From Streptomyces sp. 8K308 (lineage in GTDB: Bacteria > Actinomycetota > Actinomycetes > Streptomycetales > Streptomycetaceae): a DNA stretch of 64,000 bases. Shown piece after piece: positions 1 through 64,000 of the stretch. The stretch lies in contig NZ_SMKC01000002.1 in the NCBI RefSeq assembly GCF_004348315.1, positions 1 to 64,000 of the forward strand, written 5' to 3'. Each line of letters starts with the position of its first letter. Position 1 is the first letter of the stretch. The notes under the pieces were generated by a model that saw nothing but the letters and a program-made list of their open reading frames with translations, made no database searches and had not been told where the DNA came from. Position numbers and translations under genes: made by a program.

Positions 1-2090
1 GGCAGCAGCGGGATGCCGTAGGCGGTGAGCACCCGGTGGGTGGCGACGTGGTTGAGGGTGACGGTGCGGCGCGGGTCGAGGGCGGTGACCACGTGCTCGG
101 CCGCGGCGTCCTCGTCGATGTCGGCGAAGGCGGGCTGCTCTCCCGGGTGGGCGGCTGTGGCCCGCCACTCGGCGTGTCGGACGGCTTTGGCGAGGGCGCG
201 GACGGCGCGCTCGGCCGAGGGGTAGACGGGGATGCCGCGGGCGGTGAGCGCGGTGGCGAGGTCGTCCAGGGCGAGTTGCGCGACGACCACGGGCTTGCCG
301 GTGGCGGCGTCGGTGAGCGCGGTGTGCAGCGCGGGCGCGAGGTCGGCGAGCAGCCGGGCGGTGTGGTCGCCGGCCGCGCCCGCGGGATCGCTGACGGTGG
401 GGACGACGGCGACGACGGCCGCGTCCACGCCGGGGTCGGCGAGGGCGGTGGCCAGGGCGGCGCCGAAGTCGGCGGGCCTGGCGTGCGAGCCGAGCCCTGC
501 GGGATCGAGGGGGCGCAGGCGGTGGGCGCGGCAGGCGTCGTGGGTGACGAGGCCGAGGGCCTCGGCGTTGCTGACGACGGCGACGCGGGGGCCCTGGGGC
601 AGCGGTTGGTGGGCCAGCAGCAGCCCGATGTCGAGCAGTTCGGTCGCGGTGTCGGCCTCGATCACGCCGGCCTGGCCGAGCAGCGCCGAGACGGTCGGCT
701 CGGGGGCGTGCCCGGCGGGGACGGCGTGGCCGTGCGGCGGGGCGCCGCCGCTGTGCCGGCCGCCGCGCACCACCACGACGGGGGTGCCGGCGGCCGCGGT
801 GCGCCGGGCGATGCGGGTGAACTTGCGGGGGTTGCCGACCGATTCGAGGTACATCAGGGCGACCCCGGTGGCCGGGTCGTCGTCCCAGTACTGGAGCAGG
901 TCGTTGCCCGAGAGGTCGGCGCGGTTGCCTGCGGAGACGAAGGTGGAGAGGCCGGCGCCGCGGCGGGCGAGCTCGTCGAGGACGGCGATGCCGATGGCCG
1001 CCGACTGGGTGAACAGGCCGATCCGTCCCGCGGCCGGCAGCCGGGGCGCGGGGCTGGCGTTGAGCCGGACTTCGGGGTCGGTGTTGATCAGGCCGAAGGC
1101 GTTGGGGCCCACGATGCGCATGCCGTGGGAGCGGGCGAGGTGGACGAGCTCGCGCTGCTCGTCCCTGTCGTGGCCGGCGGCGAGCACCACGAGGCCCGCG
1201 ACGCCGGCGCTGGCGCAGTCGGCGACGGCGGCGGCGACCCGGGGCGCGGGGACGGCGAGCACGGCGAGGTCGACGGGCGCGCCGATGTCGGTGACCCGGC
1301 GGTGGGCGGGGGCGCCGCCGAGCTCGGTCGTGCCCTCGGGCAGCTCGGCGTTGACGGCGTACACGGGCCCGGTGAAGCCGCCGGCGAGCAGGCCGGCGAG
1401 CACGGCGCGGCCGGCGCCTCCTGGGCGGCGTCCGGCGCCCACGACGGCGACGGCGGCGGGGGCGAGGAGGCGGCGCACGGAGCCGGCCTCCGCGCGCTGC
1501 TCGCGGGCGCGCATCACGGCGAGGGAGCGGGCGGTGGGCTCCAGGTCGAGGGTGAGGTGGAGGGAGCCGTCGGCGAAGCTGCGCCGCTGGGAGTAGCCGG
1601 CGTCGGTGAAGACCTTGGCCATCCGGGTGTTGGCGGGCAGCAGTTCGGCCTCGAAGCGGCGGATGCCGCGCTCCCTGGCGACTGCGGCCAGGTGTTCGAG
1701 CAGCACGGAGGCCAGGCCGCGGCCCTGGTGGGCGTCCTGGACGAGGAAGGCCACCTCGGCGCGGTCGGCGGGAGCGGTGGCGGCGCGGCCGTGCTCGTCG
1801 ATCCGGTCGTACCGCACGACGGCGATGAACTCGCCGCCCACGGTGGCGGCGAGTCCGACGCGGTCCACGTAGTCGTGGTGGGTGAACCGGTGCACGTCGC
1901 GGTCGGACAGCCGTGGGTAGGGGGCGAAGAAGCGGTAGTACTTCGACTCGTCGGAGACCCGCTCGTAGAAGGCGACCAACCGGTCGGCATCGGCCGGGGT
2001 GATGGGCCGCAGCCGGGCCGTGCCGCCGTCGCGCAGCACGACGTCGGCCTCCCAGTGGGCGGGGTAGGGCGGCTGGGCGGTCGTCCGCAT
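1..2090 (-). CDS. GNAT acetyltransferase / acyl-CoA ligase (ADP-forming) fusion, partial
   Basis: The gene starts at an ATG at 2090 (MRTTAQPPYPAHWEADV) and runs off the left edge, so its C-terminus is missing. Residues from about 20 to 170 read as a GNAT acetyltransferase fold (LRPITPADADRLVAFYERV, then QDAHQGRGLASVLLEHLA, the acetyl-CoA pyrophosphate loop). After a linker comes a CoA-binding Rossmann domain (VAVVGAGRRPGGAGR) and a succinyl-CoA-ligase-like domain (IGLFTQSAAIGIAVLDELAR). The visible end is entering the expected ATP-grasp region (AYGIPLL). Fusions of this architecture in actinobacteria are protein lysine acetyltransferases related to Pat/PatZ, often controlling acyl-CoA synthetases. 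Whether the ligase half is catalytic cannot be judged because the ATP-grasp region lies outside the window. It is divergent from ptsH. Confidence 0.88.
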   Translation of the reverse strand, partial: MRTTAQPPYPAHWEADVVLRDGGTARLRPITPADADRLVAFYERVSDESKYYRFFAPYPRLSDRDVHRFTHHDYVDRVGLAATVGGEFIAVVRYDRIDEHGRAATAPADRAEVAFLVQDAHQGRGLASVLLEHLAAVARERGIRRFEAELLPANTRMAKVFTDAGYSQRRSFADGSLHLTLDLEPTARSLAVMRAREQRAEAGSVRRLLAPAAVAVVGAGRRPGGAGRAVLAGLLAGGFTGPVYAVNAELPEGTTELGGAPAHRRVTDIGAPVDLAVLAVPAPRVAAAVADCASAGVAGLVVLAAGHDRDEQRELVHLARSHGMRIVGPNAFGLINTDPEVRLNASPAPRLPAAGRIGLFTQSAAIGIAVLDELARRGAGLSTFVSAGNRADLSGNDLLQYWDDDPATGVALMYLESVGNPRKFTRIARRTAAAGTPVVVVRGGRHSGGAPPHGHAVPAGHAPEPTVSALLGQAGVIEADTATELLDIGLLLAHQPLPQGPRVAVVSNAEALGLVTHDACRAHRLRPLDPAGLGSHARPADFGAALATALADPGVDAAVVAVVPTVSDPAGAAGDHTARLLADLAPALHTALTDAATGKPVVVAQLALDDLATALTARGIPVYPSAERAVRALAKAVRHAEWRATAAHPGEQPAFADIDEDAAAEHVVTALDPRRTVTLNHVATHRVLTAYGIPLL

Positions 2091-2177
2091 GGCATCAGCG
2101 TACGGTTGGGTCAGCCGGGACGGCGGCCCGGCGTACAGCACAACCGTTCCACCCTGTTCGAACCGAAGGGCACCATC

Positions 2178-2477
2178 ATGGTTGAGCGACGCGTCACCAT
2201 CGGCTGGGCGGAGGGGCTGCACGCCCGGCCCGCCTCGATCTTCGTCCGGGCCGCGACGGCCACCGGCGTGCCGATGACCATCGCCAGGAAGGGCGGCACT
2301 CCGGTGAACGCCGCGTCGATGCTCGCGGTGCTGAGCCTGGGCGCCGAGGGCGGCGAGGAGGTGGTGCTCGCCTCGAGCGGCGCGACCGCCGAGGACGAGG
2401 CCGCCGCCGAGGCGGCGGTCGACCGGCTCGCACGGCTGGTTTCCGAGGGGCTCGAGGAGCTGCCGGAAACGGTCTGA
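2178..2477 (+). CDS. ptsH: PTS phosphocarrier protein HPr
   Basis: This 99-residue protein is the general phosphocarrier of the sugar phosphotransferase system. It passes phosphate from enzyme I (PtsI) to the sugar-specific IIA components in the cytoplasm. The active-site histidine is His15 in GLHARPAS. A serine at residue 47 (NAASMLAVLSLG) sits where Ser46 of other HPr proteins is found, although the surrounding sequence is not the strong HPr-kinase type of Firmicutes. ATG at 2178 gives a normal HPr length. The gene stands alone between a divergent acetyltransferase fusion and a convergent GntR regulator. No enzyme I or crr gene is in the window. Confidence 0.95.
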   Translation: MVERRVTIGWAEGLHARPASIFVRAATATGVPMTIARKGGTPVNAASMLAVLSLGAEGGEEVVLASSGATAEDEAAAEAAVDRLARLVSEGLEELPETV

Positions 2478-2583
2478 GAAATCCGCCGGGCCAGGGGGCC
2501 TGAATTTCGGGCAACAGAATTACGGGGGCGCGATTCCGGCGATGGAATTCGCAACCCTTTCGCACATGTGTATACGGCCGCTG

Positions 2584-3261
2584 TTAAATCTGGCCGCGCA
2601 CCGTGTTTACAGCAGGTTTCGGGCTTCTCACGGCGCCGGTCCTGGTCTGCTTGCGGGCCGGGGTCGACCGTTCGAGCTGGGCGGCCGACAGGGCCCGCGC
2701 CCGCTCCGCGTCGCCCCGGGCGATGGCGTCCACCAGGGCGCCGCGCTCCTGCCACAGCACCACGGCGCGGGAGACGGGCTCGCCCGCGTACAGCCAGGTG
2801 ATCTTGCGCCGCAACTGCACCAGCATGGTGGTCAGGCCCGGGCTGCAGGTGGCCTGGGCCACCGTCTCGTGGAACCAGTCGCCGAGCGACCGCAGGTCCG
2901 ATTCCTGCCCCTGGCCTGCGCGCTGGCGCCCAAGGCGCACGAGCCCGCGCAGGACCTTGAGGTGCGCCTCCGTGCGCCGCTGCGCCGCGCGGGCCGCGCC
3001 AAGCGGCTCCAACAGCGCCCGCACGTCGAGCAGATCGGCCGCCTCGCGCTCCCCCGGCTGGGCCACGCAGGCCCCGGCGTGGCGCCGCGAGGTGACGAAC
3101 CCCTCGGACTCCAGGGTGCGCAGCGCCTCGCGGACCGGCACCCGGGACACCCCGTAGCGCTGGGCCAGCTGCTCCTCGGCGAGCCGTGCGCCCGGGGGCA
3201 GGACGCCGCTCACAATGTCGTCACGGATCGCCGTGCATACCGCGTGCGCGGAGATACGCAT
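2584..3261 (-). CDS. GntR family transcriptional regulator, FCD subfamily
   Basis: This 225-residue regulator has an N-terminal GntR winged helix (residues about 5-70: LAEEQLAQRYGVSRVPVREA, then LRTLESEGFV). A C-terminal all-helical FCD ligand domain contains acidic and histidine residues typical of a metal/carboxylate pocket (DVRALLEPLGAARAAQ, LGDWFHETVAQAT). The family senses small organic acids or sugar derivatives and usually represses a neighbouring operon. It faces ptsH tail to tail and has its own upstream region of about 190 bases, so its target is not obvious from position. The last 25 residues are basic and look disordered. The ATG start at 3261 fits the usual start just before the first helix. 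Confidence 0.85.
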   Translation of the reverse strand: MRISAHAVCTAIRDDIVSGVLPPGARLAEEQLAQRYGVSRVPVREALRTLESEGFVTSRRHAGACVAQPGEREAADLLDVRALLEPLGAARAAQRRTEAHLKVLRGLVRLGRQRAGQGQESDLRSLGDWFHETVAQATCSPGLTTMLVQLRRKITWLYAGEPVSRAVVLWQERGALVDAIARGDAERARALSAAQLERSTPARKQTRTGAVRSPKPAVNTVRGQI

Positions 3262-3398
3262 GACAAACCCCCACAGAATAGCCGGCGTCAGCCCTGTTAC
3301 ATTTCTACCGGGTCACTCAACCGAACTGTATGGCAAAAACCCGGGAATGCCGATAGCGCCCCTGGAAAACCCGGTGCCTTTCGGACGTTTACGCGGAA

Positions 3399-3440
3399 CG
3401 CCGGCGGCTCCGGGTCCCGAAGGGCCCGGAGCCGCCGGCG
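3399..3440 (-). terminator. Rho-independent-like hairpin after the M16 peptidase operon
   Basis: A perfect 16-base inverted repeat (3399-3414 and 3425-3440) flanks a 10-base loop just downstream of the M16 stop codon at 3456. It is very GC rich and lacks a long T-run, as is usual for Streptomyces terminators. It separates the peptidase operon from the GntR gene's upstream region. Confidence 0.8.
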
Positions 3441-3455
3441 GCTGACGGCTCGGTC

Positions 3456-4844
3456 TCAGCCGTCGATCACCGTCACCTCGCCGATGCCGAGCGCCCGCAC
3501 CGGCTCCGCGATCTGCTCGGCGTCGCCGACCAGCACGGTCACCAGGCGGTCGGTCGGGAAGGCGCGCGCCACCGCCGCCGAGGCCTCGACGGTGCCGGTC
3601 TCCGCCAGTCGGACGTACAACCGCGCCTGGTAGTCGTCCGGCAGTTCCTCCTCGACCTGGTCGGCCAGGGTGCCGGCGACGGCCGCCGCCGTCTCGAAGC
3701 TCAACGGCGCCACGCCCACCAGGAACTGGACCGCCGCGTCCCGCTCCTCGTCGGTCAGCCCCTCGGCCGCCAGCGTGCGCAGCACCTGGAAGAGGTCGGC
3801 CAGCGCCGGCCCCGTCACGTCGGTGGCCACCGAGCCACGGATGCCGAGCAGCGAGAGCCCGGTGCCGTCGGCCCGGGACCGCAGCACCTGGGCGAAGGCC
3901 CGGATGCCGTAGGTGTAGCCCTTCTCCTCGCGCAGCACCCGGTCGAGGCGGGAGGTGATGGTGCCGCCGAGGCAGTAGACGCCGAGCCGCTGCGCGGCCC
4001 ACACCGGGTCGTGCCGGTCGGGCCCGGTGCGGGCGATCAGCAGCTGGGTCTGGACGGAGCCGGGCCGGTTCACGATGACGACGCGGCCGGTGTCGTCGGG
4101 GACGGACGGCTCCCACGCGACGGTGGCCGGCGGCTGGCCGGTCCAGGCGCCCAGGGTGTCCTTGAGCACCGCGTCCAGGTCAATGCCGCTGAGGTCGCCG
4201 ACGATGACCACGGCGGCGGAGGCCGGCCGCACGTGCGCCTCGTAGAAGGCGCGGACGGCCTTGGCGTCGATCCGCTCGACGCTGGCCGCCGTGCCCTGCC
4301 GGGGCTTGGACATGCGGGAGTCGGTCGGGAACAGCGTGTCGTAGAGCGCCATCGCCGCACGCCGGCCCGGGTTGCCGAGCTCGTGCGGGATCTCGTCGAG
4401 GCGGTTGCGCACCAGCCGCTCGATCTCGTGCTCGGGGAAGGCCGGGGCCCGCAGCGCGTCCGCCAGGAGCAGCAGCGCCCGGTCGAAGCGGGAGGCCGGG
4501 ACCTCGAGGGAGACCCGGACACCGGGGTGGTCGGCGTGGGTGTCAAGGGTGGCGCCGCAGCGCTCGAGCTCGGCGGCGAACTCCTCGGCGGTGTGCCGGT
4601 CGGTGCCCTCGGACAGCGCCCGGGCCGTGATCGTGGCGACGCCCTCGAGGCCGGCCGGCTCGGCGGCCAGCGGCGCGGTCAGGTTGAGCTCGACGGCGAT
4701 GACCTGCTGTCCCGGGCGGTGACTGCGCAGCACCGTCAGGCCGTTGGGCAGGGCGGTGCGCTCCGGCGCCGGGAACGCCCAGGGCCTGGGCTCCCCCGCG
4801 GTCGGCCGCGGGTGGAGCTGCATGCTCGCGGTGACGTCGCTCAC
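3456..4844 (-). CDS. M16 family peptidase subunit lacking the zinc motif
   Basis: This 462-residue protein belongs to the M16 (pitrilysin/mitochondrial processing peptidase) family. Where active members have HxxEH it reads GLEGVATITARALSEGTDR, so the zinc ligands are absent. It should therefore be the non-catalytic partner, as in MPP-alpha or the two-subunit bacterial M16B enzymes. Both M16 repeat halves are recognisable (ALPNGLTVLRSHRPGQQ; later LGVYCLGGTITSRLDRVLRE, the family's glycine-rich stretch). The start is taken as the GTG at 4844, which overlaps the stop of the upstream catalytic partner by four bases. This indicates translational coupling and co-assembly. A strong hairpin follows the gene. 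Confidence 0.88.
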   Translation of the reverse strand: MSDVTASMQLHPRPTAGEPRPWAFPAPERTALPNGLTVLRSHRPGQQVIAVELNLTAPLAAEPAGLEGVATITARALSEGTDRHTAEEFAAELERCGATLDTHADHPGVRVSLEVPASRFDRALLLLADALRAPAFPEHEIERLVRNRLDEIPHELGNPGRRAAMALYDTLFPTDSRMSKPRQGTAASVERIDAKAVRAFYEAHVRPASAAVVIVGDLSGIDLDAVLKDTLGAWTGQPPATVAWEPSVPDDTGRVVIVNRPGSVQTQLLIARTGPDRHDPVWAAQRLGVYCLGGTITSRLDRVLREEKGYTYGIRAFAQVLRSRADGTGLSLLGIRGSVATDVTGPALADLFQVLRTLAAEGLTDEERDAAVQFLVGVAPLSFETAAAVAGTLADQVEEELPDDYQARLYVRLAETGTVEASAAVARAFPTDRLVTVLVGDAEQIAEPVRALGIGEVTVIDG

Positions 4845-6190
4845 TGGTGGTCGGCCCCTTCGGTCTCGTCGGCTTCGGTCTCGTCCTCCTGGGGACCAGT
4901 GGGCTCGTACACCAGCACCGCGCGGTTGTCGGCGCGGAGCCGCGCGGCGGCCACCGCGCGCACCTCGTCCGACGTGATCTCCAGGATGCGGCGCACGGCG
5001 GTCAGCGCCAGCTGCGGGTCGCCGAACAGCACCGCGTACCTGCACAGCTCGTCGGCCCGGCCGCCGACCGTGGCGAGCCGGTCGAGCCACTCGCGCTCCA
5101 ACTGGGCCTGGGCCCGCTCCAACTCCTCGGTGGTCGGCCCCTCCTGGGCGAACCTCTCGAGCTCCTCGTCGACCGCGGCCTCGATGTCCTCGACCCGCGC
5201 CTCGCCCGAGGTCTTGACGTCCAACCAGCCCATCGAGGGCGCACCGGCGAGCCGCAGCATCCCGAAGCCGGCGGACACCGCCGTGCGGTCGTGCCTGACG
5301 AGACGGTTGTGCAGCCGGGACGACTCGCCGCCGCCGAGCACGGTGAGCGCCAGGTCGGCGGCGTCGGCCGCGCGGGTGCCGTCCTGCGGCAGCCGGTAGG
5401 CGGCCATCAGGGCGCGCGAGGGGACGTCCTCCTCGATCAGCTCGCGCAGCTCCTCGCCGATGACCTCGGGCAGGGCGCCGTCGCGCGGCGGGCGCTTGCC
5501 GTCGTGCGACGGGATGGAGCCGAAGTACTTCTCGACCCAGGCCAGCGTCTGCTCCGGGTCGATGTCGCCGACGACCGCGAGCACCGCGTTGTTGGGGGCG
5601 TAGTAGGTGCGGAAGAACTCCCTGGCGTCCTCCAGGGAGGCGGCGTCCAGGTCGGCCATGGAGCCGATGGGGGTGTGGTGGTACGGGTGGCCCTCGGGGA
5701 AGACCATGGCGGTGAGCTTCTCGAAGGCCGTGCCGTAGGGCACGTTGTCGTAACGCTGGCGGCGCTCGTTCTTCACCACGTCGCGCTGGTTCTCCATGGA
5801 CTCCTCGTCCAGCGCGGCCAGCAGTGTGCCCATCCGGTCGGCCTCGAGCCACAGCGCGAGCTCCAACTGGTGGGCGGGCATGGTCTCGAAGTAATTGGTC
5901 CGCTCGAAGCTCGTGGTGCCGTTGAGCGAGCCCCCGGCGGCCTGGACGAGCTCGAAGTGACCGTTGCCCTGGACCTGTCGCGATCCCTGGAACATCAGGT
6001 GCTCGAAGAGGTGAGCGAGCCCGGTGCGACCCGCCACCTCGTGCCGGGAGCCCACGTCGTACCAGAGGCAGACGGCGGCCACGGGAGTGAGATGGTCCTG
6101 GGACAGCACCACGCGAAGCCCGTTGGGCAGCCTGTGTTCGGTCGCGGTGAGCCCGCCGGCGGTATCCTGCGGGGTGGCCGTGTGGCCCAT
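4841..6190 (-). CDS. M16 family zinc metallopeptidase, catalytic subunit
   Basis: This 449-residue M16 peptidase has the inverted zinc motif His60-x-x-Glu63-His64 ([11 protein letters not shown]). The downstream acidic ligand region follows at about residue 140 ([13 protein letters not shown]), and the second, non-catalytic half has the family R/Y signature ([16 protein letters not shown]). The tail is acidic ([17 protein letters not shown]). It is co-transcribed with and overlaps the inactive M16 gene, so the pair probably forms a heterodimeric processing peptidase in the cytoplasm. No signal peptide is visible. ATG at 6190 is the only reasonable start. It is divergent from parC over 172 bases that include a small palindrome. 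Confidence 0.92.
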
Positions 6191-6241
6191 GGGCGTGAGG
6201 TCCCTTCGCTCGGACGGTCCGGTTGTCTGTCGGATGTCCTG

Positions 6242-6259
6242 TCACCTTATGCAAGGTGA
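6242..6259. promoter_or_regulatory. Palindrome between the M16 operon and parC
   Basis: Perfect seven-base arms (TCACCTT and AAGGTGA) are separated by four bases. The element lies in the short divergent spacer, 52 bases upstream of the M16 start and about 105 upstream of parC. It could be an operator or a promoter-associated palindrome. No regulator is implicated by the sequence alone. Confidence 0.35.
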
Positions 6260-6362
6260 GCCGGGGTGTGCGATGCGATCGACGTTGGTACCCGGCTGTC
6301 GGTGGCGCGGTCCACAATGGTCGCCAGCAGACCGTCAAGACGTACGAAGGAGTCCCCGCGCG

Positions 6363-8810
6363 ATGCCCCGCCGCAGTACGCCGACCCCGCCTCCGGAGGA
6401 TTTCGAGGAGCGCATCCTCGACATCGACGTCGTCGATGAGATGCGGGGCTCCTTCCTCGAGTACGCCTACTCGGTGATCTACTCCCGGGCGTTGCCGGAC
6501 GCGAGGGACGGGATGAAGCCGGTGCAGCGCCGGATCCTGTACCAGATGCACGACATGGGGCTGCGCCCCGATCGCGGCCACGTCAAGTGCGCCCGCGTGG
6601 TGGGCGAGGTGATGGGCAAGCTGCACCCGCACGGCGACTCGGCCATCTACGACGCCCTGGTGCGCATGGCCCAGCCCTTCTCGATGCGGCTGCCCCTGGT
6701 GGACGGCCACGGGAACTTCGGCTCCCTGGGCAACGACGACCCGCCGGCCGCCATGCGATACACCGAGTGTCGGTCGTCGGCGGTGGCCGGCCTGATGGTC
6801 GCCGGCATCGACGAGGACACCGTCGACTTCGCGCCCAACTACGACGGCAGCGAGCGGGAGCCGGTCGCGCTGCCCGCGGCCTACCCCAACCTCCTGGTGA
6901 ACGGCTCGAGCGGCATCGCCGTCGGCATGGCCACCAACATGCCGCCGCACAACCTGGGCGAGGTCATCGCCGCGGCCCGCCACCTGATCCGCCACCCCAA
7001 CGCGGACCTGGCCACCCTGATGCGCCACGTGCCGGGGCCCGACCTGCCGACCGGCGGCCAGATCGTGGGGCTCGACGGCATCAGGGACGCGTACGAGACG
7101 GGGCGCGGCACCTTCCGGATCCGGGCCACGGTGGCGGTGGAGAAGGTGACGGCCAGGCGCATGGGCCTGGTGGTCACCGAGCTGCCGTTCATGGTCGGCC
7201 CCGAGAAGGTGGTCGGCAAGATCAAGGACCTGGTCAACGCGAAGAAGCTGCAGGGCATCGCGGACGTCAAGGATCTGACGGACCGCGAGCACGGGCTGCG
7301 CCTGGTGATCGAGGTGAAGAACGGCTTCAACCCCGAGGCGGTGCTGGCCCAGCTCTACAAGCTGACGCCGATGGAGGAGACCTTCGGCATCAACAACGTG
7401 GCCTTGGTGGACGGTCAGCCGCTGACCATGGGCCTGAAGGAGCTGCTCGAGGTCTATGTGGACCACCGGTTCGAGGTGGTCAGGCGGCGCAGCGAGTTCC
7501 GGCGCGGCAAGCGGCGGGACCGGTTGCACCTGGTCGAGGGCCTGCTGGTGGCGCTCGTCGACATCGACGAGGTGATCCGGATCATCCGGTCGAGCGAGAA
7601 CGCGGCGGAGGCCAAGGACGCGCTGATGGCCCGCTTCTCCCTCTCCGAGACGCAGACCCAGTACATCCTCGACACCCCACTGCGCCGGCTGACCAGGTTC
7701 GACCGGATCGAGCTGGAGTCGGAGCGCGACCGGCTGACCGCGGAGATCGAGGAGCTGACCCGGATCCTGGACTCGGACGCGGAGCTGCGCAAGCTGGTCT
7801 CGGCCGAGCTGGCCGAAGTGGCCAAGAAGTTCGGCACCCCGCGCCGCACCGTGCTCGCCGAGGCGGAGGGCGCGCCGCTCGAGGTGATGCCGCTCGAGGT
7901 GGCGGACGATCCGTGCCGAGTGCTGCTGTCCTCCACCGGGCTGCTGGCGCGCACCGCCGACGAGCAGCCGGTGTTCGACACGAACGCGCGCCGGGTGAAG
8001 CACGACGTGGTGGTCTCGGCGGTGCCGTCCACCACCCGGGGCGAGATCGGGGTGGTCACCTCCGAGGGCCGCCTGCTGCGACTCAACGTGGTGGACCTGC
8101 CGATGCTGCCGCACAGCGCCGCCTCGCCCAACCTGTCGGGCGGCGCGCAGGTGTCGGAGTTCCTCACGCTGCGCCCCGACGAGCGGGTGGTGTGCCTGAC
8201 CACGCTCGACGAGTCCTCGCCCGGGCTCGCGATCGGCACCGAGCAGGGCGTGGTGAAGCGGGTGGTGCCGGACTATCCGGCGAACAAGGACGAGTTGGAG
8301 GTCATCGCGCTCAAGGAGGGCGATGTGGTCGTCGGCGCGGCCGAGTTGCGCACCGGCGACGAGGACCTGGTCTTCATCACGGACGACGCGCAGCTGCTGC
8401 GCTACCCGGCCGCCCAGGTGCGGCCGCAGGGCCGGCCGGCGGCCGGCATGGCCGGCGTCAAGCTGGCCACCGGGGCCAGGGTGATCTCGTTCACGGCCGT
8501 CGATCCGGCGGGCGAGGCGGCGGTCTTCACGGTGGCGGGCGGCAGCGGCACGCTTGACGACTCGCTCGGCACGGCCAAGCTCACGCCGTTCGACCAGTAC
8601 CCGCGGAAGGGGCGGGCCACCGGCGGGGTGCGCTGCCAGCGGTTCCTGAAGGGCGAGGAGCGGTTGACGTTCGCCTGGGCCGGCGCCATGCCGGCGCGCG
8701 CCGCCACCGCGACGGGCGCGCCCGTCGACCTGCCGGAGGCCGACCCGCGCAGGGACGGCTCGGGCATGCCGCTCGGCCGCCCGGTCGCGGTGGTCGCGGG
8801 CCCGGTGTAG
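6363..8810 (+). CDS. parC: DNA topoisomerase IV subunit A
   Basis: This 815-residue type IIA topoisomerase subunit breaks and rejoins DNA. With ParE (11091-13208) it decatenates daughter chromosomes. The catalytic tyrosine is Tyr133 in AAMRYTE. The winged-helix signature [11 protein letters not shown] and the quinolone-pocket region ([17 protein letters not shown]) are intact. The C-terminal domain from about residue 500 shows degenerate beta-pinwheel repeats and lacks a clear GyrA-box, which favours ParC over GyrA. The linked ParE gene and the core-genome context agree. The ATG at 6363 follows AAGGAG at about 6346. Longer in-frame upstream sequence exists but has no ribosome site. Confidence 0.95.
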
Positions 8811-8820
8811 GCCCGGTTCG

Positions 8821-8843
8821 CCGGTTGCCGGCTGGTCAACCGG
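8821..8843. terminator. Hairpin between convergent parC and the CobW gene
   Basis: Arms CCGGTTG (8821-8827) and CAACCGG (8837-8843) fill the 33-base gap between two convergent stop codons. The stem is short, so this is a weak bidirectional terminator candidate. Confidence 0.45.
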
Positions 8844-9914
8844 TCAGGTGACGGGCTGCGGCTCGGGCTCGGTGACGTCCTCCGGGTCGTCGACGTACCG
8901 CAGCACCTCCCACATGCCGTTGCGCGCGGGGTCGGCCTCAGCCGACCCCGTTGCCACGCAGCCGGCGAGCTCCGCGCGCAGCGCCTCGGCGTCGATGCCG
9001 GCGCCGATCAGCACCAGCTGCGTGGCGGCGGTCTCGTCGTCGGGGGCCGGGTAGAAGCGGAGGAAGCGGCCGACCGCGTGCAGCACGTAGCGCTCGGGGC
9101 GCGGCCCCGCGGCGAGGGTGACGAAGCCCTTGGCGCGGTAGAGCCCGGCCGGCCTGGTGTCGAGGAAGCTCATCAGGGCGCGAGGGCTCAGCGGACGCCG
9201 GCTGGTGAAGGCCACGCTCTGGTAGCCGGTGTGCGGATGCTCGTGCCCGTCTGCGTGCCCGCCCCCGTGCTCCGCTTCGAGCTCTAGGTCGGCGAAGGAC
9301 AGTTGTCTGGGCCCTGTGGTCCCGGCGCCGCCGGCGCGCGCGTTCTCCCGGTCGAAGAAGAGACCGGGGTCGATCCGGCCCCTGGCGGCCGGCACCATGG
9401 GCGCGCCGCCGCCGAGCTCGCGCAGCGCGGCGAGCTGCGCGCGCCAGTCGGCCTCGGGCACCAGGTCGGTCTTGTTGAGGACCACCAGGTCGGCGGCGCC
9501 CGGGTGCCGCGTCCTGCCCGGCTCGGCGGCGTCGACCACCTGCACCAGGCCGCCGTAGACGATGCGCCGGTCGCCGCTGGCCAGGATCATCCGCACCAGG
9601 CTGGGCGGCTCGGCGAGCCCGCTGGCCTCGACCACGATCAGGTCGATCCTGGCCGCCGGGTCGGCGAGCCGGTCGAGGGCCGCGTCCAGGTCCTCGCTGT
9701 CCACGGCGCAGCACAGGCAGCCGTTGTCGAACGAGGCCATGGCGTCGACCTGCCCCGCGACCAGCATGGCGTCGATCGGGATGCTGCCGAAGTCGTTGAC
9801 GACGGCGCCGATCCGGACGCCGTCGCGGTTTCTGAGCAGGTGGTTGAGGAGCGTGGTCTTCCCCGCGCCGAGGAAGCCCGCCAGCACGACGACCGGGATT
9901 CGGCTGGTGGTCAT
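8844..9914 (-). CDS. CobW/COG0523 family GTP-binding metal-homeostasis protein
   Basis: This 356-residue G3E-family GTPase has the P-loop GFLGAGKTT near the N-terminus, the metal-binding GCLCC motif (a CxCC site), Walker B region VVEASGLAEP, and the base-recognition NKTD. A short His-rich stretch (EHGGGHADGHEHPH) precedes the C-terminal CobW_C domain, which is typical of metallochaperones. COG0523 proteins deliver zinc or cobalt or support metal-dependent enzymes. The exact client is unknown here, and no zinc-regulator site was recognised upstream. The start is placed at the ATG at 9914 (MTTSRIPVVVLAGFLG), which matches family length. A GTG at 9953 would add 13 alanine-rich residues. Confidence 0.88.
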   Translation of the reverse strand: MTTSRIPVVVLAGFLGAGKTTLLNHLLRNRDGVRIGAVVNDFGSIPIDAMLVAGQVDAMASFDNGCLCCAVDSEDLDAALDRLADPAARIDLIVVEASGLAEPPSLVRMILASGDRRIVYGGLVQVVDAAEPGRTRHPGAADLVVLNKTDLVPEADWRAQLAALRELGGGAPMVPAARGRIDPGLFFDRENARAGGAGTTGPRQLSFADLELEAEHGGGHADGHEHPHTGYQSVAFTSRRPLSPRALMSFLDTRPAGLYRAKGFVTLAAGPRPERYVLHAVGRFLRFYPAPDDETAATQLVLIGAGIDAEALRAELAGCVATGSAEADPARNGMWEVLRYVDDPEDVTEPEPQPVT

Positions 9915-10036
9915 GGCCGCCACGATAGCCGTGGCGGCCGATCCGTTCGTCACTGGCGGCAGACCTCGCCGGGCAGGTTGCGCACGGGGTTCGCTTCACC
10001 CCTGTGGGGGGAGACGGCTGAGCCGCCTGGGTCAGG

Positions 10037-10055
10037 AGAGGCTAGCCTTACCTGG
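10037..10055. promoter_or_regulatory. Iron-box-like palindrome at the start of the sucrase/ferredoxin-like gene
   Basis: The 19-mer AGAGGCTAGCCTTACCTGG matches the Streptomyces DmdR1/IdeR iron-box consensus (TTAGGTTAGGCTCACCTAA) at 12 positions, with the best agreement in the core. It ends one base before the GTG start and overlaps the AGGAGAGG ribosome site. A bound regulator there would block expression. The outer bases are poor, so the assignment is tentative. Confidence 0.4.
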
Positions 10056-10982
10056 GTGAGCACGTGCACGACCCTCTCCCGGGCCCTAGCCGAGCCGCTG
10101 GCCGGCACCGCGAGCACCGCGAGGACCTGGCTGCTGATCGAGCAGCCGGGCCCCTGGGGCCCGGACGCCCTGGTCGACAGCCACCTCGACCCCGCCGTGG
10201 GCCGCGCCCTCGCGACGGCCACCACCGGCACCGGCGTGCGGGTGGCGCTGATCCGCCGCCCCGGCCGGCACGCCGACCGGCCGGGGGCCGCCACGGCCCG
10301 CCGCGCCTACCTGGCCCACACCCTGCCGGGGAACTCCTGGGTCCGCACCACCGCGGCGGTGGCCCCCGAGGACCTGCTCGACCTGGACTTCCTCCGGCTC
10401 GGCGCCGGGGTCCACGACGAGCTGTGGGAGCCGCACCGCGGCGCCCCGTTGACCCTGGTGTGCACCAACGGCCGGCGAGACCGCTGCTGCGCGCTGCTCG
10501 GCCGGCCACTGGCCGCCGAGCTGGTGGCCAGCGGCGGCTCGGAGGTGTGGGAGATCACCCATCTCGGCGGCCACCGCTTCTCCCCCACGCTGCTCGTGCT
10601 GCCGCACGGCTACGCATACGGGCGGATCACCGCCGTGGGCGTCAAGGGGGCCCTGGAGGCTCTGCACGACGGCCAGCTGGTCACGGAGAACTGCCGGGGC
10701 CGGTCCGCCTGGGACCGGCCAGGACAGGCCGCCGAGCTGGCCGTGCGGGAGGCGACCGGGGAGCGCGGCCTCGACGCCCTCGCCGTCCTCGCCGACCGGG
10801 CCGCCGGCGGCACGCGGGAGGTCACCGTGGGTCACGCGGACGGCCGCCGCTGGCGGGTGACGGTGGCGGCACTCACCGACGGCGAGCCGGCGCCCGCGAG
10901 CTGCGGGGCACGCCTCGAGACCCAGCGCCGGATGGCCGCCACCGACGTCACCGCCCTGGCCTCCGCCGGGGCACTCGGCTGA
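10056..10982 (+). CDS. Sucrase/ferredoxin-like family protein
   Basis: This 308-residue protein belongs to the sucrase/ferredoxin-like family, which has a thioredoxin-like fold that can bind a 2Fe-2S cluster. Cysteines are clustered in CTNGRRDRCCALLGRP, followed by WEITHLGGHRFSPTLLVLPH, the characteristic H-x-GGHRF-P block. Other conserved stretches are VALIRRPGRH and the C-terminal SCGARLE. The biochemical role is not established; proteins of this family are described as iron-sulfur proteins. The GTG start at 10056 follows AGGAGAGG at 10034-10041. An iron-box-like element overlaps this site, which would fit iron control of an iron-sulfur protein. It is divergent from the CobW GTPase and convergent with parE. 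Confidence 0.82.
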   Translation: MSTCTTLSRALAEPLAGTASTARTWLLIEQPGPWGPDALVDSHLDPAVGRALATATTGTGVRVALIRRPGRHADRPGAATARRAYLAHTLPGNSWVRTTAAVAPEDLLDLDFLRLGAGVHDELWEPHRGAPLTLVCTNGRRDRCCALLGRPLAAELVASGGSEVWEITHLGGHRFSPTLLVLPHGYAYGRITAVGVKGALEALHDGQLVTENCRGRSAWDRPGQAAELAVREATGERGLDALAVLADRAAGGTREVTVGHADGRRWRVTVAALTDGEPAPASCGARLETQRRMAATDVTALASAGALG

Positions 10983-11090
10983 GAACGCCGTCGGCGCTTC
11001 CCCGCGCCGCGTGGGGCGACGCCAGGGACGAACGCCGAGCGGCGCCCGTCCCCCGACGCCGAGCGGTCGTGGCTCGGGCAGGCGCGGCGC

Positions 11091-13208
11091 TCACGTGTCG
11101 ATGCGGGACCGGTCGAGCATGGCCGCCGAGCTGGCGATGAACTCGCGGCGCGGGGCCACCTCGTTCCCCATCAGCAGGCTGAAGGCCTCCTCGGCGGCCT
11201 CCAGGTCGTTGATGTTGATCCGCCGCAGGGTGCGCCGGCGCGGGTCCATCGTGGTCTCGGCCAGCTGGTCCGCGTCCATCTCACCCAGGCCCTTGTAGCG
11301 CTGGATCGACTCCTTGTAGCGGATCTTGCGGCGGTCCAGGTCGAGCAGCGTCGAACGGAGCTCCGCGTCCGAGTAGGTGTACAGGTACTTGTCCTGGCCC
11401 TTCTTCGGGTTGCTCAGCTCGATCCGGTGCAGCGGCGGGACGGCGGAGAAGACCCGGCCCTCCTCGACCATCGGTCTCATGTAGCGCTGGAAGAGGGTCA
11501 GCAGCAGACACCGGATGTGCGCGCCGTCCACGTCGGCGTCGGCGAGGAAGATCACCCGGCCGTAGCGCGCCTGGTCGATGTCGAAGGTCCGCCCCGACCC
11601 GGCTCCTATCACCTGGATGATGGCGCCGCACTCGGCGTTCTTCAGCATGTCGGAGACCGACGACTTCTGGACGTTGAGGATCTTGCCGCGGATGGGCAGC
11701 AGGGCCTGGAACTCGGAGTTGCGCGCCAGCTTGGCGGTGCCGAGCGCGCTGTCGCCCTCGACGATGAACAGCTCGCTGCGGTCCACGTCGTCGCTGCGGC
11801 AGTCGGCGAGCTTGGCCGGCAGGGCCGAGGACTCGAGGGCCGTCTTCCGGCGCTGCGCCTCCTTGTGCTGGCGGGCGGCGATCCGGGTGCGGGCGGCCGC
11901 GACGACCTTCTCCAGCACGGCGCGGGCCTGCTGCTTGTCGTCGCGCCTGGTCGAGGTGAGGAAGCCCTTGAGCTCCTTGGCGACCACCTGGGCGACGATC
12001 CGGGAGGCGGCCGAGGTGCCGAGCACCTCCTTGGTCTGCCCCTCGAACTGGGGCTCGGCGAGCCGGACCGTGACCACCGCGGTCATGCCCTCCAGGGCGT
12101 CGTCCTTGACCACGTCGTCCTCGGCGACCCGCAGCAGCTTGGTGGCGCGCAGCACGTCGTTGACCGTGCGGGTGACCGCGCGCTCGAAGCCGGTGACGTG
12201 AGTACCGCCCTTGGGGGTGGCGATGATGTTGACGAACGAGCGCACGGTCGTCTCGTAGCCGGTGCCCCAGCGCAGCGCGATGTCCACGTCCAGGTCGCGC
12301 TTGACCTCGGTGGGGATCATGTGGCCGCGCTCGTCCAGGACGGGCACGGTCTCCTTGAAGGTGCCCTGGCCGGTGAGCCGCAGCACGTCGCAGACCGGCT
12401 TGTCGGCGGCCAGGAACTCGCAGAACTCGCTGATCCCGCCGTCGTAGTGGAAGACCTCCTCGGACGGCTCGGCACCCTCGACGCCCCGCTCGTCACGGAC
12501 CGTGATGGTCAGCCCGGGGACCAGGAAGGCCGTCTGGCGGGCCCGGGAGTGCAGGGTGTCGAGGGAGAGCTTGGCGTCCTTGAGGAAGATCTGCCGGTCC
12601 GCCCAGTAGCGCACCCGGGTGCCGGTGCGGGTCTTGGGGATCTTCTTGGCCTTGCGCAGGCCGCTGGCCGGGTCGAACGGGGCGTCGGGCCCGGACTCGG
12701 TGAAGACGCCGGGGGTGCCGCGCCGGAAGCTGATGGCGTGCGTGCTGCCGCCCCTGTCGACCTCCACGTCGAGCCGGGCCGACAGTGCGTTCACCACGGA
12801 GGCGCCGACGCCGTGCAGGCCGCCGGAGGCCGCGTAGGAGCCGCCGCCGAACTTGCCTCCGGCGTGCAGCTTGGTCATCACGACCTCGACGCCGGAGAGC
12901 CCGGTCTTGGGCTCGATGTCGACGGGGATGCCTCGCCCGTTGTCACGGACCTCGACGGAGCCGTCTGCGCGCAGCAGCACGTCGATGCGGTCACAGTGGC
13001 CGCCGAGCGACTCGTCGACGGCGTTGTCGATGATCTCCCAGAGGCAGTGCATCAGGCCGCGACTGTCCGTGGAGCCGATGTACATGCCCGGGCGCTTGCG
13101 GACCGCCTCGAGACCTTCCAGGACGAGCAGGTGCCGCGCGGTGTAGTTGCCTGCCGGGTCGGCCCCGGTCAACAGTGCGGTGGACGGCACGGACGTGTCG
13201 GCGGTCAC
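11091..13208 (-). CDS. parE: DNA topoisomerase IV subunit B
   Basis: This 705-residue ATPase subunit of topoisomerase IV is the partner of ParC. The GHKL ATP site is seen in EIIDNAVDESLGGHCD, DNGRGIPVD and the lid GGLHGVGASVVNALS. The C-terminal TOPRIM metal site appears as EGDSALGTAKLA and FLADADVDGAHIRCLLL, and the end carries MGNEVAPRREFI. The length matches ParE, not the larger proteobacterial GyrB. The GTG at 13208 (VTADTSVPSTAL) is preceded by GAGGAG nine bases upstream, so the longer upstream open frame is not used. Enzymes of this pair act at the chromosome and are the targets of aminocoumarins (ParE) and quinolones (ParC). Confidence 0.95.
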   Translation of the reverse strand: MTADTSVPSTALLTGADPAGNYTARHLLVLEGLEAVRKRPGMYIGSTDSRGLMHCLWEIIDNAVDESLGGHCDRIDVLLRADGSVEVRDNGRGIPVDIEPKTGLSGVEVVMTKLHAGGKFGGGSYAASGGLHGVGASVVNALSARLDVEVDRGGSTHAISFRRGTPGVFTESGPDAPFDPASGLRKAKKIPKTRTGTRVRYWADRQIFLKDAKLSLDTLHSRARQTAFLVPGLTITVRDERGVEGAEPSEEVFHYDGGISEFCEFLAADKPVCDVLRLTGQGTFKETVPVLDERGHMIPTEVKRDLDVDIALRWGTGYETTVRSFVNIIATPKGGTHVTGFERAVTRTVNDVLRATKLLRVAEDDVVKDDALEGMTAVVTVRLAEPQFEGQTKEVLGTSAASRIVAQVVAKELKGFLTSTRRDDKQQARAVLEKVVAAARTRIAARQHKEAQRRKTALESSALPAKLADCRSDDVDRSELFIVEGDSALGTAKLARNSEFQALLPIRGKILNVQKSSVSDMLKNAECGAIIQVIGAGSGRTFDIDQARYGRVIFLADADVDGAHIRCLLLTLFQRYMRPMVEEGRVFSAVPPLHRIELSNPKKGQDKYLYTYSDAELRSTLLDLDRRKIRYKESIQRYKGLGEMDADQLAETTMDPRRRTLRRININDLEAAEEAFSLLMGNEVAPRREFIASSAAMLDRSRIDT

Positions 13209-13643
13209 GCAGTTCGCTCCTCGCTGAATTCTGATCTGGCGCTGATGTGGTGGCGGTCGCCGCTCAGAGGGTACCGAGGCCCTGTAGAGCGGTTGTGCGG
13301 CTCCCCGGGAAGTATCCAGGGTAGCCGAGCATCGCTCACGCGTTCGATAACTCGTCTGGGTGACGTGTACATCACGTTCCCTTCGAGGCATGAACCATTT
13401 AGGCTCCGGGCACGTCCTCCTGAACAAGGCAGGGCCCCCGGATACACCGAGGTAGCCGGAACAACACAACTAGACGACGCATTACACCAAGCAACCGCAA
13501 TACGGCTCATTCGCCGCCACCGGGCAGCGTTCGGCCATCTCGGGAGAAATTTTTCCATCGAGAAAGCCGCGGGCGGGAACGTTCTCGGCCTGGTTGGATG
13601 TTGTCCCTGGTACGACAGCTCGTCGAGCTAGAGAAGAGGCGAC
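13209..13643. other. 435-base divergent intergenic region, parE / zinc-ribbon gene
   Basis: This spacer must contain the parE promoter and that of the zinc-ribbon gene. It is less GC rich than its surroundings around 13380-13560. Short open frames in it have no ribosome site or codon bias typical of the genome. Apart from the promoter-like element at 13575-13602 I recognise nothing specific. Confidence 0.6.
13575..13602 (+). promoter_or_regulatory. Possible SigR-like promoter of the zinc-ribbon gene
   Basis: GGGAAC at 13575 is followed 19 bases later by GTT at 13600, resembling the ECF sigma-R pattern GGGAAT-N18-GTT. It lies about 40 bases before the GTG start. The spacing is one base off and the last -35 base differs, so this is only a candidate. 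Confidence 0.3.
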
Positions 13644-13874
13644 GTGACTACTGTTCTGACCCCCGCGACCCCGCTGACGGCCGGGGACCGCTGCGACCGC
13701 TGTGGTGCCCAGGCGTATCTCCGCGTGGTCCTCATCAGCGGCGGAGAGCTGCTGTTCTGCGCCCACCACGGCCGCAAGTTCGAGCCGGAGCTCAAGAAGA
13801 TCGCCGCGGAGATACAGGACGAGACGGAGAAGCTCACCGCGACTCCCGCATCCGCGCGCGACGACGAACGCTGA
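13644..13874 (+). CDS. Small zinc-ribbon protein, DUF7455 type
   Basis: This 76-residue protein, conserved next to the principal sigma factor gene in Streptomyces, is of unknown function. It has two paired metal-ligand sites, C-x-x-C in GDRCDRCGAQAYLRV and C-x-H-H in LLFCAHHGRKF, consistent with one structural zinc. The basic/acidic helical tail is ELKKIAAEIQDETEKL. GTG at 13644 is preceded by AGAAGAGG. The gene points toward hrdB, and three strong hairpins lie between the two genes. A role tied to transcription or thiol stress is conceivable but is inference. Confidence 0.82.
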   Translation: MTTVLTPATPLTAGDRCDRCGAQAYLRVVLISGGELLFCAHHGRKFEPELKKIAAEIQDETEKLTATPASARDDER

Positions 13875-13924
13875 TCCGAGCGCAGATCCGATCTGACGTA
13901 TCGCGTTTCCTGACGACGGGCTCC

Positions 13925-13948
13925 GTCCGGCCGGCGTCCCGGCCGGAC
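13925..13948. terminator. Hairpin 1 after the zinc-ribbon gene
   Basis: Perfect ten-base arms GTCCGGCCGG (13925-13934) and CCGGCCGGAC (13939-13948) enclose a four-base loop, about 50 bases after the stop codon. Confidence 0.6.
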
Positions 13949-13951
13949 AGC

Positions 13952-13984
13952 GGGCGGTCAACCGCGTACGCGCGGTGACCGCCC
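13952..13984. terminator. Hairpin 2 after the zinc-ribbon gene
   Basis: The left arm GGGCGGTCAACCGCG (13952-13966) pairs with CGCGGTGACCGCCC (13971-13984) with a single bulged base and a TACG loop. It lies only three bases beyond hairpin 1. Confidence 0.6.
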
Positions 13985-14113
13985 GTTTCCGTACCCGTGT
14001 GTCACCTGGGCCATCGGCCCCGCAGTCCGAGGTCTCCGTGCTCCGTGCTCTCCTGAGCACCCCAGGCGCCGCCGTGCGCCCGCTTCGTGCTGCCCGCGTG
14101 GACGCGCACACCC

Positions 14114-14155
14114 AGAACGGCCGGTGGCCCCCTGGTGGGGGCCACCGGCCGTTCT
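14114..14155. terminator. Strong bidirectional terminator before hrdB
   Basis: A perfect 19-base stem (14114-14132 with 14137-14155) closes on a TGGT loop between two convergent genes, 41 bases from the sigma factor stop codon. It should terminate transcription from both sides. Confidence 0.88.
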
Positions 14156-14195
14156 CGTGTGTCTCGGGGCGCCTCGGCCGCTCGGCCGAGGTCGC

Positions 14196-15824
14196 TCAGT
14201 CGAGGTAGTCGCGCAGCACCTGGGAGCGCGACGGGTGCCGCAGCTTGGACATCGTCTTCGACTCGATCTGCCGGATCCGCTCGCGCGTGACCCCGTAGAC
14301 CTTGCCGATCTCGTCCAGCGTCTTGGGCTGGCCGTCGGTGAGGCCGAAGCGCATCGAGACGACGCCGGCCTCGCGCTCGCTCAGCGTGTCGAGCACGGAG
14401 TGCAGCTGCTCCTGCAGCAGCGTGAAGCTCACCGCGTCGGCCGGCACCACGGCCTCGGAGTCCTCGATGAGGTCACCGAACTCGCTGTCGCCGTCCTCGC
14501 CGAGCGGGGTGTGCAGGGAGATCGGCTCCCGGCCGTACTTCTGGACCTCGACGACCTTCTCCGGGGTCATGTCGAGCTCCTTGGCCAGCTCCTCCGGGGT
14601 GGGCTCCCGGCCCAGGTCCTGGAGCATCTGCCGCTGGACACGGGCGAGCTTGTTGATCACCTCGACCATGTGCACCGGGATCCGAATGGTGCGGGCCTGG
14701 TCGGCCATGGCGCGGGTGATGGCCTGACGGATCCACCAGGTCGCGTAGGTGGAGAACTTGTAACCCTTGGTGTAGTCGAACTTCTCCACCGCGCGGATCA
14801 GGCCCAGGTTGCCCTCCTGGATCAGGTCCAGGAAGAGCATGCCGCGGCCGGTGTACCGCTTGGCCAGCGAGACCACCAGGCGGAGGTTGGCCTCCAGCAG
14901 GTGGTTCTTGGCGCGGCGGCCGTCCTCGGAGATGATCTCCAGCTCGCGCCGCAGCTTGGGGGCGATCTTGTCGGAGCTGGCCAGCTTGTCCTCGGCGAAC
15001 AGACCCGCCTCGATGCGCTTGGCGAGCTCCACCTCCTGCTCCGCGTTGAGCAGGGGGACCTTGCCGATCTGCTTCAGGTAGTCCTTGACGGGGTCGGCCG
15101 TGGCGCCGGCGGCCGCGACCTGCTGGGCCGGGGCGTCGTCCTCGTCCTCGTCGGAGAGCACGAAGCCCTCGTTCTCCGGCTTGCCGTCGGGGCCCTCGCC
15201 CGGGGCCGCCGCCCGCACGGCGCGGTCGGTGGGCTCCTCCAAGCCCTCCTCGTCGCCGTCCAGGAACTCGTCGGCAAGCTCCTTCTTGGGCTCGTCCTTC
15301 TTGCCCGCGGTCTTCTTGGTGGCCACCGGCCCCTTCTTGGCGGCCGGGGCCTTCTTGGCCGGCGCCTTCTTCGCGGGGGCTTTCTTGGCGACCGCCTTCT
15401 TCGCCGCGGCCTTCTTAGCCGCCGGCCTGCTCACGGAGCCGCCCGCCGCCTCGCCGTGCTCGGCCTCACCCGCCGGGTCCTCCGGGCGGGCCATGGCCGT
15501 GGCCTGCTTGGCCGGAGCCGCCTTCGCCGCCACGGTCTTGGTCGCGGTGCGCTTGGCCGTCGTCTTCGCGGCGACACTCTTCCGGGTGCGCTTGGGCGCC
15601 TCGGCGGCACTCACCATCAGCGTCACGCCCTCCTCGTCGAGGATCTGGTTGAGGCTGCGCAGAACGTTCTTCCACTGGGCTTTCGGGATCTGGTCAGCCT
15701 CGATGGCCCGGCGCAGATCATCGCCGGCGATCTGCCCCTCAGCCTTTCCCCGTTCGATCAGCGCCATCACAGAATTGGACTCGGCGATCTCGGCAGGGAG
15801 AGTACGGGAAGTGCTGGCCGACAC
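14196..15824 (-). CDS. hrdB: Principal RNA polymerase sigma factor HrdB
   Basis: This 542-residue group 1 sigma factor directs RNA polymerase to housekeeping promoters. Region 1.1-like sequence is at the N-terminus. Then comes a Lys/Ala/Pro-rich linker (about residues 95-165, repeats of [13 protein letters not shown]) and an acidic stretch. Region 1.2 follows ([16 protein letters not shown]), then region 2 ([35 protein letters not shown]), region 3, and region 4.2 with the -35 helix ([20 protein letters not shown]). The GTG at 15824 ([16 protein letters not shown]) with GAGAGG upstream matches the start of other HrdB proteins. An in-frame TTG six bases upstream is less likely. A ShbA-type promoter candidate lies about 140 bases upstream. 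Confidence 0.95.
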
Positions 15825-15964
15825 GAACAACCTCTCGGAAACTCTTGGGAACGGCTAGGGCCCGCCCGAAGCAAGCGGAACCGTGACCGACGGCGGGGTG
15901 AGCCGACGGCGGTGGTGCGGATGGCTCGGACCACCGGTCCGGCCACTGCGGCCACCTCTTCAAT

Positions 15965-15992
15965 CATCGCGCTGCTTCCCGAAGCGTTACGC
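15965..15992 (-). promoter_or_regulatory. Candidate ECF (ShbA-type) promoter of hrdB
   Basis: On the minus strand CGTAAC (15987-15992) is followed after 16 bases by CGATGA (15965-15970). From memory, this is the promoter pattern that the ECF sigma factor ShbA uses to transcribe hrdB in Streptomyces. It would give a leader of roughly 130 bases. Confidence 0.6.
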
Positions 15993-16114
15993 GGCTCGCA
16001 CGTGGCGCGAGTCACATCACGAGTGCACGCGTAACGGGCCGACCCCGAGGCGCCGCCGGAGCCCTGCCGGGCCCGGATCCGACGGCGCCGGGTCCTGTGT
16101 CCTTCCGCCGCCGG

Positions 16115-17026
16115 TCAGTGCTCGCGCGGAGCGGGAACCACATGGTCCGAGCCCGCCGCGGCCGCGGCGCCGTCCGAGGGGATGGTGAGCAGGTGGCGCA
16201 TCGCGGTCTCGGCGGCGGCCGGCTCGCCCGAGGAGATGGCGTCCACGATGCGCTGGTGCAGGGCGACAGAGCCCTCCGTGGGGTGCTCACAGCCGGAGGC
16301 CGCGCCACCGGAGACCTGGAGCGCCGAGGCGACGATGCCGGAGAGGTGCTCCAGCATGCGGTTGCCGGCGGCCTGGAGGAGCAGGGCGTGGAACTCGGCG
16401 TCGGCGCGGGAGAAGGTGAGCGCGTCTCCCTGGGCCAGGGCGTGGGTCATGATGTCGACCATGTCACCGAGGCGCTGGCGGACCTCCTCCCGGGTGTCGC
16501 CCGCGGCGAGCCTGGCGGCCAGCGGTTCGATAGTCAGGCGCAGCTCGCACAGCTCGCGGCGCTGGTCCTCGCGCTGCGGACCGAAGGCCCGCCACTCGAT
16601 GATGTCGGGATCGAGCAGGTTCCAGTCGCCGACGGGGCGGACCCGGGTGCCGACGTTGGGGCGGGCGCTCACCAGCCCCTTGGCCTCGAGGACCCGCAGG
16701 GACTCGCGGACCACGGTGCGGGAGACCTCGAAACGCTGACCGATCTCCTCGGGAACCAGCGGCCGGTCGGCGCCGAGGTCACCGGAGACGATCATCTGGC
16801 CCAGCTGCTGGACGAGTTGGCCGTGGAGCCCGCGGCCCCGGCTGCCGGCGGCCCGACGGCCGACCCGCCCCATGTCGGGGTCGGGGCCGTCCCAGGCGGG
16901 GGCGTTGGTGGTGCGGGCCGCTCCCGTCGACTCGGCGTAGGAGTAGCGGTCGAGCTCACCCGGGCCGCTGGGGCCGGAGTCGGCGGAACGGGTGGCGGTC
17001 ATCATGGAGTGCGCAAGGGTAGTCAC
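16115..17026 (-). CDS. FadR/GntR family transcriptional regulator
   Basis: This 303-residue GntR regulator has an unusually long, probably disordered N-terminus of about 65 residues. The winged helix follows (VPEEIGQRFEVSRTVVRESL, then RVLEAKGLVSARPNVGTRV), and then an FCD/FadR-type helical effector domain (ELRLTIEPLAARLAAG, FSRADAEFHALLLQAAGN). The D/H positions of the FCD metal site are retained. Related proteins respond to sugar acids or other carboxylates. The start is unsure. The GTG at 17026 sits only one base after AAAGGAGG, which is too close, while the ATG pair at 17005/17002 is far from it. The upstream spacer holds the palindrome ACCTTGAGGT (17056-17065), a possible autoregulatory site. 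Confidence 0.85.
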   Translation of the reverse strand: MTTLAHSMMTATRSADSGPSGPGELDRYSYAESTGAARTTNAPAWDGPDPDMGRVGRRAAGSRGRGLHGQLVQQLGQMIVSGDLGADRPLVPEEIGQRFEVSRTVVRESLRVLEAKGLVSARPNVGTRVRPVGDWNLLDPDIIEWRAFGPQREDQRRELCELRLTIEPLAARLAAGDTREEVRQRLGDMVDIMTHALAQGDALTFSRADAEFHALLLQAAGNRMLEHLSGIVASALQVSGGAASGCEHPTEGSVALHQRIVDAISSGEPAAAETAMRHLLTIPSDGAAAAAGSDHVVPAPREH

Positions 17027-17178
17027 GCCTCCTTTGTCGGCGGCCCTCGTTGACACCTTGAGGTCTTTGGTGAAAAGCACACGAAAGGGTGATCGGCGGC
17101 TCCCGCATAATTGACGCCTAACCGGAAGGAAAGGGACTCCGCCCACCAGCCGGTGGGCCGGACCGGCCGACTCACCGC

Positions 17179-18954
17179 TCAGCGTGGGCTGTTGCGCAGG
17201 CTGACCAGGGCGTAGCCACACGTCAGGACGGCGAGGGAGAGAGCCAGCGCCCAGCCGATGGGCTGGGTCGCGAGCTCCGCGGGCGCGAACAGCAGGCGGT
17301 CCACCCCGGAGGGGAGCGGAAGCGTGGTCAACGCGTGGAGCCTGCCCGGCAGTCCGTCGAGGGAGCGCTCGGCGCCACCGCCGAGCGCCGCGCGCAGAGC
17401 GGGGGCGAGCGCGAGCGGCACCGCGCCGACGGCGGCCAGCCCGACCAGAGTGGAGCGGAAGATGCCGGCCGCCAGCAGCCCGGCCCAGGCGCAGCCGACG
17501 GCCAGCAGCACGGTGCCGGCGAGCGTGACGTCCCAGGCACCGGAGATCCGCCGGCCGTCGGCGAACAGCGCCGTGAGGACGGCCGAGTTGATCGTGAGCG
17601 TGCCGACGCACAGCGTCAGGGCGGCCGCCGCGGACACTGCCAGCTTGCCGGCGAGCAGCGACAGCCGCCTGGGCACCGTGACCCGCGCCGGGGCCAGCGC
17701 CGGATACCGGAACTCGTGCCCGAACGAAAGCGCTCCCAGCAGGCCGGCGGCCAACGCGACCGGGGGCAGCGGCAGCGGCTCGGCCCACCCGGCCAGCACG
17801 CGCTCGGCGGGCCGCGCTCCGGTGGCGGCGAGGGCGAGCGCGGCCACCAGCCCGGCGAACAGCGCCGCGGCCATCACCCACCAGCCGGTGGGCACCCCGA
17901 CCCAGCGGCGCACCTCGTAGCGCAGGGGCCAACTCGGGCCAGAGGGCGGCAGGACGGGGAGCGCGGGGCGCACCGCCGAGCCGCGCGGCCGCGGGGCATC
18001 GGGCGCCCCGACGCCCGCGGGCGCCCGACCGTCGGCCCGCGCCAGCGGGCCCAGTGCCGAGCGGTCGTTCGACTCCCCGACCTCGTCCGCGAGTTGGTGC
18101 ACCAGCACCCGGTGCCTGAAGGCGACCTCCCCGACCACGGAACAACTGCTGCCGTACACCGAGAGCCGGTTGCCCGACTCCCTGACGACCTCCACCGACG
18201 GCTCGCCTTCGGCGACGACGGACGAGCGGAACTCGCCGGCCAGGGCGGCGGCCAGGCGCTCCGCGTGCGGGGTGCGCACGGCCACCCTCGGCCGCAGCCG
18301 TGTGCGGGCGAAGTCCTCGCCGGTCTGGTCGGCCACCAGCCGGCCGGCGCTCAGGCTGACCACCCGGTCGGCCAGGCCCGCCGCCTCCTCGGCGTCCCGC
18401 GCGGTCACCAGGACGGTCCCGCCCCGCCCCGCGTAGCCGCGCAACAGTTCGAGCAGCCAGGCGGTCTCGCGCGCCCCGAGGCCGAGGGACGGCTCGTCGA
18501 GCACCAGCGTGTGCGGGTCCCCGAGGAGCGCCACGGCCAGCCCGAGCCTGCGCTCCATGCCTCGCGACAGCGTCCCGAGCCGCTGGTCGGCGAGCCCGCT
18601 GAGGCCGACCTCCTCCAGCATCTCCTCGGCGCGCTCCACCGGGACCCCGGCGGCGGCCGAGAGCATCCTCAGGTGGCCGAGCGCGGTGCGCCGTGGGTGG
18701 CCCGGCACGTCCCCGAGCAGGGTGCCGACCTCCCTCGCCGGATGGGGCACCCTGGCCATCGGCCGCCCGCGGAAGAGGGCGACGCCCTGCCCCGGGGACA
18801 GCTGGAGCATCAGCCGCAGCGCGGCCGACTTGCCGGAGCCCGGGGCCCCGAGCAGCACGGTGACGTGGCCAGGGCGCGCCTCGAAGCTGAGGTCGTCGAC
18901 GGCCGGGGGTCGGCCACGGCGGGACGCGCTGGTGAGTCCGATGGCCTGGATCAT
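17179..18954 (-). CDS. ABC transporter with fused ATPase and membrane domains (exporter-like)
   Basis: The 591-residue protein begins with an ABC ATPase: Walker A GAPGSGKS, a divergent signature TLSRGMERRLGLAVALLG, Walker B TLVLDEPSLGLG and an H-loop region ending TARDAEE (the usual histidine is replaced). From about residue 340 the C-terminal half has around six hydrophobic segments (for example WWVMAAALFAGLVAALALAA, LAAGLLGALSFGHEF, TVLLAVGCAWAGLLAAGIF), resembling an ABC-2 permease. Such single-chain proteins probably dimerise to export drugs or other compounds. The substrate is unknown. ATG at 18954 follows GGGAG. A near-perfect inverted repeat overlaps the start region and is probably an operator. 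Confidence 0.82.
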   Translation of the reverse strand: MIQAIGLTSASRRGRPPAVDDLSFEARPGHVTVLLGAPGSGKSAALRLMLQLSPGQGVALFRGRPMARVPHPAREVGTLLGDVPGHPRRTALGHLRMLSAAAGVPVERAEEMLEEVGLSGLADQRLGTLSRGMERRLGLAVALLGDPHTLVLDEPSLGLGARETAWLLELLRGYAGRGGTVLVTARDAEEAAGLADRVVSLSAGRLVADQTGEDFARTRLRPRVAVRTPHAERLAAALAGEFRSSVVAEGEPSVEVVRESGNRLSVYGSSCSVVGEVAFRHRVLVHQLADEVGESNDRSALGPLARADGRAPAGVGAPDAPRPRGSAVRPALPVLPPSGPSWPLRYEVRRWVGVPTGWWVMAAALFAGLVAALALAATGARPAERVLAGWAEPLPLPPVALAAGLLGALSFGHEFRYPALAPARVTVPRRLSLLAGKLAVSAAAALTLCVGTLTINSAVLTALFADGRRISGAWDVTLAGTVLLAVGCAWAGLLAAGIFRSTLVGLAAVGAVPLALAPALRAALGGGAERSLDGLPGRLHALTTLPLPSGVDRLLFAPAELATQPIGWALALSLAVLTCGYALVSLRNSPR

Positions 18955-18955
18955 C

Positions 18956-19005
18956 GATATCTCCCGTTGAGCGTGCACTCCTCCGGCACCATAACGGGAT
19001 ATATC
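18956..19005. promoter_or_regulatory. Inverted-repeat operator candidate over the ABC gene start
   Basis: GATATCTCCCGTT (18956-18968) and AACGGGATATATC (18993-19005) are inverted repeats agreeing at 12 of 13 positions, spaced 24 bases apart. The inner copy covers the ribosome site one base before the ATG. A repressor bound to both halves, or a hairpin in the mRNA, would limit expression of the transporter. Confidence 0.5.
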
Positions 19006-19068
19006 TCATTTTCCGGGCGACGCGCGGGGTCGTGTGGCCTGGCCTCGGCGCCGCGCCGGCGGGGTCCG

Positions 19069-19809
19069 CTACACCTCGGGACGCAGCATCGGGGGGTTGA
19101 GGGCGGTGGCCTCACCGGCCCTGAAGAGCTGAGCCGGTCGACCGCCCTGCCGGGTCGTCGTGCCCCCGACCGGCACCAGGAATCCCGGGGTCCCGGTGAC
19201 CTTGCGGTGGAAGTTGCGCGGATCGAGGGCGACTCCCCAGACCGCCTCGTACACCCGGCGCAGCTCGCCCACGGTGAACTCGGCCGGACAGAAGGCGGCG
19301 GCGAGCGACGAGTACTCGATCTTGGATCGGGCCCGCTCGACCCCGTCGGCGAGGATTCGCGCGTGGTCGAAGGCGAGCCGCTCGGCCGGGGCGCCGCCCT
19401 CGCCCGCGAGCAACCCAGCCACCGGCGTCCACTGGGCGCCGCCGGCGTCGCCGCCCGGGGTCGGCGCCGGGAGGTCGGGGGCGAGCACCAGGTGAGCCAC
19501 GCTGACCACCCGCATCCGGGGGTCGCGCCCCGGGTCGCCGTAGGTGGCGAGCTGTTCCAGGTGGGCCGCCGCGTGTCGGCTGCCCGAGTCCTGGGTACGC
19601 AGCCCCGTCTCCTCGGCGAGCTCGCGAGCCGCCGCGGAGGCCAGATCCTCGTCCACCCGAACGAAGCCACCGGGGAGCGCCCACCGCCCCTGGAAGGGCT
19701 CCTCACCCCGACGGACCGTGAGCGCGCACAGCGCGTGGCGCCGGACGGTGAGCACGACCAGATCGACGGTGACGGCGAACGGCGGGAAGTCCGACGGGTC
19801 GTAGGGCAT
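19069..19809 (-). CDS. NUDIX domain protein with C-terminal winged helix (NrtR-like)
   Basis: This 246-residue protein combines an N-terminal NUDIX domain with a C-terminal winged-helix domain (about residues 165-246: [36 protein letters not shown]). The NUDIX box is complete in [18 protein letters not shown] followed by AEETGL, so hydrolysis is possible. This architecture is that of NrtR, which uses an ADP-ribose-type ligand to control NAD or sugar metabolism genes. No NAD gene is adjacent, so the target is open. It lies 30 bases beyond a DUF4192 gene on the same strand. Confidence 0.82.
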
Positions 19810-19839
19810 GCCGTGATCATAGGGGCCTCCGACACCCCC

Positions 19840-20991
19840 TCAGTGCTCGCGTGCGGCCCGCTGCTGACGCATGCAGCGGCGCAACGGTTCGGGATCGAGG
19901 CCCTCGTTGCACGCCTGGTGGAGCAGCCTGGCGAAGACGTACTCGGGCTCGATCTCCAGCGCCTTGCCCAACGCCACCCGGGCACCGAGCTCGTCGCCCG
20001 TGGACCAGGAGACCCAGCCGGCCAGGGTGAGCGGCGCGGCCGCGTGGGCCTCGTAGGCCGCCACGCAGCGCCGGGCGAGAGCGCGCCAGAGGCGGAGGGC
20101 CACCTCGGCCTCGGCCCCCTCCATCCACTCGGCCGCCCGGTCACGGGTCAGCCGGTCCTGGAGGCCCAGCACGAGGCGGGCGGCCTCCTCGCAGGTGAGC
20201 AGGGCGTCGTCGGAGGTGTCGGTCGAGGCGTCGTCCCGTCCGCCGGAGAGGGCCGCGCGGCGGAAGCGGGTCAGCAGCCGCTCGGCGAGCTCCATGGTCT
20301 CACCACGCACGGTCAGGGCGTCCGTGCCACCGAGCATCCTCGGCACCAGCGCGACGGCGGCCGCGTCAAAGGCACGCGCCTGACGGGCGGCCTCCGGCTG
20401 ACCGAGCGGCGCGAACCTGCGCTCCAACTCCCGGAGGGAGCCCCGCACCCGGATGCCGGCATAGGTGGCGGCGGCCGCCATCGCGGAGGTGCCGGCCCTG
20501 GGCAGCTCGTCGCCTTCGCCCGAGCAACAGCCGGTGCCGGGGCAGCAGTAGGACCAGTAGCGGTCCTTGGACAGGAAGAGCGCCTCGTACACCGGGACGT
20601 CGAGCGCCCCGCAGGCCGTGCGAAGGCGCTGGGCCAGCGGGCGCAGGCGCTCCATGGCCTCCTTGTCGGACTCGCCCTCGGCCGCCCCCTGGCAGAGGTA
20701 GACGACGGCCGCGTCCGGCTTGACGCCAGCTCTGCCCCCGCTCTCCGCGAGGCAGGCGGCCAACTGCCTCGCGGTCTCCTCCCAGCTCTCGGGGTCGCCT
20801 GGGATGCCGGTGCGGATGCGGCCGCCCACCCGGCCACGCGGCCCGTGCAGGGCGACCAGCACGATGGAGTCGTCCGGTTCGAAGCCGAGCAGATAGGGCA
20901 GGGCGTCGGCGAGGTCGGCCGGGCCGCGGAGCGTGACCCGGGTGTCGGAGGCGAGGGCGACTTCACGAACGGAATCGGTGTGGTGAGTCAT
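19840..20991 (-). CDS. DUF4192 family protein
   Basis: This 383-residue actinobacterial protein is of unknown function (DUF4192). Typical family blocks are visible: LRGPADLADALPYLLGFEPD followed by SIVLVALHGPRGRVGGRIR near the N-terminus, and the WSTGDELGARVALGKALEIE segment near the C-terminus. The latter reads like a tetratricopeptide-type helix pair. A cysteine cluster (YCCPGTGCCSGEGDELP) around residues 160-180 might bind a metal. ATG at 20991 gives family length; there is no strong ribosome site. The gene is divergent from the RecQ-like helicase, and two DnaA boxes lie just beyond its start. No function should be inferred beyond this. Confidence 0.8.
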   Translation of the reverse strand: MTHHTDSVREVALASDTRVTLRGPADLADALPYLLGFEPDDSIVLVALHGPRGRVGGRIRTGIPGDPESWEETARQLAACLAESGGRAGVKPDAAVVYLCQGAAEGESDKEAMERLRPLAQRLRTACGALDVPVYEALFLSKDRYWSYCCPGTGCCSGEGDELPRAGTSAMAAAATYAGIRVRGSLRELERRFAPLGQPEAARQARAFDAAAVALVPRMLGGTDALTVRGETMELAERLLTRFRRAALSGGRDDASTDTSDDALLTCEEAARLVLGLQDRLTRDRAAEWMEGAEAEVALRLWRALARRCVAAYEAHAAAPLTLAGWVSWSTGDELGARVALGKALEIEPEYVFARLLHQACNEGLDPEPLRRCMRQQRAAREH

Positions 20992-21031
20992 GCCAGGAGA
21001 GTGCCTGGCCCCCGGCGGTGGACGCGGAGAG

Positions 21032-21040
21032 TTATCCACA
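21032..21040 (+). promoter_or_regulatory. DnaA box 1
   Basis: TTATCCACA is an exact match to the classical DnaA box, in the spacer between the DUF4192 and RecQ-like genes. A second identical box in the same orientation begins 49 bases downstream. Confidence 0.7.
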
Positions 21041-21080
21041 GGACGACGCCGCGGTCAAAGTAGTCGTAAGAATGACCGGT

Positions 21081-21089
21081 TTATCCACA
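21081..21089 (+). promoter_or_regulatory. DnaA box 2
   Basis: A second exact TTATCCACA, in the same orientation as box 1, lies 44 bases before the RecQ-like ATG. Both could bind DnaA as a transcriptional or titration site. Confidence 0.7.
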
Positions 21090-21132
21090 GGCTCGTTGGC
21101 GGAGCGTCCCCGGTATCCGCTTGCATGGGGGC

Positions 21133-23364
21133 ATGCAGCACACATCCACGGAAGCACTCCCGCACTCCGACCCCGGCGGATCCGCCCAGACCGGGCCGGA
21201 TCCCTCGGCCGGGTCGGCGCTGCGCGCGGCCGCCGACGCCGTGCTGGCCCGCCTGGTCGGGGACGCCACGGGCCGGGCCTCGCTCCGCCCCGACCAGTGG
21301 CGGGCCATCGAGGCGCTGGTCGCCGAGCGTCGCCGAGCGCTCGTCGTCCAGCGCACGGGATGGGGCAAGTCCGCGGTGTACTTCGTGGCCACCGCACTGC
21401 TGCGCGAGCGCGGCAGCGGTCCGACCGTCATCATCTCACCGCTGCTCGCCCTCATGCGCAACCAGATCGAGGCGGCCGCCAGGGCGGGCATCCGCGCCCG
21501 CACCATCAACTCGTCCAACAGCGAGGAGTGGGAGACCGTGCGCGCCGAGGTGACCGCCGGCCAGGTGGACGTGCTGCTGGTGAGCCCGGAGCGGCTCAAC
21601 AATCCCGGGTTCCGCGACACGGTGCTGCCCGAGCTCGCGGCGAGCACCGGGCTGCTTGTGGTGGACGAGGCCCACTGCATCTCCGACTGGGGGCACGACT
21701 TCCGTCCCGACTACCGTCGGCTGCGCACCATGCTCGCCGAGCTCCCCGCCGGGGTGCCCGTGCTCGCCACCACGGCCACGGCCAACTCCCGCGTCACCGC
21801 GGACGTCGCGGAGCAGCTCGGCACGGCCGGCGACAGCGCGGAGGCCCTGGTCCTCAGGGGCCCGCTCGACCGGGAGAGCCTGCGGCTCTCGGTGCTGAGG
21901 CTGCACGACGCGGCGCACCGACTGGCCTGGCTCGACGGGAACCTGGAGCGGCTCCCCGGCTCGGGCATCATCTACACGCTCACCGTGGCGGCGGCCGAGG
22001 AGGTGACGGCCTATCTCACGGCGTGCGGGCACCGCGTCGCCGCCTACACCGGCCGCACGGAGAACGCGGACCGGATCGCCGCCGAGGACGACCTGCTGGC
22101 CAACCGTGTCAAGGCGCTGGTCGCCACCTCCGCGCTGGGCATGGGATTCGACAAGCCCGACCTGGGATTCGTCATCCACCTGGGCTCGCCCTCCTCCCCC
22201 ATCGCCTACTACCAGCAGGTCGGCCGCGCCGGACGCGGTGTGGAGCAGGCCGAGGTGCTACTGCTGCCAGGACCTGAGGACGAGGCGATCTGGCGGTACT
22301 TCGCCTCGCTCGCCTTCCCCCCGGAGTCGCAGGTGCGGCACACCCTCCAGGTGCTCGAGGCCGCCGGCCGGCCGATGTCGCTGCCGGCCCTGGAGCCCCA
22401 GGTGGAGCTGCGCAGGTCGCGCCTGGAGATGATGCTCAAGGTCCTCGACGTGGACGGCGCCGTCCGCAGGGAGCCCGGCGGCTGGTCGGCCACCGGCAAG
22501 CCCTGGGAGTACGACGCCGAGCGGTACGCGTGGGTGGCGCGCCAGCGGTCCGCCGAGCAGCAGGCCATGCGCGAGTACGCCACGACCACGGAATGCCGGA
22601 TGGAGTTCCTGAGGCGCCAGCTCGACGACCCGGAGGCCGCGCCCTGCGGCCGGTGCGACAACTGCGCGGGGGGCAGGTTCGGAACCGGCGTGACCCAGGC
22701 AGCGGTCGAGGCCGCGCGCGGCGAGCTGACCAGGCCGGGGATAACGCTCGAGCCGCGGCGGATGTGGCCCACGGGGCTGCCCGCGATCGGGCTCGAGCTC
22801 AAGGGCCGCATCCCGCCGGGCGAGCAAGCCGAGCCGGGTCGGGCCCTCGGGCGGCTCTCGGACATCGGCTGGGGGAACCGGCTGCGCCCGCTCCTCGCTC
22901 ACGGAGCGGAGGACGGCCCGGTGCCCAAGGACGTGTTGGACGCGGTGGTGGCGGTGCTCGCCGACTGGGCCCGAGGGCCGGGCGGCTGGGTGGTCGGTGG
23001 CCCCGACGCCCTGGAGCGGCCGGTGGGCGTGGTCCGCGTCGCCTCCCGCGCCCGGCCGAGGCTGGTCACGTCGCTGGCCGAGGGCATCGCCGCCGCCGGT
23101 CGGATGCCACTCCTCGGCACGGTCCGGCACGCCGAGTCCGCGCCCTGGGCCCAGCGCAGCAACAGCGGCCGCAGGGTGCTGGAGCTGCACGGCTCTCTGG
23201 AGCTGGCCCAGGGCACGGCGGAGGCGATCAGGCAGACCCTGGGGCCGCTGCTGCTGGTCGACGACTTCGCCGAGTCGGGCTGGACACTGGCGCTCGCCGC
23301 ACGGCTGCTGCGCGCCGAGGGCGCGGGCCAGGTGCTGCCCCTCGTCCTGGCGGTGCAGGGATGA
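21133..23364 (+). CDS. RecQ family DNA helicase with C-terminal phosphoribosyltransferase-like domain
   Basis: This 743-residue 3'-5' DNA helicase of the RecQ family carries motif I QRTGWGKS (73-80), motif II DEAH (178-181) followed by the RecQ aromatic loop SDWGHDFRPDYRRL, motif V/VI region VATSALGMGFDKPDLG and QQVGRAGRG. A zinc-binding cysteine set sits near residues 490-515 (TTECRMEF, CGRCDNC). The last 110 residues are not RecQ-like. They end with LLLVDDFAESGWTLALAA, which matches the PRPP-loop of phosphoribosyltransferases. ATG at 21133 has GGGGG upstream; a TTG at 21121 is less likely. Two DnaA boxes precede it. It is convergent with rnhB, five bases apart. Confidence 0.9.
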   Translation: MQHTSTEALPHSDPGGSAQTGPDPSAGSALRAAADAVLARLVGDATGRASLRPDQWRAIEALVAERRRALVVQRTGWGKSAVYFVATALLRERGSGPTVIISPLLALMRNQIEAAARAGIRARTINSSNSEEWETVRAEVTAGQVDVLLVSPERLNNPGFRDTVLPELAASTGLLVVDEAHCISDWGHDFRPDYRRLRTMLAELPAGVPVLATTATANSRVTADVAEQLGTAGDSAEALVLRGPLDRESLRLSVLRLHDAAHRLAWLDGNLERLPGSGIIYTLTVAAAEEVTAYLTACGHRVAAYTGRTENADRIAAEDDLLANRVKALVATSALGMGFDKPDLGFVIHLGSPSSPIAYYQQVGRAGRGVEQAEVLLLPGPEDEAIWRYFASLAFPPESQVRHTLQVLEAAGRPMSLPALEPQVELRRSRLEMMLKVLDVDGAVRREPGGWSATGKPWEYDAERYAWVARQRSAEQQAMREYATTTECRMEFLRRQLDDPEAAPCGRCDNCAGGRFGTGVTQAAVEAARGELTRPGITLEPRRMWPTGLPAIGLELKGRIPPGEQAEPGRALGRLSDIGWGNRLRPLLAHGAEDGPVPKDVLDAVVAVLADWARGPGGWVVGGPDALERPVGVVRVASRARPRLVTSLAEGIAAAGRMPLLGTVRHAESAPWAQRSNSGRRVLELHGSLELAQGTAEAIRQTLGPLLLVDDFAESGWTLALAARLLRAEGAGQVLPLVLAVQG

Positions 23365-23369
23365 CCGAC

Positions 23370-24074
23370 TCAGAAGATGCCGAGCTGGCCGGCCTCCTCC
23401 AGGGTCTGGTCAGCCGCCGCCTCCCCGTGGGAGGGAAGCTTGAGGTGGCGCCAGCGCGGCAGCGCGTCCATGTAGGCCCAGGAGAGCCGGTGGTGGGGCG
23501 TGGGGCCCAGCTCCTCCAGGGCCGCGCGGTGCACAGGCGAGGGGTAGCCGGCATTGCTGTCGAAGCCGAACTCCGGGTGTTCGGCCCCCAGTTCGACCAG
23601 CAACGCGTCCCGCCGCACTTTGGCGATCACCGAGGCCGCGGCCACCGCCACGCAGGACTGGTCGCCCTTGATGACCGTGCGCACCTGCCAGGGGGCGCCG
23701 AGATAGTCGTGCTTGCCGTCCAGGATCACGGCGTCGGGACGCTCGGGCAGGCCCTCGAGCGCCCGCACGGCGGCCAGTCGCAGGGCGGCCGTCATGCCCA
23801 GCGCGTCGATCTCCCGCGGCGAGGCGTGCCCGAGGGCGTAGGAGGTCACCCAGTCCGTCAGCACCTCGGCGAGCGCGGTGCGGCGCAGCGGGGTGAGCAG
23901 CTTGGAGTCCGTCAGCCCCTCGGGCGGGCGCCGCAGTCCGGTGACGGCCGCGCACACCGTGACCGGGCCGGCCCAGGCGCCGCGGCCCACCTCGTCGACG
24001 CCGGCGACCAGCCGGGCGCCGGTGAGGGCCCGGATGGACCGCTCAACACGATGGGTGGGAGGTTCGTACGGCAT
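23370..24074 (-). CDS. rnhB: Ribonuclease HII
   Basis: This 234-residue enzyme cleaves RNA in RNA-DNA hybrids and removes misincorporated ribonucleotides. Catalytic acids are visible as Asp27-Glu28 in [15 protein letters not shown], the third in VILDGKHD, and the family [13 protein letters not shown] block. The tail of about 30 residues ([20 protein letters not shown]) is an extension beyond the core domain. ATG at 24074 ([14 protein letters not shown]) gives normal length; an open frame further upstream has no ribosome site. The phosphatase gene lies just upstream on the same strand (13 bases), so the two are probably co-transcribed. Confidence 0.95.
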
Positions 24075-24087
24075 GTCGCGCCCCACC

Positions 24088-24753
24088 CTACGCACACCAG
24101 CCCTGGAAGGGCCGCTCGGGTGTGTGCCAGTGCTCGAAGGGCCGGTCGAGGTGGTAGCGGCGGTCCCGCCCGAGCAGCAGCTCGCGCGTCTCACCGTTCC
24201 CTGGGTTGGACAGCGACTCGAACTCGGCGACCGTCCAGTGCAGCCAGCGCATGCAGAACAGCCGCATGGTCAGACCATGCGTGACCAGCAGCACGTTCGG
24301 CGGATGGTCGGGCTCCTCGAAGCTGCGCCACAGGCTTTCGAGGAAGGCCCCCACCCGGTCGTAGACGTCGGCCCCCGACTCCCCCTGGGCGAAGCGGTAG
24401 AAGAAGTGTCCGTAGGCGTCCCTGGCCCGCTTCTGGCGCAGCACGTCCTGCCGGTCCTGCCAGTTGCCCCAGTCCTGTTCGCGCAGCCGCGGTTCCTCGC
24501 GCACCCGCACCCTGGTCGGGTCGAGGCCGAGCAGTTGGAACGTCTGGTGGGTGCGGCGGTAGGGCGACACATAGGCCGAGACCCGCTCCGCGCCGAAGAT
24601 CTCCCGCAGGTGCTCGCCGGCGGTCTTCGCCTGCAGCCGGCCCTTGGCCGTCAGCTCCAGAGCGTGATCGGGGATGTGCTCGTACACGGAATCGTCATAG
24701 TTCCCCTGTGACTCTCCGTGCCGGAGGAGCACGATACGCCGCGGCTGTGCCAT
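24088..24753 (-). CDS. Histidine phosphatase family protein
   Basis: This 221-residue member of the phosphoglycerate-mutase-like superfamily has the phosphorylated histidine in [10 protein letters not shown] (RHG at 11-13) and the second histidine in [11 protein letters not shown]. The acidic catalytic position lies in [10 protein letters not shown]. The insert with [21 protein letters not shown] is typical of broad-specificity phosphatases of this group. The substrate is unknown. It is upstream of rnhB on the same strand and likely in the same operon. Confidence 0.88.
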
Positions 24754-24797
24754 GGTGCCACCCTATGCGACGGTCCTCGGCCGCCCGGTCGGCAGCA

Positions 24798-25406
24798 TCA
24801 GACCGTCCAGGCCGGCTCCATGTCGATGACGTCCCCGGCGATCGCGGCGACATCCGCCCCGATCTGGGCCCGCAGCGCCAGCCGCTCCACCCGCTCCGTG
24901 CGGTACTTGGCGCGCTCGGCCGCCGAGTTCCACATCGAGAGCACCAGGAACTCGCTCTCCGGCTCGGCCTCCGCGAAGACGCCCCGCAGCATCCCGGGCG
25001 ACCCGGCCATCGCCGGGTTCCACACCTTCTCCTGCATCAGGGCGAAGTGCTCGGCCCGCTCCTGGTGCACCCGGCAGTGCGCGACCCGCAACAGGTCGGC
25101 GTCCCCGAACATCGGCTCGAAGCCGGTCTTGACATCGAATCGGTACTCGAAGAGCCGCACCCGCATGTCCTGGTAGGTGCCCGCCTGGCTGGCCGCGAGC
25201 CGGTCGTGGGACCTGGCCATGAAGGAGTCGTAGAACGCCCGGCTCTCCCAAAAGCCGAAGAGATGCACCACGCCCTGGCGGCCACGGCTCCACCCGCCGC
25301 CCTGCGCCCGAAACCCCGGCTCACCAAGCAGCCCCGCCCACTTCCGCTGCCCCCGTTCGAAGCCCACCTTGTCGACCACGGTGCATCGCATCCACCTGAC
25401 CAGCAC
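24798..25406 (-). CDS. DUF4937 family protein
   Basis: This 202-residue conserved actinobacterial protein has two repeated ferredoxin-like (ABM-type) halves. The N-terminal half reads VDKVGFERGQRKWAGLLGEP and VHLFGFWESRAFYDSFMA, and the C-terminal half FLVLSMWNSAAERAKYRT. Similar folds occur in antibiotic-biosynthesis monooxygenase-like proteins, but no catalytic residue is evident. The GTG at 25406 (VLVRWMRCTVVDK) fits homologues; the ATG at 25391 is an alternative. The ribosome site is weak. Confidence 0.72.
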   Translation of the reverse strand: MLVRWMRCTVVDKVGFERGQRKWAGLLGEPGFRAQGGGWSRGRQGVVHLFGFWESRAFYDSFMARSHDRLAASQAGTYQDMRVRLFEYRFDVKTGFEPMFGDADLLRVAHCRVHQERAEHFALMQEKVWNPAMAGSPGMLRGVFAEAEPESEFLVLSMWNSAAERAKYRTERVERLALRAQIGADVAAIAGDVIDMEPAWTV

Positions 25407-25493
25407 CGCGCCATCGTACGGCCAATCGGGGCGACCCCCCGAACACCGGCCAAGTCGTCGAGCGTTCACGCGCCGTTCGTCACGACCGGTCCA

Positions 25494-26258
25494 TCAGTGA
25501 CGAGCCAGGAACTCCTCGAACGACACCCGCCCGTCCGCGTGTTCCGGTGCCAGCAGCGCCCCCTCCCGCACGGCGCGGAACGACTTGGCCGGCAGCCGCA
25601 GCGGCAGCACGGGGCGGTGCAGGCCCTCGGCCCTGACCGCCTCCCTGGTGAGCTCCTCGGCCGAGCGGATCTCGGGGCCCGCCATGTCCGCCACCCGCCC
25701 CGCCGGCTCGCTCGTCGCCAGCTCGGCGAGCCGCCGGCCCACCTCGGCGGCCTCCACCGGCTGCAGCCGCGCGCCGCCACCCAGCGTGAACACCGCGGGC
25801 AGCAGGCGCTGTGCGTGCACGAGACGGGTGATCAGGTTGTGGAACTGGGTGGCCCGCAGGATCGTCCACGGCAGCCCCGACTCCTCGACGAGCCGCTCGC
25901 ACTCCAGCTTGGCCCGGTAGTAGGGGAAGGTGGGCACCCGGTCGATCCCGACGATCGAGATGTAGACCAGGTGCGGGGTCCCGGCCTCCCGTGCCGCCCC
26001 GATCACGCGCCGGGTGGCCGTGATGTCGGACCGGCCGGCGGTCGTGGCGCAGTGCACGACCACGTCGACGCCGGCCATCGAGGGACCGAGCCCACGGCCG
26101 GACTTGAGGTCGCCGGTGAACCACCGCACCGGCAGCCGCTCGCCCTCGTCGCGGCTCCGGCGGCTGAGGACCCGCACCTCGTGCTCGTCCTCCAGCAGCC
26201 GCGCCACCACCTCACGCCCCAGCGTCCCCGTGCCGCCGGTCACCAGGATTACGCTCAT
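25494..26258 (-). CDS. NAD(P)-binding SDR/NmrA-like protein
   Basis: This 254-residue Rossmann protein of the atypical short-chain dehydrogenase class has the cofactor loop VTGGTGTLGREVV at residues 6-18. YYRAKLECERLVEESGLPW corresponds to the YxxxK region, and TILRATQFHNLI is a typical NmrA/complex-I-39-kDa-like stretch. Members act as NAD(P)H-dependent reductases or redox sensors; no substrate can be assigned. ATG at 26258 follows AAGGTGG, which decides against a GTG nine bases upstream. A small inverted repeat (CCACCAC at 26271-26277, GTGGTGG at 26285-26291) just upstream may be an operator. Confidence 0.85.
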   Translation of the reverse strand: MSVILVTGGTGTLGREVVARLLEDEHEVRVLSRRSRDEGERLPVRWFTGDLKSGRGLGPSMAGVDVVVHCATTAGRSDITATRRVIGAAREAGTPHLVYISIVGIDRVPTFPYYRAKLECERLVEESGLPWTILRATQFHNLITRLVHAQRLLPAVFTLGGGARLQPVEAAEVGRRLAELATSEPAGRVADMAGPEIRSAEELTREAVRAEGLHRPVLPLRLPAKSFRAVREGALLAPEHADGRVSFEEFLARH

Positions 26259-26335
26259 GAGCACCACCTTCCACCACCCTCATTGTGGTGGGATCACCCG
26301 AAGCGCGCACACCGGGAGCCCGGGCACCCCCCCGA

Positions 26336-26383
26336 ACACGCCCGAGGGGGAGCCGACCGGGGCCGGCTCCCCCTCGGGCGTGT
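26336..26383 (-). terminator. Intrinsic terminator of nrdR-nrdJ
   Basis: A perfect 20-base stem (26336-26355 with 26364-26383) with an eight-base loop begins three bases after the nrdJ stop codon. It is one of the strongest hairpins in the window and separates nrdJ from the SDR gene. Confidence 0.9.
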
Positions 26384-26386
26384 GGA

Positions 26387-29284
<2,898 letters not shown>

Positions 29285-29455
29285 TCCGCCTCCCTGTACG
29301 GGCATGCGCCCTGGTGCCATCCGGTTCGCACCGGATCGCGCGTTCTGTTCTGATGACCGGAGCGCGCCCATGCGCTTCGGCCAAGCTCTGTGTGTGTCGT
29401 CCGCCCGGACGACGGCCGGCGCGGGTCCCGCCTCGCCGCCGGCGGTGTCGAGACG

Positions 29456-29971
29456 CTAGCCGGCGGCGGCCGGCCGGCCCTCGGGGAGGGGGGCCGGACC
29501 CGTGCTGGTGGGTGGTCGCTCGGGCGCGAAGCCCTCGCGCAGCTCGGCGATGGCGGCCTCGAAGTCCTCGAGGGAGTCGAAGGCCCGGTAGACCGAGGCG
29601 AAGCGCAGGTACGCGACCAGGTCGAGCTCGCGGAGCGGGCCGAGTATCGCCAGACCCACGTCATGGGTGGAGAGCTCGGCGCTGCCGGTGGCGCGCACGG
29701 CCTCCTCCACCCGCTGGCCGAGCTGGGCCAGCGCGTCCTCCGTGACGGGACGCCCCTGGCACGCCTTACGGACGCCGGCGATCACCTTGTCCCGGCTGAA
29801 GGGCTCCGTCACGCCGCTGCGCTTGATCACCATCAGCGAGGCCGTCTCCACGGTGGTGAACCGCCGCGAGCAGCTCGGGCACTGCCGACGCCGGCGGATC
29901 ATGGTCCCGTCGTCCGCGGTGCGGCTGTCGACGACGCGACTGTCGGGGTGCCGGCAGAAGGGGCAGTGCAT
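29456..29971 (-). CDS. nrdR: Transcriptional repressor NrdR
   Basis: This 171-residue repressor of ribonucleotide reductase genes has an N-terminal zinc ribbon with ligands Cys3, Cys6, Cys31 and Cys34, then an ATP-cone domain (about 48-138) that senses ATP/dATP. The C-terminal 30 residues are proline/alanine rich and variable. In Streptomyces NrdR represses both class I and class II reductase operons. It lies 171 bases upstream of nrdJ. Two NrdR boxes 31 bases apart sit about 170-215 bases upstream of the start, indicating autoregulation. A possible -10 (TATGCT on the minus strand) is at 30104-30109. Confidence 0.96.
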
Positions 29972-30140
29972 CGCTTTCTCCCTTCCTCACGGCGCTGACG
30001 ACTCACGCGGGCCTCGGTCACGGAGCGTGGCCGCCACGGACATGACGGCACAACTCCGACACCCCGGAGTCGCGCCGTCAGCGCTCCCCGAGGGACGCTC
30101 CCAAGCATAGGCGATTTCGTTCGCCGAGGATGACGCGGGA

Positions 30141-30154
30141 CCACAATTTCTGGG
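30141..30154 (-). promoter_or_regulatory. NrdR box 1
   Basis: CCACAATTTCTGGG matches the NrdR-box core CwAnATnTwG at 8 of 10 positions. Its start is exactly 31 bases from that of box 2, i.e. about three helical turns, which is the spacing known for NrdR box pairs. Confidence 0.7.
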
Positions 30155-30171
30155 ATCGATCCGACAGCGGA

Positions 30172-30185
30172 CCACTAGATCTAGG
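30172..30185 (-). promoter_or_regulatory. NrdR box 2
   Basis: CCACTAGATCTAGG matches the NrdR-box core CwAnATnTwG at all ten positions. It pairs with box 1 upstream of nrdR. Confidence 0.8.
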
Positions 30186-30390
30186 GGTGACTGCGGGTAA
30201 GCTGTCAACATCATCGCCGCGCGTGTCGCGGCGGAAGGGACGGGACCGAGCGGCGGGCCGGGCGCGAGCGGCCGGCGAACGCATGGGAGGCTATCGCATG
30301 GCTCGGTTACCGTTCGCGGCCGACCCTGGCCAACGCACGCTCTCTACACCCGCGCCCTTGATCGCGTCAGCTGATCAGCGATTTTTCACT

Positions 30391-30404
30391 CGAACGTGTG
30401 TTTG
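30391..30404 (+). promoter_or_regulatory. SOS (LexA) box upstream of lexA
   Basis: GAACgtgtGTTT (30392-30403) matches the actinobacterial/Gram-positive SOS box GAAC-N4-GTTC at 7 of 8 defined positions. It is 64 bases before the lexA ATG and probably mediates autorepression. Confidence 0.75.
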
Positions 30405-30467
30405 GCGCAACCTTTCGATAGCAACTACCGTTGTCTGACTAGGGAGTACCACCGAGAAGGGGCCGAC

Positions 30468-31211
30468 ATGACCACCGCAGCAGACGACGCCATCACCGCA
30501 GCTGAGCGCCGCCATGACCGCATCGCGGCGCCCGGGGCCCCACGCTCGATGCCCGGCCGACCTCCCGGCATCAGGGCCGACAGCTCCGGCCTCACCGACC
30601 GGCAGCGCCGGGTCATCGAGGTCATCCGCGACTCCGTGCAGCGCCGCGGCTACCCGCCGTCCATGCGGGAGATCGGCCAGGCGGTCGGCCTGTCGAGCAC
30701 CTCGTCCGTCGCCCACCAGCTGATGGCCCTGGAGCGCAAGGGCTTCCTGCGGCGCGACCCGCATCGGCCCCGGGCCTACGAGGTGCGTGGTGCCGAGACC
30801 CCCGCCCCGCAGGTCGCCGACACGGCGGGCAAGCCGGCGGCCTCCTACGTGCCGCTGGTCGGCCGGATCGCGGCCGGAGGCCCGATCCTGGCCGAGGAGT
30901 CCGTCGAGGACGTGTTCCCGCTGCCCCGGCAGCTGGTCGGCGACGGCGAGCTGTTCGTGCTCAAGGTGGTCGGGGACTCGATGATCGAGGCCGCGATCTG
31001 CGACGGCGACTGGGTCACCGTGCGCCGCCAGCCGGTAGCGGAGAACGGCGACATCGTCGCCGCGATGCTGGACGGCGAGGCCACCGTCAAGCGGTTCAAG
31101 CGCGAGGACGGCCAGGTCTGGCTGCTCCCGCACAACGCTGCCTACCAGCCGATCCCCGGCGACGACGCCACCATCCTGGGCAAGGTCGTCGCCGTGATGC
31201 GCCGCATCTGA
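30468..31211 (+). CDS. lexA: SOS repressor LexA
   Basis: This 247-residue repressor controls the DNA-damage response. An N-terminal winged helix (about 41-108: [40 protein letters not shown]) is followed by the self-cleavage domain. The cleavage bond is Ala136-Gly137 (RIAAGGPI), and the catalytic dyad is Ser171 ([10 protein letters not shown]) and Lys208 (ATVKRF). A disordered stretch of about 40 residues precedes the DNA-binding domain. ATG at 30468 follows GAAGGGG. An SOS-like box lies upstream. RecA, which activates cleavage, is encoded at 61327-62445. Confidence 0.96.
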
Positions 31212-31255
31212 CCGGCCCCCGCTCGCACCTTCCGGCCCTCGGGCTGCGACGCCCG

Positions 31256-33262
31256 CTATGAGGCGCCCTCGGCCGCCGCGTCCCGCGCGGCCGCGTCGAT
31301 CGCGGCAAGTGAGCGCCGCACCTGATTCCGGTCGGTGGTGTACCAGAAGTCCGGCATCGAGCTCCGTAGGAATCCGCCGTAGCGCGCCTTGGCCAGCCTG
31401 GGATCGAGCACCGCGACCACGCCGCGGTCCCCGGTGGCCCGCACCAGCCGGCCGGCCCCCTGCGCCATCAGCAGCGCGGCATGGGTGGCGGCCACGGCCA
31501 TGAAGCCGTTGCCGCCGGCCTCCTCCACGGCCTTCTGCCGGGCGCTCACCAGCGGATCGTCCGGGCGCGGGAAGGGAATCCGGTCCATCACGACGAGCTG
31601 GCAGCTCGGCCCCGGCACGTCCACCCCCTGCCAGAGCGAGAGCGTGCCGAAGAGACAGGTCCGCGCGTCCTCCGCGAAGGAGCGGATCAGCTCGCCCAAC
31701 GTCTCCTCGCCCTGCAGCAGGATCGGCACGTCCAGGCGCCCCCGCAGCTCCTCCGCCGCCGTCTGCGCGCCGCGCATCGAGGAGAAGAGCCCCAGCGTGC
31801 GCCCGCCGGCCGCCTCCACGAGCTCGGCCAGCTCGTCGATCATGTCCGCGCGGCTGCTGTCCCGCCCGGGCAGCGAGAGGTGCTGCGCAACGTAGAGGAT
31901 CCCCTGCTTCCGGTAGTCGAACGGGGACCCCACGTCGAGGCCCTTCCACTGCGGAAACTCCTCGTCGCGCTGCCCCTCGGGGGCCAGGCCGAGCGAGGCG
32001 CCCACCCCGTTGAAGTCCCCACCGAGCTTGAGCGTCGCCGAGGTGAGCACCACTGAGCGGTCCTCGAACAGCTTCTCCCGCAGCAGCCCGGAGACCGAAA
32101 GCGGCGCCACCCGCAGCGACGCCCCGTACCGGTCGTGCCGCTCGTACCAGACGACGTCGAACTCGGAGCCCTGCACGATGCGCTCGGACACCTCCTGCAC
32201 CGTCTCGATCGAGGCCAGCGCCTGCTTGCGCACCGCGTCCTCGTCGGCCACGGAGGCGTCCCGCGTGTTCCCCAGGGCGGTGATCGCGGCGCGGGCCGCG
32301 TCCCGCAGGGCCGTCAGCGCGTAGCCGAGGTCCTCGGGGACCTCCTCGAGCCGGCCGGGCAGGGCCAGCTCCATCAGCCGCTCGAAGCCCTCGGCCGCCG
32401 TGGCAAGCCGGTCGGCCGTCTTCTCGTCGATCAGCTTGGCGGCCCGCCGCACCGCCCGCCCGACACCGCCCGGCGTCAGCTCGCCGGTCGCCACCCCGGT
32501 GACCCGGGACACCAGCTCGTGCGCCTCGTCCACGATCAGCACGTCGTGTCCCGGCAGCACGGGCGCGCCCTCGATGGCGTCGATCGCGAGCAGCGCGTGG
32601 TTGGTGACGATCACCTCGGCCAGCTTGGCCCGCTCCCGCGCCGCCTCGGCGAAGCACTCGGCGCCGTACGCGCACCTGCTGGCGCCCAGGCACTCCCGGG
32701 AGGACACCGACACCTGGGCCCAGGCCCGGTCCGAGACGCCGGGGGTGAGGTCGTCCCTGTCCCCCGTCTCCGTCTCGTCCGACCAGTCCCGCAGCCGCAA
32801 CAGGTCCTTGCCCAGCCTGCTGGTGGGCCCGCCGGCCGACTCGGCCACCTCGAACTGGTTGAACAGCCCCTCCTCGTCGTCCTGTGGCACGCCCTCGTGG
32901 AGCCGGTGCAGGCAGAGGTAGTTGGACCGGCCCTTGAGGGTGGCGAACTCGGGGCGACGACGCAGCAGCGGATGCAGCGCCTCCACCGTGCGCGGCAGGT
33001 CGCGCTCGATGAGCTGCCGCTGAAGCGCGAGGGTGGCCGTGGCCACCACCACCCGGTCCCCCGTGGCGATGGCGGGCACCAGGTAACCGAGCGATTTGCC
33101 GGTGCCGGTGCCGGCCTGGACCAGCAGATGCGTGCCGTCCTGAAACGCCTCGGCGACCGCCTGCGCCATCGCGACCTGCCCGGGCCGCTCGGCTCCTCCC
33201 ACGGCGGCGACGGCGGCGTGCAGCAGATCGGTGAGGGTGGGCTTCCCTGATGTGGCAGTCAT
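31256..33262 (-). CDS. DinG/XPD-type ATP-dependent DNA helicase
   Basis: This 668-residue superfamily 2 helicase of the DinG/YoaA group has Walker A QAGTGTGKS at about residue 50, DEAH in VLIVDEAHELVS, and the C-terminal motif VI region MAQGAGRLVRATGDRG. Cysteines in NYLCLHRL and ECLGASRCAYGAEC provide four ligands for the 4Fe-4S cluster typical of XPD-like enzymes. Such enzymes unwind 5'-3' and resolve R-loops or forks after damage. It is convergent with lexA but has no evident SOS box of its own. ATG at 33262 fits the family. Confidence 0.92.
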   Translation of the reverse strand: MTATSGKPTLTDLLHAAVAAVGGAERPGQVAMAQAVAEAFQDGTHLLVQAGTGTGKSLGYLVPAIATGDRVVVATATLALQRQLIERDLPRTVEALHPLLRRRPEFATLKGRSNYLCLHRLHEGVPQDDEEGLFNQFEVAESAGGPTSRLGKDLLRLRDWSDETETGDRDDLTPGVSDRAWAQVSVSSRECLGASRCAYGAECFAEAARERAKLAEVIVTNHALLAIDAIEGAPVLPGHDVLIVDEAHELVSRVTGVATGELTPGGVGRAVRRAAKLIDEKTADRLATAAEGFERLMELALPGRLEEVPEDLGYALTALRDAARAAITALGNTRDASVADEDAVRKQALASIETVQEVSERIVQGSEFDVVWYERHDRYGASLRVAPLSVSGLLREKLFEDRSVVLTSATLKLGGDFNGVGASLGLAPEGQRDEEFPQWKGLDVGSPFDYRKQGILYVAQHLSLPGRDSSRADMIDELAELVEAAGGRTLGLFSSMRGAQTAAEELRGRLDVPILLQGEETLGELIRSFAEDARTCLFGTLSLWQGVDVPGPSCQLVVMDRIPFPRPDDPLVSARQKAVEEAGGNGFMAVAATHAALLMAQGAGRLVRATGDRGVVAVLDPRLAKARYGGFLRSSMPDFWYTTDRNQVRRSLAAIDAAARDAAAEGAS

Positions 33263-33305
33263 AGGGGTGACACCCTACGCGGCCCCACCGACACTCCCGT
33301 CCCGC

Positions 33306-35075
33306 TCAGCGGGTGTGCAACGGATTCGCGACAGTCCCGTGCACGACGGCGTGCGGGCGCTGCGCCCGGTCCCGGTAGCCGTCGAGGTGCAGCCGGTTGC
33401 GGTTGAGGCAGAGCCGCTCGATGCACGGGGTGAGCAGGTCGAACGTCTCGAAGCGGTGCTTGAGCTCGGGGAAGCGGTGCTGGTAGTGGAGGATCTCCGC
33501 CCGGACGAGTGACCAGAAGTCGACCTCGGCGACCCCCAGTTCCCGCTCGCACAGTGGGGCGAGGTAGCGGAACACCCCGACGAAGAGCCCGGAGTGGATG
33601 AACTGGGTCAGGAATCCCGGCGGCTCGGTCAGCAGCACCTCGCGCACCTGCCGCGGTATGGCGTCGAACTCGGGCAGCGGCTCGGCGCTCAGGTTGACGT
33701 CGTCCACGAAGTCCTTGACGGCGAGCCTGACCGGGATGTCCCGCTCGTCGAAGACCACCAGCGTGTTCTCGCCGTGCGGCGAGAAGACCGTGCCGTAGCG
33801 GTAGAGGAAGTGCAGCAGCGGCGGCAGCAGCGCCGCGAACAGGCTGCGCAGCCAGCTGCGGGTTGAGAGCCCTGACCGCTCGACCAACTCGGCGGTCAGG
33901 GAGCGGCCGGTGGTGTCGGTCCAGAGCAGCGCGGCGAGGGTGCGGGCCCGCTCCCCGGCGCCGAGGCCGGGCCCGATCGGCTCCCGCCAGATGCAGCCGA
34001 GCAACTCCCGGTACTGGTAGGGGACAGTGGGGAGCCGGTCGTAGAGCGGGTGCTCGACGGTGACGGAGGCGATCTCGCCGAGCAGCACGGGCCTGGTCTC
34101 CTCGGCCAGGAACGGGTCGCCGTCGCGCACCGCGTGCACCCAGCCGGTGACGGCGGGGGCGGCAAGCGTGCGCTCGGTCGGTAGGCCGCGCCACACCAGG
34201 GTGTTGAGGATGGACAGCGGCAGCTTGACGGTGCGGGCGTGCGGACGGCTGACGTTGAGGAAGGTGCGGATGGACTGCTGCGGCAGCCGCAGGTCGCCGT
34301 CGGTGGGCAGGGATATCAGCGCGCCGGCGGCGATCTGGGGGGCGAAGAGGGGGGCGATCTTCTCGTCCCACTGCCAGGGGTGGACGGGCAGCCAGAGGTA
34401 GTGCGCGGGGTCACGCCCCTGCTCGGCGACGGTGCGGGCGAACGCCTCCCGGGTGGCGGCGGCCAACTCGTCGGCGTAGAGCGCCTCGGGCGAGGCCAAC
34501 GTGGATATGCCGCGGTAGCGGGCGAACTCACGGTGCGCCGCCAGCCAGGGCAGCGGGCGCGCGGTGCGCGCCTCTGGGGCCCAACGGGCGGCGTCGGCGG
34601 CGGAGAAGCCGAGCCGGCCCTTGTTCGCCACCAGCCACGGGTGGCCGGTCTGCCTGCCCTCGAGCGCGGCGTGGTCCAGCTCGGCGAGCTCGGCGGCGCT
34701 TATCGGATCGGCCGCCAGGGCCACGTCGGCGCTGAGGGTGGCGGTGAGCTCGCGGATCAGGTGGCCCGTGGTGTCGCCGGCGAGGCCGAGCAGCGTGTCG
34801 TGGGCGCGGACCACGAACTCGAGCGGGTCGGCGGCGGGCGTCAGGCTCGCCGGGTCCACGCTCCAGTGGCCGTAGGCGCCGCGCCTGGCCCGGAACCGGT
34901 AGCCGAGGTCGGAGGCGACACGCAGTTGATAGGCGTCGGCCGGCGGGCCGTCCGGGCGGGGGCTGACGATGCCCTCGTAGGCGAACTCACCGATCATCTT
35001 GGCGAGCAGTCTGCGGGCCGCCAGTTCCCAGGCGGTCTGGCCGGCGGTGGCCGGCCTGGCGGGAAACGGGGTCAC
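33306..35075 (-). CDS. IucA/IucC family siderophore synthetase (downstream copy)
   Basis: This 589-residue NRPS-independent siderophore (NIS) synthetase condenses a carboxylic acid (typically citrate or a derivative) with an amine using ATP. Diagnostic stretches are GHPWLVANKGRLGFS (the GHP substrate loop), LWLPVHPWQW, the nucleotide region SIRTFLNVSRPHARTVKLPL, and SPHGENTLVVFDERDIP. The FhuF-like iron-reductase domain is in the C-terminal region (AEILHYQHRFPELKHRFE). It is the last gene of a three-gene minus-strand siderophore locus and sits 43 bases upstream of the DinG gene. IucC-type enzymes use an activated monoamide as acceptor; its exact class needs phylogeny. Confidence 0.92.
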   Translation of the reverse strand: MTPFPARPATAGQTAWELAARRLLAKMIGEFAYEGIVSPRPDGPPADAYQLRVASDLGYRFRARRGAYGHWSVDPASLTPAADPLEFVVRAHDTLLGLAGDTTGHLIRELTATLSADVALAADPISAAELAELDHAALEGRQTGHPWLVANKGRLGFSAADAARWAPEARTARPLPWLAAHREFARYRGISTLASPEALYADELAAATREAFARTVAEQGRDPAHYLWLPVHPWQWDEKIAPLFAPQIAAGALISLPTDGDLRLPQQSIRTFLNVSRPHARTVKLPLSILNTLVWRGLPTERTLAAPAVTGWVHAVRDGDPFLAEETRPVLLGEIASVTVEHPLYDRLPTVPYQYRELLGCIWREPIGPGLGAGERARTLAALLWTDTTGRSLTAELVERSGLSTRSWLRSLFAALLPPLLHFLYRYGTVFSPHGENTLVVFDERDIPVRLAVKDFVDDVNLSAEPLPEFDAIPRQVREVLLTEPPGFLTQFIHSGLFVGVFRYLAPLCERELGVAEVDFWSLVRAEILHYQHRFPELKHRFETFDLLTPCIERLCLNRNRLHLDGYRDRAQRPHAVVHGTVANPLHTR

Positions 35076-35088
35076 GGGCTCTCCTCCT

Positions 35089-35124
35089 CGGTCGCGGGAT
35101 CGGTCGCGCGATCGGTCGCGGGAC
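35089..35124. repeat. Three tandem 12-base repeats between siderophore genes
   Basis: CGGTCGCGGGAT, CGGTCGCGCGAT and CGGTCGCGGGAC follow one another in the spacer just upstream of the second synthetase. They differ at one or two positions. No function is known. Confidence 0.7.
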
Positions 35125-35150
35125 AGGGGCTCGGGCCGGCCGCCGGGCGC

Positions 35151-35792
35151 TCAGCGCTCCCTGAGCATCAAGGCGGCACGTTTCTCCGGGAGCAGGACCT
35201 CGCCGACCCGCCGGAAGCCGGCCGCGCGGAACGCGGCGATCGAGGCCGCGTTGCGCACGTCGGGCTCGGCGACCACGCGCCCACAGCGCGGCCGGTGGCG
35301 CAGCACGAGATCGGCGACGGCGCGCAGCAGGGCGGCGCCGACGCCGCGGCCGCGGTCCTCAGGGTCGCCGATCAGCAGGTGCAGCCCGGTGTCGTGCGGG
35401 CGGGACGGGTAGTGGTGGGCGAGCGGGTCGAGGTCGGCCCGGTAGATCTCCCAGTAGCTCATCGGCCGTCCGTCGAGCTCGCCGAGGCAGGGCACGCTCC
35501 GGCCGTCCCCGACGAGCTGGGCCCGAACATGCGCCGCGGTGCGCTCGGGAGGCCCGGCGAGCGACCAGAAGGCGTCGACCACCGGATCGTTCATCCAGGT
35601 GGCGAGGAGCTCGAGGTCACGGGCCGGCAGCGCGGGGACGAGGCGCAACGCCCCGGCCGGCGTGTCGATCGGCCCCCAGTCGGCGATCCGGCCGAGCGGG
35701 TGGGCCGGGTCGGCACAGTCCCCCTCAGCGTCCTGGTCCCCTTCGGGCTCCGCGGTGGCGGCGCCGCGGGGCCGGGTGTCGGCGTCGGACAT
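35151..35792 (-). CDS. GNAT N-acyltransferase of siderophore locus (IucB-like)
   Basis: This 213-residue acyltransferase resembles the IucB/RhbD/AlcE family that acylates hydroxylamines in siderophore biosynthesis. Visible features are LELLATWMNDPVVDAFW, MSYWEIYRADLDPLAHHY (the substrate-binding WEIY-x-D signature) and the acetyl-CoA loop DRGRGVGAALLRAVADLVL. The first 35 residues are acidic and probably disordered. It lies between the two synthetase genes, 10 bases from the upstream one, so it is co-transcribed. Its usual substrate is an N-hydroxylated diamine. No hydroxylase gene is present in the window, so substrate supply is unresolved. Confidence 0.88.
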   Translation of the reverse strand: MSDADTRPRGAATAEPEGDQDAEGDCADPAHPLGRIADWGPIDTPAGALRLVPALPARDLELLATWMNDPVVDAFWSLAGPPERTAAHVRAQLVGDGRSVPCLGELDGRPMSYWEIYRADLDPLAHHYPSRPHDTGLHLLIGDPEDRGRGVGAALLRAVADLVLRHRPRCGRVVAEPDVRNAASIAAFRAAGFRRVGEVLLPEKRAALMLRER

Positions 35793-35802
35793 GGCGGCTC
35801 CT

Positions 35803-37737
35803 TCAGGCGGCGGCCAGCGGGTTGGGGACCGTCACATAGACGGACTGGCCGTCCACCGGGCCGACGAGCTCGTCGAGGCCCTGCAGGCGGGTGAGCATGT
35901 TGGCCTTGCAGCGGAGGGTGGCCGACTCCAACAGGTGGACCACCAGCGACGAGACGGGAGTGCCGCCCGCCCCACGGGTCTCCTCGGTCAGGAAGCGGCG
36001 GAAGGCGGCCAGCAACAGGCCCTCGTCGGCCAGCTGTTGGGCCCCGAAGGCGCCGATCAGGCCGAGGACGTTGTTGATGCCGAGGTAGTAGGCGAAGCGC
36101 TCGTCCGCCACCTCGTCGGCCACGAAGGTGTCGGAGCGCTCACCGATTCCGGGCAACCGGCGCTCCAGAGCCGCGCGGTGCGAGGCGCGGAAGTAGTACC
36201 CCTGGTTGTCGCGGTAACGGCCGCCGGCCGGCCAGCCCTCGGCGTCGAGCAGGACCAGCGTGTTCTGCTGGTGGGCCTCGAGCGCCACGCCCGCCCGGGC
36301 GTCGAGCCAGAGCAACGGCCGCACCACCGTACGCAGATAGCGCAGCAGCCACTCGGCGGCCACGGCCGGGGTGCCGCGCCCGGTCCGGTCGGCGATGGCA
36401 CACACCACGTCGGCCAGGCGGGAGCGCAGCTCGGCCTCGGGGCGGCCCGGCCAGGGCCGGGGGCCGGTGAGCGCCGCCAGGCACAGGGCGTCGTCCCGCG
36501 GGCCGAACGGGTTGTGCCGCAGGACGGTATCGAGTCCTGGCACGGGCCGGCCCTGGGCGTCGTCGACGGCGAGCCAGGCCGGGTCGCGCACGATGTCGAA
36601 GCCCGGTCCCGTCGGGAAGGCGGCGCGCCACTGCTCGCCGAGCCCACTGGAGAGCAGCCGGTGCACCTCGACGCCCCGGTGCAGTTCCTTGCGCAGGTTC
36701 TCCCGGCGGGAGTTGGTGATGCGCAGGGCGAGCGAGAGCTTGAGCATCGCTGCCGCGCCCGGCCGGTGCACGGTGCGGACCGAGGACGTGGGGTACCACG
36801 GTTCGCCGTGCTCGCCGAGGTCGTACAGCAGCCCGGCGCCCAACAGCGCGGCCACGGACGGGCGGTGCACCACGTCACGGGCCTGCCAGGGGTGCAGCGG
36901 GAGCGGCACCGTGCCGGGCGGGACGGCGAGCCCGGGGCCGGCGAGACGGGCGGCGAGCACCTCGGCCGGCACCGTCTCGCCGCGCTCCGTCCAGGCGGAG
37001 TCGGCGGCGAGCACCGAGCGGTCGACGGCCATCCAGTGCAGCGGGAACGAGCCGCGCAACTCGGGCGACGCGCGCCGGGCCTCGTGGCCGGCCAGGCCCT
37101 CGCGGCTCTTGGGGGTGGGGTGCAGCGGGTGGCCGAGCAGCAGGGACTGCTCGGCGTCGAGGAAGGCGTGGCCGTGCGCGGAGGGCCCCGGGGCGCGGCG
37201 ATGCTCGGCCAGGAAGCCGGCGGTCCGCCGCACCGAGTCGGCGACCCGGCCGACCATCGCGGTGGCCTCGGCGCCGCCCTGTCTCGCGCCGCCCCGGTGC
37301 GCCGCCTCGCGGCCGAGCAGCGCGGCCAACGTGACCGCATCCACCGGGGCGGCGGCCGGCGGCGCGCCCTCGATGCGCACGGCGCCGAAGCGGTGCCAGC
37401 CGGTGGCCGACCAGTACCGCAGGCCGACGCGGAGCACGACGCCCGAGGCGGCGAGCGGGACGAACAGGGTGCGCCCGGCCGGCCTGACCGTGCCGGTCTC
37501 CCTGATCCAGCAGCGCAACAGGCTCTCCACGGTGGCCGCGTCGGCCGCCGCCTCGACGAGCGGATGCTCGAGCGGATCGGCGGCGTCCGCCGCCACCGCG
37601 CCCTCCTGCTCGGCCGGCTGAGACCGCTCGCCCCTCGGCTGCCGGGGAATGGCCGACTCCATGAGCCGGGCCGACCGGCGGCGGAAGGGCTGGCGCTCGC
37701 GGCCCGGGCTGCGGTCGGGACGAGGGCGTCCGTTCAT
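35803..37737 (-). CDS. IucA/IucC family siderophore synthetase (upstream copy)
   Basis: This 644-residue NIS synthetase, the first gene of the siderophore locus, should activate citrate (or a similar acid) as an adenylate. Family blocks are LLGHPLHPTPKSREGL, LPLHPWQARDVVHRP, TSSVRTVHRPGAAAMLKLSL, ALRITNSRREN, and ALEAHQQNTLVLLDAEG. The first 70 residues are basic and low-complexity. ATG at 37737 has AGGTGAGAG just before it. It is divergent from a secreted protease over 276 bases containing a CCCCGGT/ACCGGGG inverted repeat (37867-37885). I could not find an iron-box in this spacer. Confidence 0.92.
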   Translation of the reverse strand: MNGRPRPDRSPGRERQPFRRRSARLMESAIPRQPRGERSQPAEQEGAVAADAADPLEHPLVEAAADAATVESLLRCWIRETGTVRPAGRTLFVPLAASGVVLRVGLRYWSATGWHRFGAVRIEGAPPAAAPVDAVTLAALLGREAAHRGGARQGGAEATAMVGRVADSVRRTAGFLAEHRRAPGPSAHGHAFLDAEQSLLLGHPLHPTPKSREGLAGHEARRASPELRGSFPLHWMAVDRSVLAADSAWTERGETVPAEVLAARLAGPGLAVPPGTVPLPLHPWQARDVVHRPSVAALLGAGLLYDLGEHGEPWYPTSSVRTVHRPGAAAMLKLSLALRITNSRRENLRKELHRGVEVHRLLSSGLGEQWRAAFPTGPGFDIVRDPAWLAVDDAQGRPVPGLDTVLRHNPFGPRDDALCLAALTGPRPWPGRPEAELRSRLADVVCAIADRTGRGTPAVAAEWLLRYLRTVVRPLLWLDARAGVALEAHQQNTLVLLDAEGWPAGGRYRDNQGYYFRASHRAALERRLPGIGERSDTFVADEVADERFAYYLGINNVLGLIGAFGAQQLADEGLLLAAFRRFLTEETRGAGGTPVSSLVVHLLESATLRCKANMLTRLQGLDELVGPVDGQSVYVTVPNPLAAA

Positions 37738-38013
37738 CTCTCACCTGTCTGTGCTGGTGCTTCGTTGCTCCATCCGTAGTAACGACCGCGTGCACCCGGG
37801 AACACGGCCTGTGGCAAGATCCTTTGGGCGATCAGCGAAGCGCGCGCCGTTTGCCGAGCCTTCGCGCCCCGGTCGGGAACCGGGGACCCGCGTGCCACCG
37901 TCCACTTGGTCACCGGCATAGTGGAGGTCGCCTCCGTGCCGGCGGGATGGCGGACAAGCACTCCGAGCATCCCCGAGCAATACCCAGTGAGACCATCCAG
38001 GGGGAGTTCACCC

Positions 38014-39240
38014 ATGTCATCGATACGCAGGCGGCCTTCGCGTCGCCGCGCCGCGCTCGCCGCCACCGCCATGGCGGCCTGTCTCGCGCTCACCGCAACC
38101 GCCTGCAACGGCGACGACGAGTCGAGCGACGACGCGCAGGCACCGACCGACAGCTCCTCGGAAGGAGCCGAGGGGGGTCGTGAACTCCAGGACGTGATCG
38201 ACAGCCTGCCCTTCGACTTCGACGTCGACGCCTGGCTCGACGGCGGTTGGGAGAACTGGGACCAGGACACCTGGCTCCGCGAGGTCGGCGACTTCGTCAA
38301 CCCGATCATCGAGGGCCTGTGGGACGCCGACCGCATGGGTCAGGCCGAGGACCCGGAGCAGTCGATCGACGACGACCAGATCGAGGAGGACCCGGACGCG
38401 CCGCAGGCCGACGACCCGATGGCCGACCGGGGCATCACCGACCCCGAGCCGCTGCCCGTCGAGGCCGTTCCGGTGCAGACGCCGTACACGGAGAACGGCG
38501 CGCCGATCGGCAAGGTGTTCTTCGACAGCCCGGAGGGACCGATGGTCTGCTCGGGCACCGTGATCGCGGACCCGAACAACCCGGGCCGCTCCAACCTGGT
38601 GGCCACCGCGGGCCACTGCGTGCACGCGGGCGTCGGCGGCGGTTGGTACCGCAACATCAGCTTCGTGCCGGCGTACAACAACAACGGCCTGAGCGCCGCC
38701 GAGGCCAACGACCCGGCCAACGCCGCCGAGGTCGCCCCGTACGGCGTCTTCTGGGCCAACTACGTGTCGACCACGCAGTACTGGATCGACAACGGCACCA
38801 CCACGGGCGGCGAGGGTGCCCACGGTGACTTCGCGGTGCTGTCCGTGGAGCCGGAGGACGGCAGCGGCCGCTCGCTCGAGGAGACGGTCGGCGCGGCCGT
38901 CGAGGTCAACTTCGACGCCCCGGCGGTCTCCGGTCTCGGCTCCGTCTCGCTCTACGGCTTCCCGGCGGCCGAGCCCTACGACGGCGCCCTCATGTACAAC
39001 TGCAACGGCGACCCGGGCCGGCTGTCCATCGACGCCACCATGCCGGTGCTCTACTGGGTCGGCTGCACCATGACCGGCGGTTCGTCCGGCGGCCCCTGGC
39101 TGCGGACCGGTGACGACGGGAACCCGGAGCTGATCTCGGTCAACTCTATCGGCCCGCTGGAGAGCACGTGGCTCGCCGGGCCGCGGCTCGACGTGGAGGC
39201 GCGCGACGTCCTCGAGTACGTGAGCCAGCAGGCCGGCTGA
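38014..39240 (+). CDS. Secreted trypsin-like serine protease lipoprotein
   Basis: This 408-residue extracellular protease has a signal peptide (basic RRRPSRRR then hydrophobic core) ending in a lipobox-like ALTATAC, so Cys31 may be lipidated; the twin-arginine pattern is weak. Residues 35-155 form a very acidic spacer. The S1 catalytic domain follows, with His201 (VATAGHC), Asp272 (GAHGDFAVL) and Ser358 (GGSSGGPW). Cysteines 179/202 and 330/351 are placed for disulfides. It is likely tethered to the outer membrane face. The substrate is unknown. ATG at 38014 has GGGGGAG upstream. A strong terminator follows. Confidence 0.9.
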   Translation: MSSIRRRPSRRRAALAATAMAACLALTATACNGDDESSDDAQAPTDSSSEGAEGGRELQDVIDSLPFDFDVDAWLDGGWENWDQDTWLREVGDFVNPIIEGLWDADRMGQAEDPEQSIDDDQIEEDPDAPQADDPMADRGITDPEPLPVEAVPVQTPYTENGAPIGKVFFDSPEGPMVCSGTVIADPNNPGRSNLVATAGHCVHAGVGGGWYRNISFVPAYNNNGLSAAEANDPANAAEVAPYGVFWANYVSTTQYWIDNGTTTGGEGAHGDFAVLSVEPEDGSGRSLEETVGAAVEVNFDAPAVSGLGSVSLYGFPAAEPYDGALMYNCNGDPGRLSIDATMPVLYWVGCTMTGGSSGGPWLRTGDDGNPELISVNSIGPLESTWLAGPRLDVEARDVLEYVSQQAG

Positions 39241-39257
39241 TTACACCCACGCACGAC

Positions 39258-39295
39258 GCAGGGGCCGGTGTCCGCTCGCGGACACCGGCCCCTGC
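39258..39295. terminator. Bidirectional terminator between the protease gene and panD
   Basis: Sixteen-base perfect arms (39258-39273 with 39280-39295) lie between two convergent stop codons. Confidence 0.9.
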
Positions 39296-39304
39296 GTGTG
39301 CTGG

Positions 39305-39730
39305 TCAGCCGCCGGTGGCGACGGCGCTCGGGCTCCGCTCGGTGCGGCTGCCGGGCACCGGCTCCGACGGGTCATTCCCCAGCCGGACGACGCGGTTGGC
39401 GCCGTCCACGTGGACGACGGTCGGCCGCAGCCGGCGGGCCTCGGCGTCGTCCACCTGGGCATAGCTGATGAGGATGACGAGATCGCCGGGCTTGACGAGG
39501 TGGGCCGCCGCGCCGTTGATCCCGATGACGCCGCTGCCCCTGGTGCCCTCGATCACATAGGTCTCGAGGCGGTTCCCGTTGTCGATGTCGACAATGTGGA
39601 CCAGCTCGCCGGGCAGCAGGTCGGCCGCGTCCATCAGGTCGGCGTCGATGGTGACCGAACCGACGTAGTGCAGGTCCGCCTCGGTGACGGTGGCACGGTG
39701 GATCTTCGACTTGAACATGGTGCGCAACAC
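39305..39730 (-). CDS. panD: Aspartate 1-decarboxylase
   Basis: This 141-residue pro-enzyme makes beta-alanine for pantothenate and CoA. It self-cleaves between Gly24 and Ser25 ([10 protein letters not shown]) to form the pyruvoyl group. The start is the GTG at 39730 ([15 protein letters not shown]), which puts the cleavage site at the canonical position and has GGGAG upstream. An ATG four codons later is the alternative. The C-terminus is about 15 residues longer than in E. coli and serine/proline rich. No other pantothenate gene is nearby. Confidence 0.95.
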
Positions 39731-39826
39731 GATGCACGTTCTCCCTGGTCGGAGGGGTCGCGCTCCCGGGAGGGATACACGCCGCCACCAGCATACGCGG
39801 GCGGCCACGCGCCCCTCCCGAGCCGG

Positions 39827-41320
39827 TCAGCCCCTGGCCGCCGGGACGTACGGCGCGAGCAGCGCCGCCAGCTCCTCGTGGACCTGGGCCTTGAGCAGCG
39901 TGCCATCGCCGGTGTGCTCCTCGGCGAGCACCTCGCCCTCCGCGTGCACCCGGGACACCAACGCGCCCTGGGTGTAGGGCACCAACGCCTCGAGCTCGAC
40001 GGCCGGCCGCGGCAGCTCCGCGTCGATCGTGGCCAGCAGCTCGGCCATGCCCTGGCCGGTCTGCGCCGAGACGGCGATCGCCCGCCGCTCCGCGCGCAAC
40101 AGCCGCTGGAGGACCAACTCGTCGGCCACGTCCGCCTTGTTGACGACCACGATCTCGGGGATGTCGCGCGCCCCGACCTCGCCGATCACCTCGCGGACGG
40201 CGGCCAGCTGCTCCTCGGGCACGGGGTGCGACCCGTCCACCACGTGGAGGATCAGGTCGGCCTCGCCGACCTCCTCCATGGTGGAGCGGAACGCCTCGAC
40301 CAGGTCGTGCGGGAGGTGGCGCACGAAGCCGACGGTGTCGGCCAGCGTGTAGGCACGCCCGCTCGGGGTCTCGGCGCGGCGCACCGTCGGGTCCAGGGTG
40401 GCGAACAGCGCGTTCTCCACCAGGACGCCGGCGCCTGTGAGCCGGTTGAGCAGCGAGGACTTGCCGGCGTTGGTGTAGCCGGCGATGGCGACCGAGGGCA
40501 CCTTGTTGCGGCGGCGCTCCTGGCGCTTGACCTCGCGGCCGGTCTTCATCTCCGCGATCTCCCGGCGCATCTTGGCCATCTTCTCGCGGATCCGCCGCCG
40601 GTCGGTCTCGATCTTGGTCTCACCGGGACCGCGGGTGGCCATGCCGCCGCCACCGCTTGAACCGCCGCCGCCCATCTGCCGGGAGAGCGACTGACCCCAG
40701 CCGCGCAGTCTCGGCAGCATGTACTGCATCTGGGCCAGCGAGACCTGGGCCTTGCCCTCGCGGGACTTGGCGTGCTGGGCGAAGATGTCCAGGATCAGGG
40801 CGGTGCGGTCGACCACCTTGACCTTGACGACGTCCTCCAGGTGGATGAGCTGACCGGGGCTCAGCTCACCGTCGCACACCACGGTGTCGGCGCCGCTCTC
40901 GAGCACCAGGTCGCGAAGCTCCTGGGCCTTGCCCGAGCCGATGTAGGTGGCCGGGTCCGGCTTGTCGCGGCGCTGGATCACGCCGTCGAGCACGAGCGCG
41001 CCCGCGGTCTCCGCGAGGGCGGCCAGCTCCGCGAGCGAGTTCTCCGCGTCCCTGGCCGTGCCTGAGGTCCAGACGCCGATCAGCACGACGCGCTCGAGGC
41101 GCAGCTGCCGGTACTCGACCTCGGTGACGTCCTCGAGCTCGGTGGAGAGGCCGACGACGCGGCGCAACGCAGCGCGGTCTTCGCGGTCGAACTGCTCACC
41201 GTCCCGCTCCTCGTCGATACCGCTCCAGGCGACGTCCTCGTCCATCAGGGCGTCGGCCCGGCGGCCGGCGGTGCGGTGCTGGTGGTCCTGAGGAATGTGA
41301 GGAAGAGAGGAGAAGGTCAA
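39827..41320 (-). CDS. hflX: Ribosome-associated GTPase HflX
   Basis: This 497-residue GTPase splits or rescues stalled ribosomes, especially under heat or antibiotic stress. The N-terminal HflX domain has the family glycine linker (QMGGGGSSGGGGMATRGPGE), then a helical coiled coil. The G domain has GYTNAGKSS (G1), DTVGFVRHLPHDLVEAFRST (G3), NKAD (G4) and SAQTG (G5). The start is placed at the TTG at 41320 (TFSSLPHIPQDHQHR), with AAGGAT just upstream; an in-frame upstream extension to 41425 has no good ribosome site. The 166-base leader may hold regulatory sequence, but I see no clear motif. Confidence 0.92.
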   Translation of the reverse strand: MTFSSLPHIPQDHQHRTAGRRADALMDEDVAWSGIDEERDGEQFDREDRAALRRVVGLSTELEDVTEVEYRQLRLERVVLIGVWTSGTARDAENSLAELAALAETAGALVLDGVIQRRDKPDPATYIGSGKAQELRDLVLESGADTVVCDGELSPGQLIHLEDVVKVKVVDRTALILDIFAQHAKSREGKAQVSLAQMQYMLPRLRGWGQSLSRQMGGGGSSGGGGMATRGPGETKIETDRRRIREKMAKMRREIAEMKTGREVKRQERRRNKVPSVAIAGYTNAGKSSLLNRLTGAGVLVENALFATLDPTVRRAETPSGRAYTLADTVGFVRHLPHDLVEAFRSTMEEVGEADLILHVVDGSHPVPEEQLAAVREVIGEVGARDIPEIVVVNKADVADELVLQRLLRAERRAIAVSAQTGQGMAELLATIDAELPRPAVELEALVPYTQGALVSRVHAEGEVLAEEHTGDGTLLKAQVHEELAALLAPYVPAARG

Positions 41321-41486
41321 TTCGATCCTTAGGGTCGACTGCGATGACTGTCCGGGGAACGCCTGGGCGAACCGGAGAATTCCCGCGGCGCGCACCATAG
41401 TGGCACGCCGGCACCGCCCCGTCATCCGGGTTTGGCGGCGGTTTCCGGCCCGGCCCGCGGCCGCGCGGATCTGCGGGGTCCCGGCG

Positions 41487-43637
41487 TCAGGGCCTGGTGT
41501 GCACGGCGCGGCTCACGTCGTAGACGCCGGGGACGCGGCGCATGGCCCGCATCAGCCCCGGGAGCCTGGAGGCGTCGGGCAGTCGCAGGGTGTAGGTGTG
41601 CCGGACGCGCTGCTGGCGCGGCGGCTCGACCTCGGCGTGCACCACGGCGACGCCCTGCGCCGCGATGGCCTCGGTGAGGTCGGCGAGCAGCTCGGCGCGG
41701 CCCAGGGCCTCGGCGCGCAGCGTGACGCGGCCCTCCACGGCCCCCGAGCGCCAGCTGACGGCCAGCGGCTGCCGCCCGGCGCCGACCATGCGGACCGCGG
41801 AGGGACAGCTCTCCCGGTGCACGGTGACGGCCCCGCCACGCACCGTGAAGCCGAGGGCGCGGTCCGGCGGCACCGGGGTACAGCAGCGGGCGAGCCTGAC
41901 GGGGGCGCCGGGCGCGTCGGGCACCTCGGCGCCCTGGGCCTCGGCCGCGACCTCGCCGGGCGGCCGGGGCGCGCCGGCGGTGCCCGGCTGCGTGCCGGGC
42001 GCCGGCACCCGGGTGCGGGCGCGCGGCTCGGCGACGGGCGCGGCACGCTCCGGCTCGCCCTCCGCCTCGGGGGTCCGCGCGTCGAGCCAGCGGCGGATGG
42101 CGATCCTGGCGGCCGGCGTGACGGCGTAGTCAAGCCACTCGGGTGACGGGCCCGAGCCACCGTCGGGGGCGAGCAGCAGCCGCACCGTGTCCCCGTCGCG
42201 CAGCACGGTGCGCAGGCTGGCGAGCCGGCCGTTGACCCGGGCGCCGAGGCAGGCGTGCGCGGCCTTGCCGTGCCGGGCGTAGGCCGCGTCCACGCAGGTG
42301 GCGCCGGCCGGCAGCTGGAGCGGGCCCTCGTCGGCCCGCTCGGCGAACACGGTGATCTCCCGGTCGCTGGCGAGTTCGTCGCGCAGCGAGCTCCAGAAGG
42401 TGTCGGGGTCCGGCTCCTGCCGCTGCCATTCGAGCAGCCGGGAGAGCCAGCCGGGCCGGGTGGGGTCGGCGCGCTCGGTGTCGTCCCCCGCGGCCTCACC
42501 GTCGGCCGACCGGTGCGGGTCACCGAGGGCCACGACGCCGGTCTCGGCGACGCGGTGCATCCGGTGGGTGCGCACCAGCACCTCGGCGAGGCGTCCCTCG
42601 TCGTCGAGGAAGGCGGTGTGCAGCGACTGGTACAGGTTGAACTTGGGCGCCGCGATGAAGTCCTTGAACTCCGAGACGACGGGGGTGAAGCAGGTGTGCA
42701 GCTCGCCGAGCACCGCGTAGCAGTCGGCGTCCTCGCCGACGAGGATCAGCAGCCGGCCGTAGTCGCAGGGGCCGAGCTCGCCGCGTTTGCGGCGGGCCCG
42801 GTGCACCGAGAGGACGTGTCGCGGCCTGATGTGCACCTCGGCGGCGACGCCGGCCGCGCGCAGCACCTCGCGGACGGCCTCGGCGACGGCGGCGAGCGGG
42901 TCGGGGCGCCTGGCGTGCTCGCGGATCAACGCCTTGGCCTGCGTGTGCTCCTCTGGGTGCAGGACGGCGAAGACCAGGTCCTCGAGCTCGGTCTTGAGGG
43001 TCTGCACGCCGAGCCGCTCGGCCAGCGGGACCAGCACGTCGCGGGTGACCCGGGCGATGCGGGCCTGCTTCTCGGGACGCATCACGCCCAGGGTCCGCAT
43101 GTTGTGCAGCCGGTCGGCGAGCTTGATGGACATGACCCGGACGTCGCTGCCGGTGGCGACCAGCATCTTGCGGAAGGTCTCGGGCTCGGCGGCGGCGCCG
43201 TAGTCCACCTTCTCCAGCTTGGTGACGCCGTCCACGAGGTGGCGGACCTCGTCGCCGAAGGCGGTGCCGACCTGATCGAGGGTCACCTCGGTGTCCTCGA
43301 CGGTGTCGTGGAGCAGCGAGGCGGTCAACGTGGTGGTCTCGGCGCCGAGTTCGGCCAGGATCAGCGTCACGGCCAGCGGGTGGGTGATGTACGGCTCGCC
43401 GCTCTTGCGGGTCTGACCGCGGTGCGCGGACTCGGCCAGCAGGTAGGCGCGGCGCAGCGCGTCCAGGTCGGCGCCCGGATGGTGGCGGCGATGAACCTGG
43501 GCGACGTGTTCGATGGCGTCGGGCAGCCGGTTGTTGACGGCCGTTCCGAAGATGGCAGCGCGGCCGAGCTGACGCAGCCTCAGCACGTCCCGGCGATGCC
43601 CCCGCCGGCCTCTCGGTGCTGTCGCCTCTGCGCTCAT
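41487..43637 (-). CDS. RelA/SpoT homologue (RSH), (p)ppGpp metabolism
   Basis: This 716-residue long RSH protein has the N-terminal hydrolase domain with HD at 110-111 and ED at 114-115 (LLHDTVEDTE; AHRGQTRKSGEPYITHP). A synthetase-like domain lies at about 250-365, with a TGS domain (about 420-485) and a C-terminal ACT domain (TLRAEALGRAELLADLTEAI). The synthetase block keeps Asp292 and Glu352 but reads CDYGRLLILVGE where most enzymes have D-L-x-G-x-R. Its substrate loop is RPRHVLSVHR instead of the usual tyrosine-rich form. It is likely the second Streptomyces RSH (RshA), distinct from RelA. Hydrolase function is well supported, synthetase less so. ATG at 43637 has GGGAGG. Confidence 0.9.
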   Translation of the reverse strand: MSAEATAPRGRRGHRRDVLRLRQLGRAAIFGTAVNNRLPDAIEHVAQVHRRHHPGADLDALRRAYLLAESAHRGQTRKSGEPYITHPLAVTLILAELGAETTTLTASLLHDTVEDTEVTLDQVGTAFGDEVRHLVDGVTKLEKVDYGAAAEPETFRKMLVATGSDVRVMSIKLADRLHNMRTLGVMRPEKQARIARVTRDVLVPLAERLGVQTLKTELEDLVFAVLHPEEHTQAKALIREHARRPDPLAAVAEAVREVLRAAGVAAEVHIRPRHVLSVHRARRKRGELGPCDYGRLLILVGEDADCYAVLGELHTCFTPVVSEFKDFIAAPKFNLYQSLHTAFLDDEGRLAEVLVRTHRMHRVAETGVVALGDPHRSADGEAAGDDTERADPTRPGWLSRLLEWQRQEPDPDTFWSSLRDELASDREITVFAERADEGPLQLPAGATCVDAAYARHGKAAHACLGARVNGRLASLRTVLRDGDTVRLLLAPDGGSGPSPEWLDYAVTPAARIAIRRWLDARTPEAEGEPERAAPVAEPRARTRVPAPGTQPGTAGAPRPPGEVAAEAQGAEVPDAPGAPVRLARCCTPVPPDRALGFTVRGGAVTVHRESCPSAVRMVGAGRQPLAVSWRSGAVEGRVTLRAEALGRAELLADLTEAIAAQGVAVVHAEVEPPRQQRVRHTYTLRLPDASRLPGLMRAMRRVPGVYDVSRAVHTRP

Positions 43638-43917
43638 GGGGTGGCACCTCCCGCGGTCTCCAGACCGGACCGCGGCTCATCTCAGTGATCCCCGTGACCT
43701 GTGATCCCGCAGCGGCGCCGGTGCTTGATGCTACCGAGCCCAGCGCGCCGCCCTGACCACCGGCCGCCCCTAACGTGGTGGATCACCCAGGCGAGTCACT
43801 TATGTCCGGGGAAAGCTGGCTGAAAGCGATGGTCCGACAGGCCAGGAAACGTCCGGCGCACGACGGGCGCACATCAGCGCACGTCAGCGCCGTTCCCGGT
43901 GGGCGTGGGGGGCGGCG

Positions 43918-44817
43918 TCAGTCGAGCAGGGCCGGGTGGAGGGTGCCCTCGGCCACCAGGACGGCGGGGCCGGCGAGGGTGACGGTGCCCTCGGGGGCCT
44001 CGGTGACGACCAGTCGGCCGCCGGGCACGTCCACGGTGTAGACGGCCGTCTCGCCGTCCAGCGCGGGGTCGAGCCCGTCGCGGCGGGCCGCGGCGACGGC
44101 CACGGCGCAGGCGCCGGTGCCGCAGGAGCGGGTCTCGCCCGAGCCGCGCTCGTGGACCCGGAGCGCCACGTGGCGCGGGCCGCAGTCCACGACGAACTCG
44201 ACGTTGACCCCGGTGGGGAAGGCGGTGGCCGGCGCGACGGCCGGTGGGTCGAACAGCCGCCCCGCGTGGCCCAGGTCCTCGACGAAGGCCACCGCGTGCG
44301 GGTTGCCCATGTCCACCTGGAGTGCGGGCCAGCGGCGCTCCCCCACGGCGACGGTGGCGGCCGGCTCCGGGCCGGCCGGCAGCCGGGCGGCGCCCATGTC
44401 GACGACCACGTCGCCGTCCTCCGCGAAGCGGACGCGGCGCACGCCGGCCCGGGTGGCGATCGGCAGCCACTCCCCCGCCCCGCCGGCGGCGGCGCCGTCC
44501 TTGACGAGGGTGGCGTGGCGCAGGTAGTGCGCGAAGACGCGGACGCCGTTGCCGCACATCTCGGCCAGGCTGCCGTCCGCGTTGCGGTAGTCCATGAACC
44601 ACTCGGCCTCGCCCGCCAGGGCGCGGGCCGCCGGGTCCGCGGCTGAGCGCACCACGCGCAGCACGCCGTCCCCGCCGACGCCGGCGCGCCGGTCGCAGAT
44701 CCGGGCCACGGCGGCGGCCGTGAGGTCGAGCCGCCCCTCGGGGTCGGGGATGATGACGAAGTCGTTCTCGGTGCCGTGTCCCTTGAGGAACGGCACGGGC
44801 TGCGCGGTGGTGCTCAC
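43918..44817 (-). CDS. dapF: Diaminopimelate epimerase
   Basis: This 299-residue enzyme isomerises LL- to meso-diaminopimelate for lysine and peptidoglycan synthesis. The two active-site cysteines are Cys88 (MCGNGVRVF) and Cys232 (ETRSCGTGACA). The fold's first half begins FLKGHGTENDFVIIPD. The GTG at 44817 (VSTTAQPVPFLKGHG) fits the family; long open sequence upstream is not part of it. It is downstream of miaA and a membrane-protein gene on the same strand with short gaps, so possibly one operon. The 280 bases beyond its end contain no convincing gene. Confidence 0.95.
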   Translation of the reverse strand: MSTTAQPVPFLKGHGTENDFVIIPDPEGRLDLTAAAVARICDRRAGVGGDGVLRVVRSAADPAARALAGEAEWFMDYRNADGSLAEMCGNGVRVFAHYLRHATLVKDGAAAGGAGEWLPIATRAGVRRVRFAEDGDVVVDMGAARLPAGPEPAATVAVGERRWPALQVDMGNPHAVAFVEDLGHAGRLFDPPAVAPATAFPTGVNVEFVVDCGPRHVALRVHERGSGETRSCGTGACAVAVAAARRDGLDPALDGETAVYTVDVPGGRLVVTEAPEGTVTLAGPAVLVAEGTLHPALLD

Positions 44818-44837
44818 CCGCCCGATGGTAGTCGGGG

Positions 44838-45344
44838 TCAGCGCAGGCCGGCGACGCGCCAGACGGCGAGCAGGGCGAAGAGGACGAGGCCGAGGCCGTA
44901 GAGCGCGAGCACCCGCCAGTCGGGGCGGCGTCCCGAGCCGCGCGGCGGCAGCCCTGGCCAGGTGAAGCCGGCCCGGCCGGCGGCCATCATGCCCCAGCCG
45001 GCGGCGCTGCAGCCGATCAGCAGGCCGAGCATGGCGACCACGGCGCCCGCGCCGTCGAAGGCGAAGGCCAGGGGGAAGGCGAACATCAGGGCGCCGAGCA
45101 GGCTCAGCACGACGATGGGGGCGAAGAGGACGAGCTTCAGCCGCCGGGGCGGACGCAGCTCCTCGTAGGACTCGCCGCCGGCCGCGGGGTCGGGCGCCGC
45201 CACGGTCTCCGCGTAGCCGTCGCCGGCGACCGGTCCCGTGTCGACGTGGAGTTCGGCACCGGTCTCCGTGTCGAGGCGGGACGGGGGCGCGGGGACGTCC
45301 TCCGCCGTGCCGTTGCTTTCGCGAGGGCTGGCCTCCATCGCCAC
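44838..45344 (-). CDS. Membrane protein with acidic N-terminal tail
   Basis: This 168-residue protein is not assigned to a known family. The N-terminal 65 residues are acidic and hydrophilic. Three hydrophobic segments follow, at about 72-96 (KLVLFAPIVVLSLLGALMFAF), 100-120 (VVAMLGLLIGCSAAGWGMMA) and 148-166 (ALYGLGLVLFALLAVWRV). It lies between miaA and dapF on the same strand, 20 bases from dapF. A GGGAGGG site is four bases before the GTG at 45344 and ten before the ATG at 45338, so either start is possible. Confidence 0.78.
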   Translation of the reverse strand: MAMEASPRESNGTAEDVPAPPSRLDTETGAELHVDTGPVAGDGYAETVAAPDPAAGGESYEELRPPRRLKLVLFAPIVVLSLLGALMFAFPLAFAFDGAGAVVAMLGLLIGCSAAGWGMMAAGRAGFTWPGLPPRGSGRRPDWRVLALYGLGLVLFALLAVWRVAGLR

Positions 45345-45455
45345 GCGCCCTCCCTACCTGGTTCCAACGGTTCACGGCCATTGCGACATTGCTCGATGAT
45401 GGCACGCGCGATGGCCGCTCCCGCCCGCTTGGAGCGTCCCGATGCCATCACGTGA

Positions 45456-46403
45456 TCAGGATGTGACCGTCCGTTCGAGCAGTTTCCACGCCCGTTCCAC
45501 GAGCCCCTCGCGCCCCTGCCGTGACCCGTCGAGCCAGTGCACGCGCGCGTCGCGGCGGAACCAGCTCTCCTGCCTGCGGGCGAAGCGCCGGGTGGCGCGA
45601 ACCGTCTCCTCCCGCGCCTCGTGCTCTTCGCACTCGCCAGCCAGGGCGGCCAGCACCTGGTGGTAGCCGAGGGCGCGCGACGCGGTGCGCCCGGAGCGCA
45701 GCCCGACGCGCTCCAGGGCGCGCACCTCGTCGACGAGTCCGGCCCGCCACATCCGGTCCACCCGGTCGGCGATCCTGGCGTCCAGCTCGGCGCGGTCCAC
45801 GGCGACGCCGAGCTGCAGCGTCGGATAGACGGTGGGGTCGGCGCCCGGGCCCGGCAGCTGCGCCGTGAAGGGGCGGCCGGTGATCTCGATGACCTCCAGG
45901 GCGCGGACGATCCGGCGTCCGTTGCTCGGCAGGATGGCCTCGGCGGCCCTGGGGTCGGCGGCGGCCAGCCGGGCGTGCAGGGCGCCGCTACCGACCGTGG
46001 CGAGCTCCTCCTCGAGGCGCGCGCGGACGGCGGGCTCGGTGCCGGGGAACTCCAGGGCGTCGATGGCGCCGCGCACGTAGAGGCCGGAGCCGCCGACGAG
46101 CACGGGGGTGCGGCCGGCCGCGAGCAGCCGGTCGATGGTGGACCTGGCCAGCCGCTGGTACTCGGCCACGCTCGCGGTCACGGTGACGTCCCACACGTCG
46201 AGCAGGTGGTGCGGCACGCCCCGGCGCTCCTCCTCGGTGAGCTTGGCGGTGCCGATGTCCATGCCGCGGTACAGCTGCATCGAGTCGGCGTTGACCACCT
46301 CGCCGCCGAGGCGCTCGGCCAGGGCGACACCGAGGTCGGACTTGCCGGCCGCGGTCGCCCCGACGACGGCGATGACCTGCGGTGCTGAGGCTGGCGTGTT
46401 CAC
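45456..46403 (-). CDS. miaA: tRNA dimethylallyltransferase
   Basis: This 315-residue enzyme adds a dimethylallyl group to A37 of tRNAs reading UNN codons. The P-loop is GATAAGKS (15-22). Family motifs VNADSMQLYRGMDIGTAK, VGGSGLYVRGAIDAL and RRFARRQESWFRR are present. MiaB (47531-49027), which then methylthiolates the same base, is encoded close by on the same strand, with a small gene and a LigB-like gene between. Early in the region the gene diverges from the 56-residue small protein. Confidence 0.96.
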   Translation of the reverse strand: MNTPASAPQVIAVVGATAAGKSDLGVALAERLGGEVVNADSMQLYRGMDIGTAKLTEEERRGVPHHLLDVWDVTVTASVAEYQRLARSTIDRLLAAGRTPVLVGGSGLYVRGAIDALEFPGTEPAVRARLEEELATVGSGALHARLAAADPRAAEAILPSNGRRIVRALEVIEITGRPFTAQLPGPGADPTVYPTLQLGVAVDRAELDARIADRVDRMWRAGLVDEVRALERVGLRSGRTASRALGYHQVLAALAGECEEHEAREETVRATRRFARRQESWFRRDARVHWLDGSRQGREGLVERAWKLLERTVTS

Positions 46404-46544
46404 CCGGGCAGTCTCGCAGACAGGCGGCCGGTCCTCGAACGAGCGACGTGACGCCGGGGGGATTCGGGTCGTTGAGGTTCCGAGGGCGAACCGCCGGTCT
46501 TCCGGCCGGGCCTCGCCCGCGAGTCGTCAGGTCAGGAGAGGTTC

Positions 46545-46715
46545 ATGGGAGTGTTCAGCTGGTTGCGTCGCCGTGCCGCCGAGGGGGAGCCGCCCGCCGG
46601 CGAGGGCGCTGAGGCGGCCGACACCGGCGCCGCGGCGGAGTCGGTCGGCATCCCGAAGCAGACGGCGGCCGCCGAGGCGGCCGACAGCGAGGCCGGGGAG
46701 GGCGCCCGCACGTAG
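46545..46715 (+). CDS. Conserved 56-residue small acidic protein
   Basis: The ATG at 46545 is preceded by AGGAGAGG and opens a 56-residue frame ending at TAG 46713-46715. The N-terminus MGVFSWLRRR is basic and amphipathic. The rest is acidic and alanine rich, ending GIPKQTAAAEAADSEAGEGA before a short RT. From memory, similar small proteins sit beside miaA in many Streptomyces, sometimes labelled 'gliding motility protein' without evidence. The function is unknown; the basic tip suggests membrane or nucleic-acid contact. It is convergent with a LigB-like gene. Confidence 0.72.
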   Translation: MGVFSWLRRRAAEGEPPAGEGAEAADTGAAAESVGIPKQTAAAEAADSEAGEGART

Positions 46716-46757
46716 TGCCGGCCGGGGCCGCCGGCTGGCTCGGCCCGCTCCGGGTCC

Positions 46758-47486
46758 TCAGGACCAGGAGGCGACGAAGTAGCCGACCCCGTAGGGCGCC
46801 TCGTCGTAGAGCAGCCGGCCGGCGAGGCCCGCGCCGTCGGCCGCCGCGGCGAGCAGCTGCCAGCCGGACCGGCCGGCGGCCCCGAGCTCGGCCGCGAGCC
46901 CGGCGTCCACGCCGCGCAGGGCGGTCAGGTCGGCCGCGCCGAGGGCGCGCGCCGCGGCGGCGTCGAAGTCGGCCGCGCGCTCGTCGAAGTAGCCGGGCGC
47001 CTTGGGTGAGCGGCAGGTGCTGCCGTCGCCCAGGACGAGCAGCGCGAGCCGCTCCGCGCCGCTCACGAGGTCACGGCCGGCGGCGGCGCACCGCTCCGGG
47101 TTGAGCTCCTCGCCGACGGCCAGCGCGGACACGGGGGACGAGCGCCAGCCGACGCGCTCGAGCAGCCAGGAGCCCACGGTCAGCGAAGGGGGCAGCGAAG
47201 GGGGAAGCGCGGGCTCACCCGGGGTCTCGGGCTCCGAGCCCCCGAGCACTGTCTCGACGCCGACCCCGAAGCCGCGCAGCGAGCCCCGGCTGCCGGCGGC
47301 GAAGTGGACGAGGCCGTCGCCGGTCGCCGGGCCCGCGACCACGAGCCGCTCCGGCCGGGCCGCGGACAGCACGGCGAGCGCGTCGTAACAGGCGGCGCGC
47401 GCCGCGTCGAGCTCGTGGGCGGCGCCCCCTGCGACCTCGGGGACGAGCAGCGGTGGACAGGGACAGACGGCGGCGGCGACGAGCAT
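46758..47486 (-). CDS. LigB-like (class III extradiol dioxygenase) domain protein
   Basis: This 242-residue protein has the overall fold signature of class III extradiol dioxygenase B subunits. The usual metal-ligand stretch with a histidine reads AVCPCPPLLVPEVAGG, with Cys replacing the expected His. No second convincing metal histidine is seen, so the protein may be non-enzymatic. A short in-frame duplication gives LPPSLPPSL (47184-47210 region). GTG/ATG choice is simple: ATG at 47486. No aromatic degradation gene is adjacent. Confidence 0.72.
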   Translation of the reverse strand: MLVAAAVCPCPPLLVPEVAGGAAHELDAARAACYDALAVLSAARPERLVVAGPATGDGLVHFAAGSRGSLRGFGVGVETVLGGSEPETPGEPALPPSLPPSLTVGSWLLERVGWRSSPVSALAVGEELNPERCAAAGRDLVSGAERLALLVLGDGSTCRSPKAPGYFDERAADFDAAAARALGAADLTALRGVDAGLAAELGAAGRSGWQLLAAAADGAGLAGRLLYDEAPYGVGYFVASWS

Positions 47487-47530
47487 GCCCGGAGCCTAAC
47501 CCCGGGGCCCGGTCCGACGTCTTCCGCCGG

Positions 47531-49027
47531 TCAGGACACCGCGCAGCCGCCGGCCGGTTCCGGCAGCGAGGCGGGGACGCCGACGCCCGGCAGTCCCAGC
47601 ATCACGCCGGCCGGCTTGGCGTCCGCGGCCGGGGCGGCGGTGCGCCGCTCCCAGGCGTCCCCCGAGCGGGTGCGCCGGACGGCCCTGACCTCGCCCTCGG
47701 CCAGCAGGTGGTGCGGGGCGGCGTAGGTGATCTCGACGGTGGCCAGGTCGCCCGGCCTGACCGGTTCCGTCGGGCGGCTGAAGTGCACGAGACGGTTGTC
47801 GGGGGCCCGGCCGGAGAGCCGCCGGGTGGCGTCGTCCTTGCGGCCCTCGCCCTCGGCGACCAGCACCTCGACGGTGCGGCCGACCTGCTTCTTGTTCTCC
47901 GCCCAGGAGATCTCCTCCTGGAGGGCGACGAGGCGCTCGTACCGGGCCTGGACGACCTCCTTGGGGACCTGCCCCGCCATCTCGGCCGCCGGGGTGCCGG
48001 GCCGCTTGGAGTACTGGAAGGTGAAGGCCTGCGCGAAGCGGGACTCGCGCACCACGTGCAGGGTCTCCTCGAAGTCCTCCTCGGTCTCGCCGGGGAAGCC
48101 CACGATGATGTCGGTGGTGATGGCCGCGTCCGGGATGGCCGCCCTGACCTTCTCGATGATGCCCAGGTAGCGCTCCTGGCGGTAGGAGCGGCGCATGGCG
48201 CGCAGCACCCGGGAGGAACCGGACTGCAGGGGCATGTGCAGCTGGGGCATCACGTTGGGCGTCTCGGCCATGGCCTCGATGACGTCGTCGGTGAAGTCAC
48301 GCGGGTGCGGCGAGGTGAAGCGGACCCGCTCCAGACCCTCGACGCGGCCGCAGGCGCGCAACAGCTTGGAGAACGCCTGGCGGTCGCCGATGTCCGAGCC
48401 GTAGGCGTTGACGTTCTGGCCGAGCAGGGTGATCTCGCTGACGCCCTCCGCGACCAGCGTCTCGATCTCGGCGAGGATGTCGCCTGGCCTGCGGTCCTTC
48501 TCCTTGCCGCGCAGCGCGGGCACGATGCAGAAGGTGCAGGTGTTGTTGCAGCCGACGGAGATGGCGACCCAGGCGGCGTAGGCGCTCTCGCGGCGGGTCG
48601 GCAGGGTGGAGGGGAACGCCTCGAGCGACTCGGCGATCTCGACCTGGGCCTCGCGCTGGATCCTGGCGCGCTCAAGCAGCACCGGCAGGCTGCCCACGTT
48701 GTGCGTGCCGAAGACGACGTCGACCCAGGGGGCGCGGCGCACGATGGTGTCCCGGTCCTTCTGGGCCAGGCAGCCGCCGACGGCGATCTGCATGCCGGGG
48801 CGCGCGCTCTTCTTCGGCGCGAGCTGGCCCAGGTTGCCGTAGAGCCGGTTGTCCGCGTTCTCCCGGACCGCGCAGGTGTTGAAGACCACGATGTCGGCCG
48901 CGTCGGCTCCGGGCTCGGCGGGAACGTAGCCGGCGGACTCGAGCAGCCCGGCCATTCGCTCCGAGTCGTGGACGTTCATCTGGCAGCCAAACGTCCTGAC
49001 TTGGTACGTGCGCGCGACTTCCGGCAT
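47531..49027 (-). CDS. miaB: tRNA-2-methylthio-N6-dimethylallyladenosine synthase
   Basis: This 498-residue radical-SAM methylthiotransferase acts on A37 after MiaA. The auxiliary cluster cysteines are Cys15 (TFGCQMN), Cys52 (NTCAVRE) and Cys86 (GGCLAQ). The radical-SAM cluster is Cys160, Cys164 and Cys167 ([14 protein letters not shown]). A C-terminal TRAM domain (about 375-440) precedes an alanine/proline-rich tail. ATG at 49027 is used; a TTG at 49039 is an alternative start with little sequence support for either. It diverges from the TAXI protein gene. Confidence 0.95.
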
Positions 49028-49105
49028 GCGAGAACTCAATCCAAATCGATCCGGGACCAGCTGGAGGCAGTCCCCAAGTCTACGTTCCGCTGGTAGCTTG
49101 CTCGG

Positions 49106-50131
49106 GTGGCTCCCAGTGCGCAGGACCGCCGCCTGCTCTCCATGCGTTCGCTGCGCCGCCAGCCGGTGCCCGTGCTGCTCGGTGTGGCGGTCTCGCTCGT
49201 CGTGCTTGCCGGTCTGCTGTGGCGGCCGCTCTTCGGCGCCGACGCGCGGCCTTCCGGCTCGGTGACCATGAGCACCGGGGTCGCGAGCGGCGTCTACTCC
49301 CGGTACGGGGAGCTGTTGCGCGGCCAGCTCGCGCGGGACGCCCCGGGCCTGGAGATAACGCTCGAGCCGAGCGAGGGCTCGGTGCAGAACATCGAGCGGC
49401 TGGTGGCCGGGGAGGCGGACTTCGCCATCGCCACCGCCGACGCGATAGCCGCCTACCAGGCGTCCGGGGGCGAGGGCATCGACCGGCTGCGGGCGTGCGC
49501 GCGGCTCTACGACGACTACATACAGCTGGTGGTGCCGGCCGACTCCCCGGTGCAGGACACCGCTGATCTGGCCGGGCTGCGGGTGGGCGTGGGCCAGGAC
49601 CAGTCGGGGGTGCAGCCGGCGGCCAGGCAGCTGCTCGAGGCGGCCGGCCTCGACATGGAAGAGGACATCGAGGCGATCCGCTCGGGCATCAACGCGATGC
49701 CGAGGATGCTGGAGGCGGGCCGGCTCGACGCCTTCTTCTGGTCCGGTGGGCTGCCCACCTCGGCGGTGGAGCGGCTGGCGGCCAACACCGAGATCCGCCT
49801 GGTGCCGCTCGAGGACCTGCTGCCCGCGCTGACGGCGCTCGGCCCGCAGAACGCGTACTACCGGGCGGCGGGGCTGCCGCCCGACGCCTACCCCGACATC
49901 ATCGGCTCGCAGGTCGTGGACACCCTGGCGGTGGCGAACCTGCTGCTCACGACGGACGCCGTGGACGACGCGCTGACCGAGCAGGTGACCAGGTCCGTGA
50001 TCAACGGCCGGGACCGCATCGGGCAGGAGGTACACGCGGCGCAGCGCGTGGACCGGCGCACGGCCATCTACACCCAGCCGCTCGAACTGCACCCGGGCGC
50101 CCGCGACTACTACCGCTCCGTCAAGCCCTGA
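49106..50131 (+). CDS. TAXI family (TRAP-associated) solute-binding protein, membrane anchored
   Basis: This 341-residue periplasmic-binding-type protein has one N-terminal hydrophobic anchor ([19 protein letters not shown]) and TAXI signatures: [59 protein letters not shown] proteins normally work with TRAP membrane permeases for glutamate or other acids. No TRAP permease gene is in the window, so this one may be a sensory ligand-binding subunit. A two-component pair follows after an alpha-mannosidase gene. The GTG at 49106 is a weak start; the ATG at 49142 is an alternative. Confidence 0.82.
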
Positions 50132-50203
50132 GCCCCCGGCCCCAACGCCCTCCAGCCTCTCCGTCGTCCATCGCGCCACGACCGACAAGGGAGTCAGCCG
50201 AGC

Positions 50204-53200
50204 ATGCACGATGACCGCAATCTCGTCGAACAGCGACTGCACCGGGTGCTGACCGAGCGGATCAGGCCAGCCGTCCACGGTCCCGCCGTGCCGCTGGCCC
50301 TGGAGCGCTGGGACGCGCCGGGCGAACCGGTACCGGTGGCGGACGGGCTCGCCGCCTCCTACCGCCCGTCCGCCGTCGGCGACGCGTGGGGGCCGGCCTG
50401 GGGCACCACGTGGTTCCGGGTGACGGGCCTGGTGCCGGCCGAGTGGGCGGGGCGCACCGTGGAGGCCGTGCTCGACCTGGGCTTCGACCGGCGGATGCCG
50501 GGGTTCCAGTGCGAGGGCCTGGTCTACCGGCCGGACGGCGAGGCCGTGAAGGGGCTGCACCCGCACAACGACTGGGTGCGGATCGCCGAGGCCGCGGCCG
50601 GCGGGGAGCGCGTCGAGCTGCTGGTGGAGGCGGCCGCCAACCCGATCCTCAACGAGCAGGGTCCTGGGCCGCTCGGTGACCGGCTGACGGCGGGCGACGA
50701 CCCGCTGTACCGGGTGACGCGGATGGACCTCGCGGTCTTCGAGCCCGAGGTGTGGGAGCTGGTGCAGGACCTGGAGGTGCTCGGCGGTCTCATGACCCGG
50801 CTGGCCCTCGAGGACGCCAGGCGGTGGACGATCCTGCGGGCCGTGGAGGGCGCGCTCGACGCACTCGACCTGGACGACGTCGTCCGCAGCGCGCCCGCGG
50901 CGCGGGCCGCGCTGGCCGGGGTGCTGGCCGATCCGGCGCACGCCTCGGCGCACCGGGTGAGCGCGGTGGGGCACGCGCACATCGACTCGGCGTGGCTGTG
51001 GCCGCTGCGCGAGACGGTGCGGAAGGTGGCGCGCACCTCGGCGAACGTGGTGGCGCTGATGGACGACCACCCGGAGTTCGTCTTCGCGATGTCGCAGGCA
51101 CAGCAGCTCGCCTGGCTCAAGGAGCACCGGCCCGAGGTGTACGCGCGGGTCAAGAAGCGGGTGGCGGACGGCTCTTTCGTGCCGGTGGGCGGCATGTGGG
51201 TGGAGTCGGACACCAACATGGTCGGCGGCGAGGCCATGGCCAGGCAGTTCGTGTACGGCAAGCGGTTCTTCCTCGAGGAGTTCGGGATCGAGACCGAGGA
51301 GGTGTGGCTGCCGGACTCGTTCGGCTACACGGCGGCCCTGCCGCAGCTGGTGCGGCTCTCCGGCTCGACGTGGTTCCTGACGCAGAAGATCTCCTGGAGC
51401 CAGACCAACGCCTTCCCACACCACACGTTCTGGTGGGAGGGGATCGACGGCACCCGGGTCTTCACGCACTTCCCGCCGGTGGACACCTACAACTCCGACC
51501 TCGGCGGCGAGCAGCTTGCCCACGCGGCCGCCAACTACCGTGAGAAGGGCCGGGGTTCGCGTTCGTTGGTACCGTTCGGCTTCGGCGACGGCGGGGGCGG
51601 CCCCACCCGCGAGATGCTGGCGCGCGCCCGCCGGCTGCGGGACCTGGAGGGCTCACCACGGGTGGAGATCGAGCGGCCGGCGGCGTTCTTCGCCAAGGCG
51701 GCGGCCGAGTACGAGGACGCCCCGGTGTGGGTGGGCGAGCTGTACCTGGAGCTGCACCGGGGCACCTACACCTCACAGGCCAAGACCAAGCAGGGCAACC
51801 GGCGCAGCGAGTCGCTGCTGCGGGAGGCCGAGCTGTGGGCGGCGACGGCGGCGGTGCGGGTGCCGGGGTACGGGTATCCGCACGAGCGGCTCGACGCGAT
51901 CTGGAAGACGGTCCTGCTGCACCAGTTCCACGACATCCTGCCCGGCTCGTCGATCGCCTGGGTGCACCGGGAGGCGCGCGCCACCTACGCGCGGCTGCGG
52001 GAGGAGCTGTTGGCGCTGGTCGACGAGGCACAGCGGGCGCTGGCGGGCGGCGGCGCGGGCACCGTGGTGTTCAACGCGGCGCCGCACGAGCGGGGCGGGG
52101 TGCCGGCCGGCGGGGCCCGGCCGCGCGCGGAGCTGGCGCCGGCGGCCGAACCGGTCACCGTGGAGCAGGTCACGGTGGAGCAGGGCGGTACCGGTGGCTT
52201 CACGCTGGCCAACGGGCTGCTGCGGGTGGTGGTCGACGGGCGTGGCCTGGTGGTCTCGGTCGTCGAGCTGGCGTCGGGCCGGGAGGCGATCGCGCCGGGC
52301 GGCGCGGGCAACCTGCTCCAGCTCCACCCCGACCTGCCCAACCTGTGGGACGCCTGGGACGTCGACTCCTTCTACCGACACCGGGTCACCGACCTGGTCG
52401 CGGTGGACGAGCTGACGCTCGAGTCCGCCTCGCCCGAGGCGGCGACGGTCGCGGTGACCCGCTCGTTCGGGGCGGGTTCGCGGGTGACGCAGCGGCTGAC
52501 GCTGCGGGCCGGCGCCCGGGTGCTCGACGCGGAGGCCGACGTCGACTGGCACGAGCGGGAGAAGATCCTCAAGGCCGCGTTCCCGCTGGACGTGAAGGCC
52601 GACCAGTCGGCGGCGGAGACCCAGTTCGGGCACGTCCACCGGCCCACCCACACCAACACCTCGTGGGAGGCCGCCAAGTTCGAGATCTGCGCGCACCGGT
52701 GGCTGCGGGTGGCCGAGCCCGGCTGGGGCGCGGCCGTCGTCAACGACTCGACATACGGGCACGACGTCACCCGCGAGGTCCGTCCGGACGGCGGGCAGAC
52801 GACGACGGTGCGGCTGTCGCTGCTGCGCGCCCCGCGCTACCCGGACCCGGAGACCGACCAGGGTGGGCACCTGCTGCGGTACGCGCTCGCGCCGGGTGCC
52901 TCCGTGGTCGACGCGGTCTCGGAGGGGCACCGGATCAACCTGCCGGAGCGTGCGGTGCCGGGCTCAGCCGCGGTGGAGCCGCTGGTGACGGTGGCCGGCG
53001 ACGGCCTGGTGGTGGCGGCCGTGAAGCTGGCGGACGACCGGAGCGGCGATGTGGTGGTCCGGCTCTACGAGGCGACGGGCGGCCGGTCGACCGGGCGCCT
53101 GGTGGCCGGCTTCCCGCTGGCGGCGGTGGCCACGACCGATCTGCTGGAGCGCCCGCTGGCCGCCGGCCCGCTGGCACCGGAGTGCGCGATCGACGCGGAG

Positions 53201-53272
53201 GGCGGTGTGCCGCTCACGCTGCGCCCGTTCCAGATCGTCACTCTGCGGCTGACGCCTGCCGCTCGGGACTGA
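50204..53272 (+). CDS. Alpha-mannosidase, glycoside hydrolase family 38
   Basis: This 1022-residue GH38 enzyme removes alpha-mannosyl residues. The metal site includes His257-Ala-His-Ile-Asp261 ([14 protein letters not shown]), and the nucleophile is Asp371 ([16 protein letters not shown]). A further metal region is seen in [17 protein letters not shown]. The C-terminal beta domain has the family [20 protein letters not shown] start. No signal peptide is visible, so it acts on cytoplasmic mannosides. Its last 35 bases overlap the 3' end of the histidine kinase gene in the opposite orientation. ATG at 50204 has AAGGGAG upstream. Confidence 0.93.
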
Positions 53273-54683
53273 CCGGCCGCGGCCGGGTCGCGCCCGGCCG
53301 CTCCGGGCCGTAGCGGGGCAGGGTGATCGTCACCCGCAGGCCGTGGGGCCGGTTGTGGTCGTAGGCGACGGCGGCGCCGGCGGCGCCGAGCAGGGCGCCG
53401 ACGATGGACAGGCCGAGCCCGGAGCCGTTGATGTTCTGGTGCCGGCCGCTGCGCCAGAAGCGGTCACCGATCCGCTCCAGCTCGGCCTCATCGAGGCCGG
53501 GGCCGGTGTCGGCGGTGACGATGGTGACCTGGTCCCCGCCGGCTGCGACGGTCAGCGCGACCTCGCCGCCGCTCGGGGTGAACTTGAGCGCGTTGTCGAC
53601 GATCGCGTCCAGCGCGCTGGAGAGGCCGACCGGGTCGGCCCAGCCGGTGGCGGCCGCCGGCCCGGAGAAGTGGAGGTCGACGCCGCGACGCTCGGCGACG
53701 GGCTGCCAGGCGGCAAGCCGCTCGGCGACCAGCGCGGCGACGTCGGTGGTGGCCAGGTCGGCCGGGCTGTGCTCGGCCAGGGCCAGGTCCAGCAGGCCAT
53801 CGAGGACGGTGGCGAGACGCTTGCCCTCGGCCCGCACGGAGGCGATCTCCGCGTTGTCGTCCGGCAGCTCGAGGCCCAGCAGGTCGATCCGCAGCAGCAG
53901 CGCGGCCAGCGGGTTGCGCAGCTGGTGGGAGGCGTCGGCGACGAAGGCGCGCTGCTGTTCGAGCACCTGCTCGACGTTGTCGGCCATCTCGTTGAAGGAG
54001 TGCGCGAGCCGGCGCAGCTCCGGTGGCCCGCCGGAGGGGGCGACGCGGGCGGTCAGCCGCCCGGTGGCTATTTCGTGGGTGGCCCGGTCGAGCACCCGCA
54101 CCGGGCGCAGCACCCAGCTGGTGAGCTGGAAGGCGGCGGCCACGGCGAGCAGGGTGGCGGCGGCGAGGCCGGCCACGATGGGCATCCAGCCGCTGAGGAT
54201 GCGGGCCCGGAGCGGACCGGTGGGCGATTCGGTGACCACCACGGCGATCACGTCGCCGTCCCTGATCACCGGCGAGGCCACCACCAGCATCCGGTCGGTG
54301 TTCCACGGCCACACCTGGCTCGGGCCCTCGCTACGCCGGCCGGCGAGCGCCTCGGCGAACTCCTGCGCGTGCTTGCCGCCGGGCACCTGCCAGTCGCGGG
54401 GCGCCGCGGCCATCGACTCGCCGTCGCGCTGGAAGACGCCGGCGCGGATGCCGTAGACCTCGTAGTAGGTGTCGAGCTCCAGCTGGAGGGCGGCGAGCTG
54501 GTCGCCGCCGGAGTCGCCGGCGGCGAACTGGGCCAGCGAGGCGAAGCGCGCGGTGTCGTCGATCCGGTCGACGATGACGCGCTGCTGCTCGCTGCGCGCC
54601 TGGCTGGCGGCGAGCGGGACGCCGAGGGCGAGCAGCACACCGGCGAGCAGGACGATGAGCAGCGGGAGCAGACGTGAGCGCAT
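53238..54683 (-). CDS. Two-component sensor histidine kinase
   Basis: This 481-residue membrane sensor has transmembrane segments at about 5-26 and 168-190 that bound an extracytoplasmic sensory domain of about 140 residues. A HAMP linker follows (LRPVRVLDRATHEIATGRL). The phospho-accepting His253 is in ASHQLRNPLAALL, and the ATPase has DNALKFT, DTGPGLDE and GSGLGLSIV. It is the partner of the adjacent response regulator (stop 17 bases from its start). The sensory domain has no recognisable fold. Its gene end overlaps the mannosidase gene end by 35 bases. Confidence 0.92.
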   Translation of the reverse strand: MRSRLLPLLIVLLAGVLLALGVPLAASQARSEQQRVIVDRIDDTARFASLAQFAAGDSGGDQLAALQLELDTYYEVYGIRAGVFQRDGESMAAAPRDWQVPGGKHAQEFAEALAGRRSEGPSQVWPWNTDRMLVVASPVIRDGDVIAVVVTESPTGPLRARILSGWMPIVAGLAAATLLAVAAAFQLTSWVLRPVRVLDRATHEIATGRLTARVAPSGGPPELRRLAHSFNEMADNVEQVLEQQRAFVADASHQLRNPLAALLLRIDLLGLELPDDNAEIASVRAEGKRLATVLDGLLDLALAEHSPADLATTDVAALVAERLAAWQPVAERRGVDLHFSGPAAATGWADPVGLSSALDAIVDNALKFTPSGGEVALTVAAGGDQVTIVTADTGPGLDEAELERIGDRFWRSGRHQNINGSGLGLSIVGALLGAAGAAVAYDHNRPHGLRVTITLPRYGPERPGATRPRPVSPERQASAAE

Positions 54684-54700
54684 GAGTAGTGGGGTGGGTG

Positions 54701-55393
54701 TCAGGCGGTGGGAAGCGCCAGCCGGTAGCCGACGCCGCGGACGGTTTCGACGAGCCCGGGCCGGCGCAGCTTGGCCCGGAGCGAGGCGACGTGCACCTCG
54801 AGCGTGCGGCCCGTCCCCTCCCAGCTGGTCTGCCAGACGTCGCTGATGATCTGCTCCCGGCGGAAGACGACGCCGGGGCGCTGGGCCAGCAGGGCGAGCA
54901 GGTCGAACTCCTTGCGGGTCAGGGAGATCTGCCGGCCGTCCACCGAGACCTGGCGGGTGGCGAGCTCGACGGTGATGGGGCCGAGGCTGAGCACGCCGGT
55001 GGGGCTGGTCTCCGGGGCCGCCGCCTCCTCCTCGTGGGCCTTGCGGCGGCTGACCGCGTGTATCCGGGCCAGCAGCTCGCCGGTGTCGTAGGGCTTGACG
55101 ACGTAGTCGTCGGCGCCCAGATTGAGGCCATGGATACGGGAGCGGACGTCGCTCCGCGCGGTCACCATGATGATGGGCACCGAGGCGACCCGCCTGATCC
55201 GGCCGCAGACCTCGAAGCCGTCCACGTCGGGCAGCCCGAGGTCGAGCAGCACGACGTTGAAGGAGCGGTCGCGGACCAGCGTGACGGCCTCCTCGCCGCC
55301 GCGCGCGCGGACCACGTCGAAGCCGTGCCTGGTCAGGACGGCGACCAAGGCGGCGGCGACATGCTCGTCGTCCTCGACCAGGAGCAGTCTCAC
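54701..55393 (-). CDS. OmpR-family response regulator
   Basis: This 230-residue regulator has a receiver domain with acidic pocket EDDE (7-10), phospho-acceptor Asp51 (VLLDLGLPD) and switch residues (VTARS, VKPYD). A C-terminal winged helix follows (QISLTRKEFDLLALLAQRPG, VASLRAKLRR, VRGVGYRL). The GTG at 55393 has GGAGGAA eight bases upstream. It is upstream of and co-directional with the kinase gene. It probably controls nearby transport genes such as the TAXI gene, but no binding site can be named. Confidence 0.93.
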   Translation of the reverse strand: MRLLLVEDDEHVAAALVAVLTRHGFDVVRARGGEEAVTLVRDRSFNVVLLDLGLPDVDGFEVCGRIRRVASVPIIMVTARSDVRSRIHGLNLGADDYVVKPYDTGELLARIHAVSRRKAHEEEAAAPETSPTGVLSLGPITVELATRQVSVDGRQISLTRKEFDLLALLAQRPGVVFRREQIISDVWQTSWEGTGRTLEVHVASLRAKLRRPGLVETVRGVGYRLALPTA

Positions 55394-55580
55394 CCGCGCA
55401 TTCCTCCCACGGCAGTTGAAGCGTATCCCCGCATCCACGCCGATGGACGCTGCCGGCGTCAAGGGGGTCCGAAGGAGCTGAACGGTTCCGTTACCCGGTT
55501 CTCACCGAAAGCGCTCACCGGAGCACCGAGCGCAACGAGACCGCGATCACATCGTGACCCTCAATTTCCGCTCAGATCTG

Positions 55581-55610
55581 CTGACGGTACTTGTAAGCGC
55601 TGGCTAAGGT
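55581..55610 (+). promoter_or_regulatory. Candidate promoter of gluABCD
   Basis: CTGACG (55581-55586) and TAAGGT (55605-55610), separated by 18 bases, lie just 34 bases before the gluA ATG. They match housekeeping promoter elements moderately (four of six at the -35). Confidence 0.45.
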
Positions 55611-55643
55611 CCCGTCAACCGACGAGGACGGAGCAAAGCCACG

Positions 55644-56432
55644 ATGAGCAATGTGCCGCTGACCAAGGATGCCGCTGAGGAGGCCGCGCCCCTGGCGGAA
55701 GACCTTGTCGTCCTGGACAGCGTGAACAAGCACTTCGGTGCGCTGCACGTGCTCCAGGACATCAACCTCACGATCAAGCGCGGTGAAGTGGTCGTCGTGA
55801 TCGGGCCTTCCGGCTCCGGCAAGTCGACGCTCTGCCGGACGATCAACCGCCTGGAGACCATTGACGCGGGATCGATCACGATCGACGGTGACCCCCTGCC
55901 CGACGAGGGGCGGGGCCTCGCCCGGCTCCGCGCCGACGTGGGCATGGTCTTCCAGTCCTTCAACCTCTTCGCGCACAAGACCGTGCTCGAGAACGTGATG
56001 CTGGGTCCGATCAAGGTCCGGCGTCAGAACAAGGAAGAGGTCGAGGCCCGGGCACGTGAGCTGCTCGACCGGGTCGGCGTCGGCACCCAGGCCGACAAGT
56101 ACCCGGCGCAGCTCTCGGGTGGTCAGCAGCAGCGGGTGGCGATCGCCCGGGCCCTGGCCATGCAGCCCAAGGTGATGCTCTTCGACGAGCCCACCTCGGC
56201 GCTCGACCCGGAGATGATCAACGAGGTCCTCGAGGTCATGCAGCAGCTGGCCAGGGAGGGCATGACGATGGTCGTCGTCACCCACGAGATGGGCTTCGCC
56301 CGTTCCGCCGCCGATCGCGTGGTCTTCATGGCGGACGGCCGGATCGTCGAGGAGGCGGCCCCTCACCAGTTCTTCGACAACCCCCGCAGCGACCGGGCCA
56401 AGGACTTCCTCTCGAAGATCCTCAAGCACTGA
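55644..56432 (+). CDS. gluA: Glutamate ABC transporter ATP-binding protein
   Basis: This 262-residue polar-amino-acid ABC ATPase has Walker [10 protein letters not shown]-loop [10 protein letters not shown], signature [17 protein letters not shown], Walker [13 protein letters not shown] and switch histidine [10 protein letters not shown]. It is the first gene of a four-gene operon encoding binding protein and two permeases, the standard Streptomyces/Corynebacterium glutamate uptake system. Substrate assignment rests on operon similarity. ATG at 55644 follows GGACGGAGC. Confidence 0.93.
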
Positions 56433-56511
56433 CGCTCGCGACTCGCGACCGCGACCGAGCCCGGTCGCCCACGGACCCGCACCACTTTTTACGACAACAA
56501 GGGATCACGTA

Positions 56512-57357
56512 ATGAGACTCCGCAAGGCAAGCGCGCTGGCCGCCTCCGTTCTCGCTCTCTCGCTCGCCGCCACGGCGTGCGGCTCCGGTGACGACGAGGG
56601 TGACGGCGGAAGCGAGGGCGGAAGCGGCGGCGACAGCATCACGATCGGCATCAAGTTCGACCAGCCGGGCCTTGGCCTGCAGACCCCGGACGGCGACTAC
56701 GCCGGCTTCGACGTGGACGTCGCCACCTACATCGCGGGCGAGCTGGGCTACGAGCCCGACCAGATCGAGTTCGTCGAGTCGCCAAGTGGCGACCGGGAGA
56801 GCATGCTCCAGCGCGGCGACGTGGACTTCATCGTGGCCACCTACTCGATCACCGAGGAGCGCGAGCAGCAGGTCAGCTTCGCGGGCCCGTACTTCCTCGC
56901 GCACCAGGACCTGCTGATGCGGGCGGGCGAGACGGTCTCCTCGCCGGACGAGATCAACGACCTGACGCTCTGTTCGGTCGCCGGTTCCACCTCCGCGCAG
57001 AACGTCCAGAACGACTTCGCCCCGGACGCCCAGCTCCACGAGATGGGCACCTACTCGGAGTGCCTGACCGGCCTGGAGAACGGCGCGGTGGACGCCCTGA
57101 CCACGGACGACTCGATCCTCGCCGGCTACGCCTCGCAGGAGGTCAACCAGGGCAAGTTCGAGCTGGCCGGTCTCGAGCTGAGCGACGAGTACTACGGCGT
57201 CGGCATCCCCAAGGACGACACCGAGCTCCAGCAGCAGATCAACGACGCGATCACGAGCATGGTCGAGTCCGGTGCCTGGCAGGAGGCCGTCGACGCCAAC
57301 CTCGGCCCGGCCCAGTACGAGAACGAGCCCGCCCCCGAGATCGAGGCAGCCAGCTGA
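56512..57357 (+). CDS. gluB: Glutamate-binding lipoprotein of ABC transporter
   Basis: This 281-residue solute-binding lipoprotein has a signal peptide ending in the lipobox LAATAC with Cys23 lipidated. The mature part begins with an acidic glycine-rich linker, then the family 3 SBP fold: TIGIKFDQPGLGLQTPDG, GFDVDVATYIAGELGY, and DFIVATYSITEEREQQVSFA. It feeds the GluC/GluD permease. A strong hairpin follows the stop codon before gluC. Confidence 0.93.
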   Translation: MRLRKASALAASVLALSLAATACGSGDDEGDGGSEGGSGGDSITIGIKFDQPGLGLQTPDGDYAGFDVDVATYIAGELGYEPDQIEFVESPSGDRESMLQRGDVDFIVATYSITEEREQQVSFAGPYFLAHQDLLMRAGETVSSPDEINDLTLCSVAGSTSAQNVQNDFAPDAQLHEMGTYSECLTGLENGAVDALTTDDSILAGYASQEVNQGKFELAGLELSDEYYGVGIPKDDTELQQQINDAITSMVESGAWQEAVDANLGPAQYENEPAPEIEAAS

Positions 57358-57373
57358 CCCACCGGGTCCCCGT

Positions 57374-57401
57374 GGCGCGCCGCCTCGACCGGCGGCGCGC
57401 C
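57374..57401 (+). promoter_or_regulatory. mRNA hairpin between gluB and gluC
   Basis: Perfect 11-base arms GGCGCGCCGCC and GGCGGCGCGCC enclose a six-base loop within the operon, 17 bases after the gluB stop. Such hairpins partly terminate or block 3' decay, raising binding-protein mRNA relative to permease mRNA. Confidence 0.75.
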
Positions 57402-57441
57402 GCACCCATTCCGCACCCTCTAGTCGAGACTGAGAGACTCC

Positions 57442-58113
57442 GTGTTCGACTTCCTAGACCTCGAACAGTACGACCTGTTCGGCGCGTTCTGGACGACGGT
57501 GCAGCTCACCGTCCTCTCCGCGATCGGCTCGCTGATCTGGGGCACGATCCTGGCGGGCATGCGGGTCAGCCCGGTCCCGATCATGCGCGCCTTCGGCACC
57601 GCCTACGTCCACCTCTTCCGCAACACCCCGCTGACCCTGATCATCGTCTTCTGCTCGCTGGGCCTGGGCCAGACGTTGCAGATGACGATGTTTTCCGACG
57701 ACATCGACACCACCGGCTTCCGGCTGGCCGTCCTCGGCTTCATCGCGTACACCTCAACCTTCGTCTGTGAGGCGCTGCGCTCCGGCATCAACACCGTGCC
57801 GGTGGGCCAGGCGGAGGCGGCGCGCGCCATCGGCCTCAGCTTCAGCCAGGTGCTGCGCATCGTGGTGCTGCCCCAGGCCTTCCGCTCGGTGGTGGCCCCG
57901 CTGGCCAACGTGCTGATCGCCCTCACCAAGAACACCACGGTGGCGGCCGCCATCGGCGTGGCCGAGGCCGCGTTCCTGATGCGGACCATGGTCGAGAACG
58001 AGGCCGACCTCATCCCGATCGCCCTGTTGTTCGCCCTCGGTTTCATCATCCTGACCCTGCCGACCGGACTCTTCCTCGGCTGGCTGGCCAAGCGCGTGGC
58101 GGTGAAGCGATGA
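57442..58113 (+). CDS. gluC: Glutamate ABC transporter permease
   Basis: This 223-residue polar-amino-acid permease has five hydrophobic segments and the EAA loop AARAIGLSFSQVLRIVVLPQ that contacts GluA. GTG at 57442 (VFDFLDLEQYDLFGAF) is the start. Its ATGA end overlaps the gluD start by four bases, so translation is coupled. Confidence 0.92.
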   Translation: MFDFLDLEQYDLFGAFWTTVQLTVLSAIGSLIWGTILAGMRVSPVPIMRAFGTAYVHLFRNTPLTLIIVFCSLGLGQTLQMTMFSDDIDTTGFRLAVLGFIAYTSTFVCEALRSGINTVPVGQAEAARAIGLSFSQVLRIVVLPQAFRSVVAPLANVLIALTKNTTVAAAIGVAEAAFLMRTMVENEADLIPIALLFALGFIILTLPTGLFLGWLAKRVAVKR

Positions 58114-59087
58114 CCAACCTGTCCGTTCTGTATGACGCCCCGGGTCCCCGGGCCAAGCGGCGGAACGTGCTCTACGCCGTGCTGTTTGTTGCCGTGCTCG
58201 CCGCCTTCTTCTGGTGGGTCATCCAGGCGATGAACGACAATAACCAGCTCGACGCGGAGAAGTGGGACGTCTTCGTCACCGACTCCCGGATCTGGACCAC
58301 CTTCCTCTGGCCCGGCCTGCAGGACACGCTGACGGCGGCGGCCCTGTCGCTGGTGATCGCGCTGCCGCTCGGCGTCGTGTTCGGCATCGGCCGGCTCTCC
58401 GACCACTGGTGGATCCGCCGACCCTGCGACGTCATCGTCGAGTTCTTCCGCGCCGTCCCGGTGCTGCTGATGATGATCTTCGCCAACGAGGCGTACGCGA
58501 TGTGGTCCGACGTCGACCGTGACGTCCGCCCGCTGTACGCGGTGGTGACCGGCCTGGTCCTCTACAACGCCTCGGTGCTGGCCGAGATCGTGCGGGCCGG
58601 CGTGCTGACGCTGCCGCGCGGCCAGGGCGAGGCGGCCCGGGCGATCGGCCTGCGCAAGGGCCAGACCATGGTCCACGTGCTGCTGCCCCAGGCGGTGACC
58701 GCGATGCTGCCGGCGATCGTCAGCCAGCTGGTGGTCATCGTGAAGGACACCACGCTCGGTGGCGCCATACTGGGCTACAGCGAGCTGCTGTCCAACGCGC
58801 GCCTGGTGTCCACCAACTACGCCAACACCATCGCCGCCTACATGGTGGCCGCGCTGATCTTCATCGCGCTGAACTTCCTGCTCACCAGCCTGGCCGCCTG
58901 GCTGGAGAACCGGCTGCGGCGCGGCAAGCGGGGCACCGGCACGGTGGTCAAGAACGACCCGACCGACCCGGCGGACAGCACCTCGATGGCCTCCGCCCTC
59001 CCCACCCCGCGGGTGTCCGAGCCGCAGCTCACGGCACCTGCCGGAGTCGCCACCCCGGGCACGCCCGGGACCGACCCCAACCCCTAG
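58110..59087 (+). CDS. gluD: Glutamate ABC transporter permease
   Basis: This 325-residue second permease of the system has an N-terminal transmembrane helix (VLYAVLFVAVLAAFFWWVI) and about four more, with the EAA loop AARAIGLRKGQTMVHVLLPQ. The last 60 residues are a proline/threonine-rich cytoplasmic tail. It overlaps gluC. No clear terminator follows before the monooxygenase gene. Confidence 0.92.
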   Translation: MTNLSVLYDAPGPRAKRRNVLYAVLFVAVLAAFFWWVIQAMNDNNQLDAEKWDVFVTDSRIWTTFLWPGLQDTLTAAALSLVIALPLGVVFGIGRLSDHWWIRRPCDVIVEFFRAVPVLLMMIFANEAYAMWSDVDRDVRPLYAVVTGLVLYNASVLAEIVRAGVLTLPRGQGEAARAIGLRKGQTMVHVLLPQAVTAMLPAIVSQLVVIVKDTTLGGAILGYSELLSNARLVSTNYANTIAAYMVAALIFIALNFLLTSLAAWLENRLRRGKRGTGTVVKNDPTDPADSTSMASALPTPRVSEPQLTAPAGVATPGTPGTDPNP

Positions 59088-59111
59088 CCGATCACCGGGG
59101 ACCGGGCGGAC

Positions 59112-60695
59112 TTGACGCCCGATCAGCCGCTGGGTTGCATACGTGCTGTGCTGCCCGTGATCATTGCCGGCGCGGGCCCGATCGGGCTCGCGCTGGCGCT
59201 TGCCCTGGCCGGGCAGGGCGTCCCCTCCGTGATACTCGACGGCGGAGAGGGACCGGCCCCGAAACGCCTCGCCCGCAGTTGCGTGCTGCCGCCCGACCTG
59301 GCCAGATGGGCGGCCCTGCCGGGTCTCGGCCGGGACACCGGGGTGTGGGCGGCCTGGCGCACCAGCGTCCGGGGGCGCGCCGTCTTCCGCCACGAGTTCC
59401 CCGAGCGCACCGCGCCGCGCCACGTGCCGCAGCACGTGCTCGAACACGCCCTGCGGGAGGCCGCGGGCCACGAGGAGCTGATCCGGATCGCGGCCGGGCA
59501 CCGGCTGACGGACCTAGAGCAGCACGACCGCGAGATCCTGGCCCACACGGTGCGCCGGGCGCCCGAGGGGCAGCGCGGCCAGGCCAGGTCGTTCCGCGGC
59601 AGCTACCTCGTCGGCTGCGACGGGGCCCGCTCCACCGCCCGCAAGCTGCTGGGCATCGCCTTCCCCGGGCGCACCGGCGTCGAGCGCTACGCGGTGGCGG
59701 CGTTGCGCGCCGAGCTGCCCTGGCCTGGCGAGGCCGGGCTGCACCGAGGGGTGCCGCAGGCCGAGGTCATCACCAGGCCGCTGGCCGGCGACCGGTGGCG
59801 GCTCGACTGGCCGCTGCCGCCTGACGGCGCCCTGGTCACCCCGGACGCCATGCTGGAGCGGGTGCACGCCACGCTCACCACCTGGCACGACGGTGAACTC
59901 CCGCCCTACGAATTGCTGGACGCCGGCGTGCACATCTGCCACCAGCGCCTGGCCCGCCGCTGGCGCGCCGGCCGGGCGTTCCTCGCGGGGGACGCGGCGC
60001 ACCTGCTGGGGGCGCTCGGCACCCAGCAGGTCGCCGAGGGCCTGCGGGACGTGGACAACCTGGCCTGGAAGCTGGCCATCGCCTGTCGCGAGGGCGACGC
60101 CGAGACCCTGCTCGACAGCTACGAGGCCGAGCGCCGCACCGCCGTCGCCGATCGGCTGCGGGCGGTCGACCAGGCGCTGCCACTGGTGCGCGGCGGCGGG
60201 CTCGCCGGCCGCCTCACCGGGCGCGGCCGGGGGCGGCTCACCCTGCTCGCCGACGGCCACCTGGGCCGCGGCACCCTGGGCGCGCCCGCCGGCTATCCGG
60301 CGTCCCCGCTGGCCAGCACCGCGCCCCGCGCCACCCCGGCCGAGCCGCCAGGCACCCTGGTCGACGACGTCCCGGTGACGTCCCTGGACGGCGCCCAGGG
60401 CTCACTCAGGGAGCGCCTCGGCGGCCCGCTGCTGCTGGTGCTGACCGCCCCGGGATCGCGGGTGTGGGACGCCAGGCACTGGCTGACGGCCGGCCTCATG
60501 CCCCGGCTGGCGGCTGCGGTCGGCACCCTGCCGCTGCCGGCTGAGCTGATGGTCACCGAGGAGTATCCGGGGGCCGGCGCGCACACCCTGCTGGTCGTCC
60601 GCCCCGACGGACACCTGGCCGCCGCGCTGCCGGGCACCGACCTGGCCGCTCTCACCGAGTGCGTGCGCGGCCTGCGCGGCGCCACGGGGGCCTAG
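59112..60695 (+). CDS. FAD-dependent aromatic hydroxylase-type monooxygenase
   Basis: This 527-residue class A flavoprotein monooxygenase has the FAD loop VIIAGAGPIGLALALALAG, the DG motif YLVGCDGARSTARKLL and the GD motif FLAGDAAHLLGALGTQQVAE. A C-terminal thioredoxin-like domain (from about 400) is typical of phenol- or polyketide-hydroxylating members. In most such enzymes the DG/GD lines are followed by H-x-x-P; here it reads HLLGALGTQ, so the proline is missing. The substrate is unknown. The start is uncertain between the TTG at 59112 and the GTG at 59148 (VLPVIIAGAG). Confidence 0.82.
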   Translation: MTPDQPLGCIRAVLPVIIAGAGPIGLALALALAGQGVPSVILDGGEGPAPKRLARSCVLPPDLARWAALPGLGRDTGVWAAWRTSVRGRAVFRHEFPERTAPRHVPQHVLEHALREAAGHEELIRIAAGHRLTDLEQHDREILAHTVRRAPEGQRGQARSFRGSYLVGCDGARSTARKLLGIAFPGRTGVERYAVAALRAELPWPGEAGLHRGVPQAEVITRPLAGDRWRLDWPLPPDGALVTPDAMLERVHATLTTWHDGELPPYELLDAGVHICHQRLARRWRAGRAFLAGDAAHLLGALGTQQVAEGLRDVDNLAWKLAIACREGDAETLLDSYEAERRTAVADRLRAVDQALPLVRGGGLAGRLTGRGRGRLTLLADGHLGRGTLGAPAGYPASPLASTAPRATPAEPPGTLVDDVPVTSLDGAQGSLRERLGGPLLLVLTAPGSRVWDARHWLTAGLMPRLAAAVGTLPLPAELMVTEEYPGAGAHTLLVVRPDGHLAAALPGTDLAALTECVRGLRGATGA

Positions 60696-60718
60696 CCGCT
60701 CCGCCTGGGCGGGGCCGC

Positions 60719-61324
60719 TCAGAGGCCGTCCCCGATCAGCTCGGTCTCCTCGCCAGGGTCCTCCCCCTCGGCGGCCAGGGCCTCCCTGACCACCCGCAGG
60801 GCCGTGCCCTCCGGGTAGCCCTTGCGGGCCAGCATCCCGACCAGCCGGCGCAGTCGCCGATCGCGGTCGAGGCCCCGGGTGGCCCGCAGCCGGCGGGCCA
60901 CCAGCGCCCGGGCCGTGTCCTCCTCGCGCTCGGCGTCAAGGCGGCCGATCGCCTCGTCGATGGATGCGGCGGCCACCCCCTTGGTCCGCAGCTCGCGCGC
61001 CAGGGCTCGCCGGGCGAGCCCACGGCCGTGGTGCCTGGACTCCACCCAGGCCGCGGCGAAGGCGGCGTCGTCGATCAGCCCCACCTCCTCGAACCGGTCG
61101 AGGACCGCCGCCGACACCTCGTCCGGCACGTCCCGCTCGCGGAGCGCGTCGGCCAGCTCCCGACGCGTCCGCGGTGTCCCGGTGAGCAGCCGCAGGCAGA
61201 TCGCCCGCGCCCGCTCCTCCGGGCTCCTCGGGGGGTGCGGTGGCCCTGCCCCGGCCCTCGACGCGGCGGGGCCACCGCCGTCTTCGTGTCCCGCGCCCTC
61301 CGGCCAGTCGGTGCGCCGGGTCAC
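60719..61324 (-). CDS. recX: RecA regulator RecX
   Basis: This 201-residue RecX family protein binds RecA filaments and modulates recombination. The tandem three-helix repeats are visible (RAICLRLLTGTPRTRRELAD, FEEVGLIDDAAFAAAWVESR, LARRALARELRTKGV). The N-terminal 35 residues are disordered. Its GTG start lies two bases past the recA stop, so the genes are translationally linked. Confidence 0.93.
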   Translation of the reverse strand: MTRRTDWPEGAGHEDGGGPAASRAGAGPPHPPRSPEERARAICLRLLTGTPRTRRELADALRERDVPDEVSAAVLDRFEEVGLIDDAAFAAAWVESRHHGRGLARRALARELRTKGVAAASIDEAIGRLDAEREEDTARALVARRLRATRGLDRDRRLRRLVGMLARKGYPEGTALRVVREALAAEGEDPGEETELIGDGL

Positions 61325-61326
61325 CG

Positions 61327-62445
61327 TCAGCTCTTGGCCGCGGCGGCCGCGGGCTTGGCCTTCCCGCCCTTGGCGGGCGCGGGCGGCGCGACGGCGGCGG
61401 CCGCGGTGGCGGCCGCGTCCTTGCCCGGCTCGCCTTCGGGCGCCTCGGTCTTGGGCCCGATGCCCAGCTTCTCCTTGATCTTCTTCTCGATCTCGTTGGC
61501 CAGGCCCGGGTTGTCACGCAGGAAGTTCCGCGCGTTCTCCTTGCCCTGCCCCAGCTGGTCGCCCTCGTAGGTGTACCAGGCGCCGGACTTGCGGATGAAG
61601 CCGTGCTCGACGCCCATGTCGATCAGGCCGCCCTCGCGGCTGATGCCGATGCCGTAGAGGATGTCGAACTCGGCCTGCTTGAAGGGCGGGGCCACCTTGT
61701 TCTTGACGACCTTGACCCGGGTGCGGTTGCCGACCGCCTCGGTGCCGTCCTTCAGGGTCTCGATGCGGCGGATGTCGAGCCGCACCGAGGCGTAGAACTT
61801 CAGCGCCCGACCACCCGTGGTCGTCTCGGGCGAGCCGAACATCACGCCGACCTTCTCGCGGAGCTGGTTGATGAAGATGGCCGTGGTCTTCGACTGGTTG
61901 AGCGCACCGGTGATCTTCCGCAGGGCCTGGCTCATCAGCCGCGCCTGGAGGCCGACGTGGGAGTCGCCCATCTCGCCCTCGATCTCGGCGCGCGGCACCA
62001 GGGCCGCCACCGAGTCGATGACGATCAGGTCGAGGGCGCCGGAGCGGATCAGCATGTCGGTGATCTCGAGCGCCTGTTCGCCGTTGTCCGGCTGGGAGAG
62101 GATCAGCTGGTCCACGTCCACGCCCAGCTTCTTGGCGTACTCCGGGTCGAGCGCGTGCTCGGCGTCCACGAAGGCGACCGTGCCGCCGGCGCGCTGGGCG
62201 TTCGCCACCGCGTGCAGGGTCAGGGTCGTCTTTCCTGAGGACTCGGGGCCGTACACCTCGACCACCCGGCCGCGCGGCAGCCCGCCCACGCCGAGGGCCA
62301 CGTCGAGGGCCGTGGAACCGGTGGGGATGACCTCGACCGGCTCGTCCGGCCGCTCGCCCAGGCGCATCACGGCGCCTTTGCCGAACTGCCGCTCAATCTG
62401 CGCGAGTGCGGCGTCCAACGCCTTCTCGCGGTCCGTACCTGCCAT
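61327..62445 (-). CDS. recA: Recombinase RecA
   Basis: This 372-residue recombinase forms filaments on single-stranded DNA, drives strand exchange and triggers LexA self-cleavage. Walker A is GPESSGKT (66-73). The DNA-binding loops and the family block [16 protein letters not shown] are present. The C-terminal 45 residues are alanine/lysine-rich, longer than in E. coli. ATG at 62445 ([10 protein letters not shown]) is the standard start. Its promoter contains an SOS-like box, and recX follows in the same operon. Confidence 0.97.
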
Positions 62446-62542
62446 GGGTGCCACCCGGTCCGTCTGATTCGATCGCTTCACATCCACGGACGCTAGCGCC
62501 CGCCACTGACAATCGAGGACCGGGACGCCGTTCCGCACCCCC

Positions 62543-62572
62543 ATAAGAATGGCTGTTCGATTTTTGTGTCAA
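62543..62572 (-). promoter_or_regulatory. recA promoter with SOS-like box in the spacer
   Basis: On the minus strand a perfect TTGACA (62567-62572) and TCTTAT (62543-62548) are 18 bases apart. GAACagccATTC (62547-62558) lies inside, matching the SOS box GAAC-N4-GTTC at 7 of 8 defined positions. LexA binding here would block the promoter. Confidence 0.8.
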
Positions 62573-62587
62573 GCGAACGAGCCGGTC

Positions 62588-62596
62588 TGTGGATAA
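62588..62596 (-). promoter_or_regulatory. DnaA box upstream of recA
   Basis: TGTGGATAA is the exact reverse complement of TTATCCACA, 16 bases upstream of the recA -35. It may let DnaA contribute to recA control or may be a simple binding site. Confidence 0.5.
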
Positions 62597-62621
62597 CCGG
62601 GAAAACGCCTGTTCAGAGCCA

Positions 62622-62816
62622 TCACCGCAGGTGCGCGGGCACATCCATGGCCGCACAGACCGCCCGCCAGACGTCCTTGGCGCTCCAGCCCTCGGCCAGC
62701 GCCTCGTTCACCGTCTTTCCCCCGAGTTCGGACATCACGTGGTCCCGAGCGAAGGAGTCCGCGTAGGCAGGACCGAACTGCTCCGCCATCCGCTGCCAGA
62801 AGTCCGTCAACCGCAT
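62622..62816 (-). CDS. DUF3046 family protein
   Basis: This 64-residue actinobacterial protein is conserved next to recA. Family blocks MRLTDFWQRMAEQFGPAYAD and AEGWSAKDVWRAVCAAMDVP are seen. The function is unknown; the small helical fold and repeated linkage to recA suggest a DNA-repair role, but that is inference. ATG at 62816 has GGAGG directly upstream and a possible -10 (GATACT). Confidence 0.88.
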   Translation of the reverse strand: MRLTDFWQRMAEQFGPAYADSFARDHVMSELGGKTVNEALAEGWSAKDVWRAVCAAMDVPAHLR

Positions 62817-62878
62817 ACCTCCAGTATCCCGCCGCCCCCGAGGGTGCCCGAGAGTGGCTGTCAGTGCCGGGTGTCACG

Positions 62879-64000
62879 ATGAGGGACATGGACGGACAAT
62901 CGGCACCGGGCGCGGCGGGCGCGCTCGACGGGTTCTCACCGGCCACCAGGGCATGGTTCACCAGGGCCTTCCACGCGCCGACGGCGGCGCAGGTGGGGGC
63001 CTGGCAGGCGATCGCCGAGGAGTCGGACGCCCTGGTCGTCGCGCCGACCGGCTCCGGCAAGACCCTGGCCGCCTTCCTCGCCTCGCTCGACCGACTGGCG
63101 GCCACGCCGCCGCCGGCCGAGCCGCTGAAGCGCTGCCGAGTGCTGTACGTCTCGCCGCTCAAGGCGCTCGCCGTCGACGTTGAGCGGAATCTGCGCAGCC
63201 CGCTCACCGGCATCCGGCAGGAGTCGGCCCGCCTCGGCCTCGCGGTGCCGGAGATCCGCGTCGGCATCCGCACCGGCGACACCCCGGCGGCCGACCGCCG
63301 CACCCTGGCCCGCCGGCCGCCCGACATCCTCATCACCACCCCGGAGTCGCTGTTCCTCATGCTCACCTCGGCCAGCCGCGAGGCGCTGGCCGGCGTCGAG
63401 ACCGTGATCCTGGACGAGGTGCACGCGGTCGCCGGCACCAAGCGCGGCGCGCACCTGGCGCTCTCCCTCGAGCGGCTCGACGCGCTGCTCCCCAGGCCGG
63501 CCCGGCGGATCGGTCTCTCCGCCACGGTGCGGCCGGTCGACGAGGTGGCCAGGTTCCTCTCGCCGCAGCGCAAGGCGAGGATCGTCCAGCCGCCGTCCGG
63601 CAAGGAGTTCCAGCTCTCGGTGGTCGTGCCCGTCGCGGACCTGGGCGAGCTCGGCGGCTCGCCCGTGCCCGACGCCCCGGGCCCCGGCGGCTCTCCCGGC
63701 GGCCCGCCGTCCATCTGGCCATCGGTCGAGGAGCGCATCGTCGACCTGGTGCTCGCCCACCGCTCCACCATCGTCTTCGCCAACTCGCGCCGGCTCGCCG
63801 AGCGCCTGTGCAACCGGATGAACGAGATCGCCCACGAGCGCGCCACCGGCGAGCCGCTGCCCGAGGAGCACTCCCCCGCCGCGCTGATGGGCGGCTCCGG
63901 GGCCACCAGGGGCGCCCCCGCGGTCCTCGCCAGGGCACACCACGGCTCGGTCTCCAAGGAGCAGCGCGCCCTGATCGAGGAGGATCTGAAGGCCGGCCGG
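62879..64000 (+). CDS. Lhr-like ATP-dependent helicase, partial
   Basis: The gene begins with ATG at 62879 or 62888 and runs off the right edge. The 374 visible residues carry the first RecA-like domain of a large (Lhr) helicase: Walker A APTGSGKTLAAFLASLDRLA, SPLKALAVDVERNL, TTPESLFLMLTS, Walker B DEVHAVAGTKRGAHLALSLE and SATVRPVDEVARFL. The second domain starts (VFANSRRLAERLCNRMNEIA). Such Lhr proteins of about 1500 residues act in DNA repair. It is divergent from the DUF3046 gene. Confidence 0.9.
   Translation, partial: MRDMDGQSAPGAAGALDGFSPATRAWFTRAFHAPTAAQVGAWQAIAEESDALVVAPTGSGKTLAAFLASLDRLAATPPPAEPLKRCRVLYVSPLKALAVDVERNLRSPLTGIRQESARLGLAVPEIRVGIRTGDTPAADRRTLARRPPDILITTPESLFLMLTSASREALAGVETVILDEVHAVAGTKRGAHLALSLERLDALLPRPARRIGLSATVRPVDEVARFLSPQRKARIVQPPSGKEFQLSVVVPVADLGELGGSPVPDAPGPGGSPGGPPSIWPSVEERIVDLVLAHRSTIVFANSRRLAERLCNRMNEIAHERATGEPLPEEHSPAALMGGSGATRGAPAVLARAHHGSVSKEQRALIEEDLKAGR

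Follow-up and report, generated by a model that had tools for sequence, protein, structure and literature searches.

A citrate-hydroxamate synthetase locus beside dinG in Streptomyces and its likely partner genes beside pyk

The gene order Dat aminotransferase, decarboxylase, type A NIS synthetase (NISA), GNAT acyltransferase, hydroxylase and type C NIS synthetase (NISC) was found linked on S. meliloti pSymA, in Halorussus and in Picosynechococcus, the last with an MFS gene inserted. In Rhodococcus, five of the six homologues were linked and Dat was absent. The pSymA cluster (L218) presumably represents the rhizobactin 1021 genes rhbABCDEF. A six-gene iuc operon of Haloferax volcanii is iron-regulated, with schizokinen proposed as its product (passages of PMC7407949). 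Schizokinen has also been assigned, by tentative mass-spectrometric identification, to siderophore BGC 1.15 of S. anulatus RLA103 (PMC11865988) and to a cluster of S. mutomycini SL02, presumably BGC2.11 (PMC13136089); the passages of these two papers name no locus for the hydroxylase or the decarboxylase.

The desferrioxamine cluster desABCD is iron-boxed, and its decarboxylase and hydroxylase belong to the same families as those reported here. A second desferrioxamine locus in S. coelicolor, desJGH (passages of PMC12161575), provides a precedent for unlinked genes of one siderophore, although its genes differ from those of the locus described below; SCO5799, SCO5801 and SCO201x had no occurrence in the main text of that source. 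Aerobactin uses lysine as the amine and an IucD-type lysine N6-hydroxylase, and its pathway has no decarboxylase.

The window analyzed here, a 64-kb stretch of DNA from Streptomyces sp. 8K308, contains the following features.

35803-37737, minus strand: IucA/RhbC-like (type A) NIS synthetase (NISA), 644 aa, PF04183 and PF06276
35151-35792, minus strand: GNAT acyltransferase of the IucB/RhbD type, 213 aa, PF13523
33306-35075, minus strand: IucC/RhbF-like (type C) NIS synthetase (NISC), 589 aa, PF04183 and PF06276
31256-33262, minus strand: DinG-like helicase (Pfam), flank outside the pathway, 43 bp downstream
37906-39240, plus strand: ORF of a secreted trypsin-like protease, divergent flank given for context only, class read from the sequence
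39305-39808: PanD (Pfam), the only decarboxylase near the locus, which yields beta-alanine and no diamine
37779-37806, minus strand: promoter-like element CGTGTT-N16-CGTTAC, 42 bp upstream of NISA, putative function

The gaps within the NISA-GNAT-NISC trio were 10 and 75 bp, so the three genes probably form a single transcription unit. Both synthetases contained the IucA_IucC and FhuF domains (IucA_IucC E = 1e-62 and 1.9e-70), and the 213-aa middle protein contained Acetyltransf_8 (E = 3.1e-50). In sequence comparisons with PDB entries, the best match of the 644-aa synthetase was IucA (5jm7, 1.5e-53), the 589-aa synthetase ranked DesD first with AlcC-type and IucC proteins next, and the closest entries to the GNAT were MbtK and BH2621. 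None of the three window proteins exceeded its NCBIfam cut-offs. The Pfam and PDB matches agree with the sequence-only reading, which had described an IucA/IucC-like, IucB-like, IucA/IucC-like trio as a citrate-hydroxamate-type core flanked by DinG and a protease. DinG was confirmed by Pfam; the protease call remains a reading of the sequence, with zero Pfam matches for 37906-39240.

Type A and type C synthetases are thus co-located with an IucB/RhbD-type GNAT, as in rhizobactin 1021/schizokinen-type pathways. Compared with the linked rhb-type clusters, NISA showed 39-52% identity and retained the EAHQQN stretch, the GNAT showed 37-42% and NISC 42-51%; identity of the synthetases and GNAT to the S. 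meliloti counterparts was 39-42%. The DesC and DesD of the same strain, which belong to other subfamilies, showed 31% identity to the GNAT and 36% to NISC. The window locus is also distinct from a des cluster in having no DesD orthologue or DesC beside desAB. Rhizobactin 1021 involves the same six enzyme types from contiguous genes, whereas in 8K308 the decarboxylase and hydroxylase genes lie elsewhere in the genome and the window locus has no Dat.

The contig that carries the window (C222, 84.6 kb) had no match to PF13434 (hydroxylase), PF00282 (PLP decarboxylase) or TIGR00709 (Dat), and in a genome-wide profile search at E <= 0.001 all matches to these profiles lay on other contigs. The flanks therefore lack a hydroxylase and a diamine-forming enzyme, as had been noticed earlier. 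The earlier suggestion of a monooxygenase elsewhere was borne out, since the genome encodes two full-length PF13434 hydroxylases, each coupled to a PLP decarboxylase, in two unlinked pairs (C466 and C488). A hydroxylase elsewhere was one of two findings named in the sequence-only reading as counting against it, the other being a product identical to a known siderophore. The C466 pair, a translationally coupled decarboxylase and flavin N-hydroxylase, adjoins pyruvate kinase (pyk), and the 5' part of its first gene falls on C223; the C488 pair is complete. The closest PDB entries to the two hydroxylases were 'Monooxigenase' 6xbb, a desferrioxamine hydroxylase and a putrescine N-hydroxylase. In the comparison with aerobactin, both are closest by sequence to diamine hydroxylases and are coupled to a decarboxylase. 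Against NF052646 (cut-off 900 bits), the decarboxylases scored 189-325 bits, and the Halorussus control itself only 472. The decarboxylases and hydroxylases stayed below the NCBIfam cut-offs, and among the pathway proteins only Dat/EctB scored above, so that NCBIfam yielded no substrate assignments; the sole TIGR00709 match above cut-off in the genome was EctB-like (C305). Either hydroxylase pair might also serve two short NIS synthetases encoded on C332.

The position of the window locus is common to most Streptomyces. Of 80 named loci, 75 were followed by dinG, and the remaining five were cut by contig ends. We take SCO5799-SCO5801 to be a locus of this type. A hydroxylase or diamine-forming enzyme was found at 0 of the 80 loci, and an assembly gap as the cause of the missing genes was dismissed because these 80 relatives show the same absence. 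Readings of clusters as having a 'missing gene' call for such a whole-genome and genus-wide check. Dat was present at 65 of 75 determinable loci and absent at 10 (one with a remnant), and NISC was missing at 16 of 76, a partial match in L132 being scored as present; 5 and 4 of the 80 loci, cut by contig ends, were excluded from the respective tallies. These losses could mean that the dinG locus is a decaying relic with little or no product after losing Dat and, in many species, NISC. We regard this as improbable, since the three window genes have uninterrupted, full-length reading frames and retain the residues invariant among linked-cluster homologues. In addition, most of the 181 genomes had a NISA counterpart (61-90% identity), and conservation of the promoter element is strong.

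In Streptomyces, a NIS pathway of the rhizobactin-1021/schizokinen type is likely to be divided between two sites, with the dinG locus as one of its halves. Apart from the lost aminotransferase, the two loci between them contain the genes that lie side by side in clusters of the rhizobactin-1021 type. The dinG locus equals the linked six-gene order without its second and fifth genes, and in favour of the split pathway these two adjoin each other at pyk. The 40 plasmid records listed for NISA and the 40 listed for the C466 hydroxylase had 27 in common; these were mostly haloarchaeal, several of them near-identical, and haloarchaeal records were among the best non-Streptomyces plasmid matches listed for both halves. 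The tentative schizokinen in Streptomyces extracts (passages of PMC11865988 and PMC13136089) also supports the split pathway, and the clusters to which it was assigned are probably the dinG locus.

What is observed is the genes, how widely they are conserved and co-occur, and homologous clusters that are linked elsewhere; from this we infer each catalytic step, the assignment of the pair to the synthetases and the identity of the product. The dinG half would supply Dat (lost in 8K308), the IucA-like synthetase, the GNAT and the IucC-like synthetase, and the pyk half the PLP decarboxylase and the flavin N-hydroxylase. The decarboxylase would make the diamine, namely 1,3-diaminopropane from diaminobutyrate where Dat exists; in 8K308, the source may be diaminobutyrate from the ectoine enzyme EctB, or putrescine or cadaverine from ornithine or lysine. 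The diamine would then be N-hydroxylated by the flavin hydroxylase and acetylated by the GNAT. The IucA-like enzyme would join a first such unit to citrate and the IucC-like enzyme would add another, so that a citrate bis-hydroxamate results. As predicted from the sequences, the most likely pathway class is a schizokinen-like citrate bis-hydroxamate encoded at two loci without an iron box. The sequence-only reading had also proposed acylation without hydroxylation or a new small siderophore, neither of which the data require. A product acylated without N-hydroxylation, and hence not a hydroxamate, would suit the lack of a hydroxylase match inside the locus in the 80 named relatives; it is very improbable because relatives of this IucB/RhbD-type GNAT adjoin a hydroxylase in linked clusters and the genome encodes two such hydroxylases.

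The pyk-type (C466-type) hydroxylase was present in 268 of 295 Streptomyces genomes, called by a best E stronger than 1e-165; the values were bimodal (weaker than 1e-145 or stronger than 1e-168), and the G014 hydroxylase (1.9e-169) was scored as present. Pyk-type hydroxylases formed one clade apart from the des clade, which supports the split pathway; a recent desB copy was rejected as their origin because of these separate clades. Also in its favour, 14 of 20 named genomes additionally contained complete desABCD, and in S. lichenis a Dat gene adjoins the pyk-clade pair. To a synthetase-first search, the dinG locus looks like a siderophore cluster with genes missing, and the pyk pair would be overlooked because it contains no synthetase. 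In the available passages of the open-licence literature, no paper naming the pyk-linked pair was found.

The two halves also tended to be lost together. The window-type synthetase was absent in 8 of 27 hydroxylase-less and 5 of 154 hydroxylase-bearing genomes (p = 7e-5, kinship ignored), and, in assemblies of <=100 contigs, in 4 of 10 without hydroxylase versus 0 of 98. The p-values depend on scoring choices, being 0.002 and 6e-4 (kinship ignored) when genomes with a 53-54% homologue were scored as synthetase-bearing. The synthetase state was scored in 181 of the 295 genomes, 101 in one search and 80 in another; the 80 deliberately included all 15 remaining hydroxylase-less genomes, which are therefore over-represented in the 27:154 ratio. 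The candidates scored per genome were 5 for the hydroxylase (295 genomes) and 12 and 15 for the synthetase sets. The genomes scored as synthetase-less were G014, G027, G028, G032, G050, G092, G150, G152, G159, G162, G188 (a fragment with a stop), G286 and G308 (both with a 53-54% homologue only). Several findings count against the split pathway: the pyk-type hydroxylase was missing in 19 of 168 synthetase-bearing genomes, NISC is lost at the loci noted above, 8K308 itself departs from the usual locus form in lacking Dat, and in S. mutomycini (G110), where Dat, NISA, GNAT and NISC are all present, no hydroxylase exceeded 31% identity. Should the two loci form one pathway, most Streptomyces would have a second siderophore pathway that can be tested directly.

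The promoter-like element occurred once in the 64-kb window. Its conserved form, CGTGAT-N16-CGTTGG, resembles the BldN consensus, and this type of pattern was present in 70 of 78 upstream regions, exclusively with a spacer of 16; the element of the dinG operon may thus be a BldN-like promoter. It was not seen at the pyk pair, which counts against the split pathway, and a search for any element common to the promoters of both halves found none. Rfam gave three matches upstream of the locus, all far below their gathering scores, and a known RNA leader was therefore rejected. No site matching the iron-box consensus with <=5 mismatches was found at any of the 80 dinG loci or around the locus in the window, and 14 of 14 des stretches had one with <=4 mismatches. 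Unlike des, neither half is iron-boxed in most genomes, which supports the split pathway. The haloarchaeal iuc operon (as in Halorussus L217) has the same gene set as the Streptomyces loci, but it is one operon, reported for Haloferax volcanii to be iron-regulated (passages of PMC7407949), whereas the Streptomyces genes lie at two loci without iron boxes. If these belong together, the absent iron box raises the question of when and why the pathway is expressed. Tentatively, most Streptomyces may have a second, non-desferrioxamine pathway of the citrate-hydroxamate type that is divided between dinG and pyk and lies outside the DmdR iron regulon. A BldN-like developmental promoter would drive the dinG half, and the product would be a chelator for aerial growth or sporulation, possibly for another metal or purpose than vegetative iron scavenging.

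Alternatively, the iron-regulated pair (C488; desAB elsewhere) could feed the locus in trans, with N-hydroxycadaverine shared by desferrioxamine and an arthrobactin-like citrate product and the pyk pair serving something else. The C488 pair is complete, and in the tree its hydroxylase falls among hydroxylases from clusters that link NISA, GNAT and hydroxylase genes (93/86); S. katsurahamanus is reported to produce arthrobactin without known genes for it (passages of PMC6856088); and G079, G099, G221 and G262 retain the synthetase with at best a des-type hydroxylase (best E ~1e-90). This alternative is nevertheless unlikely, since the synthetase was missing in 5 of 10 genomes with a des-type hydroxylase only or none, versus 8 of 171 others. 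Moreover, an iron-box-like site was found at the C488 pair and at desCD, and none at the C466 pair or the window locus, which fits C488 serving desCD. DesC and DesD are encoded on C314, and desAB is missing from this desCD locus. The desferrioxamine genes would thus also appear to be split in this strain, with the iron-boxed pair on C488 and desCD elsewhere.

The Streptomyces sp. 8K308 genome (7.76 Mb, 703 contigs) carried the window on contig C222 (84.6 kb). ORF, Pfam and PDB sequence matches confirmed the positions and identities of the three genes proposed in the sequence-only reading. The absence of a hydroxylase and a diamine-forming enzyme noted there extended to the whole contig, on which PF13434, PF00282 and TIGR00709 had no match. 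That reading had also proposed a genome search for the hydroxylase, and full-length PF13434 proteins were found off C222, on C466 and C488. These were two of five PF13434 matches genome-wide; the other three covered about one third of the profile (E 1e-11 to 1e-7). Of the five matches to the IucA_IucC Pfam profile in the genome, the window holds two; a desD-like gene on C314 and two divergent genes on C332 account for the rest. The relevant features are listed below.

C222, 35803-37737 (-): IucA-like NIS synthetase (NISA)
C222, 35151-35792 (-): IucB/RhbD-like acyltransferase (GNAT)
C222, 33306-35075 (-): IucC-like NIS synthetase (NISC)
C466: decarboxylase-hydroxylase pair, the contig ending within the decarboxylase; then pyruvate kinase and a response regulator, both neighbours named by sequence reading
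C488 (L029), 5732-8713: complete decarboxylase and hydroxylase genes, overlapping by 4 bp
C314 (L030), 2280-4683: desC and desD, with desAB not adjoining
C332 (L032), 458-1999 (-) and 2042-3574 (+): divergent short NIS synthetases, about 510 aa each

The C332 pair lay close to an MFS transporter, and neither a hydroxylase nor a GNAT was seen within the 9 kb read; it is possibly another NIS pathway. The end of C223 encodes the first 206 residues of the C466 decarboxylase (71% to S. harbinensis), as judged by comparing the unjoined pieces. A gene for an HxlR-type regulator, C223 (L034) 777-1160 (-), lay directly upstream of this pyk-linked decarboxylase and is a possible local regulator of the pair.

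In S. meliloti pSymA, Halorussus and Picosynechococcus, homologues of both halves were contiguous in the order diaminobutyrate aminotransferase (Dat), decarboxylase, NISA, GNAT, hydroxylase and NISC, with an MFS gene inserted ahead of NISC in Picosynechococcus. The linked Rhodococcus cluster had no Dat and a divergent NISC. Compared with the linked order, the Streptomyces dinG locus lacked genes 2 and 5, which adjoin each other at the pyruvate kinase gene (pyk). In S. lichenis (L195, 1930-6271), Dat, the decarboxylase and a pyk-clade hydroxylase were consecutive and away from pyk. The window locus most likely belongs to a pathway of a familiar type whose genes are, unusually, divided between two sites, a layout common across Streptomyces. 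The earlier interpretation was partly right: a monooxygenase encoded elsewhere stood; neither acylation without hydroxylation nor a new small siderophore was required by the data. We infer the pairing of the dinG and pyk halves, as well as the substrate and the product.

The pyk-type hydroxylase was present in 268 of 295 Streptomyces genomes, and the synthetase state was known in 181 of the 295. The window-type synthetase was missing from 8/27 genomes without this hydroxylase versus 5/154 with it (p = 7e-5, kinship ignored), and, where the assembly had no more than 100 contigs, from 4/10 versus 0/98 (p = 4e-5, kinship ignored). When homologues at 53-54% were rescored as synthetase present, the values became 6/27 versus 5/154 (p = 0.002) and, in the less fragmented assemblies, 3/10 versus 0/98 (p = 6e-4), kinship being ignored in both. 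This co-loss supports a single shared pathway for the NIS synthetase and the pyk-type hydroxylase. However, 19 of 168 synthetase-bearing genomes had no pyk-type hydroxylase, which counts against it.

The 80 best named relatives of NISA were all from Streptomyces, which assigns the window strain to this genus. NISA was followed by GNAT in 79/80 of these loci, a contig end cutting the remaining one, and dinG came after the locus in 75/80, contig ends cutting the others. Of the 76 loci where the presence of NISC could be determined, 60 gave a match (one of them partial) and 16 gave none. NISA and GNAT without NISC before dinG were seen in L069, L070, L072, L078, L080 and 11 more named loci, and also in L236 (genome G141). 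A Dat-like gene lay between the protease and NISA in 65/75 determinable loci, was absent in nine and left a remnant in one; the L134 copy scored 494 bits on TIGR00709, above the cut-off. The window had no trace of Dat at this position. Because DesA and DesB had no match at E 1e-8 in any of the 80 named loci (most spanning 10 kb on each side), the hydroxylase-less locus is a property of the genus and not peculiar to this strain.

Twenty named genomes were picked out of the 80 for a survey of the pair and the des (desferrioxamine) genes. The C466-type hydroxylase was found in 15, with the decarboxylase in 14 and with pyk on the stretch examined in 13; contiguous desABCD was found in 14. An intact pyk pair was present in 10/11 genomes with Dat versus 4/9 without (Fisher p = 0.05, with several close relatives among the 20). 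Four of the five genomes without the C466-type hydroxylase held a separate DesA-NISA-DesB-NISC cluster. The fifth, S. mutomycini (G110), had no hydroxylase above 31%. Separate clusters of this order occurred in five of the 20 genomes (L178, L179, L180, L183 and L181, the last also with Dat), all with neither Dat at the dinG locus nor an intact pyk-type pair, as if having a complete cluster had let the split one decay.

A phylogeny built from 44 hydroxylases placed the pyk type in one clade (94/100) and the des type in a distinct clade (100/100). The C488-type hydroxylase grouped with hydroxylases from linked clusters in Rhodococcus and Streptomyces (93/86); deeper forks in this tree were open, and the distant reference rows formed long branches. 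S. harbinensis had the same arrangement as the window strain, with counterparts to both pairs (hydroxylases 78-79% and 77%), and no des-type pair was found there.

Iron boxes were searched with an assumed consensus. As a control, all 14 des stretches had a site with at most 4 mismatches, which in 12 cases lay no farther than about 350 bp upstream from the desA match, and 6/7 linked NIS clusters had one with at most 2. No site with at most 5 mismatches was found in the 80 dinG loci. The window had a single such site, at 10032 and distant from the locus, and five shuffled versions of it had none. Among the pyk-clade stretches, 13/15 had no site with at most 5 mismatches (L194 with little upstream sequence), L185 had one with 5, and L195 from S. 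lichenis had one with 2 before its Dat. The C466 and C223 stretches had none. Iron-box-like sites lay upstream of desA on C488 (2 mismatches) and of desC on C314 (1 mismatch). The desferrioxamine genes of this lineage thus also look split, between C488 and C314, and both parts carry such a site. The C466 pair would then serve the window locus, both being without an iron box. The C488-kind pair of S. harbinensis also had an iron-box-like site.

Schizokinen has been tentatively identified in extracts of Streptomyces species including S. mutomycini, and tied to a cluster (PMC11865988, PMC13136089). The S. mutomycini report is in tension with the hydroxylase-less G110, which is another strain. A haloarchaeal operon has been proposed as a schizokinen producer (PMC7407949), and arthrobactin was detected in S. 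katsurahamanus, its genes not being known (PMC6856088). No description of the pyk-linked pair was found in the open-licence literature searched.

The element CGTG[AT]T-N16-CGTT was found upstream of the dinG operon in 70/78 regions (77 named loci and the window). Among spacers of 10 to 22, only 16 recurred; 11, 15 and 21 gave one hit each. A scan of the 80 loci (3.25 Mb) on both strands gave 71 copies, 69 of which were operon-upstream. The window copy lies as follows:

C222, 37779-37806: BldN-like element, sole occurrence in 64 kb

The element was not seen at the pyk pair. It resembles the sequence CGTAAC-N16-CGTTGA given for the developmental sigma factor BldN (PMC2375139), to which the window copy is a weaker match. 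The approximately 120 bp separating the protease from the NIS operon (window 37738-37905) were strongly conserved genus-wide and include this element; AAGGATCTT was present in this intergenic stretch in 51/78 regions. We take SCO5799-SCO5801 to be the dinG locus of S. coelicolor, and SCO0492-SCO0499 to be coelichelin. In surface cultures of S. coelicolor, SCO5799 (log2 0.4/1.3/1.8) and SCO5801 (log2 0.8/1.8/1.3) were reported as upregulated in the second mycelium, and SCO2782 of desferrioxamine (log2 1.1/-3.7/-3.2) and SCO0492-SCO0499 as downregulated at later points (PMC3610822).
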